Below, piece by piece: positions 1 through 64,000 of a stretch of 64,000 bases of DNA. Every line of letters begins with the position of its first letter. Position 1 is the first letter of the stretch. The position numbers and the translations under genes are program-made. Under the pieces are notes generated by a model. The model searched no databases, was not told the origin of the DNA, and was given only the letters and a program-made list of their open reading frames with translations. Origin of the DNA: Bacilli bacterium (GTDB taxonomy: Bacteria; Bacillota_I; Bacilli_A; RF39; UBA660); assembly GCA_017528315.1 (NCBI GenBank), contig JAFXOW010000059.1:1-64000 (forward strand). The letters are read 5' to 3'.

Positions 1-81
1 GGAACTTTTGATTTAGAAAGTTGGAAAAATTATTTTAATACAGATTCTCTAAAAGCAGGAAAATATTCATGTGATTTCTAA
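1..81 (+). CDS. C-terminal end of an unidentified protein (cut by window edge)
   Basis: Frame 1 is open from the first base to a TAA at 79-81 and encodes the last 26 residues of a protein (begins GTFDLESWKN, ends YSCDF). Codon choice matches the rest of the window. Nothing about its function can be told from this tail. Only its orientation, the same as the following genes, can be stated. Confidence 0.45.
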   Translation, partial: GTFDLESWKNYFNTDSLKAGKYSCDF

Positions 82-261
82 AAATGAGTGATTGGAAAAT
101 TTATTCTTTCACGAACAATCGCAATATTAAGACATTCCGATGTTCGGAATATTTTTACTTTCACGAACACAGCTTCTTTACTCTGACAACAACTATAAGC
201 GTGTTTTTTTAGGGTAAAGATAAAATAGAAATTTTAATGAAAAAAATCGCAAATTTTATAA

Positions 262-384
262 AAAAAGATAAAACGTTATAATAAAAATGACAAAAAAGTC
301 AGATTAGTCCGTACGAGAGTACCTTATTTCGTTCCGAACCTTTATGCAGTACAAGCTGCAATCAAGTCAGGAAGTAATAAATAA
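262..384 (+). pseudogene. Decayed 3' gene end, copy 1 of the QAAIKS tail
   Basis: The frame is open from just after a TAA at 259-261 to a TAA at 382-384 but has no ATG start. The conceptual end reads PYFVPNLYAVQAAIKSG-SNK. The same ending recurs at 968-1075 and, with a stop inside it, at 2872-2991. The protein-level match (PN..A.QAAIKS) shows these are remains of one gene family. The family itself is not recognised. A hairpin terminator follows 12 bases after the stop. Confidence 0.5.
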
Positions 385-395
385 TAAAAGTATAA

Positions 396-421
396 AAGGC
401 TGGTAAAAACTAGTCTTTTTT
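396..421 (+). terminator. Rho-independent terminator after tail copy 1
   Basis: AAGGCTGGT pairs with ACTAGTCTT (9 bp with two G-T pairs, loop AAAA) and is followed directly by a T run. Confidence 0.7.
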
Positions 422-451
422 GTAATTTAATGTAAAAACGGTTAAAATATA

Positions 452-460
452 TGATATAAT
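452..460 (+). promoter_or_regulatory. Extended -10 promoter for the lipoprotein gene
   Basis: TGATATAAT matches an extended -10 element (TGn plus a perfect TATAAT at 455-460). No good -35 hexamer is seen 17 bases upstream. Transcription would start near 467, about 35 bases before the ATG at 502. Confidence 0.55.
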
Positions 461-501
461 TAATATGTTAGTAATTTTAATTAATGTAAGGAGTGATATT
501 T

Positions 502-906
502 ATGAAAAAGAGATTATTATTAGGATTATTAGTAATTATTGGATTATTTGTTATAACAGGATGTAATAATAAAGCGACTGAAAAAGAAAATAAAAGTATA
601 GTTCTTTCAAATGTAGATAAAGATACAAGATGGGAAGCTATAATAAATTATGATATAACATTAGAATTTGAAAATGACAAATGTGTTTCAGAAAATTATA
701 GATTAGAGTTTTTGAAGGAAAGTAATGCTATTGTTTATGGTATAGATATGGAAGGTAAAACTTATATAGAGAATTATAAACAAGAAGGAAATGTTGTTAC
801 TTATCAGCGTACAGGAACAAATAATGAATTTTATGATAACACATTTGATGAAGCATATAATAATGCAAAAATATTGTATCCAAATGCGACGATAACAAAA
901 AAATAA
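502..906 (+). CDS. Small lipoprotein of unknown function
   Basis: 134 residues. The signal peptide is classical: MKKR, a hydrophobic run, then the lipobox ITGC with Cys21 as the likely lipidation site, so the product should be anchored on the outer face of the membrane. The mature part is short, hydrophilic and rich in Asn, Glu and Tyr, with no motif I recognise. I chose ATG 502 because AAGGAG (488-493) sits 8 bases upstream; the GTG at 493 overlaps that ribosome site. It has its own promoter and is followed by a decayed gene tail rather than an operon partner. Such small single-gene lipoproteins are common in accessory regions. Confidence 0.75.
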   Translation: MKKRLLLGLLVIIGLFVITGCNNKATEKENKSIVLSNVDKDTRWEAIINYDITLEFENDKCVSENYRLEFLKESNAIVYGIDMEGKTYIENYKQEGNVVTYQRTGTNNEFYDNTFDEAYNNAKILYPNATITKK

Positions 907-944
907 TAAGTGATTGTAATATTTTGAGATTGTGAACACAATAT

Positions 945-1075
945 AAATCGCATTTATGAAAGTTTAGAGATTAGTGATACACTTAAAATATAAGTTTAAT
1001 CTTATAATTGAATGGTGCCCTCCAAATGGAAATGCTCTACAAGCTGCAATTAAATCTAGAGGTCAGTCTAAATAA
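945..1075 (+). pseudogene. Decayed 3' gene end, copy 2 of the QAAIKS tail
   Basis: The open frame (968-1075, no ATG) ends in WCPPNGNALQAAIKS-RGQSK before TAA 1073-1075. Nine of fifteen residues from the W/Y position match copy 1. The DNA from about 945 to 1000 also matches the DNA after the next gene (2873-2918): both contain TCGCA, then TATGA, ATTAGTG and AATATAAGTTTAAT in the same order. The HEPN gene at 1195-2868 is therefore bracketed by copies of the same 3' gene end. Confidence 0.5.
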
Positions 1076-1139
1076 GGAGAATAATATAATTTGTGCTATT
1101 ATGTCACAAATTGATAATTAATCCATTAAAATAAGTGAA

Positions 1140-1167
1140 AGATTAAGGTAAAACTTAATCTTTTTTT
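1140..1167 (+). terminator. Rho-independent terminator after tail copy 2
   Basis: AGATTAAG (1140-1147) pairs with CTTAATCT (1154-1161) around a GTAAAA loop, followed by T to 1167. The next promoter starts two bases later. Confidence 0.85.
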
Positions 1168-1168
1168 G

Positions 1169-1177
1169 TGTTATAAT
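1169..1177 (+). promoter_or_regulatory. Extended -10 promoter of the HEPN gene
   Basis: TGTTATAAT gives TGn plus TATAAT at 1172-1177. The predicted start near 1184 coincides with the GGAGG ribosome site (1184-1188), leaving a leader of about 11 bases before ATG 1195. The promoter abuts the preceding terminator's T run. Confidence 0.6.
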
Positions 1178-1194
1178 GATTATGGAGGAATGAT

Positions 1195-2868
1195 ATGAAA
1201 AATTCTTACGATTATACAATGCTACAATCTGATTTTTGGAATTATTTAGTTAATAAAAGTAAAGTTTTATTAGATGATATGGATAGTTTTCAATACTCAG
1301 AAGAAAAATTTATAGAAAAAATAAGAAATGTTGATCAACAATTTTTATCATTTGTCTGGGGAATGAAATTTGTAGCATATGAAGAAGAAATAATAGATGA
1401 AAATAAAAAAAATGATGCAATTGAAGAAACTTTAGGATTAGATATAATAGATCAATTTGTAAAAAATAAAACTACAATATTTAAAAACTTAAATCCTACA
1501 ACTACATTAATGATAAATGGACCTGAAAATGTATTGAAAGACGACACTCATGACTCAAGATGGGTTTTAGGAGTAATAAAAAAGTGTATAGCTCATGGTA
1601 ATTTTTCATTGGATTTTAATAGAGGAGTATATATAATTAACAATAATGATCCGCTAAATGAATTGTATTGTGAAGTGGGTTGCTTTTGGCTAGCACAACT
1701 TGGTAATTTAATTACACCAGATAGAAATATGACTGTTAACCACACAGATTTACTTTTAAAACCGTTTATATGTTCTTATTTAGAAAAACCAATGAAAAAT
1801 CAAGATGAAGTTAGGAGATATTTAAAAAGTGATGATTTTTTGTGCTATTTTCCTTTAATTAGTGTTGATGGAACATACGAGGAAAAATTGAAAGCTAAAA
1901 GTGAATTACTAAAGTTTTGGAATAAAATAGCAATTGATAGTGAATTTAATGGTTCAAAAGTTATACTAAATGAAATGCCTAATATGTTAAAAACTGTTGA
2001 TAACGGGCAAATTAGACTAATTTCTTTAGGGGAAGAACATTTTTCTAGAATAATTTCCGAAGTTGAGAATGTAAGAGACTTTTATGAGATGAATCCACAG
2101 TCTCAGCAAGGCATTATCGAAACTATTATGTATGATATTGGTTGTATTGAATTATTTCCATCACAGTCCCACAATATTGATTTTGGTTTAGATTTATTAG
2201 GAAATCAAATCGGTTTGTCAAAATTTCATGGTTATCTAGAAGAATGCGTTTCAAGAAATCAAGAAATGCATCCAAGTGCTCCAAGAATGTTTGCTGATTA
2301 TACATATAAATATGGTGCGTATAAAAAGAAAATGGCTTTAGCATATTTTCTTGGAATATTATTATTTTCAGGAAATAAGGATGAGATATTTGATGAAGAA
2401 ATTGATTACGAAGAATTTGATTTATCCAATATAGTTGCTTATGACTTTGCTGCTGGAAAAGAAATAGATAGTATTATTGCAAATATTAAAAATAGAATTT
2501 CGCTTATTCAAGAACAACCAATTACAAAGAAAGCACAGAAAGTATTAGATAAAAAAACACAGAAATTAAAAAGTTTAGAAGAACAACTACTTAAAAATAC
2601 TGATGGTATGCCAGCAACGAGACCTAGTAATAAAGAAATATTTCATAGAATAAGAAATGCTTTTTCACACAAGCAAATATATAATGCTTATAGTATAGAT
2701 GGTGAGACTGATATAACCACTTCAATTGATATTAATCAAATAATATTAGCTGATGAAGATAAATTTGTTGCTTATGTAAATATAGATGATTTGTTAGCAT
2801 TATTAATGAATAAAAAGTTTTATGATGCACTAAAAAAATTTGAAAATACAAAACAAATGAACAAATAA
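1195..2868 (+). CDS. HEPN-motif protein, possible abortive-infection RNase
   Basis: 557 residues, acidic, without signal peptide or membrane segment. Two HEPN-like motifs are visible. RNAFSH at 487-492 is a canonical Rx4-6H ribonuclease motif placed in a helical C-terminal region. KKCIAH at 129-134 has the same form (compare RNAIAH in known HEPN proteins) but with Lys for Arg. HEPN domains are metal-independent RNases frequent in toxin-antitoxin and abortive-infection systems; a large solo protein with two such motifs fits that class, though I cannot name the family. A coiled region around 430-470 precedes the second motif. Start: GGAGG 6 bases before ATG 1195. It has its own promoter and terminators on both sides, and lies between two copies of a decayed gene end, as transferred cargo would. 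No antitoxin-like partner is adjacent. Confidence 0.5.
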   Translation: MKNSYDYTMLQSDFWNYLVNKSKVLLDDMDSFQYSEEKFIEKIRNVDQQFLSFVWGMKFVAYEEEIIDENKKNDAIEETLGLDIIDQFVKNKTTIFKNLNPTTTLMINGPENVLKDDTHDSRWVLGVIKKCIAHGNFSLDFNRGVYIINNNDPLNELYCEVGCFWLAQLGNLITPDRNMTVNHTDLLLKPFICSYLEKPMKNQDEVRRYLKSDDFLCYFPLISVDGTYEEKLKAKSELLKFWNKIAIDSEFNGSKVILNEMPNMLKTVDNGQIRLISLGEEHFSRIISEVENVRDFYEMNPQSQQGIIETIMYDIGCIELFPSQSHNIDFGLDLLGNQIGLSKFHGYLEECVSRNQEMHPSAPRMFADYTYKYGAYKKKMALAYFLGILLFSGNKDEIFDEEIDYEEFDLSNIVAYDFAAGKEIDSIIANIKNRISLIQEQPITKKAQKVLDKKTQKLKSLEEQLLKNTDGMPATRPSNKEIFHRIRNAFSHKQIYNAYSIDGETDITTSIDINQIILADEDKFVAYVNIDDLLALLMNKKFYDALKKFENTKQMNK

Positions 2869-2871
2869 AAT

Positions 2872-2991
2872 ATCGCACATATGACAATTTTGGAATTAGT
2901 GTTTAAAAATATAAGTTTAATTTCATATTTGACTACATGCCCCTTAAATTGAATAGTTATACAAGCGGCCATAAAGTCGAGCCAAAAATAG
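2872..2991 (+). pseudogene. Decayed 3' gene end, copy 3 of the QAAIKS tail
   Basis: Reading frame ending in IVIQAAIKSSQK and TAG 2989-2991, with an internal TGA in the place where copy 2 has a Gly codon. The DNA upstream (2873-2918) is clearly related to 945-1000 before the HEPN gene. It begins four bases after the HEPN stop codon. The internal stop shows it is not a working gene. Confidence 0.5.
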
Positions 2992-3212
2992 AGCGAGAAG
3001 TCGTTCCAATAAAAATAAATACTGAAAGAACTGCAAGGTTCTTTTTTGTTGCAATAAAAAATTACGATTTTATTGGTCCGATAGATGAAATATATTATCA
3101 AATGTGGTATGAAGAACAATTTCCATATTATCAATTAAATATAGATTCAAGTAGATTTGAAGTATGGGAAAAAATGAGAAAAAAGAGAGAACAGAGAAAT
3201 ATCAGATTGTGA
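2937..3212 (+). pseudogene. Doubtful 91-codon frame, probably a fused gene fragment
   Basis: The frame starts inside tail copy 3 in a different phase, and a hairpin terminator (3026-3047) lies within it, so the 5' half is very unlikely to be coding. The 3' half looks protein-like: GPIDEIYYQMWYEEQFPYYQ, then a charged helix with EVWEKMRKKREQ. It may be the remaining end of a separate lost gene. No family is recognised and there is no good ribosome site. Confidence 0.25.
3026..3047 (+). terminator. Rho-independent terminator after tail copy 3
   Basis: AAGAAC (3026-3031) and GTTCTT (3038-3043) pair around TGCAAG, followed by T. As with copies 1 and 2, the terminator lies just downstream of the QAAIKS frame's stop. 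Confidence 0.7.
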
Positions 3213-3557
3213 TTATTTGGAATGTAAACTTCATTTTGATTTAAAAGACCTTGATTAATGAGTTTATAAAATAAATAATTTTTCGAACTAAAAGATTTCG
3301 CAATATGGATATAAAGTGAAGAAACTAAAAATTAATGATTTCAGTTTTATTATTTTTAAGGTTGTTTTAAGGTTTGTGACTTATTATTTAATTAGTGAAA
3401 GGAAAATTCATGATATTTTCACGATATATTCAATAGTATTTCATATTGTAGTAATAAGATAAAAAAAGGAGGAGGATTATATTTAAAAAGCAAAAAAATA
3501 GTGTATAATAGTAATTAGAATAGAAATAAGTTTTATTGTTGGAAAGGAGATGCTTAA
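3213..3557. other. Gene-free stretch ahead of the surface-protein pair
   Basis: No gene is seen. AT-rich, with a purine run GGAGGAGG at 3470-3477 that has no reading frame of note behind it. A TATAAT at 3504-3509 is the likely -10 for the following gene, with a weak -35 (TTTAAA, 3482-3487). GGAAAGGAGA at 3541-3550 is the ribosome site for ATG 3558. Confidence 0.4.
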
Positions 3558-3797
3558 ATGAAAGATAAGATTATACTATTTGTAATAGGTGTTTTATTAG
3601 GTGCAGTAATTGCAACAGGAGCTTTTTACATATATACTACAACTGCAAAATCATGTGATTATAGCTCTAATAATACTCAAATGAATGGTGGTCAACCACC
3701 AGAAATGCCTAGTGGACAAAATAGTGAGAATGGACAACCACCAGAAAAACCAAGCGACAGTAAAACACAAGATAGTAATCAAAATAATAATAATTAA
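3558..3797 (+). CDS. Small membrane-anchored protein with PPEMPSG/PPEKPS repeats
   Basis: 79 residues. Residues 4-28 form one hydrophobic segment (FVIGVLLGAVIATGAFYIY) that would act as an uncleaved anchor. The outside part contains two related units, GGQPPEMPSGQ and NGQPPEKPSDS, followed by a Gln/Asn/Ser-rich end. Proline-rich PPEMP motifs like this occur in Firmicute surface proteins next to Cthe_2159-type carbohydrate-binding beta-helix proteins; here such a protein follows 15 bases later, so I infer a two-gene surface operon. Function is unknown. Ribosome site AAGGAGA lies 8 bases upstream of the ATG. Confidence 0.65.
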   Translation: MKDKIILFVIGVLLGAVIATGAFYIYTTTAKSCDYSSNNTQMNGGQPPEMPSGQNSENGQPPEKPSDSKTQDSNQNNNN

Positions 3798-3812
3798 TGA
3801 AAGGAATTGGAA

Positions 3813-5159
3813 ATGAAAAATAAAAAGAATTTGATATATATTATTATAATTATTGTTCTTACTTTGGTTCTTGGAATTCTATGGTTTCTAATTGTTAATA
3901 ATACTAATAACAATAATAGTAGCAATAGTAATTTTAATGGTGTACCAGGAATGAATAATAGTTCATCAGCAAGTTATTCTGCGGCAAAAGAAATAACAAG
4001 TGATGAAAAAATAACTTCTGGAGAATACCAATCGAAAACAAAAGATGAAAATGCTATTTCAGTATCGGGAGATGTTAATGCAACATTATCTAATATAACT
4101 GTAAGTAAAACAGGAGATTCTGATGGTGGAGATAATACAAGTTTCTATGGAACAAATTCAGCTATCATATCAAAAGATGGTGCTAGTGTAACCATTAAAA
4201 ATGCAACAATTACAACTGATGCAACAGGCGCTAATGGGGTATTTAGTTATGGAGGTTCTGCTACAACAAATAATTCAAATAGTGATGGAACAACAATAAA
4301 CATTTCTGATTCTACAATTACTACAAGCAAAGATAATTCTGGAGGAATAATGACAACTGGTGGTGGAATCATGAATGCAACAAATTTAACTATTAATACA
4401 GCTGGAACTTCAAGTGCAGCGATTAGATCAGATAGAGGTGGTGGAACAGTTACAGTTAATAAAGGAACTTATAAAACCACTGGTAAAGGATCGCCGGCAA
4501 TATATTCAACGGCAGATATAACAGTAAAAAATGCTACATTAATTGCCACTGCATCAGAAGGAGTTGTTATTGAAGGGAAAAATAGCGTAACACTTGAAAA
4601 TATAGAATTGACTGACACTAATAATACTTTAAATGGACAATCTACCACATATAAAAACATTTTCATATATCAATCAATGAGTGGAGATGCAGCAGACGGT
4701 GAAGCAGTATTTACATCTAAAAATTCTACAATTACAACAAATAAGGGAGATAGTTTTTATGTAACTAATACCACGGCAACAATAAATCTAGAGAATAATA
4801 AAATTATTAATAATGATTCTACTGGAAATTTCTTAAGAATACAAAAAGATTCTTGGGGTAATTCTGGAAGTAATAGTGGTACTGTTACATTAAACTTAAC
4901 TAATCAAGAAGCAAACGGCAATATTGCTGTAGATGGGATATCAAAATTAACTATGAAGTTATCTAGTAGTTCTTCATTTAAAGGTGCAATTAATACAGCA
5001 AATGAAGGAGAGATATCATTAACATTAGATAAAACAAGTACAATAACATTAACAGGAAATACTTATATTAAATCGCTAATAAATGCTGATACAACTAATA
5101 GTAATATTAATTTAAATGGATACAAATTATATGTTAATGGTGTTGAATTAATAAAATAA
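3813..5159 (+). CDS. Membrane-anchored right-handed beta-helix surface protein
   Basis: 448 residues. An N-terminal anchor (residues 6-28, very rich in Ile and Leu) is followed by an Asn/Ser linker (30-50). About 380 residues of short Thr/Ser/Asn-rich strands then follow, in repeating turns such as ATLSNITVSK, ASVTIKNATITT and TTINISDSTITT. This is the pattern of a parallel beta-helix, as in pectate-lyase-like or Cthe_2159-type carbohydrate-binding domains. No catalytic motif is visible, so binding or adhesion is more likely than hydrolysis. The start is ATG 3813 with AAGGA 8 bases upstream; the TTG at 3807 overlaps that site. It shares an operon with the preceding small anchor protein. Substrate unknown. 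Confidence 0.65.
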   Translation: MKNKKNLIYIIIIIVLTLVLGILWFLIVNNTNNNNSSNSNFNGVPGMNNSSSASYSAAKEITSDEKITSGEYQSKTKDENAISVSGDVNATLSNITVSKTGDSDGGDNTSFYGTNSAIISKDGASVTIKNATITTDATGANGVFSYGGSATTNNSNSDGTTINISDSTITTSKDNSGGIMTTGGGIMNATNLTINTAGTSSAAIRSDRGGGTVTVNKGTYKTTGKGSPAIYSTADITVKNATLIATASEGVVIEGKNSVTLENIELTDTNNTLNGQSTTYKNIFIYQSMSGDAADGEAVFTSKNSTITTNKGDSFYVTNTTATINLENNKIINNDSTGNFLRIQKDSWGNSGSNSGTVTLNLTNQEANGNIAVDGISKLTMKLSSSSSFKGAINTANEGEISLTLDKTSTITLTGNTYIKSLINADTTNSNINLNGYKLYVNGVELIK

Positions 5160-5292
5160 TAGTCATCAGTACTACGATAATATATTAGAAAAGCATCCTA
5201 ATTGGATTCTATAGGATAGATATATAGAATGGTAAAGGATCTAGATTAAAAAATTCATAAGATAAATATAAACACTAAAAGTTATAAAATGT

Positions 5293-5300
5293 GGTATAAT
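5293..5300 (+). promoter_or_regulatory. Extended -10 promoter of the DUF1003 gene
   Basis: TGG-TATAAT (element at 5292-5300, hexamer 5295-5300). Predicted start near 5307 falls on the GGTGAT ribosome site, giving a leader of about 10 bases before ATG 5317. Confidence 0.55.
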
Positions 5301-5316
5301 GGATATGGTGATTAAA

Positions 5317-5847
5317 ATGGAAAAGAGAAAAACGAAAAAAGAGATTGTAAAAATGTTATTAAAAAATAACGAATTAGAAGAAAGTGATGAGGAAGAATTA
5401 TTAAACTTGTTAATTGATCAACCAATTAGTATTGATATTGATAAACAAGAAGAAGCTAAAATGACTAAAGGAGATCGAATTGCCGATAAAGTTAGTGAAA
5501 TTGCAGGTTCATGGAGTTTTATTATTGGATTTAGTTCATTTTTACTTTTTTGGATTATTTTAAATGCCTTTATTTTAACTGGTGACAAACAAATTGATGC
5601 GTATCCATTTATATTATTAAATTTATTATTATCTTGTTTGGCAGCACTTCAAGCCCCAATTATTATGATGAGTCAAAATAGACAAGCAGCTAAAGATAGT
5701 TTAAGAAATCAAAATGATTATCGTACTGATTTAAAAAGTGAATTAATACTTGAAGATTTACATGCTAAAATGGAAAAAATATTAAAAAATCAGAAAGTTA
5801 TTATAGAGAAATTGGAAAAAGATTCTGATAATGAAATAAATAAATAA
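5317..5847 (+). CDS. DUF1003 family membrane protein
   Basis: 176 residues. After a charged N-terminus comes the DUF1003 core: GDRIADKVSEIAGSWSFII, two membrane segments (about 68-88 and 100-122), and the signature LNLLLSCLAALQAPIIMMSQ followed by NRQAAKD and a basic-acidic helix. The family is widespread; its role is not established. I chose ATG 5317 because GGTGAT at 5307-5312 is correctly spaced and the -10 element at 5295-5300 overlaps the upstream ATG 5299. It stands alone, with a bidirectional terminator after it. Confidence 0.85.
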   Translation: MEKRKTKKEIVKMLLKNNELEESDEEELLNLLIDQPISIDIDKQEEAKMTKGDRIADKVSEIAGSWSFIIGFSSFLLFWIILNAFILTGDKQIDAYPFILLNLLLSCLAALQAPIIMMSQNRQAAKDSLRNQNDYRTDLKSELILEDLHAKMEKILKNQKVIIEKLEKDSDNEINK

Positions 5848-5883
5848 GATTATTTAGAAATTTATATTATTAAAAATAAAAAA

Positions 5884-5919
5884 ACATAAAATTACTTTTT
5901 ATAGCAATTTTATGTTTTT
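5884..5919. terminator. Bidirectional terminator between DUF1003 gene and LysM gene
   Basis: ACATAAAATT (5884-5893) pairs perfectly with AATTTTATGT (5906-5915). T follows on the plus side and an A run precedes it, so it can serve both converging genes. Confidence 0.8.
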
Positions 5920-5923
5920 AAAT

Positions 5924-7315
5924 TTATTTTGGTATTTTTAAAATTTGGCCAATTGATAAATTGTTGGTAGATAAATTATTTAGATTTTTTATAGCATTAA
6001 CAGTAGTATTAAATTTACCAGCTATTTTATATAACGAATCACCTGATACTACAGTGTAAGTAGTATAAAGGGTAGAAGTAGATGGAGTAATATTTAAAGA
6101 AGGTATTTTTAAAACTTGCCCAATTGATAAATTATTGGTAGTTAAGTTATTTAGATCCTTAATAGCGTTAATGGAAGTTTGATATAAAGAAGCAATTTTA
6201 TATAATGAATCTCCTGCTACTACAGTATAAGTTGAATAATTTTCTTCTTCTTGATTTGATCCAGTTGTACTTGGTATTTTTAAAACTTGTCCAATTGATA
6301 AATTATTCGTAGTTAAATTATTTAAATCTTTTATAGCATTAACTGTTGTATTAAAACGACTTGCAATAGAATATAAAGAATCTCCTTTTACAACTGTATA
6401 ATTATTATAATATATTTCAGTACTTGAAGTAGAAGTTGGAATTTTAATAATTTGTCCAATTGATAAAGAATTGTCTGTTAAATTATTAATATCTTTTAAA
6501 ATATCAACTGTTGTTTCATATTTTTTGGCAATAGAGTATAAAGAGTCTCCCTTTACAACTTTATAATTTAAATACATATCCATTTCTTCATCTTCACCAG
6601 TTATTTCTTGATTAACTTCTTTTGATTTAGGAATAATTAGTTCATTTCCAACTATTAAAGCATTATTAGTTAAGTTATTTGCTGATTTTAATTCATCAAC
6701 TGTTATATCAAATTTAGTTGCAATTGAAAATAATGTATCGCCACTTTTTACGATATAAATATTTTCATTTGTTAAATAAGTATTAATAGCACTAGCAATA
6801 GCATTAGCAATACTATTAATATTATTTAACATAAAACTATTATCAGCACTATTATTAGGGTTTCCTAAACTTATTATAATATTTTCAGAATTACTTGGTT
6901 CACGTATTAGTTCATAAAAATCAGTACTGGTATTGCTTGGATTTCTTAATTGATAAAATTTTAATATTTCTGTTCCAATATTTTCTAAATCGTCACTAAC
7001 ATCACGTGATAATGTATCAATATTTCTTAAAGAATAAATTATTCTAGCACCATTTTCAGATGTATCTACTATTTCAAAAGTTACAAGAATAACTTTATCA
7101 CCCTGATTAATAAAAGAATTAATTAGATTAAGTCTTTCCTGATTACTTAAAGTAATATCACTTTTTCTAGTTAAGTAGTTTGTAATATTTAAATTATTTA
7201 ATTTAGTTTGTAAAGATTTAGCTAATTCTAAATTATAATCTTTTTCAATAAATTTTCCCGATACAATACCAGATGCAGTTCCACCATAAGAGGGATTAAT
7301 AATTACTTTTTCCAT
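5924..7315 (-). CDS. LysM-repeat protein with an inactive amidase-like N-terminal domain
   Basis: 463 residues, no signal peptide. Residues 1-180 have the fold signature of N-acetylmuramoyl-L-alanine amidase (Amidase_3): INPSYGG, then IEKDYNLELA, then YLTRKSD. The zinc-binding His of the usual DPGHGG is Tyr10 and the second zinc His of SIHxN is Phe80; only the Glu of EKD (Glu24) remains. It should therefore bind, not cut. Five LysM domains follow at about 186, 249, 304, 361 and 419 to the end, each with a (V/K)xGDSLY(S/K)IA core, predicting binding to peptidoglycan or chitin-like GlcNAc chains. Lack of a signal peptide recalls spore-coat LysM proteins, which is inference. Start ATG with GGTGAT upstream on the minus strand. 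The intact amidase at 16763-18013 is a useful contrast. Confidence 0.8.
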   Translation of the reverse strand: MEKVIINPSYGGTASGIVSGKFIEKDYNLELAKSLQTKLNNLNITNYLTRKSDITLSNQERLNLINSFINQGDKVILVTFEIVDTSENGARIIYSLRNIDTLSRDVSDDLENIGTEILKFYQLRNPSNTSTDFYELIREPSNSENIIISLGNPNNSADNSFMLNNINSIANAIASAINTYLTNENIYIVKSGDTLFSIATKFDITVDELKSANNLTNNALIVGNELIIPKSKEVNQEITGEDEEMDMYLNYKVVKGDSLYSIAKKYETTVDILKDINNLTDNSLSIGQIIKIPTSTSSTEIYYNNYTVVKGDSLYSIASRFNTTVNAIKDLNNLTTNNLSIGQVLKIPSTTGSNQEEENYSTYTVVAGDSLYKIASLYQTSINAIKDLNNLTTNNLSIGQVLKIPSLNITPSTSTLYTTYTVVSGDSLYKIAGKFNTTVNAIKNLNNLSTNNLSIGQILKIPK

Positions 7316-7364
7316 ATATCACCAATTAATATTATGAGAAAATAATAAAAATAGAAGAATTTAG

Positions 7365-7393
7365 TTTACTTTAAGTATTAAATTTGTTATAAT
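7365..7393 (+). promoter_or_regulatory. Promoter of hpt
   Basis: TTTACT (7365-7370), 17-base spacer, TATAAT (7388-7393) preceded by TGT, making an extended -10. Predicted leader about 17 bases. Confidence 0.65.
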
Positions 7394-7416
7394 AATTTTG
7401 TTTTTAGAGGTGTAGT

Positions 7417-7938
7417 ATGAAAGAAAATATTGAAATTTTAATTAGTAGTAATAAGTTACAAAAAAGAATTAAAGAAATAGCCAATGAAATTAAAAATGAT
7501 TATCAAGATGAGGAAGTTGTTTTTGTAAGTGTTTTAAAAGGTGCTATATTCTTTACAGTTGATTTAATGAAAAATTATTTAGGTGATGCCATAATTGATG
7601 TTGTAAGAGTATCGAGTTATAATGGTGAAAATTCAACAGGTAATATTGAATTAAAAATACCTTTAAAGAAAGAAAATATTGAAGGAAAAAACATCGTTAT
7701 TGTTGAAGATATTATTGATACAGGAAGGACATTTAATTACTTAGTTGATTATATTGGTAAAATGAATCCAAAAAGTATTAAATCTTGTGTAATGTTAGAT
7801 AAACCTAGTCGTAGAGTTGAGAAATTTGAATGTGATTATGTTGGATTTAAAATAGAAGATTTATTTGTAATAGGATATGGACTTGATTATGATGAGAAAT
7901 ATCGTAATTTGCCATATATTGGTTATATAAAAAAATAG
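7417..7938 (+). CDS. hpt: Hypoxanthine phosphoribosyltransferase
   Basis: 173 residues, usual family length. It converts hypoxanthine or guanine plus PRPP to IMP or GMP in cytoplasmic purine salvage. The PRPP-binding loop IVIVEDIIDTGRTF is intact at about 90-103. LKGAIFF near 41-47, SSYN near 67, and the C-terminal GYGLDYDEKYRNLPYIG characteristic of bacterial HPRTs are all present. GAGGTG lies upstream of the ATG. It is monocistronic, between its own promoter and a terminator, and is not next to tilS/ftsH as in B. subtilis. Confidence 0.95.
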   Translation: MKENIEILISSNKLQKRIKEIANEIKNDYQDEEVVFVSVLKGAIFFTVDLMKNYLGDAIIDVVRVSSYNGENSTGNIELKIPLKKENIEGKNIVIVEDIIDTGRTFNYLVDYIGKMNPKSIKSCVMLDKPSRRVEKFECDYVGFKIEDLFVIGYGLDYDEKYRNLPYIGYIKK

Positions 7939-7942
7939 TATT

Positions 7943-7969
7943 AAAAGTATGAAAAAATACTTTTTTTTT
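7943..7969 (+). terminator. Terminator of hpt
   Basis: AAAAGTAT (7943-7950) pairs with ATACTTTT (7957-7964); loop GAAAAA; T run follows. Confidence 0.85.
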
Positions 7970-8012
7970 CTTTTATTTTATAGTATACTTATTTCTAGAA
8001 TAGGTGATAGGA

Positions 8013-8486
8013 ATGAATAAAAGAGGATTTGTGTTAGCTGAAACATTAACGGTAGTTATTTTTTCTATTCTAATTTTTACGCTTTTATATACAAGTGTTG
8101 TACCACTTTTGGCAAAATATGAAGAGTTATCATATCATGATAATATAGATACGACTTATGATTTATATCAATATAAAATATTATTAGAAAATGACAATAA
8201 TTACAATACTATTAAAAATAATAATTATAAAAAACTAGTATGTTCTGATTTTTCTGATAGTGAAAGATGTAATACTTTAAATGATGTTTTAAATTTTACT
8301 AGTAGTGATACTTTACTTTATTTTAAAGGAAATAATGATAGTATTTCTTCTATTAAAAATAATTCCGAAATAGATGATGATGTAAAAAATTATTTAGACT
8401 ATATCGAACTTGAAGAAAATGAAAATTATTTATTAATGGAACATGATAGTTACTTATCTTATTTAAAATTATATGTATCGAATTAA
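8013..8486 (+). CDS. Pseudopilin-like protein with prepilin cleavage motif
   Basis: 157 residues. The N-terminus MNKRGFVLAETLTVVIFSIL is a type IV prepilin signal: basic leader, Gly-Phe cleavage site, Glu at position 5 of the mature chain, then a hydrophobic helix. The rest is hydrophilic with two Cys and no recognised domain. ComG-type minor pseudopilins in Bacilli look like this. No comG ATPase, membrane component or prepilin peptidase is adjacent, so its machine must be encoded elsewhere. Start ATG 8013 has AGGTGATAGGA upstream; TATACT at 7984-7989 is the likely -10. A terminator follows. Confidence 0.65.
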   Translation: MNKRGFVLAETLTVVIFSILIFTLLYTSVVPLLAKYEELSYHDNIDTTYDLYQYKILLENDNNYNTIKNNNYKKLVCSDFSDSERCNTLNDVLNFTSSDTLLYFKGNNDSISSIKNNSEIDDDVKNYLDYIELEENENYLLMEHDSYLSYLKLYVSN

Positions 8487-8525
8487 TAAATTTAGGGTTA
8501 TTTAATTTTTTTAAATATAATCAAT

Positions 8526-8552
8526 AAGTGATAGACAAATCACTTTTTTTTT
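8526..8552 (+). terminator. Terminator of the pseudopilin gene
   Basis: AAGTGAT (8526-8532) pairs with ATCACTT (8539-8545), loop AGACAA, then T to 8552. A TACAAT at 8555-8560 immediately after is the probable -10 for ruvA. Confidence 0.85.
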
Positions 8553-8581
8553 AGTACAATTAATTAGTAAAGGTGATTTAG

Positions 8582-9133
8582 ATGTATAGTTATATAATAG
8601 GTAATATTGTTGAAATTGAAAGTGATTGTATAGTAGTTGATAATCATGGAATAGGATATAAAGTGTTTACTCCTAATCCTTATGCATTTTGTGAAAATTC
8701 TGAGGCTAAAGTATATCTATATCAACAAATTAAAGAAGATGAACATTTATTGTATGGATTTAAAAATAGGGAAGAAAAAGAATTGTTCTTAAAACTTATA
8801 TCTGTCAAAGGACTCGGTCCAAAGATGGCTTTACCAATAATTGCAATGGGAAGTCCAATCGGAATATCTGATGCAATTAATAGAGAAAATGTACTATATT
8901 TAAAGAAATTTCCGAAAATAGGAGATAAATTAGCTCGGCAAATGATTCTAGATTTAAAAGGTAAGATAACCGTATCTGGTAATGTAGAAGAAACTAGTAC
9001 AGACGAGGTATATGAAGCACTTCTGGCTTTAGGTTATAAGGATAAAGATATTAAGGGAGTTCTTGGACGTATTAATAAAGAATTGAGTATTGAAAATCAA
9101 ATAAAGGAAGCTTTAAAATTAATGATCAAATAA
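8582..9133 (+). CDS. ruvA: Holliday junction branch migration protein RuvA
   Basis: 183 residues (family about 200). RuvA tetramers bind Holliday junctions and load RuvB. The N-terminal OB domain (MYSYIIGNIVEIE) leads into two helix-hairpin-helix motifs (LISVKGLGPKMAL near 78-90 and KKFPKIGDKLARQMI near 112-126). A short flexible C-terminal domain III (EVYEALLALGYKDKDI) contacts RuvB. AAGGTGAT precedes the ATG. It is followed after 15 bases by ruvB, the usual operon. Confidence 0.96.
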   Translation: MYSYIIGNIVEIESDCIVVDNHGIGYKVFTPNPYAFCENSEAKVYLYQQIKEDEHLLYGFKNREEKELFLKLISVKGLGPKMALPIIAMGSPIGISDAINRENVLYLKKFPKIGDKLARQMILDLKGKITVSGNVEETSTDEVYEALLALGYKDKDIKGVLGRINKELSIENQIKEALKLMIK

Positions 9134-9148
9134 GGGGAGGTAATTAAC

Positions 9149-10153
9149 ATGAGGATTGTAGATGAAGAGAAACTTGAGGAAGATTTAACTTTTGAACCCA
9201 GCATTAGACCTAGTAATATTTCAGAGTATATTGGTCAAAGTGAAGTTAAAGAAAATATTAAGGTGTTTGTTGAAGCTGCAAAGATTCGAGATGAAGCACT
9301 TGATCATGTACTATTATATGGACCTCCAGGTCTTGGAAAGACAACACTTGCAATGATAATTGCTAATGAACTTGGTAAAAATATAAGAACATCTTCTGGC
9401 CCATCAATTGAAAAACCTGGTGATTTAGCAGCAATTCTTTCCAGTCTTGAACCGGGGGATGTCTTATTTATTGATGAAATTCATCGAATACCAAGGTTTA
9501 TAGAAGAAATACTTTATCCAGCTATGGAAGATTTTACTTTAGATATTGTAGTTGGTAATGATTCGGCTGCCAGAAGCATTAAAATTGATTTACCACCATT
9601 TACACTAGTTGGAGCAACAACTAGGGCTGGTGATTTAACTAGTCCTTTGAGAGATAGATTTGGAATTGTTTGCAAACTTAAATATTATACGAATGAAGAA
9701 TTAACTGAAATAGTTGAAAGAACAAGTCGAGTACTTAAGATGCCAATTACAGAGGATGCTGCCGAAAGTTTAGCAAAAAGAAGTCGTGGAACACCAAGAA
9801 TTGCTAATCGATTATTTAAAAGAGTAAGAGATTTTGCACTAGTTGATGGAAAAGAGATAATTGATTTACAGACAACTGAAGATGCTCTTAATCGTTTAAA
9901 AGTTGATATATATGGTCTTGATGAAGTCGATCATCAATATTTAGAAAGCTTAATTAATAAGTTTAATGGTGGTCCAGTTGGGGTGGAGACGCTTGCATCA
10001 AGTATAGGTGAAGAAGTAACGACTTTACTTGATGTATGTGAACCATTTCTTTTACAAAATGGGTTCATAAAACGAACTAGAAGTGGACGTGTTGCAACTG
10101 CTAAAAGTTACAAACATCTGGGAGTAAATTATCAAGAAAATTTATTTATGTAG
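9149..10153 (+). CDS. ruvB: Holliday junction branch migration ATPase RuvB
   Basis: 334 residues, full length. AAA+ motor that drives branch migration with RuvA. Walker A GPPGLGKT at 58-65, Walker B LFIDEIHR near 109-116, sensor 1 [18 protein letters not shown] near 150-168, the arginine-finger region [12 protein letters not shown] near 210-221, and the C-terminal winged helix with [10 protein letters not shown] are all present. GGGGAGG ribosome site. No ruvC is seen, as usual in Firmicutes, where RecU or RuvX-like proteins act instead; ruvX is at 18047. Confidence 0.97.
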
Positions 10154-10161
10154 GTGATTAG

Positions 10162-10965
10162 ATGAAAAAAATAACAGAAATAACAATAAATGAACAAGCA
10201 AAAGAAGTAAATTTAATTTGTGAAGATAATAAAGTTGATATATTCAAAATAGAAGATAGTAAATTAATTGAAATACTTAATAATTTTCAAAGTGAAATTA
10301 TTAATAGTTTAGAAACTCTTAATAATAAAACTCAAAGATATAAAAGATGGAATAAAGTATTATCCTGGTCGACATTGGGAATATTTGTTGCATTAATTTA
10401 TATGACTATTATGGCAATGACGTCTAATTTACCTCCTTTATATCCATTAGTAACATTAGTTCCATTATCAGTTTCACTTTATAAGACAATTGATTATTCA
10501 AATATTATTCAAGAAGATATTAAAAGTGAACAAAAATTTGAGTTAGAATTAGATAAAATTGATCATATAAAAGAATTAAATAAAAATATATTACTTGAAA
10601 GAAGTAGGGAAGATAAATTACGTAAAGAAAGAGAATTGAAGCAACAGCAAATGAATGTAAAATATAGTAGAAAAAAAAGTAATCCTATGTTATTTGCTGA
10701 TCTTTATGATATATTTTTAAAACCAGGAAATATTTTATCTCTTCAGTTTAAGAAATTTAAAAGACAAATGGCTACTATTTTTGAACAACCAGAATTAGAA
10801 CAAATAAATAGAAATGAAATAGTAACGAGGCATGGTTCGAGTCTAGTAGAAAAAACTTTACAACAATCGGAAAATCTTGACTATTTAAGATATAATAATG
10901 ATAGAAAAATGAATGAAATAGATAGAAAAATAGATGAATTTAATGGAAGAGGGAGAAAGCAATGA
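10162..10965 (+). CDS. Unknown two-helix membrane protein with long coiled coil
   Basis: 267 residues. Residues 1-65 are hydrophilic. Two closely spaced membrane segments follow (about 68-88 and 91-108, [19 protein letters not shown] and [14 protein letters not shown]). The remaining 160 residues are highly charged and helical, with a basic stretch around 155-180, so most of the protein should face the cytoplasm. No known family is recognised. It lies between ruvB and queA in one operon (8 bases after ruvB, overlapping queA's ATG by 4 bases), a place normally without a gene in B. subtilis. That suggests co-expression but not function. Confidence 0.55.
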
Positions 10966-11987
10966 AAGTATCGGATTTTGATTATCCTCTAGATGAAAGC
11001 TTAATTGCCCAAACGCCACTTGAAAAACGTGATGAATCAAAACTTATGGTTATGGATAGAAAAACTGGAGATATAGAACATAAGAAATTCTATAATATAA
11101 TAGATTATTTAAATAAAGGAGACGTCTTAGTATTAAATGATACTAAAGTAATACCAGCAAGACTTATTGGTGAAAAAGTTGATACTAAAGCAGTTATTGA
11201 AATATTGATGCTAAAAGATTTAGGGAAAAATATTTGGGAATGTTTAGTAAAACCTGCTAAAAGAATAAAAGTAGGAACTATAGTCGAATTTGGAAATGGT
11301 TTACTTAAAGCAGAGTGTATAAAAGTTAGAGATGAAGGAATTCGAGAATTTAAATTAATCTATGAGGGAATATTAATGGAAATTCTTGATAAGTTAGGAG
11401 AAATGCCACTTCCACCATATATTCATGAAAAGTTACTTGATAAAGATAGATATCAAACAGTATATGCTAAAAATATAGGTTCAGCAGCTGCTCCAACAGC
11501 GGGACTTCACTTTACAAATGAACTTTTAGAGCGTATACAAAAAAAAGGTGTAAAAATAGAATTTGTTACTTTGCATGTTGGACTTGGAACTTTTAGGCCA
11601 GTTATGGTAGATGATATTAAAGATCATTCTATGCATACTGAATATTATAGTATGAGTAAGAAGACAGCTAAAGTATTAAATAATGCTAAGAAAAATGGTA
11701 ATAAAATAATAGCAGTTGGAACAACATCAACTAGAACTCTTGAAACAATTATGACTAAATATGGCGAATTTAAAGAATGTTCTGGAAATACAAATATTTT
11801 TATTTATCCTGGATATAATTTTAAAGGAATAGATGCTTTAATAACTAACTTTCATTTACCTAAATCAACCCTTGTTATGTTAGTATCAGCCTTTTCTAAA
11901 AAAGAATTTATAATAAATGCTTATATAAAAGCCCAAGAAAATAATTATCGCTTTTTCTCATTTGGAGATGCAATGTTAATAAAATAG
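10962..11987 (+). CDS. queA: tRNA preQ1(34) S-adenosylmethionine ribosyltransferase-isomerase QueA
   Basis: 341 residues, usual length. It transfers and rearranges the ribosyl group of SAM onto preQ1 in tRNA anticodons to give epoxyqueuosine. Family signatures seen: [14 protein letters not shown] at the start, [14 protein letters not shown] near 46-59, [12 protein letters not shown] near 174-185, [10 protein letters not shown] near 206-215, and [15 protein letters not shown] near 298-312. Its start overlaps the end of the previous gene. The usual partner tgt is not next to it in this window. Confidence 0.95.
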
Positions 11988-11995
11988 GAGGATTT

Positions 11996-13129
11996 ATGAA
12001 GAAGGAAAAAGAAATAGATTTTAAATCTTTGAATGAAATATTAAAAACGGGAAATATTTTACTAAAATTAATACTAACTTTTTCAATACTTGCAATAGCA
12101 GTTTTAGTTTTATATTTATTAGATAAAACCAGTGTTTTAGTAACTTTAGGACATATAATAGGTATTTTATCACCATTATTTATAGGAATATTTTTATCTT
12201 GGTTGTTAGAACCTTTTATTAATTATTTTGTTAAAAATAAAGTATCAAGGAAATTGGCTACTTTGGTTGTTTACTTAGTTTTAATATTCTTAATAATTTT
12301 AATAATTTCATTAATCGTACCTGAATTTATTTCTCAGTTAAATGAACTTATTAAAAAAATACCAGATTTTTTAACTTCAATTAATACTTTAATAACAAAT
12401 ATTTTTAAGAATTTTTCATCAAATAATTTTGATACAACCAATATGAAAGATAATTTAATAGAATCAGTTAATAAATTTGTTAATAATTTATCAACTAATA
12501 ATTTGGCTGTTATAGTAGATAAATTCTCATCATCAATTAAATTTTTAAGTAATATTGTAGTTGGCTTATTAATTGGAATTTATTTATCACTTGATTATAC
12601 AAAAGCTAGTAAATATCTTAGAATGATTGTTCCAAAGAGATTTCATGATGAGTTAAAAATATTAAAAAATTCATTTAATACAATGCTTAGAAGTTATATA
12701 AGCGGAACTTTATTATCATGTTTATTTGTATTTATTTTTACACTTATAGGATTATTATTTTCTGGAATATCAAGTCCTTTATTGTTTGCAGTTTTTTGTG
12801 CTTTAACTAATATTATTCCATACTTTGGACCATATATTGGAGGAATACCAGTAGTATTATTTGGTTTTGCAATAAATCCAGTTACGGGATTAATTTGCTT
12901 AGTTACAATTTTAATTGTTCAATTTATTGATGGAAATATCTTAAATCCTATTATAGTAGGTAAAGCCGTATCACTTCATCCAATTACAATTATGTTAAGT
13001 TTACTTGTGTTCGAATATTTCTTTGGTATTATAGGAATGATATTAGCAACTCCTATTGTTGCAACTATCAAAATAATAATCATTTTCTTTAATGACAAAT
13101 ACCACTTTATGGAAAAGATAACTAATTAA
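11996..13129 (+). CDS. AI-2E family transporter-like membrane permease
   Basis: 377 residues with the PF01594 layout: two N-terminal membrane segments (about 25-45 and 50-75), a third near 85-105, a variable hydrophilic stretch (110-180) rich in Ser/Asn, and then four to five closely packed hydrophobic helices to the end. It includes the family-typical segments NIIPYFGPYIGGIP, FIDGNILNPIIVGKAVSLHP and GIIGMILATPIVA. Family members export small molecules or ions (AI-2, Na+); the substrate here cannot be told. It follows queA by 8 bases with GGAGG and closes the ruvA operon before a terminator. Confidence 0.85.
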   Translation: MKKEKEIDFKSLNEILKTGNILLKLILTFSILAIAVLVLYLLDKTSVLVTLGHIIGILSPLFIGIFLSWLLEPFINYFVKNKVSRKLATLVVYLVLIFLIILIISLIVPEFISQLNELIKKIPDFLTSINTLITNIFKNFSSNNFDTTNMKDNLIESVNKFVNNLSTNNLAVIVDKFSSSIKFLSNIVVGLLIGIYLSLDYTKASKYLRMIVPKRFHDELKILKNSFNTMLRSYISGTLLSCLFVFIFTLIGLLFSGISSPLLFAVFCALTNIIPYFGPYIGGIPVVLFGFAINPVTGLICLVTILIVQFIDGNILNPIIVGKAVSLHPITIMLSLLVFEYFFGIIGMILATPIVATIKIIIIFFNDKYHFMEKITN

Positions 13130-13135
13130 TATAAG

Positions 13136-13178
13136 AAGTAAGCACTTTGTTAAAAGTAGTCAAAGTACTTGCTTTTTT
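13136..13178 (+). terminator. Terminator after the ruvA-queA operon
   Basis: A 14-bp stem (13136-13149 with 13161-13174; one mismatch and one G-T pair) closes an 11-base loop and is followed by T. Confidence 0.85.
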
Positions 13179-13215
13179 AATATCTAGTTATTTATAATAA
13201 AATAGGTGAATAAAT

Positions 13216-15354
13216 ATGAATTTAGATATAGTAAAAAATTTAGAAAGTAGTTTAAATATTAATAAAAAACAAATAGAAAGTGTTATAAAACTTTTAAGTG
13301 AAGGAAATACGATACCTTTTATTGCTAGATATAGAAAAGAAGCAACTGGAGCCTTAGATGAAGAAAAGATTAGGAGTATTGAAGAGTGCTACCGGAAAGA
13401 AGAGAATTTATTGAATAGAAAACTTGATGTTATTAGACTAATTGATGAAAAAGGATTAATGACAGATGAATTAAAAATAGAAATTATGAATTGTTCAAAA
13501 CTCGTTGAGGTAGAAGATTTATATCTTCCTTATAAAGAAAAAAAGAAAACTAAAGCTAGTGAAGCAATTAAAAATGGTTTACAGGGATTAGCGGATTTTA
13601 TTATGAAATTTAGTGGTGATCCTTATGAAGAAGCTAAAAAGTATCTAAATGAGAATGTTAAAGATATCGAGTCAGCAATTATTGGTGCTAAATATATAAT
13701 TGCTGAAAATATAAGTGATAATGCGAAATTCAGAAAATACATAAGAGATTCAATAAAAAATTATGGAACAATTATAACTAAAGTTAAAAAGACTAATCCT
13801 GATGATGCTAAAACATATGAAATTTATTATGAATTTACATCTAGAATTAAATATTTAAAACCACATCAAATACTAGCAATTAATCGCGCTGAAAAAGAAA
13901 AAGTAATTACTGTATCATATGATTTTGATAAAAATTACTTAATTGATTATTTAGAAAAGAAAATTATTAAAAATAAAGAATCTAAAAGTAATAAATTAGT
14001 AAGTGAAGCAATAATTGATAGTTTAGAGAGATTAATTATTCCAAGTATAGAAAGAGAAATTAGAAGTGAACTTACGGATATGGCAAACATTCAAGCTATC
14101 CAAAACTTTAGTAAAAATTTAGAACATTTGTTACTTACACCACCTGTTAAAGAAAAAGTGGTTTTAGCACTTGATCCAGGATATAGAACCGGGACCAAAG
14201 TTGCAGTTGTAAATAAAACAGGAAATCTACTTGAAGTAACGGTTATTTATCCAGCTCCACCTAAAAGTGATATAGTAGGTTCTGAAAAAGCTATTTTAGA
14301 TTTAATTAAGAAATATAATGTTGATATAATAGCAATTGGAAATGGGACAGCATCCAGGGAAAATGAAGAATTTGTTGCAAATTTAATTAAGAAATGTGAT
14401 AGACACATTGAATATATAATTGTAAATGAAGCTGGTGCTAGTGTTTATTCAGCGTCAATTTTAGGAGCAGAAGAGTTTCCAAATTTACCGGTTGAAAAAA
14501 GAAGTGCTATTAGTTTAGCAAGACGACTTCAGGATTCATTATCAGAACTTGTTAAGATAGATCCTCAAAGTATAGGAGTAGGACTATATCAACACGATGT
14601 ACCCAATAAAGAATTATCAGAAAGTCTGGATTTCACAGTTTCAAAAGTTGTTAATCAAGTAGGAGTTAATATTAACAATGCCTCTTTTTCAATACTTAGT
14701 TATGTTTCAGGTTTAAAGAAAAATGTTATAAAAAATATTTTAGATTATAAAGAAAAAGAAGGCAAATTTAAATCCCGAGAAGAAATAAAAAAAATAAAAG
14801 GTATGAGCGATAAAGTATATGAACAATCAATTGGATTTTTAAAAATTATAGATGGAGATAATCCTCTTGATAAAACATTTGTTCATCCTGATAATTATGA
14901 TGCTACTATTAATTTACTTAAATCAGTTGGAATGACAGTAGATAAAATTGGTACTGAAGAACTTAGAGAAAAATTAAAAACATTGGATAGTAATTATTAT
15001 GAAACTTTAGAAATAGATAAATATACATATTTAGATATAATCGATGCTTTGGAAAAACCTAATAGAGATCCTCGTGATACTTTAGATAAACCACTTCTTC
15101 GGAGTGATATATTAACTATCGATAATTTAAAACTTCATGATAAATTACAAGGAACCGTTAGAAATGTTATTGATTTTGGAGCATTTGTTGATATAGGACT
15201 TCATAATGATGGATTGATTCATATATCAAAGATGAGTAAAAATTATATTAAACATCCAAGTGAAGTACTACAAGTTGGTGATATAGTAGATGTATATGTA
15301 ATTGATATAAATAAAGAAAAAGAGAAAGTTGCACTTAGTTTGTTTTTAGAGTAG
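13216..15354 (+). CDS. tex: Tex family S1 RNA-binding transcription accessory protein
   Basis: 712 residues, full length. Order of domains: helical Tex N-terminal region with FIARYRKEATGALDEE near 34-49; YqgF-like nuclease-fold domain (VVLALDPGYRTGTKVAVVNK near 315-334); helix-hairpin-helix region (LSYVSGLKKNVIKNI and KFKSREEIKKIKGMSDK); C-terminal S1 domain (GTVRNVIDFGAFVDIGLHND near 645-664). Tex binds nucleic acids and is linked to transcription control; the exact reaction is unsettled. It has its own promoter region and ends in a terminator that includes its stop codon. Confidence 0.95.
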   Translation: MNLDIVKNLESSLNINKKQIESVIKLLSEGNTIPFIARYRKEATGALDEEKIRSIEECYRKEENLLNRKLDVIRLIDEKGLMTDELKIEIMNCSKLVEVEDLYLPYKEKKKTKASEAIKNGLQGLADFIMKFSGDPYEEAKKYLNENVKDIESAIIGAKYIIAENISDNAKFRKYIRDSIKNYGTIITKVKKTNPDDAKTYEIYYEFTSRIKYLKPHQILAINRAEKEKVITVSYDFDKNYLIDYLEKKIIKNKESKSNKLVSEAIIDSLERLIIPSIEREIRSELTDMANIQAIQNFSKNLEHLLLTPPVKEKVVLALDPGYRTGTKVAVVNKTGNLLEVTVIYPAPPKSDIVGSEKAILDLIKKYNVDIIAIGNGTASRENEEFVANLIKKCDRHIEYIIVNEAGASVYSASILGAEEFPNLPVEKRSAISLARRLQDSLSELVKIDPQSIGVGLYQHDVPNKELSESLDFTVSKVVNQVGVNINNASFSILSYVSGLKKNVIKNILDYKEKEGKFKSREEIKKIKGMSDKVYEQSIGFLKIIDGDNPLDKTFVHPDNYDATINLLKSVGMTVDKIGTEELREKLKTLDSNYYETLEIDKYTYLDIIDALEKPNRDPRDTLDKPLLRSDILTIDNLKLHDKLQGTVRNVIDFGAFVDIGLHNDGLIHISKMSKNYIKHPSEVLQVGDIVDVYVIDINKEKEKVALSLFLE

Positions 15355-15369
15355 TTAACTCTTTTTTTT
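15348..15369 (+). terminator. Terminator overlapping the tex stop codon
   Basis: AGAGT (15348-15352) pairs with ACTCT (15358-15362) around AGTTA, followed by eight T. The tex stop TAG (15352-15354) lies in the hairpin. Confidence 0.65.
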
Positions 15370-15381
15370 ATAATAAAAAAA

Positions 15382-15390
15382 TGTTATAAT
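15382..15390 (+). promoter_or_regulatory. Extended -10 promoter of lspA
   Basis: TGTTATAAT, identical to those ahead of hpt and the HEPN gene. Predicted start near 15397, only about 8 bases before ATG 15405, so lspA mRNA would be nearly leaderless. Confidence 0.6.
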
Positions 15391-15404
15391 AACAATGTGA
15401 TTAT

Positions 15405-15866
15405 ATGAAAAGAAAAGTTTATATTTTAAGTTTTATATTATTAATAATTGATATAATTTCTAAGCAATTAATTAAAAATTTAATGCCAATTAATACTAGC
15501 ATTATAGTTATTAAAAATTTTTTTAATATCACTTTTGTAATAAATACAGGAGCAGCTTTTAGTATTTTAAGAGGACAACAACTATTTTTAATAATTCTTG
15601 GAATATTAGTTTTAGGAGGAGTTATATATTATTTAAGAAAAGATAAATTAAATAATTATAAAGTTATTTATTATAGTTTATTAATTGGTGGAATAATTGG
15701 TAATTTAATAGATAGAATTATTTATAATGGAGTTATTGATTTTTTGGATTTTAAAATATTTTTATATGATGCACCTATTTTTAATTTAGCTGATACTTTT
15801 ATTTGTATAAGTGTTTTCTTAATAATTTTTGAAAGTTTAAGGAGAAAAAAATGGAATTTAAAGTAA
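15405..15866 (+). CDS. lspA: Lipoprotein signal peptidase LspA
   Basis: 153 residues, four membrane segments. It removes signal peptides from diacylated prolipoproteins at the lipobox Cys. Catalytic-region motifs are present: FVINTGAAFSIL near 45-56, GNLIDRIIYNGVIDFLDF near 98-115 and FNLADTFI near 123-130 (the two aspartates of the dyad are in IDFLDF and NLADTF). No clear ribosome site precedes ATG 15405. Its 3' end overlaps rluD by 16 bases, as in many Firmicutes. Its substrates in this window include the lipoproteins at 502 and 16763. Confidence 0.94.
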   Translation: MKRKVYILSFILLIIDIISKQLIKNLMPINTSIIVIKNFFNITFVINTGAAFSILRGQQLFLIILGILVLGGVIYYLRKDKLNNYKVIYYSLLIGGIIGNLIDRIIYNGVIDFLDFKIFLYDAPIFNLADTFICISVFLIIFESLRRKKWNLK

Positions 15867-16741
15867 ATGAAAATAATATAAGAATTGATAAATATTTAAG
15901 TAATGAAACAGAGTATTCAAGAAATAAGATTCAAAAATTAATTGAAAATGAGAAAATATTAGTAAACGGAGAGATAGTTTCTAATAATTATAAAGTAAAT
16001 ATAGGTGATGTAATAAAGATATTAGAAATGCCAATAGAACCAATGGAAAATTTACAACCCAGTAATATTTTTATTGATGTTATATATGAAGATGATGATT
16101 TATTAGTAATTAATAAAAAATCAGGTATGGTTGTTCATCCAGCTCCTGGAAATTATACAGATACATTAGTAAATGCTTTAATAGGAAAATATAATTTAAG
16201 TAATAATGGATTTCGTCCAGGAATTGTCCATAGACTTGATAAAGATACAAGTGGCTTAATGTTAGTTGCTAAAAATGATTTTACTCATGAAAAACTTGCA
16301 AATATGATAAGTGAAAAAATTGTTGAACGTTATTATTTAGCAGCAGTTGTGGGAACGTTTAACCATGAAACCGGTACAATAGATGCCCCGATAGGAAGAG
16401 ACTCTAAAAATCGCGAAAAAATGACAGTTACTAGTCTTAATAGTAAAAAGGCTATTACTCATTTTAAAGTTTTAGAAGAATTTTCTAATTGTACCTTGAT
16501 AGAATGTAAATTAGAAACTGGTCGGACTCATCAAATAAGAGTTCATATGAAATATATTAATCATCCGGTTATAAACGATATTATCTATGGAAAAGGTGTT
16601 AAAGGTTATGAGGACTATGGTCAATTACTTCATTCTTATAAAATAAAATTTCCTCATCCAAGAACCAGTGAAATTCTAGAATTTCAAGTAGAACCACCTA
16701 AAGAATTTATGGATATTTTAAGTGTTGTTGTAAATGAATAA
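15851..16741 (+). CDS. rluD: RluA/RluD family pseudouridine synthase
   Basis: 296 residues. An N-terminal S4 RNA-binding domain (RIDKYLSNETEYSRNKIQKL, then VNGEIVSNNYKVNIGDVI) is followed by the catalytic domain with HRLDKDTSGLMLVAKN near 124-139, whose Asp is the nucleophile. GRTHQIRVHM near 223-232 and HSYKIKFPHP are also present. It makes pseudouridine in large-subunit rRNA; the exact sites are inferred from the lspA-rluD (B. subtilis ylyB) synteny. AAGGAG sits inside the end of lspA. Confidence 0.92.
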   Translation: MEFKVNENNIRIDKYLSNETEYSRNKIQKLIENEKILVNGEIVSNNYKVNIGDVIKILEMPIEPMENLQPSNIFIDVIYEDDDLLVINKKSGMVVHPAPGNYTDTLVNALIGKYNLSNNGFRPGIVHRLDKDTSGLMLVAKNDFTHEKLANMISEKIVERYYLAAVVGTFNHETGTIDAPIGRDSKNREKMTVTSLNSKKAITHFKVLEEFSNCTLIECKLETGRTHQIRVHMKYINHPVINDIIYGKGVKGYEDYGQLLHSYKIKFPHPRTSEILEFQVEPPKEFMDILSVVVNE

Positions 16742-16762
16742 ATAATAAGTTTAAGGAGGTTT

Positions 16763-18013
16763 ATGAAAAAGTTATTAATAGGATTATTAATTTTTTTAGT
16801 AGTTGGATGCACCCTAAGTGACAAAAAGGATTATGTAAATGAACAAGAAGTATTTAGTTTTGCTAATGATATAAATACTGATATAACAATTAATAAATAT
16901 ACTATCTATGGAAGATTCTTTAATTTAGAAGGAGAAACAGATATAAACAGTAATTTAACACTTGTTTTAAAAAATAATGATAAAGAAATAGAATATCCTA
17001 TTTATAGAGAAGAAAATAAAACCAAATTTACAACTAATGAAAAAATAAATGATGGTATTAATTTAGAGAGTATTGAAGAAGGAACCTATGTTGTTTTATT
17101 AAAAAGTAATGAAGAATATTATAACTTGAAAGATGCAAGTGGTAAAAATTATAAAGAGTTAGAATATTATACAATTACATGTAATAAAAAAAATTATAAA
17201 ATTACAATTAGTTTTGAAAATATTTTAGATAAATCATATTTAATACTTACTTGCAAGGAAACTAAATTACCAAATGATATCTATGATATTGTAATAGATC
17301 CTGGTCATGGAGGAGTTGATGTTGGAGCCATATCAGGAAAATATAAGGAAAGTACAATTAATTTAGAATATAGCTTACTTTTAAAAGAAGAATTAGAGAG
17401 TCTTGGTTTAAAGATAAAACTTACTAGAAATGGTGATACTGATATTTATAATTATGGCGAAAAAGGTCGAGTTAGTATACCTTATAAAAGTAAAGCAAAA
17501 TTGCTTTTATCAATTCATCTTAATTCAGCCAATCTAAACGTTGGAAATGGGGGAATTGAAGTATATATTCCGAGTAATAGTAATTTAAATTTTGCTAAAA
17601 GTATTGCTTCTCAAGTTGTTGAAAATACTAGTACTATATATTCTAAGAATTCTTCATGTAGAGTTGAAAAAGGAGTTTATTTACGAACATTAACAAAAAG
17701 TGATTTAGAAGAATTAGAAAATGATGCTAAAAAAGATGGATATACACCATATGAAAGAGCCACAACCAATTCAACATACTATTACATGTTAAGAGAAACA
17801 GGTGGAGTGGTAACCGGTGCCTATATTGATGGGAGAAATCCTAAAAAGCCGGGTAATCCTTATTATAACAGTAATCATGGTTGTGAAAGTTATTTGGTTG
17901 AGTTAGGATATTTAAGTAGTAGTACAAATTTAAATATATTACTTTCTGAAAAAGAAAAATATGTAGAGGCAATAGTCGAAGCTATTAAAGAAGAATTAAA
18001 GAATGGTTGTTAA
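16763..18013 (+). CDS. Lipoprotein N-acetylmuramoyl-L-alanine amidase
   Basis: 416 residues. A lipoprotein signal (lipobox VVGC, Cys16) anchors it outside the membrane. Residues 17-170 form an unidentified beta-rich domain. From about 176 an intact Amidase_3 domain follows: DPGHGG with Asp179 and zinc His182, Glu in YKESTINLEY, SIHLNSA with the second zinc His near 252, and the catalytic Glu in YLVELGYLS near the end. It cleaves the amide bond between MurNAc and L-Ala of peptidoglycan. The extended loop between SIHLNSA and the final Glu contains a long insert relative to CwlD-type enzymes. GGAGG precedes the ATG; it follows rluD in the tex-lspA-rluD run. Confidence 0.88.
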   Translation: MKKLLIGLLIFLVVGCTLSDKKDYVNEQEVFSFANDINTDITINKYTIYGRFFNLEGETDINSNLTLVLKNNDKEIEYPIYREENKTKFTTNEKINDGINLESIEEGTYVVLLKSNEEYYNLKDASGKNYKELEYYTITCNKKNYKITISFENILDKSYLILTCKETKLPNDIYDIVIDPGHGGVDVGAISGKYKESTINLEYSLLLKEELESLGLKIKLTRNGDTDIYNYGEKGRVSIPYKSKAKLLLSIHLNSANLNVGNGGIEVYIPSNSNLNFAKSIASQVVENTSTIYSKNSSCRVEKGVYLRTLTKSDLEELENDAKKDGYTPYERATTNSTYYYMLRETGGVVTGAYIDGRNPKKPGNPYYNSNHGCESYLVELGYLSSSTNLNILLSEKEKYVEAIVEAIKEELKNGC

Positions 18014-18046
18014 TATTTAAAAAATGTGATATGATAGGAGGGAATT

Positions 18047-18451
18047 ATGACATATTTAGGACTTGATCTTGGAACTAAAACTTTAGGTATTAGTAAATCA
18101 AATGGAATCATTGCTAGCTTTTATAAAACTTTAAGACATGAAGAAGATTATGATTATTTAATAAATGAACTAGAGAGTGTTGTAAGAGATGAACACATTG
18201 ATAAAATAGTACTTGGATATCCTAAAAATATGAATAATACAGAAAGTGAAATGTCCAAAATTGTTTTAGAATTTAAAGATAAATTAGAAAAAAAACTAAA
18301 AATAGAAGTAATTTTACAGGATGAAAGACTTACTTCTAAAATTAGTAATGATGTCTTAATTCAAGGAAATATTAGAAGAATAAAAAGAAAAAAGAAAGTT
18401 GATGGAGTAGCCAGTGTTGTGATACTTCAGAGTTACTTGGATAGGAGTTAA
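18047..18451 (+). CDS. ruvX: RuvX/YqgF Holliday junction resolvase-like protein
   Basis: 134 residues, usual length. RNase H-like fold: YLGLDLGTKTLGIS at 3-16 carries the first acidic residue, VLGYPKNMNN near 64-73, QDERLTSK near 92-99 the second, and DGVASVVILQSYL near 121-133 the last Asp. Known as a YqgF protein implicated in 16S rRNA 5' processing and possibly junction resolution. GGAGGG lies just upstream. It opens the run ruvX-DUF1292-mltG-trmR-yrrN-yrrO, the order found in B. subtilis (yrrK-yrzB-yrrL-yrrM-yrrN-yrrO). Confidence 0.93.
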   Translation: MTYLGLDLGTKTLGISKSNGIIASFYKTLRHEEDYDYLINELESVVRDEHIDKIVLGYPKNMNNTESEMSKIVLEFKDKLEKKLKIEVILQDERLTSKISNDVLIQGNIRRIKRKKKVDGVASVVILQSYLDRS

Positions 18452-18452
18452 A

Positions 18453-18740
18453 ATGGAAAATAAAAATAGTTTTACAATAATTAATGATGAAGGAGAAAAA
18501 ATAGTCTGTAATATTTTATTTACTTTTGATAGTGATGAAACTAAGAAAAGTTATATAGTCTATACAGATAATACTAAAGATGATGTAGGAAATATAAAAG
18601 TCTATGCTTCAATTTATGATCCTAAAAGTGCATCGGAGATGGAACTTTTGCCAATTGAAACAGACAAAGAATGGAGAGTAATTGAGAAAATACTTGAATC
18701 CATTCAAGAAGAAATTAAAAATCAAGCCCAGAGTAATTAA
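18453..18740 (+). CDS. yrzB: DUF1292 family protein (YrzB-like)
   Basis: 95 residues. Small acidic cytosolic protein beginning with the DUF1292 pattern: FTIINDEGEKIVCNILFTFD, then YIVYTDN, then YASIYDP, and an end helix containing WRVIEKILESI. The family is conserved between ruvX and mltG in Bacilli, which supports the call; its function is not known. Its start is one base after the ruvX stop, so translation is probably coupled. Confidence 0.85.
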   Translation: MENKNSFTIINDEGEKIVCNILFTFDSDETKKSYIVYTDNTKDDVGNIKVYASIYDPKSASEMELLPIETDKEWRVIEKILESIQEEIKNQAQSN

Positions 18741-18752
18741 TGGGGGGTTAAT

Positions 18753-19829
18753 ATGCGTTTTATTAGAAAATTAATAAGTATAGTAGTTGCTATAATATTA
18801 TTTATATTTGGAACAGCCTTGCTATTTTATTCTAACTATTTAAAACCAGTTAGCAACACTTATGAAGAAAAAATAATTGAAATAAAAAAAGGATTAAACA
18901 GTAGACAAATTGGAGAGGTACTTGCCGAAAATAATGTAATTCATGATAATCGTTTATTTGTGTTTTATTTAAAATTAAATGATGTTAAAGATTTAAAAGC
19001 AGGTACTTATAAATTAAGTCCTAGTTATTCTTTAAAGAAAATTGTTGAAATTTTAAGAAAAGGTGACGTGTATACCGATGATACAATTAGAATAACCTTT
19101 AAAGAAGGAATTAATTATCGAGAGCTTGCTAGTGTTATAGCTCTAAATACTAATAATAGTTATGATGATGTTTTAAATATTTTAAATGATGATGACTATA
19201 TTAACAGTTTAATTAATGATTACTGGTTCATAACTGATGCAATTAAAAACGATAAAATCTATTATTCATTAGAGGGTTATTTATTTCCTGATACCTATGA
19301 ATTTAAAAATAAAGATGTAACAATTCCTGAAATATTTAAAAAATTACTTGATCAAATGGATAATGTATTAAGTCCTTATAAAAAAAAGATAGAAATTGAT
19401 AAATTTTCAGTTCATGAATTATTAACTTTAGCAAGTTTAGCTGAAAAAGAAGTTAGCAATAAAGTTTTAGATGATGCAAGAAGTAAAGTTGTCAGTGTCT
19501 TTGTTAATCGATTAAATAAAAAGATGGCACTTGGTTCTGATATTACAACTAGATATGGGTTAAAGCTTGATGAAACAAGACCATTAACCAAGTCAGAATA
19601 CAATACTAGTAATGCTTATAATACGAGAAATGCTAATATGTTAGGACTTCCAGCATCACCAATATGTATGGTATCTAAAAGTAGTATTGAAGCAAGTATT
19701 AATCGAATAGATACAAAATATTTATATTTTATAGCTAATGTAACAACAGGAGAAACTTTCTTTTATGAAACATCAAAAGAGTTTGAAGCCAAGAAAGCAG
19801 AATTATCCAAAGTCAATGGAGGTTATTAA
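18753..19829 (+). CDS. mltG: Endolytic murein transglycosylase MltG
   Basis: 358 residues. One N-terminal membrane helix (about 7-28), a LysM-like subdomain (IEIKKGLNSRQIGEVLAENN), then the YceG catalytic domain with ASLAEKEVSN near 228-237. Its first Glu position corresponds to the catalytic Glu of MltG. GLPASPICMVSKSSIEA near 302-318 is the usual C-terminal signature. MltG cuts nascent glycan strands and sets their length. GGGGGG ribosome site. Confidence 0.93.
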   Translation: MRFIRKLISIVVAIILFIFGTALLFYSNYLKPVSNTYEEKIIEIKKGLNSRQIGEVLAENNVIHDNRLFVFYLKLNDVKDLKAGTYKLSPSYSLKKIVEILRKGDVYTDDTIRITFKEGINYRELASVIALNTNNSYDDVLNILNDDDYINSLINDYWFITDAIKNDKIYYSLEGYLFPDTYEFKNKDVTIPEIFKKLLDQMDNVLSPYKKKIEIDKFSVHELLTLASLAEKEVSNKVLDDARSKVVSVFVNRLNKKMALGSDITTRYGLKLDETRPLTKSEYNTSNAYNTRNANMLGLPASPICMVSKSSIEASINRIDTKYLYFIANVTTGETFFYETSKEFEAKKAELSKVNGGY

Positions 19830-19830
19830 A

Positions 19831-20427
19831 ATGAATTATAGTATGAATGATATAAAAGAAATAAAAAGATATGCTGAAGATTTAAATATTCCTATTATGC
19901 AAGATGAAGGAATAGAATTCCTCACGAGTTTTATAGTTAAAAAACAATTAAAAAATATTTTAGAAATCGGAACGGCGATTGGTTATTCAGCAATCATGAT
20001 GTGTTTAACTGGAGCGGATGTACACGTTACAACTATTGAAAGAGATGAAGTAAGATATATGGAAGCTTTAAAAAATATTAAAAAGTTGAATTTAGAAGAT
20101 AGAATTACTTTAATCTTTAATGATGCATTAAATGTTAAACTAGAAGGAGAATTTGATTTAATCTTTATAGATGCAGCTAAAGGAAAAAACCAAGATTTCT
20201 TTGAACATTTTGAAAACAATTTAACAAAAGACGGTTATATAATTACCGATAATATGTATTTTCATGGATATGTTGAAATGAATGAAGAAGAACTTCCTAG
20301 CAAAAATATTTTGGGAATTATTCGTAAAATAAAAGAGTATACTTACTTTTTAGAAAACCATATGTTATATAAAACAACGATTTATAAAGTTGGAGATGGA
20401 GTGGCCGTTACAGAAAGAAGGGGTTAA
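19831..20427 (+). CDS. trmR: tRNA 5-hydroxyuridine O-methyltransferase (YrrM/TrmR type)
   Basis: 198 residues. Class I SAM methyltransferase: ILEIGTAIGYSAIMMC near 43-58 is motif I, TIERDE near 68-73 binds the SAM ribose, LIFIDAAKGK near 108-117 is the post-motif region of COG4122 O-methyltransferases. In B. subtilis this enzyme turns 5-hydroxyuridine 34 into 5-methoxyuridine in tRNA. The neighbouring yrrN and yrrO homologues are needed to make the hydroxyuridine, which strengthens the call. Start ATG 19831, with GGAGG 8 bases upstream; this ribosome site lies in the end of mltG. Confidence 0.88.
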   Translation: MNYSMNDIKEIKRYAEDLNIPIMQDEGIEFLTSFIVKKQLKNILEIGTAIGYSAIMMCLTGADVHVTTIERDEVRYMEALKNIKKLNLEDRITLIFNDALNVKLEGEFDLIFIDAAKGKNQDFFEHFENNLTKDGYIITDNMYFHGYVEMNEEELPSKNILGIIRKIKEYTYFLENHMLYKTTIYKVGDGVAVTERRG

Positions 20428-20428
20428 G

Positions 20429-21286
20429 TTGAAATTACTTGTAAGTGTTAATAAAAAAGAATTAAGTGAATACTTAGAATTTACTGATTCTTTTATTATA
20501 GGATTAAAAGACTTTTCAGTAAATTATTTTGAAGTATCATTAGAAGAGATTGAAGAATTACTAAGAAAATATTCTAATATTAATTTATTTATTGCTATAA
20601 ATAAAAATATTTTTAATAATGATTTAAATAATTTAGAAGAAAATTTAATTAAACTAGAAAAATTAAATATTAAAGGTATTATGTTCTACGATTTAAGTGT
20701 TTTATCTATTGTTAAAAGATTAAAGTTGAATTTAGATTTAGTCTATCATCAAAGTCATATGGTAACTAATTATAATATTATTAATTTTTATGAAAAAGAA
20801 GGAGTTAAATACGCATATTTATCAACAGAAATAACTGAAGATGAAATGAGTGAGATTAGTTCTAAAACGAATATTCCAATAATAGCTATGTTTATTGGTC
20901 ATATAATAATATCCCATTCTAAAAGAAAATTAGTATCTAATTATTATCAACATATAAATAGAAATAATAATCATAAAATTAATACTATAAATGAAAAAAA
21001 TAAGGATAAAAAATATATAATATTAGAAACTTCAGAGGGAACTAACATTTTAACAAACGATATATTAAATGGAACAAAAGCTTTTATAAATTTAAAAGAG
21101 AAAATAGAGTATGGGGTACTTGACAATAATTTAATTGATGATGAAATGTTTTTAAATATTTTAAAATTATATAAAAATAATTTAGATAATACTATTACGG
21201 ATAAAGAATTAATAGATAGTACAAAAGATTTAATAGGAAACTATGATGGATTTTTTTATACTAAGACAATTTATAAGGTGAAGTAA
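20429..21286 (+). CDS. yrrN: U32 peptidase-family tRNA hydroxylation protein, YrrN type
   Basis: 285 residues. The short U32-family paralogue that precedes yrrO in Bacilli. It lacks the cysteine cluster of its partner, and shows the TIM-barrel-like strands VYHQSHMVTNYNI and YAYLSTEITEDEM. In B. subtilis, YrrN and YrrO (TrhP1, TrhP2) act in prephenate-dependent 5-hydroxyuridine 34 formation in tRNA. Start: I chose the TTG at 20429 with AGAAGGGG 6 bases upstream, directly after the trmR stop at 20427; no ATG is well placed and the next residues KLLVSVN match a family start. Confidence in the exact start is moderate. Confidence 0.75.
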   Translation: MKLLVSVNKKELSEYLEFTDSFIIGLKDFSVNYFEVSLEEIEELLRKYSNINLFIAINKNIFNNDLNNLEENLIKLEKLNIKGIMFYDLSVLSIVKRLKLNLDLVYHQSHMVTNYNIINFYEKEGVKYAYLSTEITEDEMSEISSKTNIPIIAMFIGHIIISHSKRKLVSNYYQHINRNNNHKINTINEKNKDKKYIILETSEGTNILTNDILNGTKAFINLKEKIEYGVLDNNLIDDEMFLNILKLYKNNLDNTITDKELIDSTKDLIGNYDGFFYTKTIYKVK

Positions 21287-21287
21287 G

Positions 21288-22460
21288 ATGAAAAGACCAG
21301 AATTATTAAGTCCTGCAGGTGACTTAGATAGATTGAAAATAGCCTGTATATACGGAGCAGATGCTGTTTATATTGGGGGACGTGATTATAGTTTAAGAGC
21401 TAATGCCAATAATTTTAGTTTAGAAGAAATAAAAGAAGGCTGTGAATTCGCTCATAAGTTAGGTAAAAAAGTTTATTTAACTTTAAATATTGTTTTTCAT
21501 AATGAAGATATAAATGGAGTTTATGATTACATAAAAGAGGCTGTTTTAGCAGGAATTGATGCTTTTATTGTAAGTGATTTATTTTTAGTTAATTACATTA
21601 AAGATAATTTTAAAGTAGAAGTTCATTTAAGCACTCAGGATAGTATAACTAATGTTGAAAGTGTTAAATACTTAAAAAATATGGGAATAGACCGTGTAGT
21701 TTTAGCAAGGGAAGTTCGAGGATGTGATATCAAAAAAATAATTGAGGAAACAAAAATGCCAATTGAAGTATTTATTCACGGAGCTATGTGTACTTTTGTA
21801 AGTGGAAGATGTGTTTTATCTAACTATTTTACGGGAAGAGATTCTAATCGAGGAGGATGTGCTCAAATATGTAGATTTCTTTTTGATATTAATGATGAAA
21901 AAGATTTTTCAATGGCTGTCAAAGATTTAAATATGTCAAAGTATATTAAAGATATGATTGATATAGGAATTGCCAGTTTTAAAATAGAAGGAAGAATGAG
22001 ATCACCATTTTACCTCGCAGTAGTATTATCAAGTTATAAAAGAATAATTGAAGCAGTTCTTAATAACACGTTAACTGATGATATATTAAATAAGGAAATT
22101 ACGATTTTAAGTAAAGTGTCCAATAGAGAAAATAGTACGCATTTTTATATGAAAGATGCAGATATATCTGACCAATATTACTTAGGAAGAAATGAGAATA
22201 GTAATCAAGATTATTTAGGAATAGTTATTAAAAAAGAAAATAATTTATATACTATTAGACAAAGAAATTATTTTAAGGTTGGTGATGATATAGAAATAAT
22301 TACCCCAAATTTGGATATAATAAAGCTTAGTGTTAATAATTTGTTAAATGAACATAACGAAAAAATAACTGTTGCTAATCAAGCTGATAGTATTATAAAA
22401 ATTGAAATACAAGAAGAATTACCACTTTATTCAATGCTTAGAAAACCCTATTTAGATTAA
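21288..22460 (+). CDS. yrrO: U32 peptidase-family tRNA hydroxylation protein, YrrO type
   Basis: 390 residues. Family signatures: ELLSPAGDLDRLKIA at 4-18, GADAVYIGG near 24-32, HLSTQDSITN near 113-122, HGAMCTFVSGRCVLS near 165-179 and RGGCAQICRF near 191-200. The cysteines in these last two motifs bind the iron-sulphur cluster in related TrhP proteins. FKIEGRMRSPFYL near 230-242 follows. In B. subtilis it works with YrrN in tRNA U34 hydroxylation. It overlaps no gene but follows yrrN with 1 base between. The udk gene that usually comes next is absent. Confidence 0.88.
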   Translation: MKRPELLSPAGDLDRLKIACIYGADAVYIGGRDYSLRANANNFSLEEIKEGCEFAHKLGKKVYLTLNIVFHNEDINGVYDYIKEAVLAGIDAFIVSDLFLVNYIKDNFKVEVHLSTQDSITNVESVKYLKNMGIDRVVLAREVRGCDIKKIIEETKMPIEVFIHGAMCTFVSGRCVLSNYFTGRDSNRGGCAQICRFLFDINDEKDFSMAVKDLNMSKYIKDMIDIGIASFKIEGRMRSPFYLAVVLSSYKRIIEAVLNNTLTDDILNKEITILSKVSNRENSTHFYMKDADISDQYYLGRNENSNQDYLGIVIKKENNLYTIRQRNYFKVGDDIEIITPNLDIIKLSVNNLLNEHNEKITVANQADSIIKIEIQEELPLYSMLRKPYLD

Positions 22461-22551
22461 TTGTAATTATTTCTAAAATTAGATCATATAATAAAGTGTT
22501 ACAATAATTTTTCATTATAAATGATATATTAATATTATGCAAAAATTCACC

Positions 22552-22580
22552 TTGACTTTTAGAATTTTTTGTAATATACT
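22552..22580 (+). promoter_or_regulatory. Sigma-A promoter of greA
   Basis: TTGACT (22552-22557), 17-base spacer, TATACT (22575-22580). Leader about 30 bases to the greA ATG, containing AGGAGGTCAT. Confidence 0.75.
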
Positions 22581-22615
22581 TATTTGGAACTTTTTATTTA
22601 GGAGGTCATGAAAGA

Positions 22616-23083
22616 ATGGAAAAGAAAACAGTTTATTTAACTGAAGAAGGGTATCAAGAATTAAAACAAGAGTTGGATGATTTAATAAATGTTAAACGTC
22701 CACTTAATATAAAAGCTATTAAAGAAGCACGTGCGCTTGGAGATTTATCAGAAAATGCTGAATATGATGCAGCAAGAAATGAGCAAGCTGAACTTGAAGG
22801 AAGAATAAAAAAATTAGAACAAATTTTAGAAAATGTATCTATTATTGAAAATGTATCAAATGATAAAGTTAGCATTGGTAACACAGTAAAAATAAAATAT
22901 GTAGATGATGGAGAAGTTGATGAATATCAAATAGTTGGTAGCCAGGAAGCCGATCCATTTGCAAGTAAAATTTCTAATGAAAGTCCAATAGCAAGAGCTC
23001 TACTTGGTCGAAAAGTAGGGGAAGTAGTTGATGTTGATAGTCCTAATGGTGTTTATCAAATAGAAATTACTTCAATTGCATAA
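22616..23083 (+). CDS. greA: Transcription elongation factor GreA
   Basis: 155 residues, usual length. The N-terminal coiled coil begins VYLTEEGYQELKQELDDL and carries the tip acidic residues in ALGDLSENAEYDAA near 40-53. The C-terminal FKBP-like domain has VGSQEADPFASKISNESPI near 106-124 and LLGRKVGEV near 128-136. GreA stimulates cleavage of backtracked transcripts by RNA polymerase. It has a strong promoter of its own and AGGAGG 9 bases upstream; the tRNA cluster follows with a separate promoter. Confidence 0.97.
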   Translation: MEKKTVYLTEEGYQELKQELDDLINVKRPLNIKAIKEARALGDLSENAEYDAARNEQAELEGRIKKLEQILENVSIIENVSNDKVSIGNTVKIKYVDDGEVDEYQIVGSQEADPFASKISNESPIARALLGRKVGEVVDVDSPNGVYQIEITSIA

Positions 23084-23110
23084 AAATCTTATAAAAATAA
23101 TAAAAAAATG

Positions 23111-23139
23111 TTGACATTAGCAAGAACATAAGATAAAAT
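23111..23139 (+). promoter_or_regulatory. Sigma-A promoter of the tRNA cluster
   Basis: Perfect TTGACA (23111-23116), 17-base spacer, TAAAAT (23134-23139), 21 bases ahead of the first tRNA. Confidence 0.8.
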
Positions 23140-23160
23140 AATATTTGTTCTTGCTTAGTT

Positions 23161-23236
23161 GTCTGGCTAGCTCAGTTGGTAGAGCAACTGACTCTTAATC
23201 AGTGGGTCTAGGGTTCGAATCCCTAGCTGGACACCA
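23161..23236 (+). tRNA. tRNA-Lys (anticodon CTT)
   Basis: 76 bases. Acceptor GTCTGGC pairs with GCTGGAC; anticodon loop CTCTTAA; T arm around GGTTCGAAT; CCA is encoded. First of four tRNAs in one transcription unit. Confidence 0.95.
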
Positions 23237-23252
23237 TAGAAGTTATGTAAAT

Positions 23253-23329
<77 letters not shown>

Positions 23330-23340
23330 TTTATAGATAC

Positions 23341-23417
23341 GCCTCAATAGCTCAGTTGGTTAGAGCACTTGACTGTTAATCAAGGGGTCCTAGGTTCAAG
23401 TCCCAGTTGAGGCGCCA
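23341..23417 (+). tRNA. tRNA-Asn (anticodon GTT)
   Basis: 77 bases. Acceptor GCCTCAA pairs with TTGAGGC; anticodon loop CTGTTAA; discriminator G; encoded CCA. Confidence 0.95.
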
Positions 23418-23426
23418 TTTTTTTTT

Positions 23427-23503
23427 GGTCAGTTGGTGAAGTGGCTTAACACACTGCCCTTTCACGGCAGCACTCACGGGTCCGAATCCCGTACTGATCA
23501 CCA
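23427..23503 (+). tRNA. tRNA-Glu (anticodon TTC)
   Basis: 77 bases. Acceptor GGTCAGT pairs with ACTGATC with one G-T pair. Anticodon stem CTGCC/GGCAG encloses the loop CTTTCAC, so positions 34-36 are TTC. Encoded CCA. A run of T separates it from tRNA-Asn. Confidence 0.93.
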
Positions 23504-23515
23504 AGATGTATGTAT

Positions 23516-23538
23516 CCTTCTTTTTAGAAGGTTTTTTT
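23516..23538 (+). terminator. Terminator of the tRNA cluster
   Basis: CCTTCT and AGAAGG pair around TTTT, followed by seven T. Confidence 0.9.
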
Positions 23539-23630
23539 ATTATAAAATTTCATTTTTTCTTTTTAAAATAAGTAAATGTGCTTTCAAAAATGATACGATA
23601 TAAAAGATACAAAAAATAATGTAAAATCTC

Positions 23631-23659
23631 TTGCATCCTAATTTAAAAAATGATAGAAT
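23631..23659 (+). promoter_or_regulatory. Promoter of nrdD-nrdG
   Basis: TTGCAT (23631-23636), 17-base spacer, TAGAAT (23654-23659) with TGA in front (extended -10). No NrdR box pair is evident in the short leader. Confidence 0.6.
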
Positions 23660-23692
23660 TAAAAATGTAATTTAAGAAGATATGGAGGATGT

Positions 23693-25882
23693 ATGAAAGT
23701 AGTAAAGAGAGACGGAACAATAATTGATTATTGCCTAGATAAAATTGAAATGGCTATTAAAAGAGCTAATAATGATGTTAATGATGAGGATAAAGTAAGT
23801 GATATTCAAATTAAAAATATTATTAAATATATAGAAAATTTACATAAAAGAAGGATGCTGGTTGAAGATATTCAGGACGTAATTGAAATGCGTTTAATGG
23901 CTCTTGGAAAATATCAATTAGCTAAAGCCTATATAACTTATAGATATACAAGAGAATTAATAAGAAAGAGCAATACAACTGATAAATCTATTAAAGAACT
24001 TATTGATGGAGAAAATGAGTATTGGAATACCGAAAATTCTAATAAAAATGCGAGAGTTGTTACTACTCAAAGAGATTATTTAGCAGGAATTACTAGTACT
24101 GATATTACAAGAAGATTTTTACTTCCTGAAGATATTGTCAGTGCACATGATGCGGGTATAATTCATTTTCATGATGCTGACTACTTTGCCCAAAATGCAC
24201 TTCATAACTGTGATTTAATTAATTTAGATGATATGCTTCAAAATGGAACAAATATGAATGGAATAATGATTGAAAAACCTCATAGGTTCTTAACGGCTAT
24301 GACCATTGCTACTCAGTTAATAACAGCTGTTACTTCTAGTCAATATGGAGGGGCAACTATAACCTTAACCCATTTAGCACCATTTGTTAGACTATCTCGT
24401 GAATTTTATCAAAAAAAATATGAAAAAAGAAACCTTACTAAAGAACAAGTTAAAAAATTTGTTGAAGAAGATTTAAGAAAAGAAGTAATCGATGGAGTTC
24501 AAACGTTCCAATATCAAATCAATTCTATGTCTAACACAAATGGACAAGCACCTTTCTTATCAGTTTGTATGTATTTAGGAGAAACTGAGGAATACAAAGA
24601 AGAACTTGCTATGATAATTGAAGAAGTATTAAATCAAAGAATACTTGGTATGAAAAATGAAAGTGGTGTTTATATAACTCCAGCTTTTCCAAAACTTTTA
24701 TATGTTTTAGAGGAAGATAATATTAAACCTAAAAGTAAATATTATTATTTAACAAAACTTGCAGCTCGTTGTACAGCAAAAAGAATGGTGCCTGATTATA
24801 TATCTGAAAAAGTAATGTTAGAACTTAAAATAAATGAAAATGGAGAAGGAGATTGTTATCCTTGCATGGGATGTCGTAGCTTCCTAACTCCTGATAGAAG
24901 TATTAGTTTAGGTAATATTGCTAAAGCTAAAAATTATGTACCAGGTAAAGGAAAATATTATGGTAGATTTAATCAAGGAGTAGTAACTCTTAATCTTCCA
25001 GATATTGCTTTATCAAGCGGTAAAGATATGGACTTATTTTGGAAAATATTTGACGAAAGACTAGACTTATGTCATCGTGCTTTAAAACTACGTCATGAAA
25101 GACTAAGCCATGCAACAAGTGATGTTGCTCCAATTCTTTGGCAACATGGAGCTTTAGCAAGACTTGAAAAAGGCGAATCAATTCATGAACTTTTACATCA
25201 TGGATATTCTACTATTTCACTTGGTTATGCTGGACTTTATGAATGTGTAAAATATATGACAGGACACTCTCATACTGATAATGGAAAAGGAAAAGAATTT
25301 GGACTTAAAGTAATGCAATATATGAATGATGCTTGTAAAAGATGGAAGTGTGAAGAGGATCTAGATTATTCAGTATATGGTACTCCTATTGAATCAACCA
25401 CTTATAAATTTGCCAAAGGCTTACGTGAAAGATTTGGAGTAATTAAAGGAATAACTGATCGAGATTACATAACCAATAGTTATCATGTACCAGTTTTTGA
25501 AGAAATAGATGCCTTCACTAAATTAGCTCTTGAAAGTGAATTTCAAAAATTATCTCCGGGTGGTGCTATAAGTTATATAGAAACAGCTCACTTAGAAAAC
25601 AACTTAGAAAGTGTAATGGAAGTAATTAAATTTATCTATGATAATATTATGTATGCTGAACTTAATACCAAAAGTGATTATTGTCAGAAATGTGGATATA
25701 CTGGAGAAATATTAATTGATGATGATTTAGAATGGTACTGTCCAAACTGTGGCAACCGCGATCATGCTTTACTTAATGTTGCAAGACGTACCTGTGGTTA
25801 TATTGGAGCAAATTTCTGGAATCGCGGACGTACTCAAGAAATAAAAGAAAGAGTCATTCATTTAGATAATAAAGAAGATTAA
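23693..25882 (+). CDS. nrdD: Anaerobic (class III) ribonucleoside-triphosphate reductase
   Basis: 729 residues. It reduces NTPs to dNTPs without oxygen, using a glycyl radical. An N-terminal ATP cone (about 1-90, KVVKRDGTIIDYCLDKIEMA) is the allosteric site. The catalytic body holds FHDADYFAQNALHNCDLINL. A zinc ribbon, CQKCGYTGE with WYCPNCGN, lies near 663-690, and the glycyl-radical loop RRTCGYIGANFWNRGRTQE is close to the C-terminus. GGAGGATG precedes the ATG. nrdG, its activase, follows after 1 base. Its presence supports an anaerobic lifestyle. Confidence 0.96.
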   Translation: MKVVKRDGTIIDYCLDKIEMAIKRANNDVNDEDKVSDIQIKNIIKYIENLHKRRMLVEDIQDVIEMRLMALGKYQLAKAYITYRYTRELIRKSNTTDKSIKELIDGENEYWNTENSNKNARVVTTQRDYLAGITSTDITRRFLLPEDIVSAHDAGIIHFHDADYFAQNALHNCDLINLDDMLQNGTNMNGIMIEKPHRFLTAMTIATQLITAVTSSQYGGATITLTHLAPFVRLSREFYQKKYEKRNLTKEQVKKFVEEDLRKEVIDGVQTFQYQINSMSNTNGQAPFLSVCMYLGETEEYKEELAMIIEEVLNQRILGMKNESGVYITPAFPKLLYVLEEDNIKPKSKYYYLTKLAARCTAKRMVPDYISEKVMLELKINENGEGDCYPCMGCRSFLTPDRSISLGNIAKAKNYVPGKGKYYGRFNQGVVTLNLPDIALSSGKDMDLFWKIFDERLDLCHRALKLRHERLSHATSDVAPILWQHGALARLEKGESIHELLHHGYSTISLGYAGLYECVKYMTGHSHTDNGKGKEFGLKVMQYMNDACKRWKCEEDLDYSVYGTPIESTTYKFAKGLRERFGVIKGITDRDYITNSYHVPVFEEIDAFTKLALESEFQKLSPGGAISYIETAHLENNLESVMEVIKFIYDNIMYAELNTKSDYCQKCGYTGEILIDDDLEWYCPNCGNRDHALLNVARRTCGYIGANFWNRGRTQEIKERVIHLDNKED

Positions 25883-25883
25883 T

Positions 25884-26390
25884 ATGAGATATAGTAAAAT
25901 AAGAAAAATGGATATTGCTAATGGAGAAGGTGTAAGAGTATCAATTTTTTTCCAAGGTTGTGCTTTTCATTGTGATGAATGCTTTAATCCTGAAACATGG
26001 GATTTTAATGGAGGATTAGAGTTTACCGACGAAGTAATTAGTCATATTCTTGATTTAGCAAGTCCAAATCATATATCAGGTTTATCAATACTTGGAGGTG
26101 AACCAATGCACCCTAAAAATATTGAAGGAACAACCAAACTAGCTAAAGATTTTAAAGAAAAATATCAAGATAAAACTATTTGGTGTTGGACGGGATTTAA
26201 ATATGAAGATATTAAAGATAAAGAAGTTTTTAATTATATAGATGTATTGATAGATGGACAATTTCAAAAAGATAAATTTGATTCAACTTTAAAATGGCGA
26301 GGTTCAAGTAATCAAAGAGTAATAGATATTAAGAAGACAAAAGATAAAGCAAAACTTGTATTATACGAAAGTAACATTTTTAAGTTTTGA
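25884..26390 (+). CDS. nrdG: Anaerobic ribonucleotide reductase activating protein
   Basis: 168 residues. Radical SAM enzyme that installs the glycyl radical on NrdD. The cluster motif is CAFHCDEC (CX3CX2C, near 27-34) within GVRVSIFFQGC and ECFNPETWDF; LSILGGEPM near 70-78 is the SAM-binding GGE motif. Coupled to nrdD. A perfect palindromic terminator starts inside its last codons. Confidence 0.95.
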   Translation: MRYSKIRKMDIANGEGVRVSIFFQGCAFHCDECFNPETWDFNGGLEFTDEVISHILDLASPNHISGLSILGGEPMHPKNIEGTTKLAKDFKEKYQDKTIWCWTGFKYEDIKDKEVFNYIDVLIDGQFQKDKFDSTLKWRGSSNQRVIDIKKTKDKAKLVLYESNIFKF

Positions 26391-26411
26391 AATTAATTTC
26401 AAAACTTTTTT
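26382..26411 (+). terminator. Terminator of nrdDG, overlapping the stop codon
   Basis: AAGTTTTGAAATT (26382-26394) is followed immediately by its exact complement and by T. The nrdG stop TGA (26388-26390) is inside the stem. Confidence 0.85.
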
Positions 26412-26472
26412 AATATAAAGTAATTAAATAAAAAATATATAATAAAGTAGATTTAAGTAAGGATGTGATAAT

Positions 26473-29400
26473 ATGACAAGTTGGACAGAAGAACAAGAAT
26501 TAGCCATTAATAAAAGCGGTATGAATATAATTGTTTCAGCTGGAGCAGGTTCAGGTAAGACAGCTGTATTAACTGAACGAGTTATTCGAAAGCTTAAAAA
26601 TGGAGAAGATATTAATAATTTACTTATATTGACATTTACAAATGCTGCTGCTCGCGAAATGAAAGATAGAATTAGAAGTGCAATTAGAAAATCCGGACTT
26701 ATTTCTCAACTTGAAAAAATAGATTCTAGTTTTATTACCACTTTTGATAGTTTTTCCTTATCAGTTGTTAAAAAATACCATTATCTATTAGGAATTAATA
26801 AAGATGTAGAAATTGCTAATGAGTTAATTCTCAAATTTAAAAAAATAGAATTACTTGATTTAATATTTGAAGAATTATATGAGAAAAATGATGAAAATTT
26901 TTTGCACTTAATAAGCGATTTTACTACTCGTGATGATTCAAAAATTAAGATATCTATTCTTGAAATATACAATCAAATTGACTTAATGTATGATAAAGAT
27001 TTATATTTAAAAAATTATATAGATAATTATTTTAATGAGAAATTCATAGATAAAAGAATAAAAGAATATACTCAGATACTTCTTGAAAAAATAGATAAAA
27101 TAAATACTAATTTAAGAGAACTAGAATTAATAGTAGATGGTGACTTCTATCATGATATGCATTTATCTTTAAATAAATTATTAGACTGTAAAAGTTATGA
27201 TGAAATAAAATCAAATTTAAATATAAGCTTACCACGACTTAAAAAAGGGATGACAGAAGATGCTAAAACTATTAAAGAAAAAATAAGTAAAGAAATTACA
27301 AATTTAAAAAAAATGTGTATTTATGATAACATTTTAGAAATAAAAGAAGGAATTATTTATACTAAAAAATATACTCAAGTAATAGTTAATATAATAGAAG
27401 AATTAGATAATCGATTTAATAGATTTAAAAAAGATAATAATTTATACGATTTTTTAGATATTAGTAAGTTAGCAATTAAAGTTGTAAGTGATTATGAGGA
27501 AGCAAGATATGAATTAAAAAATAGTTTTAAAGAAATATTAGTTGATGAATATCAAGATACCAGTGATTTACAAGAGATGTTTATCACCAAAATAAGTCAT
27601 GATAACGTCTATATGGTAGGTGATATTAAACAATCAATTTATCGTTTTCGAAATGCTAATCCTAATCTATTTAAAGAAAAATATATTAATTATTCTAATA
27701 ATATTGGCGGTTTTAAAATAGATTTAGTTAAAAATTTTCGAAGTAGAAAAGAAGTTTTAAATAATATTAATTATATATTTGATTATATTATGGATATTAA
27801 TTTAGGGGGAGCTGATTATAAAAAAGGACATCGAATGGTTTTTGGTAATACCGTCTATAATGAATTTAAAAAAGATAATCAAGATAATAACTTGGAAATA
27901 TACAATTATGAGTATTTTGATAGAGAATATTCCAAAGATGAAATAGAAGCTTTTATTACTATTTTCGACATTCAAGAAAAAGTTAATAATCATTATCAAA
28001 TATATGATAAAAATGACAACAAATTAAGAGATATAACTTATGATGATTTTGTTATTTTGATTGATAAAGGAACTAATTTTGAATTATATAAAAAAATATT
28101 TGAAGCAAATGGTATTCCTTTAACGATTGTAAAAGATGAAAATATTTCTGGAAGTGATGATTTACTAATCTTAAGAAATATTTTAATATTAATTTCTAAT
28201 GTAAAAACAAAAAAGTTTGATAAAGAATTTTGGTATGCATATACATCAATTGCTCGTAGTTATTTGTTTTCTTTATCTGATTCATATATATATGAAAAAG
28301 TAAAAAATAAAGATATTACAAATGATATTATAATAAATAAAATTAATAAATTACTTGAAAACATTGATGCAATACCATTAAGTGTCCTTATTAATAATAT
28401 TATAAAAGAATTTTCTTTCTATGAAAAATTAATAACTGTTGGAAATATAATGGAAAGTATTATTAGACTGGAATACTTAGAAGATTTAAGTGCTAATTTA
28501 GAAAATTTAGGATATACATATTTAGATTTAATAGAATACTTTAATGAAACACTTTTAAATGAAAAAATAACTTATTCTCTAAATAAAGAAATAAAAAACT
28601 GTGTTAAAATAATGACTATTCATAAAAGTAAGGGACTTGAATATCCTATTTGTTATTATACAGGATTAACAAGTAAATTTAATACATTTGATATTAAGAA
28701 AAAATTTTTATATTCTTTAGAATATGGAATCATAACTCCTTATATAAATAATGGACTAAAAAATACAATTTATAATTCTTTATATAAAAATAATTATATT
28801 AGAGAAGATATAAGTGAAAGAATAAGACTTTTTTATGTAGCTTTAACTAGAGCTAAAGAAAAGATGATTATAATTACATCTTTAAATGATTTAGAAAGTG
28901 ATACTAATGATATGGTTTCATTTGATACTAGACTTAAATATACATCTTTATCTAGTATTTTAAACTCTATAAAAGGAAACTTATTACCATATATTAAAAA
29001 TATTAATTTAAATGATATTAATTTATCAAAAGAATATACTATGATTAAAAGTAATAATATTTTTGATTTAATTGAAAAGAGTAATTCTAAAATAGAGGTA
29101 GAGGAGTTTAATTTTCAAAATAGCAATAAGCAAGACCAACATTTTTCTAAAACGGATATTTCTTTATTAGATAAAGATACTAAGGAAAAACTAGAATTTG
29201 GTAATTTAATGCATTCCTATTTTGAATATTTGAATTTTAAAAATATTGATTTATCTATAATTGATTCTGAATATAGAGATTATTTTGAAAGATTCTTTAA
29301 AAGTGATTTAATGAAAAATATAAATAAAAGTTTAAATATTTATAAAGAATATGAATTTATTTATGATGATAAAAATAATAAATATCATGGTTTTATTGAT

Positions 29401-29577
29401 TTAATGATAGAATATAATGATCATATTGATATAATAGATTATAAATTAAAAAATATTTATGATACAGAATATATTAAACAATTAACAGGATATAAAGATT
29501 ATATAAGTAAGAAAACTAGTAAACCTATTTATATACATTTATATTCTATATTTGATAGTAATTTTCTTACTCTTTAA
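26473..29577 (+). CDS. addA: AddA-type helicase-nuclease (RecBCD-like)
   Basis: 1034 residues, shorter than the roughly 1230 of B. subtilis AddA. UvrD-like helicase: Walker A SAGAGSGKTAVL at 22-33, TFTNAAAREMKDRI near 55-68, VDEYQDTSDLQ near 356-366, GDIKQSIYRFRNANP near 383-397, KIMTIHKSKGLEYP near 713-726, RIRLFYVALTRAKEKM near 782-797. The C-terminal PD-(D/E)XK nuclease has FGNLMHSYFE, then GFIDLMIEYNDHIDIIDYKL, supplying the catalytic Asp, Asp and Lys. The domain set identifies AddA, which processes double-strand breaks with AddB. No addB is adjacent (nrdG is upstream), which is unusual. GGATGTGAT precedes the ATG. Its end overlaps the convergent next gene by 11 bases. Confidence 0.85.
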   Translation: MTSWTEEQELAINKSGMNIIVSAGAGSGKTAVLTERVIRKLKNGEDINNLLILTFTNAAAREMKDRIRSAIRKSGLISQLEKIDSSFITTFDSFSLSVVKKYHYLLGINKDVEIANELILKFKKIELLDLIFEELYEKNDENFLHLISDFTTRDDSKIKISILEIYNQIDLMYDKDLYLKNYIDNYFNEKFIDKRIKEYTQILLEKIDKINTNLRELELIVDGDFYHDMHLSLNKLLDCKSYDEIKSNLNISLPRLKKGMTEDAKTIKEKISKEITNLKKMCIYDNILEIKEGIIYTKKYTQVIVNIIEELDNRFNRFKKDNNLYDFLDISKLAIKVVSDYEEARYELKNSFKEILVDEYQDTSDLQEMFITKISHDNVYMVGDIKQSIYRFRNANPNLFKEKYINYSNNIGGFKIDLVKNFRSRKEVLNNINYIFDYIMDINLGGADYKKGHRMVFGNTVYNEFKKDNQDNNLEIYNYEYFDREYSKDEIEAFITIFDIQEKVNNHYQIYDKNDNKLRDITYDDFVILIDKGTNFELYKKIFEANGIPLTIVKDENISGSDDLLILRNILILISNVKTKKFDKEFWYAYTSIARSYLFSLSDSYIYEKVKNKDITNDIIINKINKLLENIDAIPLSVLINNIIKEFSFYEKLITVGNIMESIIRLEYLEDLSANLENLGYTYLDLIEYFNETLLNEKITYSLNKEIKNCVKIMTIHKSKGLEYPICYYTGLTSKFNTFDIKKKFLYSLEYGIITPYINNGLKNTIYNSLYKNNYIREDISERIRLFYVALTRAKEKMIIITSLNDLESDTNDMVSFDTRLKYTSLSSILNSIKGNLLPYIKNINLNDINLSKEYTMIKSNNIFDLIEKSNSKIEVEEFNFQNSNKQDQHFSKTDISLLDKDTKEKLEFGNLMHSYFEYLNFKNIDLSIIDSEYRDYFERFFKSDLMKNINKSLNIYKEYEFIYDDKNNKYHGFIDLMIEYNDHIDIIDYKLKNIYDTEYIKQLTGYKDYISKKTSKPIYIHLYSIFDSNFLTL

Positions 29578-30331
29578 TTAATTCATCAATACTTACTATA
29601 TTATATTTTAAAGATTTTAGATAAGAAATAATGGTATTTAAATTATTAATGTCATCATTATCATTTATATAATAAGAAAGAATTACACCATTTTCTAGAG
29701 AATTATAAGTGTTATAAAAATAATCATTACTAAATAATATGGGTTTTATTGTGTATTTATAATAATTTTTGCAATAGGCCTTAAAAGTATTAATTGAATA
29801 ACAATAATCAATTATATTTAAATTAGTTAAATTAGGTTGTTCTAAAACTATGATGTTATTAGTAATACTTGTTAAATAATCTAGATTATCATTAATAAAA
29901 TTAATGTCTAAAATCAAGTTAAGAGAGTTATCTTTTAACTTTTTTAATATATTAATATCATTTATATTTACTAAAATACTAATATTTTTAGTAGATTTAT
30001 TACCACTTATAATTAATTTATCATATTGATTATTAAGAGATATTGTTGGTTTTTCTTGTTCATAAATATATAAAGATGTAATATATTTATGAGCTCTTTT
30101 CATATTTTTATATGATTTATTTATATCTACTTTTCTACTTGATTTACCAGGAATAATTGTATTATTTTCTATAATAGCATCAATTGATGGACTTTCAAAT
30201 TCTTGGCAATTTTCAAGTATTTGTTGCATAATAGGATCGTTTTTTTTAATATAACTTGAAACTATATTAGTATAATAAAAACTAAATATTAATAGTATTA
30301 AAGTAAACAAAATATTTAAATATTTTTTCAT
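29567..30331 (-). CDS. Membrane-anchored deacetylase-like protein lacking catalytic motifs
   Basis: 254 residues with one N-terminal membrane helix (6-26). The middle has a conserved-looking stretch PGKSSRKVDINKSYKNMK, and the end (TIISYLKSLKYNIVSIDELI) resembles the end of polysaccharide deacetylase (NodB) proteins. None of the NodB catalytic motifs (TFDDGP, HxxxH, RxPGG) is present, so if related it is non-catalytic. That link is tentative. It lies just downstream of rpmB on the minus strand and overlaps the end of addA by 11 bases. Confidence 0.5.
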   Translation of the reverse strand: MKKYLNILFTLILLIFSFYYTNIVSSYIKKNDPIMQQILENCQEFESPSIDAIIENNTIIPGKSSRKVDINKSYKNMKRAHKYITSLYIYEQEKPTISLNNQYDKLIISGNKSTKNISILVNINDINILKKLKDNSLNLILDINFINDNLDYLTSITNNIIVLEQPNLTNLNIIDYCYSINTFKAYCKNYYKYTIKPILFSNDYFYNTYNSLENGVILSYYINDNDDINNLNTIISYLKSLKYNIVSIDELIKE

Positions 30332-30352
30332 ATTAAATTCTATGAAAAGAAT

Positions 30353-30380
30353 AATAAAAAAGAAGCTTAAGCAGCCTCTT
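30353..30380 (-). terminator. Terminator of rpmB (minus strand)
   Basis: On the minus strand GAGGCT (30378-30373) pairs with AGCTTC (30367-30362), followed by T. The rpmB stop codon lies inside the hairpin. Confidence 0.65.
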
Positions 30381-30549
30381 TAATATCTTTTTTGTATTTT
30401 TTAGCTTCACGAGTAGTCATTTTAACTTTGGTACCATCTTCAAGAGTAACGTTTTGAAGATTCAATTTTTGCATATGTCTAGTTGCATTTAAGGCATGAC
30501 TTCTACGGTTACCAAACATTGGTTTCTTTTCAGTTTTCTTATTTGCCAT
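30367..30549 (-). CDS. rpmB: 50S ribosomal protein L28
   Basis: 60 residues. The family core is clear: GNRRSHALNATRHMQKLNLQ near 14-33, followed by VTLEDGTKVKMTTREAKKYK. No zinc-binding cysteines, so it is the C-minus form. Start ATG 30549, with GGAGTG upstream on the minus strand; the in-frame ATG at 30570 would lie before that site. It has a good minus-strand promoter (30592-30620) and a terminator, so it is monocistronic. Confidence 0.93.
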   Translation of the reverse strand: MANKKTEKKPMFGNRRSHALNATRHMQKLNLQNVTLEDGTKVKMTTREAKKYKKDIKEAA

Positions 30550-30591
30550 AATTTCACTCCTTTTTTTCAATAATTTAAATAATCGTTTATA

Positions 30592-30620
30592 ACTTTAACA
30601 CAAAATTAACTTAAAGTCAA
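30592..30620 (-). promoter_or_regulatory. Promoter of rpmB (minus strand)
   Basis: Read on the minus strand: TTGACT (30620-30615), 17-base spacer, TAAAGT (30597-30592) with TGT in front. Confidence 0.65.
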
Positions 30621-30635
30621 ATTAAATAAGGGAAT

Positions 30636-31337
30636 TTACTTAAAAAATTCATAAACATTATTAAACCCTTTAAGACAAACTTCCTTTATTTTAGAATCTA
30701 CATTACCTATAAAATAACTATTATATAAAGATAACATAGGATAATCATTTTCATTATCACCAAAGATAAGAATATTATTATAATTTAAATTTAATTCTTT
30801 CTCTAAATATTTTACAGTACTGCTTTTATTAATATCAGAGTTTTTTAAACAAAAGAAAGTTATTTCATCATGTGAATATATTAAAAAATCAAATTCCTTA
30901 TATATTTCTTTTAATTTATTAAACTCTTTTAAAAATTTATTATTAATAAATTCATTTTTTATAACTAGATTACAACCTATTAAATCACCTTCACATATTT
31001 TATTATAATAATCATCAGGATAAGAATAATGAATTCTTTCTGCATTAACAAATTTTTTTAAATTTAGAAATTTTTTTAAAATAGTATTATTAAGAGGATA
31101 TTTGATGATTATATTATTCTTATTATCATAAAGAATTGATCCATCACAGCAAGATAAATAATCATAAGGAATATTATATTTAATAGTCATCTCTTTTAAA
31201 GATTTAAAACTTCTACCACTTGATAACATAAATAAATTTCCTTTATTTCTAAATTCATTTATATATTTATTATTTATTAAAATACTTTCTTCATTTGTAT
31301 AATAAGTTCCATCAAAATCACAGACAATTAATTGCAT
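30636..31337 (-). CDS. Cof-type HAD-IIB family phosphatase
   Basis: 233 residues. HAD motif I DFDGT at 6-10 (nucleophile and acid-base Asp), motif II Ser in FMLSSGRSF near 37-45, and motif IV LIFGDNENDYPML near 184-196. The layout is that of Cof/YidA sugar- and nucleotide-phosphate phosphatases; the substrate is not known. Start ATG 31337, with GGTGG upstream; the longer frame to 31409 would run through the promoter. A minus-strand TATAAT with TGA in front (31359-31354) gives a leader of about 10 bases. Confidence 0.85.
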   Translation of the reverse strand: MQLIVCDFDGTYYTNEESILINNKYINEFRNKGNLFMLSSGRSFKSLKEMTIKYNIPYDYLSCCDGSILYDNKNNIIIKYPLNNTILKKFLNLKKFVNAERIHYSYPDDYYNKICEGDLIGCNLVIKNEFINNKFLKEFNKLKEIYKEFDFLIYSHDEITFFCLKNSDINKSSTVKYLEKELNLNYNNILIFGDNENDYPMLSLYNSYFIGNVDSKIKEVCLKGFNNVYEFFK

Positions 31338-31374
31338 AAATACCACCGAAAATATTATATCAGAAAATATCAAT

Positions 31375-31403
31375 TTGACAAAATAGATTATATATGGTAA
31401 AAT
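31375..31403 (+). promoter_or_regulatory. Promoter of the large HAD gene
   Basis: TTGACA (31375-31380), 17-base spacer, TAAAAT (31398-31403) with TGG in front. Divergent from the promoter of the Cof-type phosphatase; the gap is only about 15 bases between the two elements. Confidence 0.7.
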
Positions 31404-31430
31404 ATGCAACTAGTAAAGGGGAGAATAGTT

Positions 31431-32684
31431 ATGGAATTCAAAAATTTAAAGAAATTTGCTGTTGATAATGATGATACATTGTTTAGATCGTCACCACTTA
31501 TTAGTTCTTATGTTGAACGTATTTGGCCAGAATATGGTTCAAAATATTTACAAATTAAAGAAAGAACAATATCTATTATGCAATCATTTTTTAGTATGGT
31601 TGAGGATGAAATATCTAATGCTAAATTAGAAAATAGAGAGGCTAATCTTGAAGAATTTATGGAAATTCTTCAATTAAATAGAGCCGAAGAGACTTATACA
31701 TCAGAAATAGAAAAAACTTTTTGTCGTATGGTAAATATTATTAAATATATGTTTGAAATAGTAAACAAAGAAGTTAGAAGATGTAAAATACTTGGAATAA
31801 AACCAGAAATTGAAAATTTTAATGTAAATAGAAATGATGTATTACGTGGAATTCAAGAAGGTGGAAATGATTTTTATTATGATAATTACATAAGACCATT
31901 ACAGGAAATATTAGAATGTTTGTCAGATGTAACTAATGAAAAAGAAAAATATTTAGGTCATGATAATGATGAATTAAAAACACAATATACCAGAGAAGTT
32001 ATAATTAATTATAATAGTAAAAATGAATTAACTGATTGTATTAAGCCAATACTTGAATGTCGTAATTTGGCAATGTATTTAAAAGAAATGTTCTTAGAGC
32101 ATCGTGATTTAACACTTGAGACAGATGGTAAATTACCAGCGAGTAAAGGTAAAATTCCTTATGATAAAATTTATGACGAAATAAATTGGTTTCCTTATGT
32201 TCGTGAAAATGTTAGTGAACTATATAAAACTTTTGATAGTAGATTAATTAGTTTAACTGCTCACAATGGAATTGATGGAATGCACGGAAGAGAGTTTGAA
32301 GCTAAAGGAAATGCTATTCATAGTATAAATTCTAATATTATGCATTATGGTCAAAGATTTCATCCATATGAACATATTCCAGGACAAAGAAGACCAAGAA
32401 CTGATAAAGGTGAAACTTTGGAAGCTATAACTGGGTATGAAAATTTAAGAGGAGTTGTTTGTTTAGAAGATAGTTTAGTTGTTTTAAAACAAATAGAAGC
32501 TCATGGAGGAACGCCAATATTTATTAATTATGATAGACGACCTAACCCAGATGGATATGCTGAGATACACTCAACAAAGCCTGAAAATATATATAGAATT
32601 TTATGCGAACTTGGATTTGATAGTGATAATCCAGATGATATAAAACAAAAACCAGTTGGTAAGAAACTTATTAAAAGTCATTAA
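31431..32684 (+). CDS. Unusual HAD-fold protein with a large helical insert
   Basis: 417 residues. Residues 9-18 (FAVDNDDTLF) form HAD motif I, with Asp12 and Asp14 as the catalytic pair. LISLTAHNG near 280-288 fits motif II, and VVCLEDSLVVLKQIEAHGG near 344-362 fits motif IV with adjacent acidic residue. Between motifs I and II lie about 260 mostly helical residues, far more than a normal cap. The chain from DGMHGREFEAKGNAIH to QRRPRTDKGETLEA is polar and probably forms the active-site rim. I do not know this subfamily; hydrolase or phosphotransferase activity is likely, the substrate is unknown. Start ATG 31431, with AAGGGGAG upstream. A terminator follows. Confidence 0.6.
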   Translation: MEFKNLKKFAVDNDDTLFRSSPLISSYVERIWPEYGSKYLQIKERTISIMQSFFSMVEDEISNAKLENREANLEEFMEILQLNRAEETYTSEIEKTFCRMVNIIKYMFEIVNKEVRRCKILGIKPEIENFNVNRNDVLRGIQEGGNDFYYDNYIRPLQEILECLSDVTNEKEKYLGHDNDELKTQYTREVIINYNSKNELTDCIKPILECRNLAMYLKEMFLEHRDLTLETDGKLPASKGKIPYDKIYDEINWFPYVRENVSELYKTFDSRLISLTAHNGIDGMHGREFEAKGNAIHSINSNIMHYGQRFHPYEHIPGQRRPRTDKGETLEAITGYENLRGVVCLEDSLVVLKQIEAHGGTPIFINYDRRPNPDGYAEIHSTKPENIYRILCELGFDSDNPDDIKQKPVGKKLIKSH

Positions 32685-32692
32685 ATAGTTTA

Positions 32693-32726
32693 AGAGGTTA
32701 AAGTTTAATTTTTAATCTCTTTTTTT
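32693..32726 (+). terminator. Terminator of the large HAD gene
   Basis: AGAGGTTAAA (32693-32702) pairs with TTTAATCTCT (32711-32720), one G-T pair, then T. Confidence 0.85.
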
Positions 32727-32730
32727 GTCT

Positions 32731-32786
32731 AAAAGTGTAAAGTGAACATTTTCTGTTTAATAAACAGCTTAAAAGTGTAGTATACT
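32731..32786 (+). promoter_or_regulatory. Possible operator and promoter of mraY
   Basis: A perfect dyad CTGTTTA-A-TAAACAG (32753-32767) is flanked by two direct copies of AAAAGTGTA (32731-32739 and 32771-32779). TATACT at 32781-32786 is the likely -10. The dyad sits where a -35 element would be, so it looks like a repressor or activator site. No regulator is identified. Confidence 0.45.
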
Positions 32787-32808
32787 TATAGAGATAGGAG
32801 TGAAATAA

Positions 32809-33789
32809 ATGTATTTATTAACAAAATCAATACTAGCTGGAATGCTTGGTTTTATCTCATCAATACTTTTAGGCTTTATAATGATTCCTATTTTAAGAAG
32901 ACTTCATATAGGTCAAAGAATAAGTAGTTATGTAGGAGATAGACATCAGGCTAAAGAAGGAACACCGACATTTGGTGGTCTAATTTTCATTATCCCAACT
33001 TTAGTTATTACATTTGTTTTGCTTTTAACTCACAAGATGGATTTAACTGAAGATTTAAAAATGGTTTTATTTGTTTTTATAACTCATGCTTTTATAGGCT
33101 TTTTAGACGATTATTTAAGTCATAAAAAAGGTAAAAATGAAGGACTTACAACTTTACAAAAGCTATTTATGCAATTATTTATTGCTTTAGTTGTATTTTA
33201 TCTATATATTAAAAATGGTGGACAAACTTCTTTAATTGTTTCAACTTTAGGAATTAACATTGAAATGAAATGGTTATATGGAATCTTTATTTTACTTATT
33301 TTAGTTGGATCTTCTAATGCTGTTAATTTAACTGATGGATTAGATGGATTAGCTGGGGGATTATCTGCTATATCATTTGTTGCATTCAGTTTAATATCCT
33401 TAATGGTAGGATATACTGACATGGGAATATTTTCTCTTATTTTAACTGGTGCAACTTTAGGATTTGTTTTCTTTAATGCTCATCCTGCTAAAGTATTTAT
33501 GGGTGATACAGGATCTCTTTCTTTAGGTGCTGTTATGGGAATGATTGCAATATTAACACATCGTGAAATTACTTTATTAATTGTAGCCTTTGTCTTTGTA
33601 ATTGAAACTTTATCTGTTATTTTACAAGTTATTTGGGTAAAATGTTTTAATAAGCGACTATTTCTAATGACTCCAATTCATCATCATTTTGAAAAAATGG
33701 GAATGCCTGAAGTTGATATTGTCCGTATGTTTTGGCTCTTTGGATTAATTCTAGCAATGGCTGGCATTATATTTGGAGTATGGTTATAA
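32809..33789 (+). CDS. mraY: Phospho-N-acetylmuramoyl-pentapeptide transferase MraY
   Basis: 326 residues, about ten membrane segments. It makes lipid I from UDP-MurNAc-pentapeptide and undecaprenyl phosphate. Signatures: GTPTFGGLIF near 49-58, FLDDYLSHKKGKNEG near 98-112, NAVNLTDGLDGLAGG near 166-180, NAHPAKVFMGDTGSL near 223-237 and MTPIHHHFE near 287-295. GGAGTGA precedes the ATG. It is monocistronic here, outside the usual dcw division-wall cluster, with its own promoter and terminator. Confidence 0.96.
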   Translation: MYLLTKSILAGMLGFISSILLGFIMIPILRRLHIGQRISSYVGDRHQAKEGTPTFGGLIFIIPTLVITFVLLLTHKMDLTEDLKMVLFVFITHAFIGFLDDYLSHKKGKNEGLTTLQKLFMQLFIALVVFYLYIKNGGQTSLIVSTLGINIEMKWLYGIFILLILVGSSNAVNLTDGLDGLAGGLSAISFVAFSLISLMVGYTDMGIFSLILTGATLGFVFFNAHPAKVFMGDTGSLSLGAVMGMIAILTHREITLLIVAFVFVIETLSVILQVIWVKCFNKRLFLMTPIHHHFEKMGMPEVDIVRMFWLFGLILAMAGIIFGVWL

Positions 33790-33790
33790 A

Positions 33791-33817
33791 AATCTTAAAT
33801 TTTTAAGATTTTTTTTT
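33791..33817 (+). terminator. Terminator of mraY
   Basis: AATCTTAAA (33791-33799) pairs with TTTAAGATT (33802-33810), followed by T. Confidence 0.85.
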
Positions 33818-33835
33818 GCAATTGAAATAAAATGT

Positions 33836-33864
33836 TTGACAAAAAAAGGCTTTTAATGTATAAT
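33836..33864 (+). promoter_or_regulatory. Consensus sigma-A promoter of the Asn-rich repeat protein
   Basis: TTGACA (33836-33841), 17-base spacer, TATAAT (33859-33864): a full consensus match, the strongest promoter in the window. Leader about 20 bases. Confidence 0.85.
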
Positions 33865-33890
33865 ATGTAACTACAAATGGGGGTGTAGAT

Positions 33891-35291
33891 ATGTATACTG
33901 AAGAAAATGAGTTTAATTATGATGATTACTTGGATGAAGAAGATAATAATAATTCAAATAAGCCTTTTATTGATTTTAAATTTTTATTAAAATTAATTTT
34001 AATAATTATATTAATTTGTTTAATTATATTTTTAGTATTTAAGATAAGAAATAAGAATTTAAAAGGAAATAAATCAAAAGAAGATACGGAGATTAATGAA
34101 CAAAGCGGACTTGCTGTTGTTGATAATATTAATTTAATACGAAATGCTGCATATGACTATTTCTTTAAAAACAATCATTTGCCAGAAAATGTTGGAGAAA
34201 CTAAATCCATTACTATTAAAGAATTAAATAGTGAGGGTGTATTAATAAATGTCAAAGATGAAAATGGTGTTAAATGTGGATATAATACATCAAGTGCTAA
34301 AATTACTAAACATGTTCAAGATTATGAATTAAAAATAACTTTAAACTGTTTAACTTCCAGTGATGAGAAAGTATTTTACTATGATTTAAATGGTAATTGT
34401 TTAACCTGTAATGGAGAAAATTATACTCCTAGTGAAGAAAACAATACAGAAAATAATAATCAAACTAACAATAACGAGAATAATAATCAAACAAATAATA
34501 ACACAAATAATAATCAAACTAATAATAATGAGAATAATAATCAAACAAATAATAACGAGAATAATAATCAAACAAATAATAACACAAATAATGATCAAAC
34601 AAATAATAACGAGAATAATAATCAAACAAATAATAACACAAATAATGATCAAACTAATACACAATATGTTTGTGATAATACTTTTGGTGAATGGACGAGA
34701 GTTCGTAATACAAGCACTAATTTAATTGAAGAAAGTAGAATTCTTGTTAAAGGTTATAAAACAGAAACCGTGTATGGAGAATGGAGTTCACCTACAACGA
34801 AAAAGATTCAATCTAATAGTAATTTGGATGTAAAAAAATATACTAAAACTACAAAAAAGACTAGTAAAAGTTGTAGTGATGAATCAACTACTAAACCAGC
34901 AAGTAAAACTGGACGAACAATTACAAGTAGAACAGTAACTAATAAATCAACCAAAAAAGTATGTACTGGAGGAAAAACTTATACTAAAAAGTTAACTAAA
35001 TGGGATAACAATGCTATTAGTTGTAAATCTTATGGAATTGGTAATGTCGTTTGTACTTATAAAACTAAAAAAACATGTACAAATAAAACGATTTATAATA
35101 AAGTTACATACTATAAATACTGTGATACAAAGACTAAAAATATTACAACAACTTATTATCAATCAAGAAGTATAGATACAAATGTAACTTATACAGATTA
35201 TATGCTTGAAAGTGAACTTCCTGAAGGATATATAAAATTGGATGGTTCAGAAATAACTGAGTATAGATATAAAGAAAAATGTGGTAAATAA
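33891..35291 (+). CDS. Membrane-anchored surface protein with Asn-rich nonapeptide repeats
   Basis: 466 residues. Acidic N-terminus, one membrane helix (about 28-50), then a domain (60-175) reminiscent of the head of pseudopilins (NLIRNAAYDYFFKNNHLPE). Eight 9-residue units of the form (E/T)NN(N/D)QTNNN form a hydrophilic stalk (187-258). The rest (260-466) is Lys/Thr-rich with twelve or so Cys, often as KKTC or YKYC, suggesting disulphide-stabilised turns. The strong consensus promoter suggests high expression. GGGGGTG ribosome site. Function unknown; cell-surface adhesion or matrix role is a guess. Confidence 0.6.
   Translation: MYTEENEFNYDDYLDEEDNNNSNKPFIDFKFLLKLILIIILICLIIFLVFKIRNKNLKGNKSKEDTEINEQSGLAVVDNINLIRNAAYDYFFKNNHLPENVGETKSITIKELNSEGVLINVKDENGVKCGYNTSSAKITKHVQDYELKITLNCLTSSDEKVFYYDLNGNCLTCNGENYTPSEENNTENNNQTNNNENNNQTNNNTNNNQTNNNENNNQTNNNENNNQTNNNTNNDQTNNNENNNQTNNNTNNDQTNTQYVCDNTFGEWTRVRNTSTNLIEESRILVKGYKTETVYGEWSSPTTKKIQSNSNLDVKKYTKTTKKTSKSCSDESTTKPASKTGRTITSRTVTNKSTKKVCTGGKTYTKKLTKWDNNAISCKSYGIGNVVCTYKTKKTCTNKTIYNKVTYYKYCDTKTKNITTTYYQSRSIDTNVTYTDYMLESELPEGYIKLDGSEITEYRYKEKCGK
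34449..34664 (+). repeat. Eight tandem 27-base repeats inside a coding region
   Basis: Units run from 34449 to 34664, each coding nine residues (E/T)NN(N/D)QTNNN. Several units are identical at DNA level and adjacent, the pattern expected for recent slippage expansion. The array keeps frame because the unit length is a multiple of three. Confidence 0.9.
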
Positions 35292-35312
35292 CTTTATTAC
35301 ATTTTTTTTCTA

Positions 35313-35321
35313 TGGTATAAT
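35313..35321 (+). promoter_or_regulatory. Extended -10 promoter of the YgjP-like gene
   Basis: TGGTATAAT; predicted start near 35328, about 9 bases before ATG 35337. Confidence 0.55.
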
Positions 35322-35336
35322 ACTTTTGGGATGGTT

Positions 35337-35975
35337 ATGAAAGTAGAAATTGAAGGACAAAAATTAGATGTTATTATTAAAAGAACCATGACTAAAAGAA
35401 TTAATATGACAATAAAAGAAGATAGGAATATCTATATTACAACTAATCATTTAGTTAGAAATAAAGATATTTTAAATTTTATAGAAGATCATAAAAAGTT
35501 TATAATTAAGAGTCTAAGTTTAAGAAACAAACAAAAAGAGTATCAAGATTCATTTTATTATTTAGGTAAAAAGTATGATATAGTTTATTTAAATACTAAA
35601 GAAATAATAATAGCTGATACTAAGATATTTATTAATCATAATATAGATATAGATAAGTGGTTAAAAAAAGAAGCAAATAGAATTTTTAAAGAAGAATTAG
35701 ATAAAATTTATAGTATCTTTCCTATTACCATTCCATATCCTAATCTTACTATAAGAAATATGAAAACAAGATGGGGAGTATGTAATGTTAAAACAAATAG
35801 AGTTACTCTTAATTTTTCTTTAATAAAAAGAAATATAAAATATTTAGATTATGTTATAGTTCATGAATTATCTCATTTGGTTCATGCAAATCATAGTAAA
35901 GATTTTTGGAAATTAGTTAGTATTTTAGTACCAGATTATAAAAATTTGAGAAAGGAGTTAAATAATTATGAATAA
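35337..35975 (+). CDS. YgjP-like zinc metallopeptidase-domain protein
   Basis: 212 residues. The gluzincin motif HELSHLVHANHSKDFW near 179-194 supplies HExxH, and the following His/Asp residues are typical of the YgjP/WLM-type DUF45 family. RNMKTRWGVCN near 140-150 is the other family signature (TRWGSC-like). Members are proposed proteases or nucleotide hydrolases; the role is not settled. I prefer ATG 35337 with GGGATGG upstream over ATG 35331, which lies too close to the predicted transcript start. It overlaps folD by 8 bases. Confidence 0.82.
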   Translation: MKVEIEGQKLDVIIKRTMTKRINMTIKEDRNIYITTNHLVRNKDILNFIEDHKKFIIKSLSLRNKQKEYQDSFYYLGKKYDIVYLNTKEIIIADTKIFINHNIDIDKWLKKEANRIFKEELDKIYSIFPITIPYPNLTIRNMKTRWGVCNVKTNRVTLNFSLIKRNIKYLDYVIVHELSHLVHANHSKDFWKLVSILVPDYKNLRKELNNYE

Positions 35976-36804
35976 AATAATAGATGGTAAAACGGTTAGA
36001 GATATAAAAAAAGAAGAATTAATAAAACAAATTCTTAAGTTGAATAAACAATTATCTTTAGTGGTTATAAGTGTTGGAGATGACGAAGCAAGTAAAGTAT
36101 ATGTCTCTCAAAAAGAAAAGATGGCTAAAAGTATTGGTTATAATTTTATAAATTTACATTATGAAAAAATAGAAACTGAAGAACTTGTTAAAAAAATAAA
36201 AGAATTAAATAAAGATAAAAGTATTACAGGAATAATTGTTCAATTACCACTTCCCATGTATTTAGATAAAGAAAAAATTATTAATAGTATTGATCCTTTA
36301 AAAGATGTTGATGGTTTAACTAACGATAATTTAGTAAAATTAATTAAAAAAAAGAATTGCTTAATACCATGTACACCTAAAGGAATAATGTCTTTACTAG
36401 AATATTATAATGTTGATTTAACTAAAAAAATAGTTATTGTAGGTCGAAGCGAATTAGTAGGATTACCACTTTTTCATTTATTGTTAGCCAAAAATGCCAC
36501 TGTAACATTGTGTCATTCTAAAACATTAAATTTACAATCTTATACTAAAAAAGCTGATATATTAATTGTAGCAGTTGGTAAAAAATGGTTAATAACCAAA
36601 AATATGGTCAAAAAAGATGCAGTTTTAATTGATGTTGGAATAAATAGAATAGGAAGTAAATTATATGGCGATATTGAAGATACTGCTATAGAAAAGAGTT
36701 CTTTAATGACTCCAGTTCCTGGAGGAGTTGGACCCATGACGGTTATTTCTTTAATGGAAAATGTTTATTTAGCATATCTTTTTCAAGAAAAACAATTGTC
36801 ATAA
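35968..36804 (+). CDS. folD: Bifunctional methylenetetrahydrofolate dehydrogenase/cyclohydrolase FolD
   Basis: 278 residues, usual length. It interconverts 5,10-methylene- and 10-formyl-tetrahydrofolate. YVSQKEKMAKSIG near 44-56 carries the catalytic Lys (KEKM). GIIVQLPLP near 87-95, DPLKDVDGLT near 110-119 and the NAD(P)-binding VGRSELVGLP near 156-165 are present, as is TPVPGGVGPMTV near 249-260. VGRSELVG has Glu where most have Asn/Val, a minor variation. AAAGGAG ribosome site lies in the end of the previous gene. Confidence 0.95.
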   Translation: MNKIIDGKTVRDIKKEELIKQILKLNKQLSLVVISVGDDEASKVYVSQKEKMAKSIGYNFINLHYEKIETEELVKKIKELNKDKSITGIIVQLPLPMYLDKEKIINSIDPLKDVDGLTNDNLVKLIKKKNCLIPCTPKGIMSLLEYYNVDLTKKIVIVGRSELVGLPLFHLLLAKNATVTLCHSKTLNLQSYTKKADILIVAVGKKWLITKNMVKKDAVLIDVGINRIGSKLYGDIEDTAIEKSSLMTPVPGGVGPMTVISLMENVYLAYLFQEKQLS

Positions 36805-36839
36805 ATAATAATTAATGATAAACTGATAGTGTGATAATT

Positions 36840-38324
36840 ATGATAAGTAAAGAATCTTTAAAATTAAGTGTATATGATTATTTTAAATATTGTCATACCA
36901 ATAAAGAAATAAGAGGAATAGGATTAATAACCGATAAACAATCAATTTTTTATAGTCAAATAGAAGATGGAGACTATCGTGCTCATGAATGGGTTGCATC
37001 TGATTTAGAAGATACAATTCATCCCAACGAAAAAAAAGAAGGATGGGATAAAATTCGTGGTGAAAATATGCATTTCTTTTCCATGGGATGGGAGTTAATA
37101 GTTGACTTACCACTTTCCGATACTATTACTATTTCACAATATGATTTTTTAGTAGAAGTTTTAAATCAAGTAAAAAAATATAATGAAGAATATCCTCAAT
37201 ATAAAATATGGATTTTAATTTCAACTGATTCTGAATATTTAAGAAATCATTCTAGGTTTGATATAGATGACATAATTCAAAAATTAAAAAATTTAATAAA
37301 AAAAGATAATCAAAATATATATGAAGAAAGAATAATAGGTAAAGTTAGAAGTAATAAAGAAATAATTAATAATATAATATTTACAATCGATTTAGAAAGT
37401 GTTAAAACAATTGAGGATTTGAAAAAGAGATTTTATATAATAGAAAAATATTATAATGATAATTATTATCATAAATATATAATAGAAATATTTCCTAATT
37501 ATTTAGAAATAGAATTTTTATGTCGATTAATTAGCTGTTTAGATGAAGAAATTAATTTTGATAATTTAACTATTGATAACTTTAAAGAAAAATTAGAATT
37601 AATTGTAAAAAATATTTTTGTTAATAGAAATTTTCATGAAATATTTAATATATTAAATACTATAATTTTATTAAAATATAAAACTGATTTTAAGGAAATA
37701 GATTATTTGTTTTCTATTATGAATAAAATTTATTTTGTAAGTGATATAAATAATATTAATAATTTATTAAAGAATACAAATAGTTATGAAGATGTTTTTA
37801 ATGTTATATTAAGTTATTATAGAAAAATGTTAGAAAATAATATAGAAAAATATAAGGAGTTTTTAGAAAGTAATAATTATGCTATAAATAATTGTTATAA
37901 ATATAAAATAATAAAAACAAATATTGATGAATTAGAACAATTAATTCTTATGAGAAATGAATTAATAGACTTAAAAAATGATGTTATTAATGCTTTAATA
38001 CCTTTAGAAGTAAAATATAAATATATTGATTCTAATTCTCCTATAAGAAGTAGTTTAGAATCTAAAATAAATCTTTTAAAAACCAAGAGAGATTGTTTAC
38101 AAGATAAAATATTTAATATAGAAAATAAATTTTGTTCTTTTGGAGGACTTCAAGTATTTGAAATGAACATGGAATATCTTAGAAATACGGAAAAATTTGA
38201 TATTTATAATGAAGATGAATTAAAAGAACAAGAATTAAACTTAAGAAGAACTATTAGTGAACTTGAACAAGAATTAGAAAAAATAAATAGTTTAATTGTA
38301 AAAAAAGATAATATAAAAAAGTAG
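36840..38324 (+). CDS. Large unknown protein with C-terminal coiled coil
   Basis: 494 residues, no signal peptide or membrane helix. The first 110 residues are the most structured-looking (ten aromatic residues, EWVASDLEDTIHPNEKKEGW, ENMHFFSMGWELIVDLPLS). The middle is a long Asn/Ile-rich helical region, and the last 120 residues are a coiled coil (NELIDLKNDVINAL; then ELEQELEKINSL). No known family recognised. ATG 36840 was chosen over GTG 36831; the ribosome site is weak (GTGAT). It follows folD by 35 bases. Its stop codon is inside a terminator stem shared with def. Codon use is like its neighbours, so it is not obviously foreign. Confidence 0.6.
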   Translation: MISKESLKLSVYDYFKYCHTNKEIRGIGLITDKQSIFYSQIEDGDYRAHEWVASDLEDTIHPNEKKEGWDKIRGENMHFFSMGWELIVDLPLSDTITISQYDFLVEVLNQVKKYNEEYPQYKIWILISTDSEYLRNHSRFDIDDIIQKLKNLIKKDNQNIYEERIIGKVRSNKEIINNIIFTIDLESVKTIEDLKKRFYIIEKYYNDNYYHKYIIEIFPNYLEIEFLCRLISCLDEEINFDNLTIDNFKEKLELIVKNIFVNRNFHEIFNILNTIILLKYKTDFKEIDYLFSIMNKIYFVSDINNINNLLKNTNSYEDVFNVILSYYRKMLENNIEKYKEFLESNNYAINNCYKYKIIKTNIDELEQLILMRNELIDLKNDVINALIPLEVKYKYIDSNSPIRSSLESKINLLKTKRDCLQDKIFNIENKFCSFGGLQVFEMNMEYLRNTEKFDIYNEDELKEQELNLRRTISELEQELEKINSLIVKKDNIKK

Positions 38325-38340
38325 TTTCCTACTTTTTTAT
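38313..38340. terminator. Bidirectional terminator shared by two converging genes
   Basis: ATAAAAAAGTAG (38313-38324) pairs perfectly with CTACTTTTTTAT (38329-38340), loop TTTC. The stop codons of both the upstream gene (38322-38324) and def (38337-38339) are inside the stem. Confidence 0.9.
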
Positions 38341-38885
38341 ATTTCTCTATATAAATCTTTATTTTTAAAAGGATCTTTAGGATCAATTTTATCAGTAAAT
38401 AAAATTCCATCTAAATGATCTAATTCATGTTGAAAAGCAACTGCAAGTTCTTCTCGTCCACGAATTCTTATTTTATTTCCATCTTGATCATATCCTTCAA
38501 GGGTAACACGAGCATATCTTGGAACAATTCCACATACTTCTCGATTTACTGATAGGCAACCTTCACCTTCACCAACATAAATAATTTCTTCAGAATTACT
38601 TACAAGTTTGGGATTAAAAATAACATAATTATCAAATTTCCCTTCGTCATATTCATGGACTACTACAAAATACCTTTCTTTAATTCCAAGTTGAATTGGA
38701 GCAAGTCCCATACCTGGTCTTAAATCATATTTTTCTGCTAGTTCTGGAATTTGACTATTAGTTAAAAATTCAATTATCTCTTTTACAGTTTGTTTTTGCT
38801 TATCATTCAGAGGAAATGTAACCTCTAAACTTTTTTCTCTTAGAATTTTATTTTTTTCATCTAAAACATCGCTCATTTTTAACAT
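38337..38885 (-). CDS. def: Peptide deformylase
   Basis: 182 residues. It removes the formyl group from nascent N-terminal Met. All three motifs are present: GMGLAPIQLG near 60-69 (motif 1, with Pro in the usual Ala position), EGCLSV near 109-114 with the metal Cys, and QHELDHLDG near 152-160 with HExxH. The length and insert place it with type 2 enzymes of Gram-positive bacteria. ATG 38885 is preferred because GGTGG lies 7-8 bases upstream; the frame extends to a GTG at 38897. Confidence 0.93.
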   Translation of the reverse strand: MLKMSDVLDEKNKILREKSLEVTFPLNDKQKQTVKEIIEFLTNSQIPELAEKYDLRPGMGLAPIQLGIKERYFVVVHEYDEGKFDNYVIFNPKLVSNSEEIIYVGEGEGCLSVNREVCGIVPRYARVTLEGYDQDGNKIRIRGREELAVAFQHELDHLDGILFTDKIDPKDPFKNKDLYREI

Positions 38886-38947
38886 ACCAACCACCACTTG
38901 ATGTGTATTATATCATAAAATAATGTAAAATGCAATTTCTATATAAT

Positions 38948-38972
38948 AAAAAAAGAGAAGATTATTATCTTC
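38948..38972 (-). terminator. Terminator of the YjcZ-like gene (minus strand)
   Basis: GAAGAT and ATCTTC pair around AATA on the minus strand, followed by TCTTTTTTT. The hairpin contains the stop codon of the small gene. Confidence 0.75.
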
Positions 38973-39126
38973 CCCATCGAGTACCAATGATAATTACTAA
39001 TAAAATAAATAAAACAATTATAATAGCATAGTTAGAATTATTATTCCATGTAGGATAAATCCAACCTATGTTATTATTTGGACAGCAAGCATTGCCCATA
39101 CCATAGTTATAACCATTATAATACAT
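38965..39126 (-). CDS. YjcZ-like small sporulation-type membrane protein
   Basis: 53 residues. N-terminal half is Tyr/Asn/Gly-rich (MYYNGYNYGMGNACCPNNN), the second half one membrane helix (YAIIIVLFILLVIIIGTRWG). This is the layout of the YjcZ/SscA family, tiny proteins of spore formers (SscA takes part in spore assembly). AAGGAGGT sits 6 bases upstream of the ATG on the minus strand, one of the best ribosome sites in the window, and a terminator follows, so the gene is convincing despite its size. Extra Cys-Cys and Trp residues differ from typical YjcZ. The sporulation role is inferred from the family. Confidence 0.7.
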   Translation of the reverse strand: MYYNGYNYGMGNACCPNNNIGWIYPTWNNNSNYAIIIVLFILLVIIIGTRWGR

Positions 39127-39188
39127 AAATTACCTCCTTAATCTACTTATATTTTATGAGTAAATTAAAATTTGGTTATTATGTATAA

Positions 39189-39491
39189 CTAATTATTGGA
39201 AGATAATTCAATTATTAAATCCATATTATCATCAATTGCTATTTTATTTTTATGAATTAGAGAACATTTTTGACATTTATAAATTATTTTATAAGTATCT
39301 TTATATTTTTCAATACCAATTGGTTCCATTAAACCATGACAAGTATTTTGTCTATCTCCAGGATTAATATCTAAATGTTTACTATACAAGCAAATTGGAC
39401 AATGATCCCTGGCTGTATAATTTAATTTAGAAACTAAAGTATGGCAATTTTCACATAGAAAATCTTCATCAATCATATTAAATCTTTTCAT
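39189..39491 (-). CDS. RNHCP-domain zinc-ribbon protein
   Basis: 100 residues. Cysteine pairs at CENC (near 13-16), CPIC (near 31-34) and CQKC (near 73-76), plus single Cys in NTCHGLM, give a multi-zinc ribbon. YTARDHCPICLYSKHLDINP with PGDRQNTC is the diagnostic RNHCP block (PF12647). The family's role is not known; zinc ribbons of this type often bind nucleic acid. Minus strand, divergent from priA. Confidence 0.85.
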   Translation of the reverse strand: MKRFNMIDEDFLCENCHTLVSKLNYTARDHCPICLYSKHLDINPGDRQNTCHGLMEPIGIEKYKDTYKIIYKCQKCSLIHKNKIAIDDNMDLIIELSSNN

Positions 39492-39545
39492 AACATCACG
39501 TGGTTATTTTATCAAATCATGTTACTAATGTCCATAATTATTTAC

Positions 39546-39574
39546 TTGAATATAATATTTAATTTTGTTATCAT
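39546..39574 (+). promoter_or_regulatory. Promoter of priA
   Basis: TTGAAT (39546-39551), 17-base spacer, TATCAT (39569-39574) with TGT in front. Leader about 12 bases. Confidence 0.6.
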
Positions 39575-39592
39575 AATGTTATAGGTGATGTT

Positions 39593-41746
39593 ATGACAAT
39601 TAATGTTTTAGTTGAATTAAAATCAAGAGCTGTAGATAAAGTATTTACCTATTTAGTGCCTAAAAGTTTAGAAGATAAAATTAGGATAGGAATTCGCGTA
39701 CTGGTACCGTTTGCTAAAATGAAATTAGTTGGCTTTGTAATGGATATAAATAATTATGAAAAAGATATAGAATTAAAAGAAATAATTGATGTTATAGATC
39801 AAGAGGTAATATTAACACCTGAATTATTAGAACTAGGTAAAATTTTAAGTCAAAAGACGTTATCAACTTTAATATCATCTTACCAAGTTATGCTTCCAAA
39901 CGGATATAAAGCAAGTAGTAAGAAGAAAATTAATATTAAATATGAAACATATGTATATATAGATTATGATAAATTAAAAGATATTAAATTAACGGAAAAG
40001 CAAGAGAAAATAATTAATTATATTAATTTAAATAAAAATGTTACTTATAATAGTTTATTAAAGATTAATAGTAGTGTTATTACATTAATAAAAAATAAAA
40101 TATTATATAAAGAAATTCATGAAGTATATAGGTTAAAAGGAGATTATGAATTAAAAGAAAAATATCCTTTAACTACTCTTCAACAAAGGGTAGTTGATCA
40201 AGTAGAACTTAATAAATATAATACCTATTTATTATTTGGAGTAACTGGAAGTGGTAAAACAGAAGTATATATGGAGTTGATTGAAAAGGTTATAAATGAT
40301 AAAAAAACAGCAATTGTTTTAATTCCTGAAATAAGTTTAACTCCTCAAACTGTAAGACGTTTTAAAGAAAGATTTGGTGAAATAATAGCCGTAATTCATT
40401 CAGGATTATCAGATTCAGAAAAGTATGATGAATATCGTAAGATAAGAAGAGGAGAAGTTAGTATTGTAATAGGAGCAAGAAGTGCTATATATGTTCCTTT
40501 AGAAAATATTGGAATAATTATAGTTGATGAAGAACATTCAACATCGTATAAACAAGAAAATATGCCAAGATATAATGCTATAGATATAGCCAAAATTAGA
40601 GGAGAAAATCATAACTCTCCAGTAATACTTGGATCAGCTACTCCAACTTTAGAATCTTATGCCAGAGGTATAAAGGGGGTATATAAATTATTAGTTTTAG
40701 ATAAACGAGTTAATAATAGATCACTTCCAAAGGTAGAAATAGTTGATTTAGCTAAAAGTAAAAAGAAAAGTAAATTTATAACAGAAATTTTATATAAAAA
40801 AATGATAAATGTTCTTGAAAGAGACGAACAAGTAATTTTGTTTTTAAATAAAAGAGGTTATTCAAGTATTGTAACTTGTTCCGAGTGTGGTAAAACTTTT
40901 ACTTGTCCAAATTGTGATATAACTTTAACTTATCATAAATCAAGTGGAATGCTTAGATGTCATTACTGTGGATATGGTGAAGCTAAACCTAATGCTTGTC
41001 CACATTGTCAAGCAGAGTTAATTGCAAGTGGAAGTGGATCTGAACAAGTTGAAGAAGAATTACAAGAACTTTTTAAAGATTTTAAAACAATTAGAATGGA
41101 TTTTGATACGACTAGTAAAAAAGGAAGTCATGAGAAAATAATTGAAGATTTTCGAAATAAAAAATATCAAATATTAATTGGAACCCAAATGATTGCTAAA
41201 GGACTTGATTTCCCTTTGGTTACATTAGTTGGAGTAATCAATGCTGATAATAGTTTAAATATTCCAGACTTTCGTAGTAGTGAAACAACTTTTGATTTAT
41301 TAAATCAAGTAGGTGGTCGAAGTGGAAGAGGAGAAAAAGTTGGTGAAGTAATTATTCAAACTTTTAATCCAACTCATTATGCAATAACATATGCTAAAAA
41401 TAATGATTATTTAGGTTTCTTTAACTTAGAAATGAAAAATAGGAAATTATTATCTTATCCACCATATTACTATTTAGTATTAATTAGAATTAAAGGCAAT
41501 GATTATAATTTTATAAGTTCTGAAACCAAGAAAATAAAAGAATTTTTAATGAGTAAATTATCATTTAAAATATTAGGACCAAGTGTTGCTAATCCTTTTA
41601 AAGTTAATTCGGTTTATCGATTTAATATTATAATTAAGTATAAAATAGAAGAAAATTTAATGGCGGTTTTAGAAGAATTAATTAATCATTATAAAATGAA
41701 TAATAAAATAATGATTGATATTGATTTTGAACCAAAAAGTCTATAG
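39593..41746 (+). CDS. priA: Primosomal helicase PriA
   Basis: 717 residues. It restarts stalled replication forks. N-terminal DNA-binding domain (KVFTYLVPKSLEDKIRIGIR), helicase Walker A FGVTGSGKTEV near 218-228, DEEH box near 311-314, and the zinc region with eight Cys between about 426 and 473 (CSECGKTFTCPNC, then CHYCGYGEAKPNACPHC). KGLDFPLVTLVGV and GGRSGRG (helicase motifs V and VI) follow. AGGTGATG precedes the ATG. trmL follows after 9 bases; the usual coaBC or fmt neighbours are missing. Confidence 0.96.
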   Translation: MTINVLVELKSRAVDKVFTYLVPKSLEDKIRIGIRVLVPFAKMKLVGFVMDINNYEKDIELKEIIDVIDQEVILTPELLELGKILSQKTLSTLISSYQVMLPNGYKASSKKKINIKYETYVYIDYDKLKDIKLTEKQEKIINYINLNKNVTYNSLLKINSSVITLIKNKILYKEIHEVYRLKGDYELKEKYPLTTLQQRVVDQVELNKYNTYLLFGVTGSGKTEVYMELIEKVINDKKTAIVLIPEISLTPQTVRRFKERFGEIIAVIHSGLSDSEKYDEYRKIRRGEVSIVIGARSAIYVPLENIGIIIVDEEHSTSYKQENMPRYNAIDIAKIRGENHNSPVILGSATPTLESYARGIKGVYKLLVLDKRVNNRSLPKVEIVDLAKSKKKSKFITEILYKKMINVLERDEQVILFLNKRGYSSIVTCSECGKTFTCPNCDITLTYHKSSGMLRCHYCGYGEAKPNACPHCQAELIASGSGSEQVEEELQELFKDFKTIRMDFDTTSKKGSHEKIIEDFRNKKYQILIGTQMIAKGLDFPLVTLVGVINADNSLNIPDFRSSETTFDLLNQVGGRSGRGEKVGEVIIQTFNPTHYAITYAKNNDYLGFFNLEMKNRKLLSYPPYYYLVLIRIKGNDYNFISSETKKIKEFLMSKLSFKILGPSVANPFKVNSVYRFNIIIKYKIEENLMAVLEELINHYKMNNKIMIDIDFEPKSL

Positions 41747-41755
41747 GAGGAAAAA

Positions 41756-42286
41756 ATGATAAATATAGTGTTATATGAACCAGAAATACCTACTAATACT
41801 GGTAATATTATGAGAACTTGTGTTGCAACAAATACTAAACTTCATTTAATAGAACCTTTAGGATTTAAATTGGATGAAGCAAGTATTAAAAGAAGTGGAG
41901 TTAATTATATAGATAAATTAGATTATGTTGTCTATAAAAATTTTAATGAATTTAAAGAAAAAAATAAAGGAACTTATTATTATTTTACAAGATATGGTCA
42001 TAAGCCTCATACAAGTTTTAATTATAAAGAAAGTTATGAAAAAGGTGATATTTATTTAATATTCGGAAAAGAATCAACTGGTATTCCAAGAGAAATGCTA
42101 AAAGAAGATTTAGAACATTGTATGAGAATTCCTATGACCAAGAATGTTCGAAGTCTTAACTTATCTAATTGTTGTGCTATAGTTGTATATGAAGTTTTAA
42201 GACAACTTGATTATTTAGACTTACTTAGAGAAGAACCTCATAAAAGTAGTAATTTTATAATAGATGGTATTGATAAACATGAATAA
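41756..42286 (+). CDS. trmL: tRNA (cytidine/uridine 34-2'-O)-methyltransferase TrmL
   Basis: 176 residues, SPOUT fold. It methylates the ribose at wobble position 34 of tRNA-Leu. Family features: INIVLYEPEIPTNTGNIMRT at 2-21, LIFGKESTGIPREML near 101-115 and MRIPMTKNVRSLNLSN near 122-137 (the knot with the SAM site). GGAGG ribosome site, 9 bases after priA. Confidence 0.93.
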   Translation: MINIVLYEPEIPTNTGNIMRTCVATNTKLHLIEPLGFKLDEASIKRSGVNYIDKLDYVVYKNFNEFKEKNKGTYYYFTRYGHKPHTSFNYKESYEKGDIYLIFGKESTGIPREMLKEDLEHCMRIPMTKNVRSLNLSNCCAIVVYEVLRQLDYLDLLREEPHKSSNFIIDGIDKHE

Positions 42287-42295
42287 TAAAAAATT

Positions 42296-42340
42296 CAACT
42301 TTATTGTCTAATAATGTCAATAATAAGTTGCTTTTTTTTT
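42296..42340 (+). terminator. Terminator after priA-trmL
   Basis: CAACTT with AAGTTG forms the base of an imperfect stem whose arms continue through TATTG and CAATAAT; followed by nine T. Confidence 0.75.
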
Positions 42341-42356
42341 AATGATAAGAAAAACA

Positions 42357-42365
42357 TGATATAAT
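42357..42365 (+). promoter_or_regulatory. Extended -10 promoter of the hydrolase-murF-ddl-gpmA run
   Basis: TGATATAAT; predicted start near 42372, about 11 bases before ATG 42383. Confidence 0.55.
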
Positions 42366-42382
42366 GAAGAAGAGTGATTTGT

Positions 42383-43096
42383 ATGATAAAAAAAATAAGA
42401 GATTTGAATATTAATTATATACAATATGGAAACGGAGAAGATGTAGTGTTACTTCATGGTTGGGGGCAAAATATTCAAATGATGGATCCACTTGGAAAGA
42501 ACTTGGATAATTTTAAAATAACCATTCTTGATTTACCAGGGTTTGGTAGTAGCGAAATTCCTAAATTTGCTTATACTATAAATGACTATACGGATGTTTT
42601 ACATGAATTTTTGGAAGAACTGAAAATAAATAATCCCATTTTAATAGGTCATTCCTTTGGAGGAAGAATTGCTATTAACTATGCATCAATCTATAAAGTA
42701 AATAAATTAGTTTTATTTGGGAGTCCTTTCTTAGTTCGTGAAAAGACAGGATTAAAAGTAAAAGTTTTAAAAACCTTAAAAAATATTAAACTTCTAAATA
42801 ATATAGCTGAAACAATGAAAAATTATATGGGAAGTGAAGATTATAAAGCAGCTAATGGTGTAATGAGAGAAATACTTGTTAAAACAGTTAATACAGATTT
42901 AAGTGAGGCAGCTAATAAGATAAAATGTGATACTTTACTTATTTGGGGAGAAAATGATGAAGCTGTACCAATTGAAGAAGCTAAAGAACTTGAAAAAACT
43001 ATTAAAGATTCAGCCTTGATTGTTTTACCAGGAAGTCATTATTGTTATTTAGAAAATTTAAGTCATGTTACAAGTATTCTTGAACATTTCTTATAG
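42383..43096 (+). CDS. Alpha/beta hydrolase
   Basis: 237 residues. Catalytic triad visible: nucleophile Ser in LIGHSFGGRI near 88-97, acid Asp in LLIWGENDEAVP near 185-196, and His in PGSHYCYLEN near 215-224. Oxyanion region LLHGWGQN near 24-31. Substrate cannot be told; esterase or thioesterase-like. GAGTGAT precedes ATG 42383. It leads an apparent operon with a cell-wall ligase pair (murF, ddl), 8 bases before murF. Confidence 0.85.
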   Translation: MIKKIRDLNINYIQYGNGEDVVLLHGWGQNIQMMDPLGKNLDNFKITILDLPGFGSSEIPKFAYTINDYTDVLHEFLEELKINNPILIGHSFGGRIAINYASIYKVNKLVLFGSPFLVREKTGLKVKVLKTLKNIKLLNNIAETMKNYMGSEDYKAANGVMREILVKTVNTDLSEAANKIKCDTLLIWGENDEAVPIEEAKELEKTIKDSALIVLPGSHYCYLENLSHVTSILEHFL

Positions 43097-43104
43097 GAGG
43101 AAGT

Positions 43105-44709
43105 ATGTATATTTATATTTTTGTTTATTTAGTTTATATTTTTTATAAAAGTAGAACTTCTTTATATATGCTACAACAAAATCTCTATAATGAGAATAAT
43201 CGATATTTAAAATGGATTGGGAGAAACTCTAATAGAAGTTTTAATGCAATAGATTTTATTCCAATATTCTTGTCAATATTTATTTTTTTAACTAAGGAAT
43301 CTTTTATAATGGAAGTAGTTTATTGGGGTATTAGTTTGATTTATTTAAAAGGAATTTATGATGAATATCTTAAAAACTCTAAAAATCAAAATAAAATAAA
43401 ATTTAATGTTACAAGTCGAATAAAGAGATTATATTTTACAGAATTTATAATTATTGGAATATTTATAGTTCTATTGGTAATTAATAACTTTGGAGGATTA
43501 TTTTTAGTAATTTTAACCTCACTTATTGCATTCTTATATTATTTTATTTATCTTGTAAATATTATAAATGTACCAGTTGAACAAATAGTATATAATTACT
43601 ATTTTAGTAAAGCCAAAAATAAACTTGCTGGTATGAATCGCTTAAAAGTTATTGGAATAACTGGAAGTTATGGAAAAACAAGTAGTAAAAATATTTTAAG
43701 TCATATTTTAGAAGCTAAGTATATAACTAGACCAACACCTAAAAATTTAAATACTCCTTATGGATTAATGATAACTATTAATAATTATTTAGATAAATTT
43801 GATGAAATATTAGTAGCTGAGATGGGAGCCTATGTTAATGGTGAAATAAAAAATATGTGTGATTTTGTTAAACCTAAATATGGTATTTTGACTCTTATTG
43901 GAGAAGCTCATCTAGAAACTTTTAAAACCAAAGAAAATATATGTCGAGCAAAATTTGAACTTATTGAAAATTTAGAGGAAAATGGAACTTGTGTTTTAAA
44001 TAGAGATGACCCCTATCAAATTAATTATGTTAAAAATGAACTTAAAAATAAAGTTAAAATAATTTGGATAGGAATAGATAATAATGATGCAGATTTTAAT
44101 GCTATTAATATTAAATGTGGTAAGAATGGTATGAGTTTTGATGTTTCCTATAATGGAGGAAGTACGCATTTTGAAACTAAACTTTTAGGAATTCATAATG
44201 TATATAATATTTTAGCTAGTGTTGCCTTAGGAGTTGAATTAAAGGTACCAATGAATTTGATGGTTAATAAAGTAGTGTCTCTAAGTCCTGTTGAACATCG
44301 ACTTGAAATAAAGAAGTTAAATAATATTATAATGATAGATGATGCTTATAATTCTAATCCAATAGGAGCTAAGAATGCTTTAGATGTTTTAAAAGAAATG
44401 GATGGTGTAAAAGTTGTAGTAACTCCCGGAATGATAGAACTTGGAAGTAGGGAAAAAGAACTTAATAAAGAATTTGGAAGACAAATAAGTATGATAGCTG
44501 ATTATGTAATATTAGTTGGCGAACAAAAAACAAAATATGTAAAAGAGGGATTACTCGAAAATTTTCCTAAGAAAAAATTAATTATAATTAATAATGTCGT
44601 AGATGCTTATCATATACTAGAAACTATTAAACAAGATAATAATGAAAAGGATGTATATGCTTTATTTGAAAATGATTTACCAGATATTTATAGTGAGGGA
44701 GTGAAATAA
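43105..44709 (+). CDS. murF: MurF-type ligase fused to an N-terminal membrane domain
   Basis: 534 residues against about 450 for MurF. Residues 1-170 contain four to five hydrophobic segments (1-15, 50-75, 112-135, 138-155). The Mur ligase body starts near 182 with the ATP loop GITGSYGKTSSKN, then the substrate region TPKNLNTPYGL, EMGAYVNGEI and GEAHLETF. The ligase-specific NRDDP, VEHRLEIKKLNNIIMIDDAYNSNP and ALDVLKEMD follow. This matches UDP-MurNAc-tripeptide:D-Ala-D-Ala ligase, and ddl, which makes its dipeptide substrate, starts right at the stop codon. A MurF tethered to the membrane is not the textbook form. GGAGG ribosome site. Confidence 0.85.
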   Translation: MYIYIFVYLVYIFYKSRTSLYMLQQNLYNENNRYLKWIGRNSNRSFNAIDFIPIFLSIFIFLTKESFIMEVVYWGISLIYLKGIYDEYLKNSKNQNKIKFNVTSRIKRLYFTEFIIIGIFIVLLVINNFGGLFLVILTSLIAFLYYFIYLVNIINVPVEQIVYNYYFSKAKNKLAGMNRLKVIGITGSYGKTSSKNILSHILEAKYITRPTPKNLNTPYGLMITINNYLDKFDEILVAEMGAYVNGEIKNMCDFVKPKYGILTLIGEAHLETFKTKENICRAKFELIENLEENGTCVLNRDDPYQINYVKNELKNKVKIIWIGIDNNDADFNAINIKCGKNGMSFDVSYNGGSTHFETKLLGIHNVYNILASVALGVELKVPMNLMVNKVVSLSPVEHRLEIKKLNNIIMIDDAYNSNPIGAKNALDVLKEMDGVKVVVTPGMIELGSREKELNKEFGRQISMIADYVILVGEQKTKYVKEGLLENFPKKKLIIINNVVDAYHILETIKQDNNEKDVYALFENDLPDIYSEGVK

Positions 44710-45885
44710 ATGAAAATTAAATTGTGTGTTTTATTTGGAGGAAGAAGTGTTGAACATGAAGTTAGTATTATAACAGCTTTACAAGCTATTAATAAGATTG
44801 ATAAAGCTAAATATGATATAATACCTGTTTATATTGATAAAGGTGGACGTTGGTATACTGGAAGTATGCTTACGGATATTGAAATATATCGAGATTTAGA
44901 TCTATTAAAAAGATATGCTAAAGAAGTTGTTCTTTATAAAAAGGATGATAAATTTGTTTTACAAAATAAAAAAGGTTTATTTAAAAGCATTATAACTGAT
45001 GTTGATTTAGCTTTTCCAATTATGCATGGAACCAATGGTGAAGATGGAACGCTTCAAGGATATCTTGAAACGGTTGGTATACCTTATTGTGAATCAAATG
45101 TTTATGCTAGTGTTTTAGGACAAGATAAAATTTTTCAAAAACAGGTTTTAAAAGAAAATGGTGTTAATGTTGTTAAATATAAATGGTTTTTTGATAAAGA
45201 ATATTTAGAAAATCCTGATAATATAGTTGAAAATATTAAAATAGATTATCCGGTTATTGTTAAACCTGCAACCTTAGGTTCAAGTGTAGGTATAGGAATT
45301 GCTCATAATGAACTTGAGCTTCGCGAATGTATAACCGATGCTATTGAATATGATGAAAAAATACTAGTTGAAGAAGTAATAACAAATTTAAAAGAAGTAA
45401 ATATAAGTGTATTAGGTAACTCTGAAAGACAGGAATTAAGTGTTATTGAAGAAGTAGGTTCAAAAAATGAAATCTTAACTTATGATGATAAATATAAAGG
45501 TGGAAGCAAGGGTGGAAAAGTAAAAGGAATGGCCAGTGCTAAAAGAAAGATTCCAGCTGAACTAGATGAAAAACTTGAAAAAGATATTAGGAATCAAGCA
45601 AATTTAGCTTTTAGAGCACTTAATATGAGTGGAGTTGTTAGAATCGATTTTCTAATAGATGAAGAAACTAATAAGGCATATGTTAATGAAGTTAATACTA
45701 TTCCTGGTTCTTTATCATTCTATTTATGGGAAAAAACTGATAAAGATTATCCTGAGTTACTTGATGACGTTATTAATTTAGGAGTTATTAATTATAAAAA
45801 TAAAAGTCGTAAGACAACAACATTTAAATCTAATATATTAGAGAGTTTTAATGGATTTAAAGGAGTAAAAGGAATTAAAAAATGA
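44710..45885 (+). CDS. ddl: D-alanine--D-alanine ligase
   Basis: 391 residues, ATP-grasp fold. It joins two D-Ala for the wall pentapeptide. Signatures: [16 protein letters not shown] at 8-23, [16 protein letters not shown] near 98-113, [14 protein letters not shown] near 194-207 and the C-terminal [15 protein letters not shown] near 335-349. It starts at the murF stop, so translation is probably coupled, and overlaps gpmA by 4 bases (ATGA). Confidence 0.96.
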
Positions 45886-46562
45886 TAAAACTAGTAATAG
45901 TGCGTCATGGGGAAAGTGTTTGGAATAAAAGGAATTTGTTTACTGGTTGGACGGATGTTGATTTATCGGAGACTGGTATAAAAGAAGCTCATGAGGCTGG
46001 TAAATTATTAAAAGAAAAAAATTATAAATTTGATATAGCATTTACTAGTGTCCTTAAAAGAGCCAATCATACATTAGATATCATTTTAGATGAATTAAAT
46101 GAAAATATTCCAATCTTTTATTCTTGGCATTTAAATGAACGTCATTACGGAGCTTTACAAGGTTTAAATAAAGAAGAAACTAGAATTAAATATGGAGATA
46201 GACAAGTTCATATTTGGAGAAGAAGTTATGATGTTAGACCACCTAAGTTAGATGATCAAGATGAAAGATATTTAGAAATGAAAGAAAAATATACAGAATA
46301 TATTCCTCATACTGAATGCTTAAAAGATACTATCGAAAGGGTTATTCCTTATTATGAAGAAGAAATAGTTCCTTATTTAAAAGGAAGAAAACAAGTTATA
46401 ATAGTTGCTCATGGTAATAGTTTAAGAGGACTTATTAAATATCTTGATAATATAAGTGATGAAGATATAATAAATTTAGAAATACCTACTGGTAAACCAA
46501 TTATTTATGAATTAGATGACAATTTACAACCAATAAAACATTATTATTTGGAAGAAAAATGA
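45882..46562 (+). CDS. gpmA: 2,3-bisphosphoglycerate-dependent phosphoglycerate mutase
   Basis: 226 residues. It interconverts 3- and 2-phosphoglycerate in glycolysis. [20 protein letters not shown] at 8-27 holds the phosphorylated His; [12 protein letters not shown] near 56-67, [16 protein letters not shown] near 85-100 and [14 protein letters not shown] near 173-186 complete the active site. It ends in a terminator that begins at its stop codon. Confidence 0.96.
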
Positions 46563-46592
46563 CTTAAGTTGTTGCATTTAAGTCTTTTTTTT
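46561..46592 (+). terminator. Terminator of the murF-ddl-gpmA operon
   Basis: GACTTAA (46561-46567) pairs with TTAAGTC (46578-46584), then T. A TATAAT at 46595-46600 follows at once and is the probable -10 for rel. Confidence 0.85.
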
Positions 46593-46628
46593 AATATAAT
46601 AATAAAGGTAAGAGATGTAGGTGATTTT

Positions 46629-48077
46629 ATGGATTGTATTACGTATGGTGATTTAGAAAAAAAAGTATTGTCTTATACACCACTTGATGTTTTAAAATTA
46701 AGGCGTGCTTATGAATATGCTAGACGTCGTCATGAAAAACAATTACGAGCAAGTGGTGAACCTTATATTATTCATCCTTTAAATGTTGCCTATGTTCTTT
46801 CTTTTATGCATGCTGATATGGATACTATAATTGCAGCTTTACTTCATGATGTAGTTGAAGATACTGAAAGTACGTTAGATGATATTGAAAAAAACTTTAA
46901 TAAAACAGTAAGAGAACTTGTTGATGGTGTTACCAAAATGACCAAATTAGATTTTAATAATAAGAAAGAATTATCAGCCATCAATATAAGAAAATTAATT
47001 GTTAGTTTAGCTAGAGACCCTAGAATTATCATTATAAAATTAGTTGATAGACTTCATAATATGAGGACTTTAGAATATAAAAGTGAACAAAAGCAACAAG
47101 AGAAAGCCTTAGAAACTTTGGAAATATATGTACCTTTATCCTATTATATGGGTGCTAATAAAATAAGAGATGAGTTAGAAAATTTAAGTTTTAAATATTT
47201 AAAACCAAGTATATATGGAGATATAAAAAAACAAAGAGAAGATTTAAAGAAAGAAACTAAACCTTTAATAGAGGAGGAAGTAAAGAAAGTTAGATCTTTA
47301 TTTAAAAAGAATAATATTAAAGCTAGTTTTGAAATACGTTATAAAGATAATTATAGTATATATAAAAAATTAATTATTAAAGAAAACTTTAATATGATTC
47401 ATGATATGATTTCAATTAAAGTATTAGTAAAAAATGTTAAAGATTGCTATATGGCTTTAATGTTAATTCATAAAATGTATACACCTATTAATGATCGTTT
47501 TAAAGATTATATTGCAAAACCTAAGACTAATATGTATAAATCTATTCATACAACGGTATTTGGACCTGATAATAGATTAATTCAATTTCAAATTAGAACC
47601 GTTGAAATGGAACAAATTGCTATATTTGGACTTACGGCTTATTGGTTTAAATATAAAAATAATGCAAGAATTCATATGCAAAAAGATTTAGAAAATAATT
47701 TTCAATTTTTTAAAGAGATAAAGGAACTTGATAGTACTATTCTCGATAATACCGAATTTTTATCTCAGATTAAAAAGGAATTATTTGGAAGTAATATTTA
47801 TGTTTATACAACAGCAGGCGATGTAATAGAGCTTCCAAATGGTGCAACAGTTATTGATTTTGCTTATAAAATTCATACTGATATTGGTAATTCAATGGTT
47901 GCTGCAATTGTTAATAATGAATCAGTTCCACTTGATTATATTTTAAGTAATCAAGATAAAGTAAGAATTATAACTGATGATACGGCTTATATACCAAAAT
48001 TTGATTGGCTAGATAAAGTTGTAACTACAAGTGCCCGTAATAAGATAATGGATTATATTAAGGAACATGAAGAATAA
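46629..48077 (+). CDS. rel: RelA/SpoT-family protein, hydrolase motifs intact, synthetase Glu replaced
   Basis: 482 residues, much shorter than full-length Rel (about 730): HD domain, synthetase and TGS are present, the C-terminal helical, zinc and ACT parts are missing. The hydrolase centre looks whole: His49 in IIHPLNVA, LLHDVVEDT with His73, Asp74, Glu77 and Asp78, and LVDRLHNMRTL. In the synthetase, Asp259 (MIHDMISIKV) is kept, but the catalytic Glu of the usual EIQIRT is Gln319 (codon CAA in QFQIRT). Synthesis of (p)ppGpp is therefore doubtful and degradation likely. TGS domain: IYVYTTAGDVIELPNGATVI near 397-416. Start ATG 46629 with AGGTGAT upstream; the longer frame begins inside the terminator. 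Confidence 0.85.
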   Translation: MDCITYGDLEKKVLSYTPLDVLKLRRAYEYARRRHEKQLRASGEPYIIHPLNVAYVLSFMHADMDTIIAALLHDVVEDTESTLDDIEKNFNKTVRELVDGVTKMTKLDFNNKKELSAINIRKLIVSLARDPRIIIIKLVDRLHNMRTLEYKSEQKQQEKALETLEIYVPLSYYMGANKIRDELENLSFKYLKPSIYGDIKKQREDLKKETKPLIEEEVKKVRSLFKKNNIKASFEIRYKDNYSIYKKLIIKENFNMIHDMISIKVLVKNVKDCYMALMLIHKMYTPINDRFKDYIAKPKTNMYKSIHTTVFGPDNRLIQFQIRTVEMEQIAIFGLTAYWFKYKNNARIHMQKDLENNFQFFKEIKELDSTILDNTEFLSQIKKELFGSNIYVYTTAGDVIELPNGATVIDFAYKIHTDIGNSMVAAIVNNESVPLDYILSNQDKVRIITDDTAYIPKFDWLDKVVTTSARNKIMDYIKEHEE

Positions 48078-48079
48078 TT

Positions 48080-48460
48080 ATGAATTTAGAAAATTTGTTA
48101 ATTGGTATATTCGCATTAATATGTGGTATATATTATTCATATATTTATTTTATAAATGATATAAATATAGATAATTATGTTAAGATTAAAGGTATTATAA
48201 CGTCCGTTAAACATAGTAGAGGTAGGAGTCCAATCAAAATATATTGTACTTATCAATATATTTATGAGGGAATAACCCATACGGTAAAGGATAAAGGAAT
48301 TTCTACAACCAGTAAAAATGTTGGCGATGAAATAACAATTTTAATAAATCCTAATAATCCTAAGAAGGTTATTCTTCCAATGATGTATGAAGATAGAGTA
48401 ACATATTTATTACTTGGTCTACTGGGATTATTAATTTTTATTGCTTGTTTATTTATATAG
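48080..48460 (+). CDS. DUF3592-like small membrane protein
   Basis: 126 residues. Membrane helices at both ends (about 5-25 and 107-125) flank a beta-rich extracytoplasmic domain with the DUF3592 pattern: VKIKGIITSVKHSRGRSPIK, YQYIYEGITHTVKD, and VGDEITILINPNNPKKV. Function unknown. It begins 2 bases after the rel stop without a clear ribosome site, so translation may be coupled. Confidence 0.75.
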   Translation: MNLENLLIGIFALICGIYYSYIYFINDINIDNYVKIKGIITSVKHSRGRSPIKIYCTYQYIYEGITHTVKDKGISTTSKNVGDEITILINPNNPKKVILPMMYEDRVTYLLLGLLGLLIFIACLFI

Positions 48461-48551
48461 CTGTTTACAAACAATTATTTATTTGCTAAAATAATAAGTC
48501 ATAAATGTTTGGTAATGAGAGGCATATATAGAAAGATTTTCAGATAGTTTT

Positions 48552-48736
48552 ATGTTTCAGTTAACAGATGCTATATATGATAATACTTTTCATGATAGAT
48601 ATTTTATATTAGATAATAAAATTGTATATCACTGTGGCTAGTATAAATAGAATAGGATATAAAACTTTTTCTATAACAAGAATTAATGATGAAGAAATTT
48701 GTAAATTGTTGATTAATAAAATAAATAAAATTAGGA
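48552..48736 (+). pseudogene. Remnant of an ORF6N/phage-type regulator C-terminus, frameshifted
   Basis: The frame from ATG 48552 reads NTFHDRYFILDNKIVYHCG and stops at TAG 48639-48641. The match continues in another frame from 48637 as ASINRIGYKTFSITRINDEE. Joined, they give the HDR(F/Y)xILD...VYHxGASI ending common in ORF6N-type proteins. An indel next to the Gly codon and the missing N-terminal part show it is dead. The gap 48461-48745 holds nothing else besides the gltX ribosome site (AGGAGAG). Confidence 0.55.
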
Positions 48737-48745
48737 GAGATAAAT

Positions 48746-50413
48746 ATGAATAATGAAAAATTAAAAGAACTTGCTGATTTAATGTTCCCAGGAATAACTA
48801 AAACAGTAGAAGATTATGAGAAAATGTATCCAGAAAGAAATTTGCCTGAGGAAGCAAGAGTTACGAGATTTGCACCCAGTCCTACAGGATTTGTTCATAT
48901 GGGAAGTTTACTATCAGCTTTTGAAGATTATAAAGCAGCTCGTGACACGAATGGAATATTTTATTTAAGAATAGAGGATACTGACGGGAAGAGAAGTATT
49001 GAAAATGGAATAACGGGTATACTTAATGATTTAAAAAACTTTGATATTGTGCCTATGGAAGGAATGATAGATGAAGAAAATAGTACTGGAGAATATGGAC
49101 CATATATTCAAAGTGAAAGACAAGAAATATATCATGCTTTTGCGAAAGAATTAGTTTTAAGAGGTCTTGCCTATCCTTGCTTTTGTACAGCAGCTGAACT
49201 TGATGAAATAAGAGAAATTCAAGAGTTAAATAAAGAAAGAATAGGTTACTATGGGTCTTTTGCTAAATGTCGTAGTTTAAGTATTGATGAAGCAATAGAT
49301 AAAATAAAAGCCGGAGCTGAATTTACTGTTCGTTTAAAATCTCAAGGTGATTTTAATAAAAAAATTATTTTACATGATGAAGCCCGTGGTGATATTGAAT
49401 TTCCAGAAAATGACTTGGATATAGTTCTAATTAAATCAACAGATAAATTACCAACTTATCATTTTGCTCATTTAGTTGATGATCATCTAATGCGTACAAC
49501 TCATGTAATGCGTGGAGAAGAGTGGATTGCTTCATTTCCAATTCATGCGGAATTATTTAAAGTCTTTAATTTTAAATTACCTAAATATGTTCATTTAGGA
49601 ATTGTTATGAAAATAGATGAAACTGGTACTAGAAGAAAATTATCAAAAAGAAAAGATAAAGAAGCTAGTGTTGAATTCTATCATAAAGAAGGAATTCCTA
49701 GTTACGCAGTTAAACTTTATTTAATGACTATAGCTAATTCAAATTTTGAAGAATGGTTGGATAATAATCCTTCTGCTGATCTTGAAGAATTTAAGTTTGA
49801 TTTTAAAAAGATTAGTACTAGTGGTAGTTTATTTGATGTAGAAAAATTATTAAATATTTCTAAAAACTATTTAAGTAGATTAACAGCTTCTGAAATATAT
49901 GATAATTTACTTATTTGGACAAAAGAATTTGATAATGAATTCTATGAAGTACTTTTAAATAATAAAGACTATGCCTTGCAAGTATTTAATATAGAAAGAG
50001 GCGGAGTAAAACCTCGTAAAGATTATACTAGTTATAAAAGTATTAGAAATTTTGTTTTCTATATGTTTGATGATTTATTTGAAAATCCTAACTATGAATT
50101 TACTAAAATAACTGATAAAAAAGAAATAGAAATTATTTTAAATACTTATTTAGATAATTATATGGATTTAAGTGATAAAGACACTTGGTTTAACAAAATT
50201 AAAGAAATGTGTGATAGCTTAGGATATGCATCTAATATGAAAGAATATAAAAAGAATCCGGAATTATTTAAAGGGTCAGTTGCTGATGTTTCAGGAGTAT
50301 TACGAATTGCTTTAACTTCTTTAGCTAATACACCTGATCTATACTTAATAATGACCATACTTGGCAAAGAAAAAATAAAAGAAAGATTTGAAAAATGTAT
50401 GAATAGTTTATAA
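48746..50413 (+). CDS. gltX: Glutamate--tRNA ligase
   Basis: 555 residues, longer than the usual 480. It charges tRNA-Glu (gene at 23427) and, in many Firmicutes, tRNA-Gln. Class I motifs: RFAPSPTGFVHMGSLLSAF near 41-59 (HIGH motif as HMGS) and RRKLSKRKDKEAS near 296-308 (KMSKS as KLSKR). A 35-residue N-terminal extension (LADLMFPGITKTVEDYEKMY) and a longer anticodon-binding part distinguish it, features of the long clostridial-type GltX. AGGAGAG precedes the ATG. Confidence 0.93.
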   Translation: MNNEKLKELADLMFPGITKTVEDYEKMYPERNLPEEARVTRFAPSPTGFVHMGSLLSAFEDYKAARDTNGIFYLRIEDTDGKRSIENGITGILNDLKNFDIVPMEGMIDEENSTGEYGPYIQSERQEIYHAFAKELVLRGLAYPCFCTAAELDEIREIQELNKERIGYYGSFAKCRSLSIDEAIDKIKAGAEFTVRLKSQGDFNKKIILHDEARGDIEFPENDLDIVLIKSTDKLPTYHFAHLVDDHLMRTTHVMRGEEWIASFPIHAELFKVFNFKLPKYVHLGIVMKIDETGTRRKLSKRKDKEASVEFYHKEGIPSYAVKLYLMTIANSNFEEWLDNNPSADLEEFKFDFKKISTSGSLFDVEKLLNISKNYLSRLTASEIYDNLLIWTKEFDNEFYEVLLNNKDYALQVFNIERGGVKPRKDYTSYKSIRNFVFYMFDDLFENPNYEFTKITDKKEIEIILNTYLDNYMDLSDKDTWFNKIKEMCDSLGYASNMKEYKKNPELFKGSVADVSGVLRIALTSLANTPDLYLIMTILGKEKIKERFEKCMNSL

Positions 50414-50427
50414 AAAAGGAGTTAATA

Positions 50428-51474
50428 ATGGCTAGTGTAACGAAAGAAAAATTAAGAGAAATATTTATAAAAAGATTTAATGTTTCTAAAAGTGATTATC
50501 AAATAATTGATAAAATTTTAGATGAATTGTATGATTTAGATAGAAAAATAGTACCACCATTTACCGAATTTGAAACAGAAATATTTAGAAAAAGATATGG
50601 TATATATACATCTGGTCAAATGCTAACAGGAAGGGAAGTAGAAGAAGAATATAATCTTATTCATGAGAAATCAGATAGCATTTTAAGTGTTTGCATATCA
50701 AAACTTGCTTTTAGAATTAATAAGATGGAAAAGAGAGTTAAAATACCTAAGATAAGTTCTTTTGATATTCGTGGTGGAGATGATTTAGAAATTTCTAGTT
50801 TAAATTTAAATTCAAATACAATTAATCTTATATTAAGACATGATATTTATACCTTAAGAGAATTATTAGAATATAGTAAAATAGAACTTAAACGTATAAT
50901 TGCAAAAAAGAAATTTGAAGAAATAGTAGAATATATTCATAGTTTAGGTTACTTATTTATAGATGAATTATCAATTGGTGATCAAAAAACATTAATTGTT
51001 AATTCCGAAGTTAATACAGTATATAATTCTAGTATTTATCTTATTAATAGTGTTAAAGATATTGATATAAGATTAATTAATAGTATGGATGTTAAAAATA
51101 TAGGTGAATTTATTGTAAAAATTGATTATTTATCAAGAAATGAAAAAGCTAAAGTATTAAAAGATATTATGTTAGAAAGAATTAATTTAAAGCCTTTAGA
51201 AGATTATTCAGAAGATGAGTTATATAATTCTAATCTAATTATTTTAGGTATTTCAAAAGATATTTATGATACTTTTAAAAAATTTGGTATTGAAAAAGTA
51301 ATTGAATTAGTTTCTTATAATGTAGGAGATATTCAAAAAATATTACGTGATAATGTTAAAGCTAAAAGTGTTATTGATAAAGTTCATAATTTTAATTTAT
51401 TATTTAAAGATGAAGCAGAGTTATTAAAATATTATACAGAAAATATAGAAGAAGATATTAAAAATATTAAATAA
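50428..51474 (+). CDS. Unknown protein with RNA polymerase alpha-CTD-like helix-hairpin-helix repeats
   Basis: 348 residues, no signal or membrane segment. Residues 110-172 (DLEISSLNLNSNTINLIL, then YTLRELLEYSKIELKRII, then KKFEEIVEYIHSLGYLF) follow the pattern of the RNA polymerase alpha C-terminal domain. A second, looser copy lies near 255-320 (LYNSNLIILGISKDIYDTFK, then VIELVSYNVGDIQKIL). Such domains bind DNA or proteins in transcription; the function here is unknown. GGAGT precedes the ATG, 14 bases after gltX, so probably co-transcribed. Confidence 0.6.
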   Translation: MASVTKEKLREIFIKRFNVSKSDYQIIDKILDELYDLDRKIVPPFTEFETEIFRKRYGIYTSGQMLTGREVEEEYNLIHEKSDSILSVCISKLAFRINKMEKRVKIPKISSFDIRGGDDLEISSLNLNSNTINLILRHDIYTLRELLEYSKIELKRIIAKKKFEEIVEYIHSLGYLFIDELSIGDQKTLIVNSEVNTVYNSSIYLINSVKDIDIRLINSMDVKNIGEFIVKIDYLSRNEKAKVLKDIMLERINLKPLEDYSEDELYNSNLIILGISKDIYDTFKKFGIEKVIELVSYNVGDIQKILRDNVKAKSVIDKVHNFNLLFKDEAELLKYYTENIEEDIKNIK

Positions 51475-51659
51475 TTTGTATTACTAACATAATAAACTTT
51501 GTATAATTTTAATTTTTCTTTTATATAAATATCTAAAAACAAATAAATACAATTATTATATTTAATTATATTAAATAGTTAATGCCCATACCTTAATAAA
51601 AATATAAGTTATTTAAATAAAAGATTAGTTAAAATTATTTAATGAATTTAATATGTGTT

Positions 51660-51698
51660 AAAAGAGTAAGTAATTAAATAAAAATTACTTACTCTTTT
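51660..51698. terminator. Bidirectional terminator ending pyrG
   Basis: A perfect 16-bp stem (51660-51675 with 51683-51698; AAAAGAGTAAGTAATT and its complement). The pyrG stop codon is inside. The 185 bases before it (51475-51659) are AT-rich and hold no gene that I can see. Confidence 0.9.
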
Positions 51699-53290
51699 AT
51701 ACTGGCTTTAACAAATGATGCAAATAAAGGATGAGGTCTAGTTGGACGAGATTTAAATTCAGGATGAAATTGACAAGCAATAAAATGTTTTAATTTAGGT
51801 AATTCAATTATTTCTACTAAATTACTTTCTTCATTTATTCCTGAAAAAATCATTCCTTGATTTTTTAATATATCCATATATTTATTATTAAATTCATAAC
51901 GATGTCTATGACGTTCTTTAATTAAATCAGTTTTATAATCTTTAAAGGCTAAAGTGTTTTTTTCTAATTTACAATTATAATTTCCAAGTCTAAGTGTTCC
52001 ACCCATATTTACAATTGCTTTTTGATCGCTCATTAAATCAATTATTGGTTCTGTTGTCGTTGGTTCAAATTCTGTAGAATTAGCATTTTCTATACCACAG
52101 ACATCTCTTGCAAATTCAATAACGGATAATTGCATTCCAAGACAAATTCCAAGGAAGGGTATATTATTTTCTCTTGCATATTTAATGGCTTTAATTTTAC
52201 CATTGATTCCACGACTTCCAAATCCACCTGGTACTAATATTCCTTTAGAATTTTTAAATATTTCTTTTAAATTAATATTTTCTTTTTCTAAAGATTCAGA
52301 ATTAATCCAATTTATATTAACTTTTGTTTTATACAAATATCCTGCATGTCTTAAAGCTTCAGCAACTGAAATATAGGCATCATGTAATTCAACATATTTA
52401 CCTACCAAAGCAATTTCTATTTCTGATTCAAGATTACTCATTGTATGAATTAAGTGTTCCCATTCTTTTAAATTAGCAACATTCTCCGGTAATCCAAATT
52501 GTTTTAATATTAAAGCATCTATATTTTGCTTATGTAAATTTAAAGGTATTTCATAAATATTATTAGTATCTACACAGTCAACAATATTAGATTTAGGTAG
52601 ATTACAAAATAAACTTAATTTTTCTTTAATAGAATCACTAGTTGCAAATGGGGTTCTGCAAACTAAGAAATTAGGACGAATACCCATATTTTGTAAATCT
52701 TTAACGCTATTTTGAGTAGGTTTAGTTTTAAGTTCATTAGAACCAATTATATAAGGAATTAAGGTGGTATGAATAAAACAAGTGTTTTCTACACCTTTTT
52801 CATATTCTATTTGACGAAGAGATTCAATAAAAGCTTGAGATTCAATATCACCAACTGTTCCTCCAATTTCTGTTATTACAATATCAGCATTGGAAGTAAT
52901 TCCTGCTTCATACACTTTATTTTTTATTTCGTTTGTAATATGAGGAACTAGCTGAACGGTTGCACCTAAATAATCTCCATGTCTTTCTTTTTCAATAACC
53001 GATTTATAAATTTTACCACTTGTTATATTTGATGTATAATTTAATTCTTCATCAATAAATCTTTCATAATGACCTAAATCAAGATCAGTTTCACATCCGT
53101 CATAGGTTACAAAAACTTCACCATGTTGAATAGGATTCATAGTACCAGGATCAACATTAAAATAAGGATCAAACTTTTGCATAAAAACTTTATAACCACG
53201 TGATTTTAAAAGAAGAGCTAAACTTGATGCTGTTATACCTTTGCCAAGACCTGATACAACTCCACCGGTAACAAAAACATATTTTGTCAT
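51689..53290 (-). CDS. pyrG: CTP synthase
   Basis: 533 residues. It aminates UTP to CTP using glutamine. N-terminal synthetase domain begins with VTGGVVSGLGKGITASSLA at 7-25; HIPYLIGS-like region near 170. The C-terminal glutaminase has GICLGMQLSVIEFA with the nucleophile Cys near 377 and CQFHPEFKSRP near 507 with the His-Glu pair. GGAGGT precedes the ATG on the minus strand. Monocistronic. Confidence 0.97.
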   Translation of the reverse strand: MTKYVFVTGGVVSGLGKGITASSLALLLKSRGYKVFMQKFDPYFNVDPGTMNPIQHGEVFVTYDGCETDLDLGHYERFIDEELNYTSNITSGKIYKSVIEKERHGDYLGATVQLVPHITNEIKNKVYEAGITSNADIVITEIGGTVGDIESQAFIESLRQIEYEKGVENTCFIHTTLIPYIIGSNELKTKPTQNSVKDLQNMGIRPNFLVCRTPFATSDSIKEKLSLFCNLPKSNIVDCVDTNNIYEIPLNLHKQNIDALILKQFGLPENVANLKEWEHLIHTMSNLESEIEIALVGKYVELHDAYISVAEALRHAGYLYKTKVNINWINSESLEKENINLKEIFKNSKGILVPGGFGSRGINGKIKAIKYARENNIPFLGICLGMQLSVIEFARDVCGIENANSTEFEPTTTEPIIDLMSDQKAIVNMGGTLRLGNYNCKLEKNTLAFKDYKTDLIKERHRHRYEFNNKYMDILKNQGMIFSGINEESNLVEIIELPKLKHFIACQFHPEFKSRPTRPHPLFASFVKASIKE

Positions 53291-53331
53291 ATAAATACCT
53301 CCAAAACTAATAATAATATATCATAAATAAA

Positions 53332-53365
53332 TAAAAAAAACTAGATAACATTTAAATGTTCTAGT
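53332..53365 (-). terminator. Terminator of mntP (minus strand)
   Basis: ACTAG-x-AACATTT and AAATGTT-CTAGT (53340-53365) form a long stem; T run on the minus strand at 53339-53332. The mntP stop codon is inside. Confidence 0.8.
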
Positions 53366-53895
53366 AAAAATTTTAAACTTAAAAGTAGAAGAATAATTCC
53401 TCCTAAAATAGAAGCTGTTTTTTCAAATTTATTACCAAAGATATTACCAATGAATACTCCAATATAGGATAAAGCAAAAGTAATAGTTCCAATTAAAAAA
53501 TAAGTGAGGGGCAAATTAATATTAAACAAAGAAAAAGTAATACCTATTGAAAATGCATCAATACTGGTTGCTACACTTAAATTTAATAATTCTTTTAAGG
53601 TTAATTTATCATTTAAATATTCTTTTTCAAAAGAATCTTTTAACATATTAATGCCAATTATAAATAACAATCCAAAAGCAATTAATTTATTAAATTTTAG
53701 AAAATAACTGTTGAGACTACTTCCTAATAAATAACCTAAAATAGGCATTAATACTTGAAAAAAACTAAATGATAAAGCTATTATTAAAGCACTTTTTTTT
53801 ATGTTTTTTTTTATAGTTAAACCTTTACATATACTTACAGAAAAAGCGTCACTTGCTAAACTAAAACTAATTATTATAAGTTCAAATATTTTCAT
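53341..53895 (-). CDS. mntP: MntP-type manganese efflux pump
   Basis: 184 residues, six membrane helices in two related halves. Each half starts with the family motif: LASDAFSVSICKGL at 13-26 and ATSIDAFSIGITFSL near 109-123, whose aspartates bind the metal. Members export Mn2+. In many bacteria mntP is controlled by an Mn riboswitch or MntR; neither is evident in the 65-base divergent gap to the next gene. Confidence 0.9.
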   Translation of the reverse strand: MKIFELIIISFSLASDAFSVSICKGLTIKKNIKKSALIIALSFSFFQVLMPILGYLLGSSLNSYFLKFNKLIAFGLLFIIGINMLKDSFEKEYLNDKLTLKELLNLSVATSIDAFSIGITFSLFNINLPLTYFLIGTITFALSYIGVFIGNIFGNKFEKTASILGGIILLLLSLKFLLEHLNVI

Positions 53896-53926
53896 ATTAA
53901 ATTATATAGAATTTTTTTAATGATTA

Positions 53927-53935
53927 TGATAGAAT
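53927..53935 (+). promoter_or_regulatory. Extended -10 promoter of the MBL-fold gene
   Basis: TGATAGAAT; predicted start near 53942, leader about 19 bases with GGTAATGGTG. Confidence 0.5.
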
Positions 53936-53960
53936 ATATTACGAAGGTAATGGTGTTAAA

Positions 53961-55895
53961 ATGAATATAAGGGATTTATATACATATAATAAGAAAACTT
54001 TTTGGATAGTATTAAGTTTAGTTGCAGTAATTCTTGTTGTAGCAATAATATTTTTAAATAATAACTCCAAAACAGATAAAATTAAAAAATCAGATAAGTA
54101 TGATATGGCTTTATTTGGAGAAACTAAAATAACTCTTAAACAGGGAAGTGTTTATGATGATCCAGGATACTATGCCATTAATAATAATGAAATTGTAACA
54201 AGCGATGTAAAAGTTGTTAACAATGTAGATACTAATATACCTGGTACTTATGAAATAACATATATATATAAAGATATAATAAAAAATAGGACAGTTATTA
54301 TAGAAAAAAATAATGATAATATAGAAGATAGAAGCGAAGATATTCAAAGTCAAGAATTAAAAATAACATTAAATGGAGATAATTTAATAAGTATAATGGT
54401 TGGAGATAATTATGAAGAATTAGGTGCAGAAGCTTATTACGGTGATATAGATGTGTCAAATGAAATAATTAAAACTGGACAAGTCGATACAAATACTCCT
54501 GGTACTTATGAAATATCATATTCAATAGAATACAATAAACAAAGTAATTACGTAAAAAGAGTTGTTAAAGTAATAGATAAGTTAAAAATTAATGTTTCAT
54601 ATGATGATAAATATACTAATCAAAATATAATGGCTAATGTAAATATTACGGGATCAGATTTTTTATATTTAAAACTTCCTAATGATAAAATAATTGCTAA
54701 TAATACATATCAATATGAAATAAGTGAAAATGGTACTTATAAGTTTTATGTGTATGATAAAAATAATAATTATGAGGTAGAAACTATTAATGTTACCAAT
54801 ATAGATAAAACTAATCCAAGTGGTACATGTAAAGCAGAGTATAGTAATGGTAAGACAACTGTTAATGTAACAGCTAGTGATAATTTAGGAATTGCATATT
54901 ATATTTATAGTAATGATAATAAAAGTACGGCTAATATTTATTCAATAGATAATAAATTAGCAAATGTTTCGGTATCAATATATGATTTAGCAGGTAATAG
55001 TAAGACAATTACTTGTAATGTTACTGATCTTGATGCAGCAAGAACGGCAAGTAAATATGATTATATTGAAATGCATTTCATGGTAACAGGACATGATGAT
55101 GATGCTATTTTAATTAGAACTAAAGATAAAGTAATTATGATTGATGGTGGAAGGTATGAAGATAAAGATTATGTTATACCATATTTAAAAAAATTAGGTA
55201 TTAAAAAAATCGATGCTATGATAGGTTCTCATGTTCATTATAACCATGTTCAAGCTCAAGCAGCAATACTTGATAATTTTACAGTAAGTCATGCTTATTA
55301 TTCAGTAGATATATTTAATTGCGCATCTAAAAAAATTAATGGTTATTATCAATGTAAAAGTGATGATAATAGATATATTGCTTCTAAATTAAAATCTAAA
55401 AAGACTCCAACCACAATATTAAAAGCAGGTAGTTATTTAGAAATTGGTGAAATGAAATTATATTTTGTCGGTCCAATAAGAGGACTTCTTACTACTTATC
55501 AAAATGCTAATTCTTTAGTATTTATATTAGAATATAAAGGAAAGAAGTTTATGTTTACAGGAGACACTCCAGATAAATATATGACGGCGTCAAAATTTAA
55601 AACTCATGCAACGAAATTAGGAACTAACTTAAACATTGATGTTCTAAAATGGCCACATCATGGATATGAAACTTTAACTGATGAATTTTTTAAAGCAACA
55701 ACTCCACAGTATGCTATTATACCAAATTGCTGCCATTGTTCTAGTAGATATCCAAGTAGTACTAATAAAAATTTAATGAAAAAATATAATACTAAATATT
55801 ATCAAGTATGTGATTCTAAAAATATAGTTTTAACGAGTGATGGTAGTAAAATTACTATTAAAACAAACCAAAGTGCAAATAGTTATAAGAGGTAA
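53961..55895 (+). CDS. Membrane-anchored MBL-fold (ComEC-like) protein with DUF5011 domains
   Basis: 644 residues. One membrane helix (14-34) anchors an outside protein. Two DUF5011 Ig-like domains follow (about 50-115 and 130-205, each ending in TPGTYEI(T/S)Y), then a third beta domain (210-350). A metallo-beta-lactamase domain of the ComEC/Rec2 C-terminal type covers 365-640: MIDGGRYED, GSHVHYNHVQAQ with His424, His426 and His429, FTGDTPDKY and WPHHGYE. The third position of HxHxDH, normally Asp, is Asn428, so one metal site may be weakened. Probable extracellular hydrolase or nuclease-like enzyme; substrate unknown. maf follows 2 bases later. Confidence 0.75.
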   Translation: MNIRDLYTYNKKTFWIVLSLVAVILVVAIIFLNNNSKTDKIKKSDKYDMALFGETKITLKQGSVYDDPGYYAINNNEIVTSDVKVVNNVDTNIPGTYEITYIYKDIIKNRTVIIEKNNDNIEDRSEDIQSQELKITLNGDNLISIMVGDNYEELGAEAYYGDIDVSNEIIKTGQVDTNTPGTYEISYSIEYNKQSNYVKRVVKVIDKLKINVSYDDKYTNQNIMANVNITGSDFLYLKLPNDKIIANNTYQYEISENGTYKFYVYDKNNNYEVETINVTNIDKTNPSGTCKAEYSNGKTTVNVTASDNLGIAYYIYSNDNKSTANIYSIDNKLANVSVSIYDLAGNSKTITCNVTDLDAARTASKYDYIEMHFMVTGHDDDAILIRTKDKVIMIDGGRYEDKDYVIPYLKKLGIKKIDAMIGSHVHYNHVQAQAAILDNFTVSHAYYSVDIFNCASKKINGYYQCKSDDNRYIASKLKSKKTPTTILKAGSYLEIGEMKLYFVGPIRGLLTTYQNANSLVFILEYKGKKFMFTGDTPDKYMTASKFKTHATKLGTNLNIDVLKWPHHGYETLTDEFFKATTPQYAIIPNCCHCSSRYPSSTNKNLMKKYNTKYYQVCDSKNIVLTSDGSKITIKTNQSANSYKR

Positions 55896-55897
55896 AT

Positions 55898-56476
55898 ATG
55901 AAAATAATATTAGCAAGTAAAAGTAAAAGACGACAAGAATTATTAAAAATGATGAATATAGAATATGAAGTGATTATCTCTGATAAAGAAGAAATTCAGG
56001 ATAAAAATTTATCACCTCTTGAAAATTGCAAAAGGATAAGTTTAGAAAAAGCTATTGATGTGAAAGATAAAACAGAAGGAGATAGAATTATCATTTCCTG
56101 TGATACTATAGTTGTCAAGGATAACGAAATTTATGGTAAACCTAGAGATTATAATGATGCTTTTTATATGTTAAAGTTATTTTCTAATACTAGTCATGAA
56201 GTAATTTCTTGTCTTACAGTAATAAAAATAAAAAATGGAGAAGAAAAAATATATACAGATTATGATAAGTGTCTTGTTTATATTGATAAAATGACAAATG
56301 AAGAAATAAATGATTGGATAGAAAAAAATAATCCCTATGATAAAGCAGGAGGATATGCTATACAAGAAGAATTCGGTAAATATATAACAAAAATAGAAGG
56401 TGATTATTATACTATAGTTGGACTTCCTATTAATAAACTATATAATATTTTAAAAGAAATTACTAAAGAAGTGTAA
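55898..56476 (+). CDS. maf: Maf-family nucleotide pyrophosphatase
   Basis: 192 residues. It hydrolyses modified or canonical NTPs (dTTP/UTP type) to prevent misincorporation. LASKSKRRQELLKMM at 5-19, ISCDTIVVKDNEIYGKPRD near 67-85, SHEVISCLTVI near 100-110 and NPYDKAGGYAIQEEFGKYI near 143-161 are the family blocks. AGAGG precedes the ATG. The usual mreBCD or radC neighbours are absent; it is coupled to the MBL-fold gene. Confidence 0.93.
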   Translation: MKIILASKSKRRQELLKMMNIEYEVIISDKEEIQDKNLSPLENCKRISLEKAIDVKDKTEGDRIIISCDTIVVKDNEIYGKPRDYNDAFYMLKLFSNTSHEVISCLTVIKIKNGEEKIYTDYDKCLVYIDKMTNEEINDWIEKNNPYDKAGGYAIQEEFGKYITKIEGDYYTIVGLPINKLYNILKEITKEV

Positions 56477-56492
56477 AGTTTATGTATAAATT

Positions 56493-56526
56493 AAAGTTTT
56501 GAAAACCAGTTTTTTCAAAACTTTTT
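56493..56526 (+). terminator. Terminator of maf
   Basis: AAAGTTTTGAAAA (56493-56505) pairs with TTTTCAAAACTTT (56512-56524), then T. Confidence 0.85.
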
Positions 56527-56670
56527 CTTTTAAATTAAAAAAAATTCTTTAAGACAATTTTCTGATTTCCATAAATTTTTTTAATAAATATTATGGATAT
56601 AGTATTAAATAGTCTTTTTGTATTTTTAGATAACATTAATTATATTACCTTCCTAGAAAGGATAGAAATT

Positions 56671-57036
56671 ATGCTAAATACAGAAACCAAAGAAAAATTT
56701 CTAATGAATGATAAAGTTGTAATACCACTTTTAAAGAATAGTCTAGTTGGTAAGAAATTTGTATCTCGTATAATAAGCGAAATTATAAAAGTTCCCTATG
56801 AAGAAGTTTATAATAATATGCGATATATAAATGATGATCGAATTTTTACTTCTAAAAGTGTAGATGCTAAAACTGATGTGATGGTTGAAACTAAGAAGTT
56901 CTTTATTAATTTAGAAATATTTTATACCAAAGGATCAGCAAGAGAAAGACAAATGGATACCTATAATTATGAATTATATTTATCAGAAGAAGTAGTAGAA
57001 AAAATTATCAAAGAACATCAAGATAATAATAAGTAA
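56671..57036 (+). pseudogene. Truncated Rpn/PD-(D/E)XK nuclease-like gene
   Basis: 121 residues against roughly 300 for Rpn-type recombination-promoting nucleases. The visible part resembles their N-terminal nuclease half: MNDKVVIPLLKNSLVGKKFV, YINDDRIF, TDVMVETKKFFINLEIFY (catalytic Asp and Glu positions), and ERQMDTYNYELY. The C-terminal half is missing; the frame ends in the shared terminator. Start ATG 56671 with AAAGGAT upstream. It may still be expressed, so pseudogene status is inferred from length. Such genes spread by horizontal transfer. Confidence 0.45.
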
Positions 57037-57067
57037 AAGATCTATAGAGATTTTCTATAGGTCTTTT
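57035..57067. terminator. Bidirectional terminator between converging genes
   Basis: The stem from AAAAGATCTATAGA (57035-57048) and TCTATAGGTCTTTT (57054-57067) overlaps the ends of both flanking genes. Confidence 0.8.
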
Positions 57068-57602
57068 CTTTATATAATTTATTAACAACTAAAGCATCTA
57101 ATAAATCATTAGTAATAAAATAATTATTATTATCAAGTTCATCTGGATAAATTAATCTATCAATACTTTCTTTAAATAAAATACCAATACCACCATCATT
57201 AACCCATTCAACTATTTTACTTTTGGCATCATCGATTAAAATATTTCCTTCTGCTTTTAAAGCAAAATGCTTAGGTATTTTTTTAGGAATAGTAATAACA
57301 TTAATATCAGGAATTTTATTATTAAATTCATTCATTTTAATGTTTCCTTCTGAAAAAGAACATCTATGAGTTGCAATAGTAACACATTTAAATTCATTTG
57401 ATTCATGAAGTATTTGAATTTTATTCAAACTATCATTAATTTGTCCCCCTATTTTAATTAATTTATTCCAATCACATTGTTCAAAATAACGAGTGATAGC
57501 ATCATCATCTTTTAAGTTAACCCCTAACTCTTTCATTTCTAAAAAAGCCGGTTTAATTGTATTTAAAGTTACCCCATCACAATCAATATATAAATATCTC
57601 AT
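57042..57602 (-). CDS. HAD-family 5'(3')-nucleotidase-like protein
   Basis: 186 residues. Motif I is DCDGV at 6-10 (nucleophile and general acid), motif II Thr in CVTIATHRC near 72-80, and motif IV is ILIDDAKSKIVEW near 120-132 (adjacent Asp pair). The layout matches the deoxyribonucleotidase (NT5C) branch of HAD phosphatases; substrate unproven. ATG 57602 preceded by GGAGGG on the minus strand; the in-frame GTG 57614 overlaps that site. Confidence 0.75.
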   Translation of the reverse strand: MRYLYIDCDGVTLNTIKPAFLEMKELGVNLKDDDAITRYFEQCDWNKLIKIGGQINDSLNKIQILHESNEFKCVTIATHRCSFSEGNIKMNEFNNKIPDINVITIPKKIPKHFALKAEGNILIDDAKSKIVEWVNDGGIGILFKESIDRLIYPDELDNNNYFITNDLLDALVVNKLYKEKTYRKSL

Positions 57603-57678
57603 AGCACCCTCCACAAATATAATAACATAAAAATATCTAAATTGTTCTAACTTGACAATAATTTTAATAAAATTTAGT

Positions 57679-57906
57679 ATGAATAATTTAAGAGAATTTA
57701 TTAGTTCTAAAAAATTAAAAATAAACTATATTGAAAATAAATTAAATATAGTAAATTTTGATGAAATAGTTATATTAACAGATAATAAAATAATTTTATT
57801 AAAAGATAAAAAAATGATTACTATAAAGGGATCTGATTTAACTCTTTTAAAATTAATGGAATCTGAAATATTAATAGGTGGTTTGGTTAAAATAATTGAA
57901 TTGTAG
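57679..57906 (+). CDS. yqfC: YqfC-like sporulation protein
   Basis: 75 residues. Short beta-rich protein ending in IKGSDLTLLKLMESEILIGG, the YqfC family pattern. In Bacillus yqfC is transcribed in the mother cell with yqfD, and here yqfD follows at once, which is the main support. ATG 57679 was chosen; no clear ribosome site precedes it or the TTG at 57652. TTGACA occurs at 57652-57657, but the matching -10 would overlap the ATG, so the promoter is unclear and may be of a sporulation type. Confidence 0.7.
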   Translation: MNNLREFISSKKLKINYIENKLNIVNFDEIVILTDNKIILLKDKKMITIKGSDLTLLKLMESEILIGGLVKIIEL

Positions 57907-57912
57907 GTGAAT

Positions 57913-59032
57913 ATGAATATTTATATAGTTAAAATAAAAGATAAATATTTTAAGAGACTAATTAAATATAATATTAATATTAAAAAAATAAAGAAAATAA
58001 ATGATTATTATTTATTATATCTAGATGATTTTGGATATAAAAAAATATTACAATTTCAAAAAATTTATGAAATAGAATTTATAGATTATAAAGGGTTAAT
58101 AAAATATAAAAATATTTTTAAAAATAATATTATTTTTTTTTATAATGTTTATTTTTGGTATTATTTATATTATCTTTTTATCTAATATTATTTTTGATAT
58201 TGAAATTAAAACTAATAATCAAAGTATAGAAAAATTAGTAAGGAAGGAACTTAATAAATATAATATTAATCTATTTAAATTTGTTAAAAGTTTTGAAGAA
58301 AAAGAAAAAATAAAGAAGAAAATCTTAAATAGTAATAAAGATAATTTAGAATGGTTAGAAATTACTAGATATGGTAGTAGATATATTGTAAATGTTGAAG
58401 AAAGAATTATTAAAATGATAGAATCTGATAATATACCTTGTGATATAGTAGCTAAGAAGAATGCTATAATATTAGAAATTGTTGCTAAGAATGGAAGTAT
58501 TGTCAAGAAATTAAATGATTATGTAAAAAAAGGAGATATAATAGTAACTGGAAATATTACTCATAAAGATGAAATAGTTGATCAAGTAAAAGCTGATGCA
58601 ACGATTTATGGTGAAACGTGGTATAAAGTTCATATTTCATATCCCATAAGTTTTTATGAAAAAAGCTATACTAGTAAGAAAACCAAAAGATTAACGTTTC
58701 AATTATTTAATAAAAAAATAATTATTGGTAAAACTTTTAATGATGAAGAAATAAAGGCAACTACTATAGTAAAAAGTAGATTTTTACCAGTAAAATTTAA
58801 TTTAGAAAGTGTTCAAGAAATGGTTTTAATTGATGATTTATATACGGTAGATGAAGCTTATGAAGAAGGATTGAAACTTGCAGGGGAGAAACTTTTAAGT
58901 AGTTTAGATAAAGATTCTAAAATATTAGGTCAAAAAAAATTGAAAATTATTGTGAATAATAGTACAATAGATATGGATATTTTCTTTAAGGTGTATGAAA
59001 ATATTACAGAAATAAATAGAATTGAGGAATAA
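57913..59032 (+). pseudogene. yqfD: yqfD (sporulation protein) split by a frameshift at a T9 tract
   Basis: Two frames together make a full YqfD (about 370 residues). Part 1 (57913 to the stop at 58183-58185) carries the N-terminal region with VKIKDKYFKRLIKYNI and YEIEFIDYKG. Part 2 (in frame from about 58139; first ATG 58145; ends 59032) carries the membrane helix (FGIIYIIFLSNIIF), EWLEITRYGSRYIVNVEER, and the C-terminal VDEAYEEGLKLAGEKLL. The switch point is nine T at 58133-58141; eight T would join them exactly. YqfD is an engulfment-stage mother-cell protein in Bacillus. It may be a true break, a sequencing error, or a slippage site rescued during transcription. Start ATG 57913 with AGGTGA upstream. 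Confidence 0.8.
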
Positions 59033-59034
59033 TT

Positions 59035-59637
59035 ATGAATATAAAACTTTTTCATGATGTAATGTATTTAATGGAAAATACTTGGCCTATTATAGCTATT
59101 ACTGTAATAGCACTTATATCGTTAAGAATAACATATGTAATTAAATATAAAAAGAAATTTATTGTTTATGAGGAATTATTATCATTAATTTTTGTTATTT
59201 ATATTTTAATGTTTTTCCAAATAGTAACTTATCAAGATGTTATTTCTTATGGTAATAACTTCATACCTTTTAAAGAACTTACTAGATATACATTTGGTTC
59301 TAGTTTATTTTATAAAAATATAATTGGCAATATTTTATTGTTTATGCCTTATGGTTTTTTTGCATCCTATTATTTAAGATTAGAGCGTAATGACAAATGG
59401 TTAGCTTTAGGATTAGTTTTTTTAGTATCAAGTTCTATTGAATGTGTGCAACTTTTGATTGGAAGATGCTTTGATGTTGATGATATTTTACTTAATTTAG
59501 TAGGTGGAATGGTAGGATTTTATATTTATAGAATATTAGAAATAGTAACTGATAAAATGAGTAAAAGAACAATTAGTACAATAATTACAATGATTATAAT
59601 AGTTTTAATTGTAATATTATTATATATAATGATGTGA
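59035..59637 (+). CDS. VanZ-like membrane protein
   Basis: 200 residues, five membrane segments. VanZ-family signature: NILLFMPYGFFASYYLR near 102-118 and SSIECVQLLIGRCFDVDDIL near 139-158, followed by LNLVGGMVGFYIY. VanZ-type proteins are linked to low-level teicoplanin resistance in enterococci; the general role is unknown and no resistance cluster is here. It sits between yqfD and ybeY, where phoH lies in B. subtilis, starting 2 bases after yqfD. Confidence 0.85.
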   Translation: MNIKLFHDVMYLMENTWPIIAITVIALISLRITYVIKYKKKFIVYEELLSLIFVIYILMFFQIVTYQDVISYGNNFIPFKELTRYTFGSSLFYKNIIGNILLFMPYGFFASYYLRLERNDKWLALGLVFLVSSSIECVQLLIGRCFDVDDILLNLVGGMVGFYIYRILEIVTDKMSKRTISTIITMIIIVLIVILLYIMM

Positions 59638-59644
59638 GGAGTAT

Positions 59645-60088
59645 ATGAAGATAGGTTTATTTAATGAAACAGAAATAGATATGAACGAATATTTTAAAGT
59701 GGTAAAAAAAGTTTTAAAAAAGGGTTTAAAAATTTTAAATATCAATAAATGTGAATTCAATGTAATTATAGTTCATAATGATTATATTCATGAACTTAAT
59801 AAAAATTATCGAGGTAAAGATTCAGAAACGGATGTTATTAGTTTTGCTTTAGAAGATGATAAAACTTTTAATTTGGAGTCTCGGGTTTTAGGTGATATAT
59901 ACATATCAATTGATAGAGTATATAGTCAAGCCAAAGATTATGGACATTCAACTATTAGAGAGTTATGTTTTTTGGCAGTTCATGGCATGCTTCATTTACT
60001 AGGTTTTGATCATATGAATCAAGATGATGAAAAGGAAATGTTTCAAATACAAGATAAAATTTTAGAAGAATCAGGTATAACAAGATAG
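59645..60088 (+). CDS. ybeY: Endoribonuclease YbeY (16S rRNA maturation)
   Basis: 147 residues. The zinc motif HGMLHLLGFDH near 110-120 gives three His ligands, and NKNYRGKDSETDVISFAL near 51-68 is the other family block. YbeY acts in 16S rRNA 3' end processing and ribosome quality control. GAGGAG precedes the ATG. Position after yqfC-yqfD matches Bacillus, except that phoH is missing and no dgkA-cdd-era follows. Confidence 0.94.
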   Translation: MKIGLFNETEIDMNEYFKVVKKVLKKGLKILNINKCEFNVIIVHNDYIHELNKNYRGKDSETDVISFALEDDKTFNLESRVLGDIYISIDRVYSQAKDYGHSTIRELCFLAVHGMLHLLGFDHMNQDDEKEMFQIQDKILEESGITR

Positions 60089-60105
60089 ATTTAGGAAGTG
60101 ATATA

Positions 60106-60588
60106 ATGTTTTTTAAAAGAAGAAAAATAAAACGAGAAAAAATAGAAGAGACTAAGAAAAAAATGTTAGAATTATTTAAAAATAATATTGATAACAGTGA
60201 TAATTATAATTTAGTTTATGGGTATCATAAAGAGTTTTTTAATGAAATAGGAGATTTTATTTATACTAGTTTAGTAATAGGATATGATTTAAAAAATTTA
60301 GAATTAATTATAATATCAACTGATAAAGATTTTAGTCGTGTTCAAAATATTATAAGACTTACTAAAAAAGATTTCACTAAGGCAATTTTTAGTAAAAATT
60401 TAGAAGAATATATTATTTATTTTAATAAAAAGAAACAAGATAAAATTTCATTTTCCTTAATAACTAAAAATTATATAGATATAGATATATTGGCTTTTAT
60501 TGAACAAGAAAGTGAAGTTGAAGATTTTAAAGATTTTTATCAAGATTTTAAGAGAATTCCACGTTTTAAAAGAAGAAAAGAGAAATAA
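60106..60588 (+). CDS. Unknown small basic protein
   Basis: 160 residues with strongly basic ends (MFFKRRKIKREK and RIPRFKRRKEK) and an alternating strand-helix core (FIYTSLVIGYDLKNLELIII, then ISFSLITKNYIDIDILAFI). No signal or membrane segment. No family recognised. Preceded by AGGAAGTGAT, 17 bases after ybeY, and followed by a terminator, so it is the last gene of this operon. Confidence 0.55.
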   Translation: MFFKRRKIKREKIEETKKKMLELFKNNIDNSDNYNLVYGYHKEFFNEIGDFIYTSLVIGYDLKNLELIIISTDKDFSRVQNIIRLTKKDFTKAIFSKNLEEYIIYFNKKKQDKISFSLITKNYIDIDILAFIEQESEVEDFKDFYQDFKRIPRFKRRKEK

Positions 60589-60591
60589 ATA

Positions 60592-60616
60592 ACTATAGAT
60601 TGACTATAGTTTTTTT
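60592..60616 (+). terminator. Terminator of the yqfC-ybeY operon
   Basis: ACTATAG (60592-60598) pairs with CTATAGT (60604-60610), then T. Confidence 0.8.
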
Positions 60617-60671
60617 AATTTTAAAAAATATGTCAAATTTTAGAAAAAATGATTATACTAAAGATATTTAC

Positions 60672-60700
60672 TTGAGTTTTTTTTATAAAAGACTTATACT
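60672..60700 (+). promoter_or_regulatory. Promoter of the deacetylase gene
   Basis: TTGAGT (60672-60677), 17-base spacer, TATACT (60695-60700). Leader about 13 bases. Confidence 0.65.
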
Positions 60701-60719
60701 AGATTTGGTAGGTATTAAT

Positions 60720-62363
60720 ATGAAAAAGAAAAAAGTCAATATAGATGATAATATTTTAATAAAAAAGAAAAAAAGTACTAAATCAACTAATAATTATAAA
60801 AGGAATACTAAACAACAATATAACAAAAATCAAGTTAAAAATGAAAAAGTTAAAAAAGATAGTATTAAAGAAAATTTAAATACTAAAGAAGCTATTGAAA
60901 AAAAAGAAAGTAAAAAGATTGGTAAAGGAGAGCATGAAAAGAAATTATCTAAAAAAAAGAAAATAGTAATAATTGTTTCTTTAATAATGACTTTTATGGT
61001 TGCTACATCTTTATTATATGTTTTGGTATTTGATAAAAAAGTATATATAGATGGATTTGTAAAAGAAGATAAGGTTTTAGTAAATACAGAGTATCAAGAA
61101 AAGAAATTTAAGATTTGTTATGGTACCATTGTAAATTGTAAAGATATTAAAATCAATAAAGAGGGAGAGGTTGATACAACTAAATTAGGAGAATATTCTT
61201 TAATTTATAAATATAGAATTGGTAAAAAAGAAGAAAGCTTAACAAGAAGAATTTTGGTATATGATGATATAAAACCTGAAATAATAATTGATGAAGAATT
61301 ATCTTTTTGTAAAAATGGTAAAGTAGGACATGGAAGTTTTCATGCAACAGATAATTATGATGGAGAAATAACTTCTAATGTTAAATTATCAATTGAAGGA
61401 GATAAAAGTTATTTAGAAGTAACCGATTCAAGTGGGAATAAAGAAAGTATTGAGGTTAATGCTTTAGAGTTTACCAGTGATCCAACGATTACTTTAAATG
61501 GTAATAGTTCTATGTATATTAATATTGGAGGAACTTATTCTGAAAAAGGAGCAACAGCTTCTGATATATGTGATGGTGATATAAGTGATAAAATAGTTAC
61601 TTCAGGAAGTGTCAATACTAATCAAGCTGGAACTTATACCATTACTTATAGTGTTGAAAATTCTAGTGGTAAGAAAGCTGAAATTAAAAGAACCGTTATT
61701 GTTCAAAATAAAGTAGCTGTTGCAAGTGGAAGTAGTTGTTCCAAGATAGGAGCTATTTACTTAACATTTGATGATGGACCTGGAAGTGGAACGGAGTCAA
61801 TTCTTAATACTTTAAGAGATGAAGGAGTAAAAGCAACTTTCTTTGTAACGGCAAGTGGTTCTGATTATTTAATAAAAAGAGAACATGATGAAGGACATGT
61901 AGTTGCCCTTCATACAGCAAGTCATAATTATGCAAGAATTTATTCATCTGTGGATGCTTACTTTAATGATTTAAATATTGTTGCATCCAGGGTAAAAAGA
62001 ATAACTGGTATTGACTCTAAAATAATTAGATTCCCAGGAGGATCAAGTAATACCGTAAGTCGTAATTATGCAAAAGGAATTATGACAACTTTAACCAGAG
62101 AAGTAATTGCTCGAGGATATAGATATCATGACTGGAATGTTGATTCAAATGATGCTGGTTCTTGTAGAACTTCTGCTTGTGTTTATAGTTATGTTGTATA
62201 TGGTTTATCAAAATCGCGTTGTAATATGGTACTTATGCATGATATAAAAAATTATACAGCTGGTGCTTTAAGAGATATTATTCACTTTGGTAAAGAAAAT
62301 GGATATACTTTTGAAGTAATTGATATTAACACTCCAATGGTTACTCAAAAAGTAAATAATTAA
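60720..62363 (+). CDS. Membrane-anchored polysaccharide deacetylase with DUF5011-like domains
   Basis: 547 residues. A Lys-rich cytoplasmic N-terminus (1-78) precedes one membrane helix (about 80-103). Two or three Ig-like DUF5011 domains follow, including YINIGGTYSEKGATASDICDG near 263-283 and AGTYTITYSV. A complete NodB domain runs from about 345: LTFDDGPGSGTES (catalytic Asp and metal Asp), HTASHNY (metal His pair), RFPGGSS, DWNVDSND and VLMHDI. It should remove acetyl groups from wall GlcNAc or MurNAc outside the cell. ATG 60720 with AGGT upstream; the longer frame runs through the promoter. The DUF5011 plus enzyme layout matches the MBL-fold protein at 53961. Confidence 0.88.
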   Translation: MKKKKVNIDDNILIKKKKSTKSTNNYKRNTKQQYNKNQVKNEKVKKDSIKENLNTKEAIEKKESKKIGKGEHEKKLSKKKKIVIIVSLIMTFMVATSLLYVLVFDKKVYIDGFVKEDKVLVNTEYQEKKFKICYGTIVNCKDIKINKEGEVDTTKLGEYSLIYKYRIGKKEESLTRRILVYDDIKPEIIIDEELSFCKNGKVGHGSFHATDNYDGEITSNVKLSIEGDKSYLEVTDSSGNKESIEVNALEFTSDPTITLNGNSSMYINIGGTYSEKGATASDICDGDISDKIVTSGSVNTNQAGTYTITYSVENSSGKKAEIKRTVIVQNKVAVASGSSCSKIGAIYLTFDDGPGSGTESILNTLRDEGVKATFFVTASGSDYLIKREHDEGHVVALHTASHNYARIYSSVDAYFNDLNIVASRVKRITGIDSKIIRFPGGSSNTVSRNYAKGIMTTLTREVIARGYRYHDWNVDSNDAGSCRTSACVYSYVVYGLSKSRCNMVLMHDIKNYTAGALRDIIHFGKENGYTFEVIDINTPMVTQKVNN

Positions 62364-62381
62364 AAAATAATGGAGAGTGAT

Positions 62382-64000
62382 ATGAATTTTTTAGATCTGA
62401 GATTCTTAAGTTTTATTGGTATTAAAAAAATTCCGCCAGCACCTTGGAAAAAATACTATAAGAAACATGATATGATAATTAATACAAAAAATGAAAATAT
62501 TTATGAATTTTTAAAAAATAAAGTTGAGAAGAATAATTATTTTAATAAAGTAGCTATTAATTATTGTGGAACAAAAATTACTTATCAAAAGTTATTTGAT
62601 GATATTGATAAATGTAGTGAAAAGTTTTTAATGCTTGGAGTAAAAAAGTTTGATATAGTAACCATAATATCTGCTAACATTCCAGAAGCAGTTATTAGTT
62701 TTTATGCTTTAAATAAACTAGGTGTTGTTGTAAATTTTTTACATCCTATGCTATCAGTTAATGAGATAAAGAATGCCCTTAACAAGTATAAATCAAAATA
62801 TTTGATGGCTATGGATATTAATTTAGATAAAGTTAATCAAATAATTGATGATACAAGTGTTGAAAAAATTATTATTATATCTCCAGGACTTTCTATGAGT
62901 AAAGGTAAGAGATTTTGGTACAGAATTGTCAGTTATAAAAATAGATATCATGGCTATTTAAATGAAAAATATCTTTCTTGGAAATATTTTTTAAAACTTA
63001 ATCAAAAATATTTAAAAGTAACGACTTTATCTCGTCGTGATGATCCAGCTCTTATTTTAGAAAGTGGTGGAACTACTGGAACTCCTAAGGGAATAGTGTT
63101 ATCAAATGGAAATATAAATGCTTCAACTATAAGTACATTACGTGCTTATCCAGATTTAAATCAAAATGATAGTATTTTAGGTATCATGCCAATTTTTCAT
63201 GGATTTGGACTTGAAGTATCTATTAATGATGCCTTCACAGTTGGTGCAGAAGTAATTTTAATTCCATCTTTTAAAAAAAGAAAATTTCATGAATTATTAA
63301 AAAAATATAAGCCTTCGGTTTTAGTTGGAGTACCAACTTTATTTGAAGCTTTAACGACCAATTCTAATATGGAAAATGTTAATTTATCAAATTTAAAATA
63401 TGTTATAAGCGGAGGAGATACTTTAAGTAAAGAAAAAATTATTAAGATAAATAAATTTTTATATGATCATGGAAGTCGTACTAATATGATTCAAGGTTAT
63501 GGATTAACCGAAGCCGTTGCTGCAGTATCAGTTGATTTAAAAGGAGCAAGTCGGCCAGGAACTATTGGAATACCTTGGCCAGGAATATATGTTAAAATAT
63601 TTGAACCAAATTCTGAAAAAGAAGTTCCTTATAATATGGATGGAGAAATATGTGTATGTGGACCTACTGTTATGCTTGGATATTTCAATAATGAAAGTGA
63701 AACTAATCAAGTATTAAAATTACATCGAGATGGAAATATTTGGCTTCATACGGGAGATATTGGTTCAATGGATACAGATGGATTTATTACCTATAAGCAA
63801 AGAATTAAAAGAATGATTGTTTCAAGTGGCTATAATGTTTATCCATCTCAAATTGAAGAAGTTATTATGAAGCATGAAGCTGTAATGACAGTAAGCGTTG
63901 TAGGAATTCCTCATCCATATAAAGTTGAAGTTCCTAAAGCCTTTATTGTTTTAAAAAAAGGAAAACATGCTAATAATGATTTAATAGAAGAAATAAAAAC
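62382..64000 (+). CDS. AMP-dependent acyl-CoA synthetase/ligase (cut by window end)
   Basis: At least 539 residues, open to the last base. The ATP loop is LESGGTTGTPKGIVLSNG near 226-243; GYGLTEA near 373-379, DGNIWLHTGDIGSMDTDGF near 450-468 and KRMIVSSGYNVYPSQIEE near 476-493 are the later ANL-family motifs. It would activate a carboxylic acid as acyl-AMP and transfer it to CoA or a carrier; chain length is not predictable. The C-terminal catalytic Lys region is probably just beyond the edge. GGAGAGTGAT precedes the ATG, 18 bases after the deacetylase gene, so both may form one unit. Confidence 0.88.
   Translation, partial: MNFLDLRFLSFIGIKKIPPAPWKKYYKKHDMIINTKNENIYEFLKNKVEKNNYFNKVAINYCGTKITYQKLFDDIDKCSEKFLMLGVKKFDIVTIISANIPEAVISFYALNKLGVVVNFLHPMLSVNEIKNALNKYKSKYLMAMDINLDKVNQIIDDTSVEKIIIISPGLSMSKGKRFWYRIVSYKNRYHGYLNEKYLSWKYFLKLNQKYLKVTTLSRRDDPALILESGGTTGTPKGIVLSNGNINASTISTLRAYPDLNQNDSILGIMPIFHGFGLEVSINDAFTVGAEVILIPSFKKRKFHELLKKYKPSVLVGVPTLFEALTTNSNMENVNLSNLKYVISGGDTLSKEKIIKINKFLYDHGSRTNMIQGYGLTEAVAAVSVDLKGASRPGTIGIPWPGIYVKIFEPNSEKEVPYNMDGEICVCGPTVMLGYFNNESETNQVLKLHRDGNIWLHTGDIGSMDTDGFITYKQRIKRMIVSSGYNVYPSQIEEVIMKHEAVMTVSVVGIPHPYKVEVPKAFIVLKKGKHANNDLIEEIK

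Follow-up and report, generated by a model that had tools for sequence, protein, structure and literature searches.

The yqfD gene described here is divided between two reading frames that meet at a run of T, which raises the question of whether the additional base is real, whether the cell reads across it, or whether it was introduced by the assembly. If the base is real, a gene on which B. subtilis depends for spore formation has been lost here in a single, reversible step, and the locus shows this loss before decay has set in, in a group known solely through environmental genomes; if it is an error, yqfD would be mislabelled as a pseudogene on annotation. Either way, it calls for caution over frameshifts at nine-base A/T runs in AT-rich drafts that come without reads. 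We analysed a 64,000 nucleotide stretch of DNA (the window) and almost all of the draft genome to which it belongs, which was read in stretches (80 contigs, 1.36 Mb, 23.6% GC). The explanation that fits best, and one that the initial annotation did not contain, is a recent, unprogrammed slip of DNA replication at a T-run hotspot in the present strain, to which the sequence comparisons below would give about an even chance.

The split yqfD gene and its neighbourhood

The features of the locus are collected in Table 1. The run at the break consists of exactly nine T with an A on either side, and the original claim that the two parts of yqfD lie in different frames, joining when the run is one base shorter, was confirmed for both the frames and the count. 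Part 1 extends from a GTG at 57907, with an ATG at 57913 being the more likely start, and its frame crosses the run as I-F-F-Y-N before ending at a premature stop (58183–58185) 3' of the run; by itself it had no match to any family in profile searches. Part 2 stays open for 309 codons to a stop at 59030–59032 and matches the YqfD family PF06898 (profile positions ~83–89 to 379, e-value 2.9e-54). The identity of the gene as YqfD, proposed from the letters alone, is upheld by these scores: part 2 alone reaches 184.8 bits, above the curated cut-off of 25.2, and the two parts read as one frame reach 202.7 bits over profile positions 18–379, a gain of 18 bits. On the TIGR02876 profile, part 2 alone gives 163 bits vs. 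a cut-off of 256.7. In tblastn searches against congeners, both parts aligned collinearly with a one-frame protein at 55–64% identity. The break falls at residues 76–79 of YqfD, at the start of a hydrophobic, membrane-type segment.

Table 1 Features of the yqfD locus, in window coordinates
Feature	Position	Strand	Evidence
yqfC (YabP/YqfC family)	57679..57906	+	PF07873, E 7e-7; TIGR02856, E 3e-5, below cut-off; order kept in congeners
yqfD part 1, N-terminal region	57907..58185	+	Open frame; aligns with congener YqfD residues 1–78
Nine-T run	58133..58141	+	Homologous codons hold exactly eight T in 9/16 congeners
yqfD part 2, membrane segment and extracytoplasmic part	58142..59032	+	Other frame, open from ~58103
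Promoter-like TTGAAA-N17-TACAAT inside yqfD 3' end	58940..58968	+	Codons fixed in all congeners; promoter score
VanZ-like membrane protein gene	59035..59637	+	PF04892, E 1.5e-24; same position in congeners
ybeY, rRNA maturation RNase	59645..60088	+	PF02130, E 7.5e-43; TIGR00043 above cut-off

The yqfC gene lies directly 5' of yqfD, with its stop abutting the yqfD start region (the PF07873 match spans 57652–57906). This is the neighbourhood of a YqfD-type gene, and the same order is found in congeners. Bacillus yqfD, a sporulation gene of the sigma-E regulon, belongs to the same family (PF06898) and follows yqfC in the same order, but it is one open frame, unlike the split gene described here. 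On the other side, the VanZ-like gene stands between yqfD and ybeY, an order which is kept in the genus and present in much of the family; in Bacillus, phoH occupies this place.

Relatives, constraint and the age of the break

Amongst relatives, the gene was consistently found in one piece. All 16 of the other genus genomes searched carry yqfD in a single frame (two of the 16 copies run into contig ends), and in nine of them the homologous codons read CTT TTT TTT ATT ATG, whilst one congener has seven T at this site and six have shorter or interrupted runs. The comparison of tract length which had been proposed with the initial annotation therefore yields an in-frame eight in many congeners and nine here. 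In a wider sample of the family, yqfD was present in 99 of 117 genomes and the same break was found in none except the present genome, a few short matches beginning or ending at contig ends or sitting within a longer open frame. At the level of species, with one genome each, all relatives are in frame and only the present genome is out of frame. A second strain of the species was also sought, where an exact pattern search of viral contigs gave no match and genome contigs returned other species only.

Further inactivating mutations in part 2, which had been named as counter-evidence in the initial annotation, were looked for over its 309 codons and none was found. Of 80 residues of part 2 that do not vary among congeners, 78 are kept and two are changed, and each congener tested in the same way showed 0 to 6 changes; in part 1, two of 10 invariant columns are changed in the present genome. 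We rejected an ordinary decaying pseudogene, as there is no further stop in part 2 and the constraint on it is undiminished. A clean and constrained part 2 implies a break that is very young, still segregating, bypassed, or not real.

The other sporulation genes tested (spoIVA, spo0A and a sigG-like gene) are intact, which rules out a general loss of sporulation, and mutS and mutL are both present and intact, so that hypermutation via lost mismatch repair was also rejected. SpoIIIAE was detected in none of the 16 genus genomes in which it was sought, and its absence is therefore not special to the present genome; the genus shows an unusual sporulation set in this respect, though it does have SpoIVA, Spo0A and a SigG-like factor. 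In gene content and kinship the group resembles RF39, an uncultured order of Bacilli that has been predicted to sporulate (PMC10868615). In a screen of B. subtilis, a yqfD mutant formed 0% spores (PMC4703394), and in a B. licheniformis production strain yqfD was deleted to guard against viable spores (PMC3871023). As the sporulation machinery is otherwise kept, the loss of YqfD should hurt spore formation, and by analogy with the B. subtilis mutant the present break would be expected to impair sporulation.

A recent slip is thus supported by the single frame in 16/16 congeners, by the constraint on part 2 and by the intact state of the other sporulation genes. In the mechanism that we propose, a run which is eight T long in many congeners would have gained one T by replication slippage in the source strain of the assembly, in a change that would be very recent or still segregating. 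Carriers would be expected to form few or no heat-resistant spores, because YqfD would be cut after its N-terminal region, and simple reversion to eight T would be possible. We infer that the extra base is real in the DNA and is unselected or weakly selected. Against a recent slip, losing a sporulation gene should carry a high cost, and the present genome is one consensus sequence, in which an isolated assembly error would look identical.

Homopolymer runs, assembly error and slippage

Homopolymer runs were counted in 1131 open-reading frames of at least 100 amino acids, with expected numbers taken from synonymous-codon shuffles. Poly-T runs of eight, nine and ten occur 42, 1 and 1 times vs. 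93, 25 and 11 in the shuffles, and poly-A runs of eight and nine occur 314 and 19 times vs. 424 and 124, with A10 and longer at 0 vs. about 106. Together, only two T runs of at least nine are present vs. about 39 expected, and both sit at the very start of an open-reading frame, in doubtful N-terminal extensions. Runs of A or T of at least nine are sharply avoided in coding sequence, the drop setting in between eight and nine, even though the GC content of the genome is 23.6%. The genes otherwise contain hardly any runs of nine T, as one would expect if the run in yqfD were a fresh and deleterious slip.

We also scanned the genome for breaks at A/T runs of at least seven and G/C runs of at least five, where frames would join upon a one-base change. 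The scan gave 32 mechanical candidates, and the strongest 22 of these were read by eye; all but yqfD and a tyrosine-integrase remnant proved to be spurious frames or adjacent genes that have starts of their own. This remnant (contig 68, 886–1996) is split at an A9 run (1548–1556), with the part upstream joined to the 3' end of a membrane protein frame to which it is unrelated; the integrase was already 5'-truncated and is a relic. Among the candidates read, no otherwise intact gene apart from yqfD was interrupted at a homopolymer.

This bears on the possibility of an assembly or consensus error, in which the true run would be eight T and yqfD intact. Such an error would agree with a part 2 that bears no sign of decay, with the intact sporulation genes and with a single frame in every relative, and it would not be surprising in an 80-contig draft with many contigs of ~1.5 kb, which is probably a metagenome bin. 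However, some 370 A/T runs of eight or nine occur in coding sequence, and among otherwise intact genes only yqfD is broken at such a run; the error rate at such runs must therefore be low, and homopolymer errors uncommon in the assembly. The lone broken gene argues against an error-prone platform but is compatible with one isolated error, and we consider an error at this site a serious contender, albeit one that we would not expect to prove correct.

The initial annotation had described the nine-T run as prone to slippage, and this was upheld. Baranov et al. described frameshifts in which a run grows from eight to nine and so becomes prone to slippage, in genomes where nine-base runs are avoided (PMC1088944). 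By analogy, the present yqfD could be a leaky 'pseudo-pseudogene', with nine T in the DNA and slippage of RNA polymerase giving some in-frame mRNA and some full-length YqfD. As in those cases, the extension of an eight-base A/T run by one base divides a gene that is single-frame elsewhere (one open-reading frame in 16/16 homologues, nine with eight T at the same site), and nine-base A/T runs are selected against in the genes of this genome (T9 1 vs. 25, A9 19 vs. 124), an avoidance which they took as a sign of slippage-prone runs (PMC1088944). A review also reports 12–50% corrected transcripts at long poly(A) runs in endosymbionts (PMC5009743). The present case differs, however, in that the run is of T, that it is known here from DNA, and that rescue requires eight or eleven U (a −1 or +2 slip), whereas homopolymer slippage mostly inserts bases, usually a single one, and no restored frame was seen in a survey of the whole transcriptome (PMC5574713). 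The avoidance of long runs could, moreover, also stem from DNA slippage.

As a sign of functional use, Baranov et al. asked that two or more homologues be split in the same way (PMC1088944), and no split copy was found in the 16 congeners or in the other family members with yqfD. Shigella mxiE and endosymbiont slippage genes (PMC1088944, PMC5009743) are like yqfD in that two open-reading frames meet at about nine T or A, but slippage has been measured in those genes, whereas the yqfD split is kept by no relative, and its use is therefore unsupported. Some leak of expression across the run is possible and a programmed device is unlikely; as an account of the locus as a whole, we regard the leaky gene as improbable.

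Phase variation would require the run to toggle between the two lengths, eight and nine T, and so to turn sporulation on and off under selection, in the form of a genus-wide contingency switch in which most cells have eight T and sporulate, a minority have nine and do not, and selection maintains the run. The eight T is found again in nine congeners, each time with CTT, the rarer choice for Leu (9/9, where CTT makes up 13% of Leu codons in these genes), and the change is reversible in principle, as is the homopolymer frame change in phase-variable genes, which are reportedly found in Bordetella. Yet the CTT signal, notable as it is at the T8, ranks only 17th of 284 conserved yqfD codon sites, and a conserved slippage site was rejected accordingly. 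The relatives are all in frame, both mutS and mutL are intact, a contingency run would usually be longer than nine T, and, unlike the homopolymer phase-variable genes, yqfD is not a surface antigen and is fixed in frame in its relatives. We therefore consider a selected switch of this kind very improbable.

Programmed ribosomal frameshifting, joining part 1 to part 2 during translation, finds an overlap of the two frames across the U run, but it would need a +1 (or −2) shift where U runs favour −1. The 91 bases 3' of the run fold no better than shuffles (z 0.51), an Rfam search gave no match, and no relative has the split arrangement, and we give this explanation next to no credence. The proposal that the run might switch or tune a sporulation gene, one of two outcomes first put forward for the locus, the other being an artefact, is not supported: the split is found in no relative, the slip required in RNA is of the disfavoured kind, no stimulator was found and the mismatch repair genes are intact. 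A recent, unprogrammed replication slip is preferred to each of these devices.

A promoter-like element in the 3' end of yqfD

Codon conservation in yqfD is at its most unusual at the 3' end of the gene. A TTG at residue 345 is shared by all 16 congeners and the present genome, though TTG makes up 6.6% of Leu codons, and AGT ACA ATA is fixed ~20 bases 3' of it, the two together making up TTGAAA-N17-TACAAT. At the homologous place the promoter score is 9 of 12 or better in 15/15 congeners (shuffles: mean 3.9, maximum 9) and in 34 of 40 other family members (shuffles: mean 14, maximum 20), in both groups more often than in any shuffle. Bacillus and relatives retain the TTG in 15 of 17 cases and match the consensus less well (TTGCAC-N17-TAAAGT in Bacillus). 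The pattern points to a candidate promoter of the sigma-A type within yqfD, which probably drives the VanZ-like gene and ybeY; the yqfD frameshift therefore need not silence the downstream genes, and the element suggests that these are transcribed independently of the sporulation gene in which it lies. One search of the literature for a promoter in connection with yqfD and phoH turned up no account of a promoter inside yqfD. Kept across many genera, the promoter-like element is more solid than the readings of the T run. An A8 run (58932–58939) lies just upstream of it.
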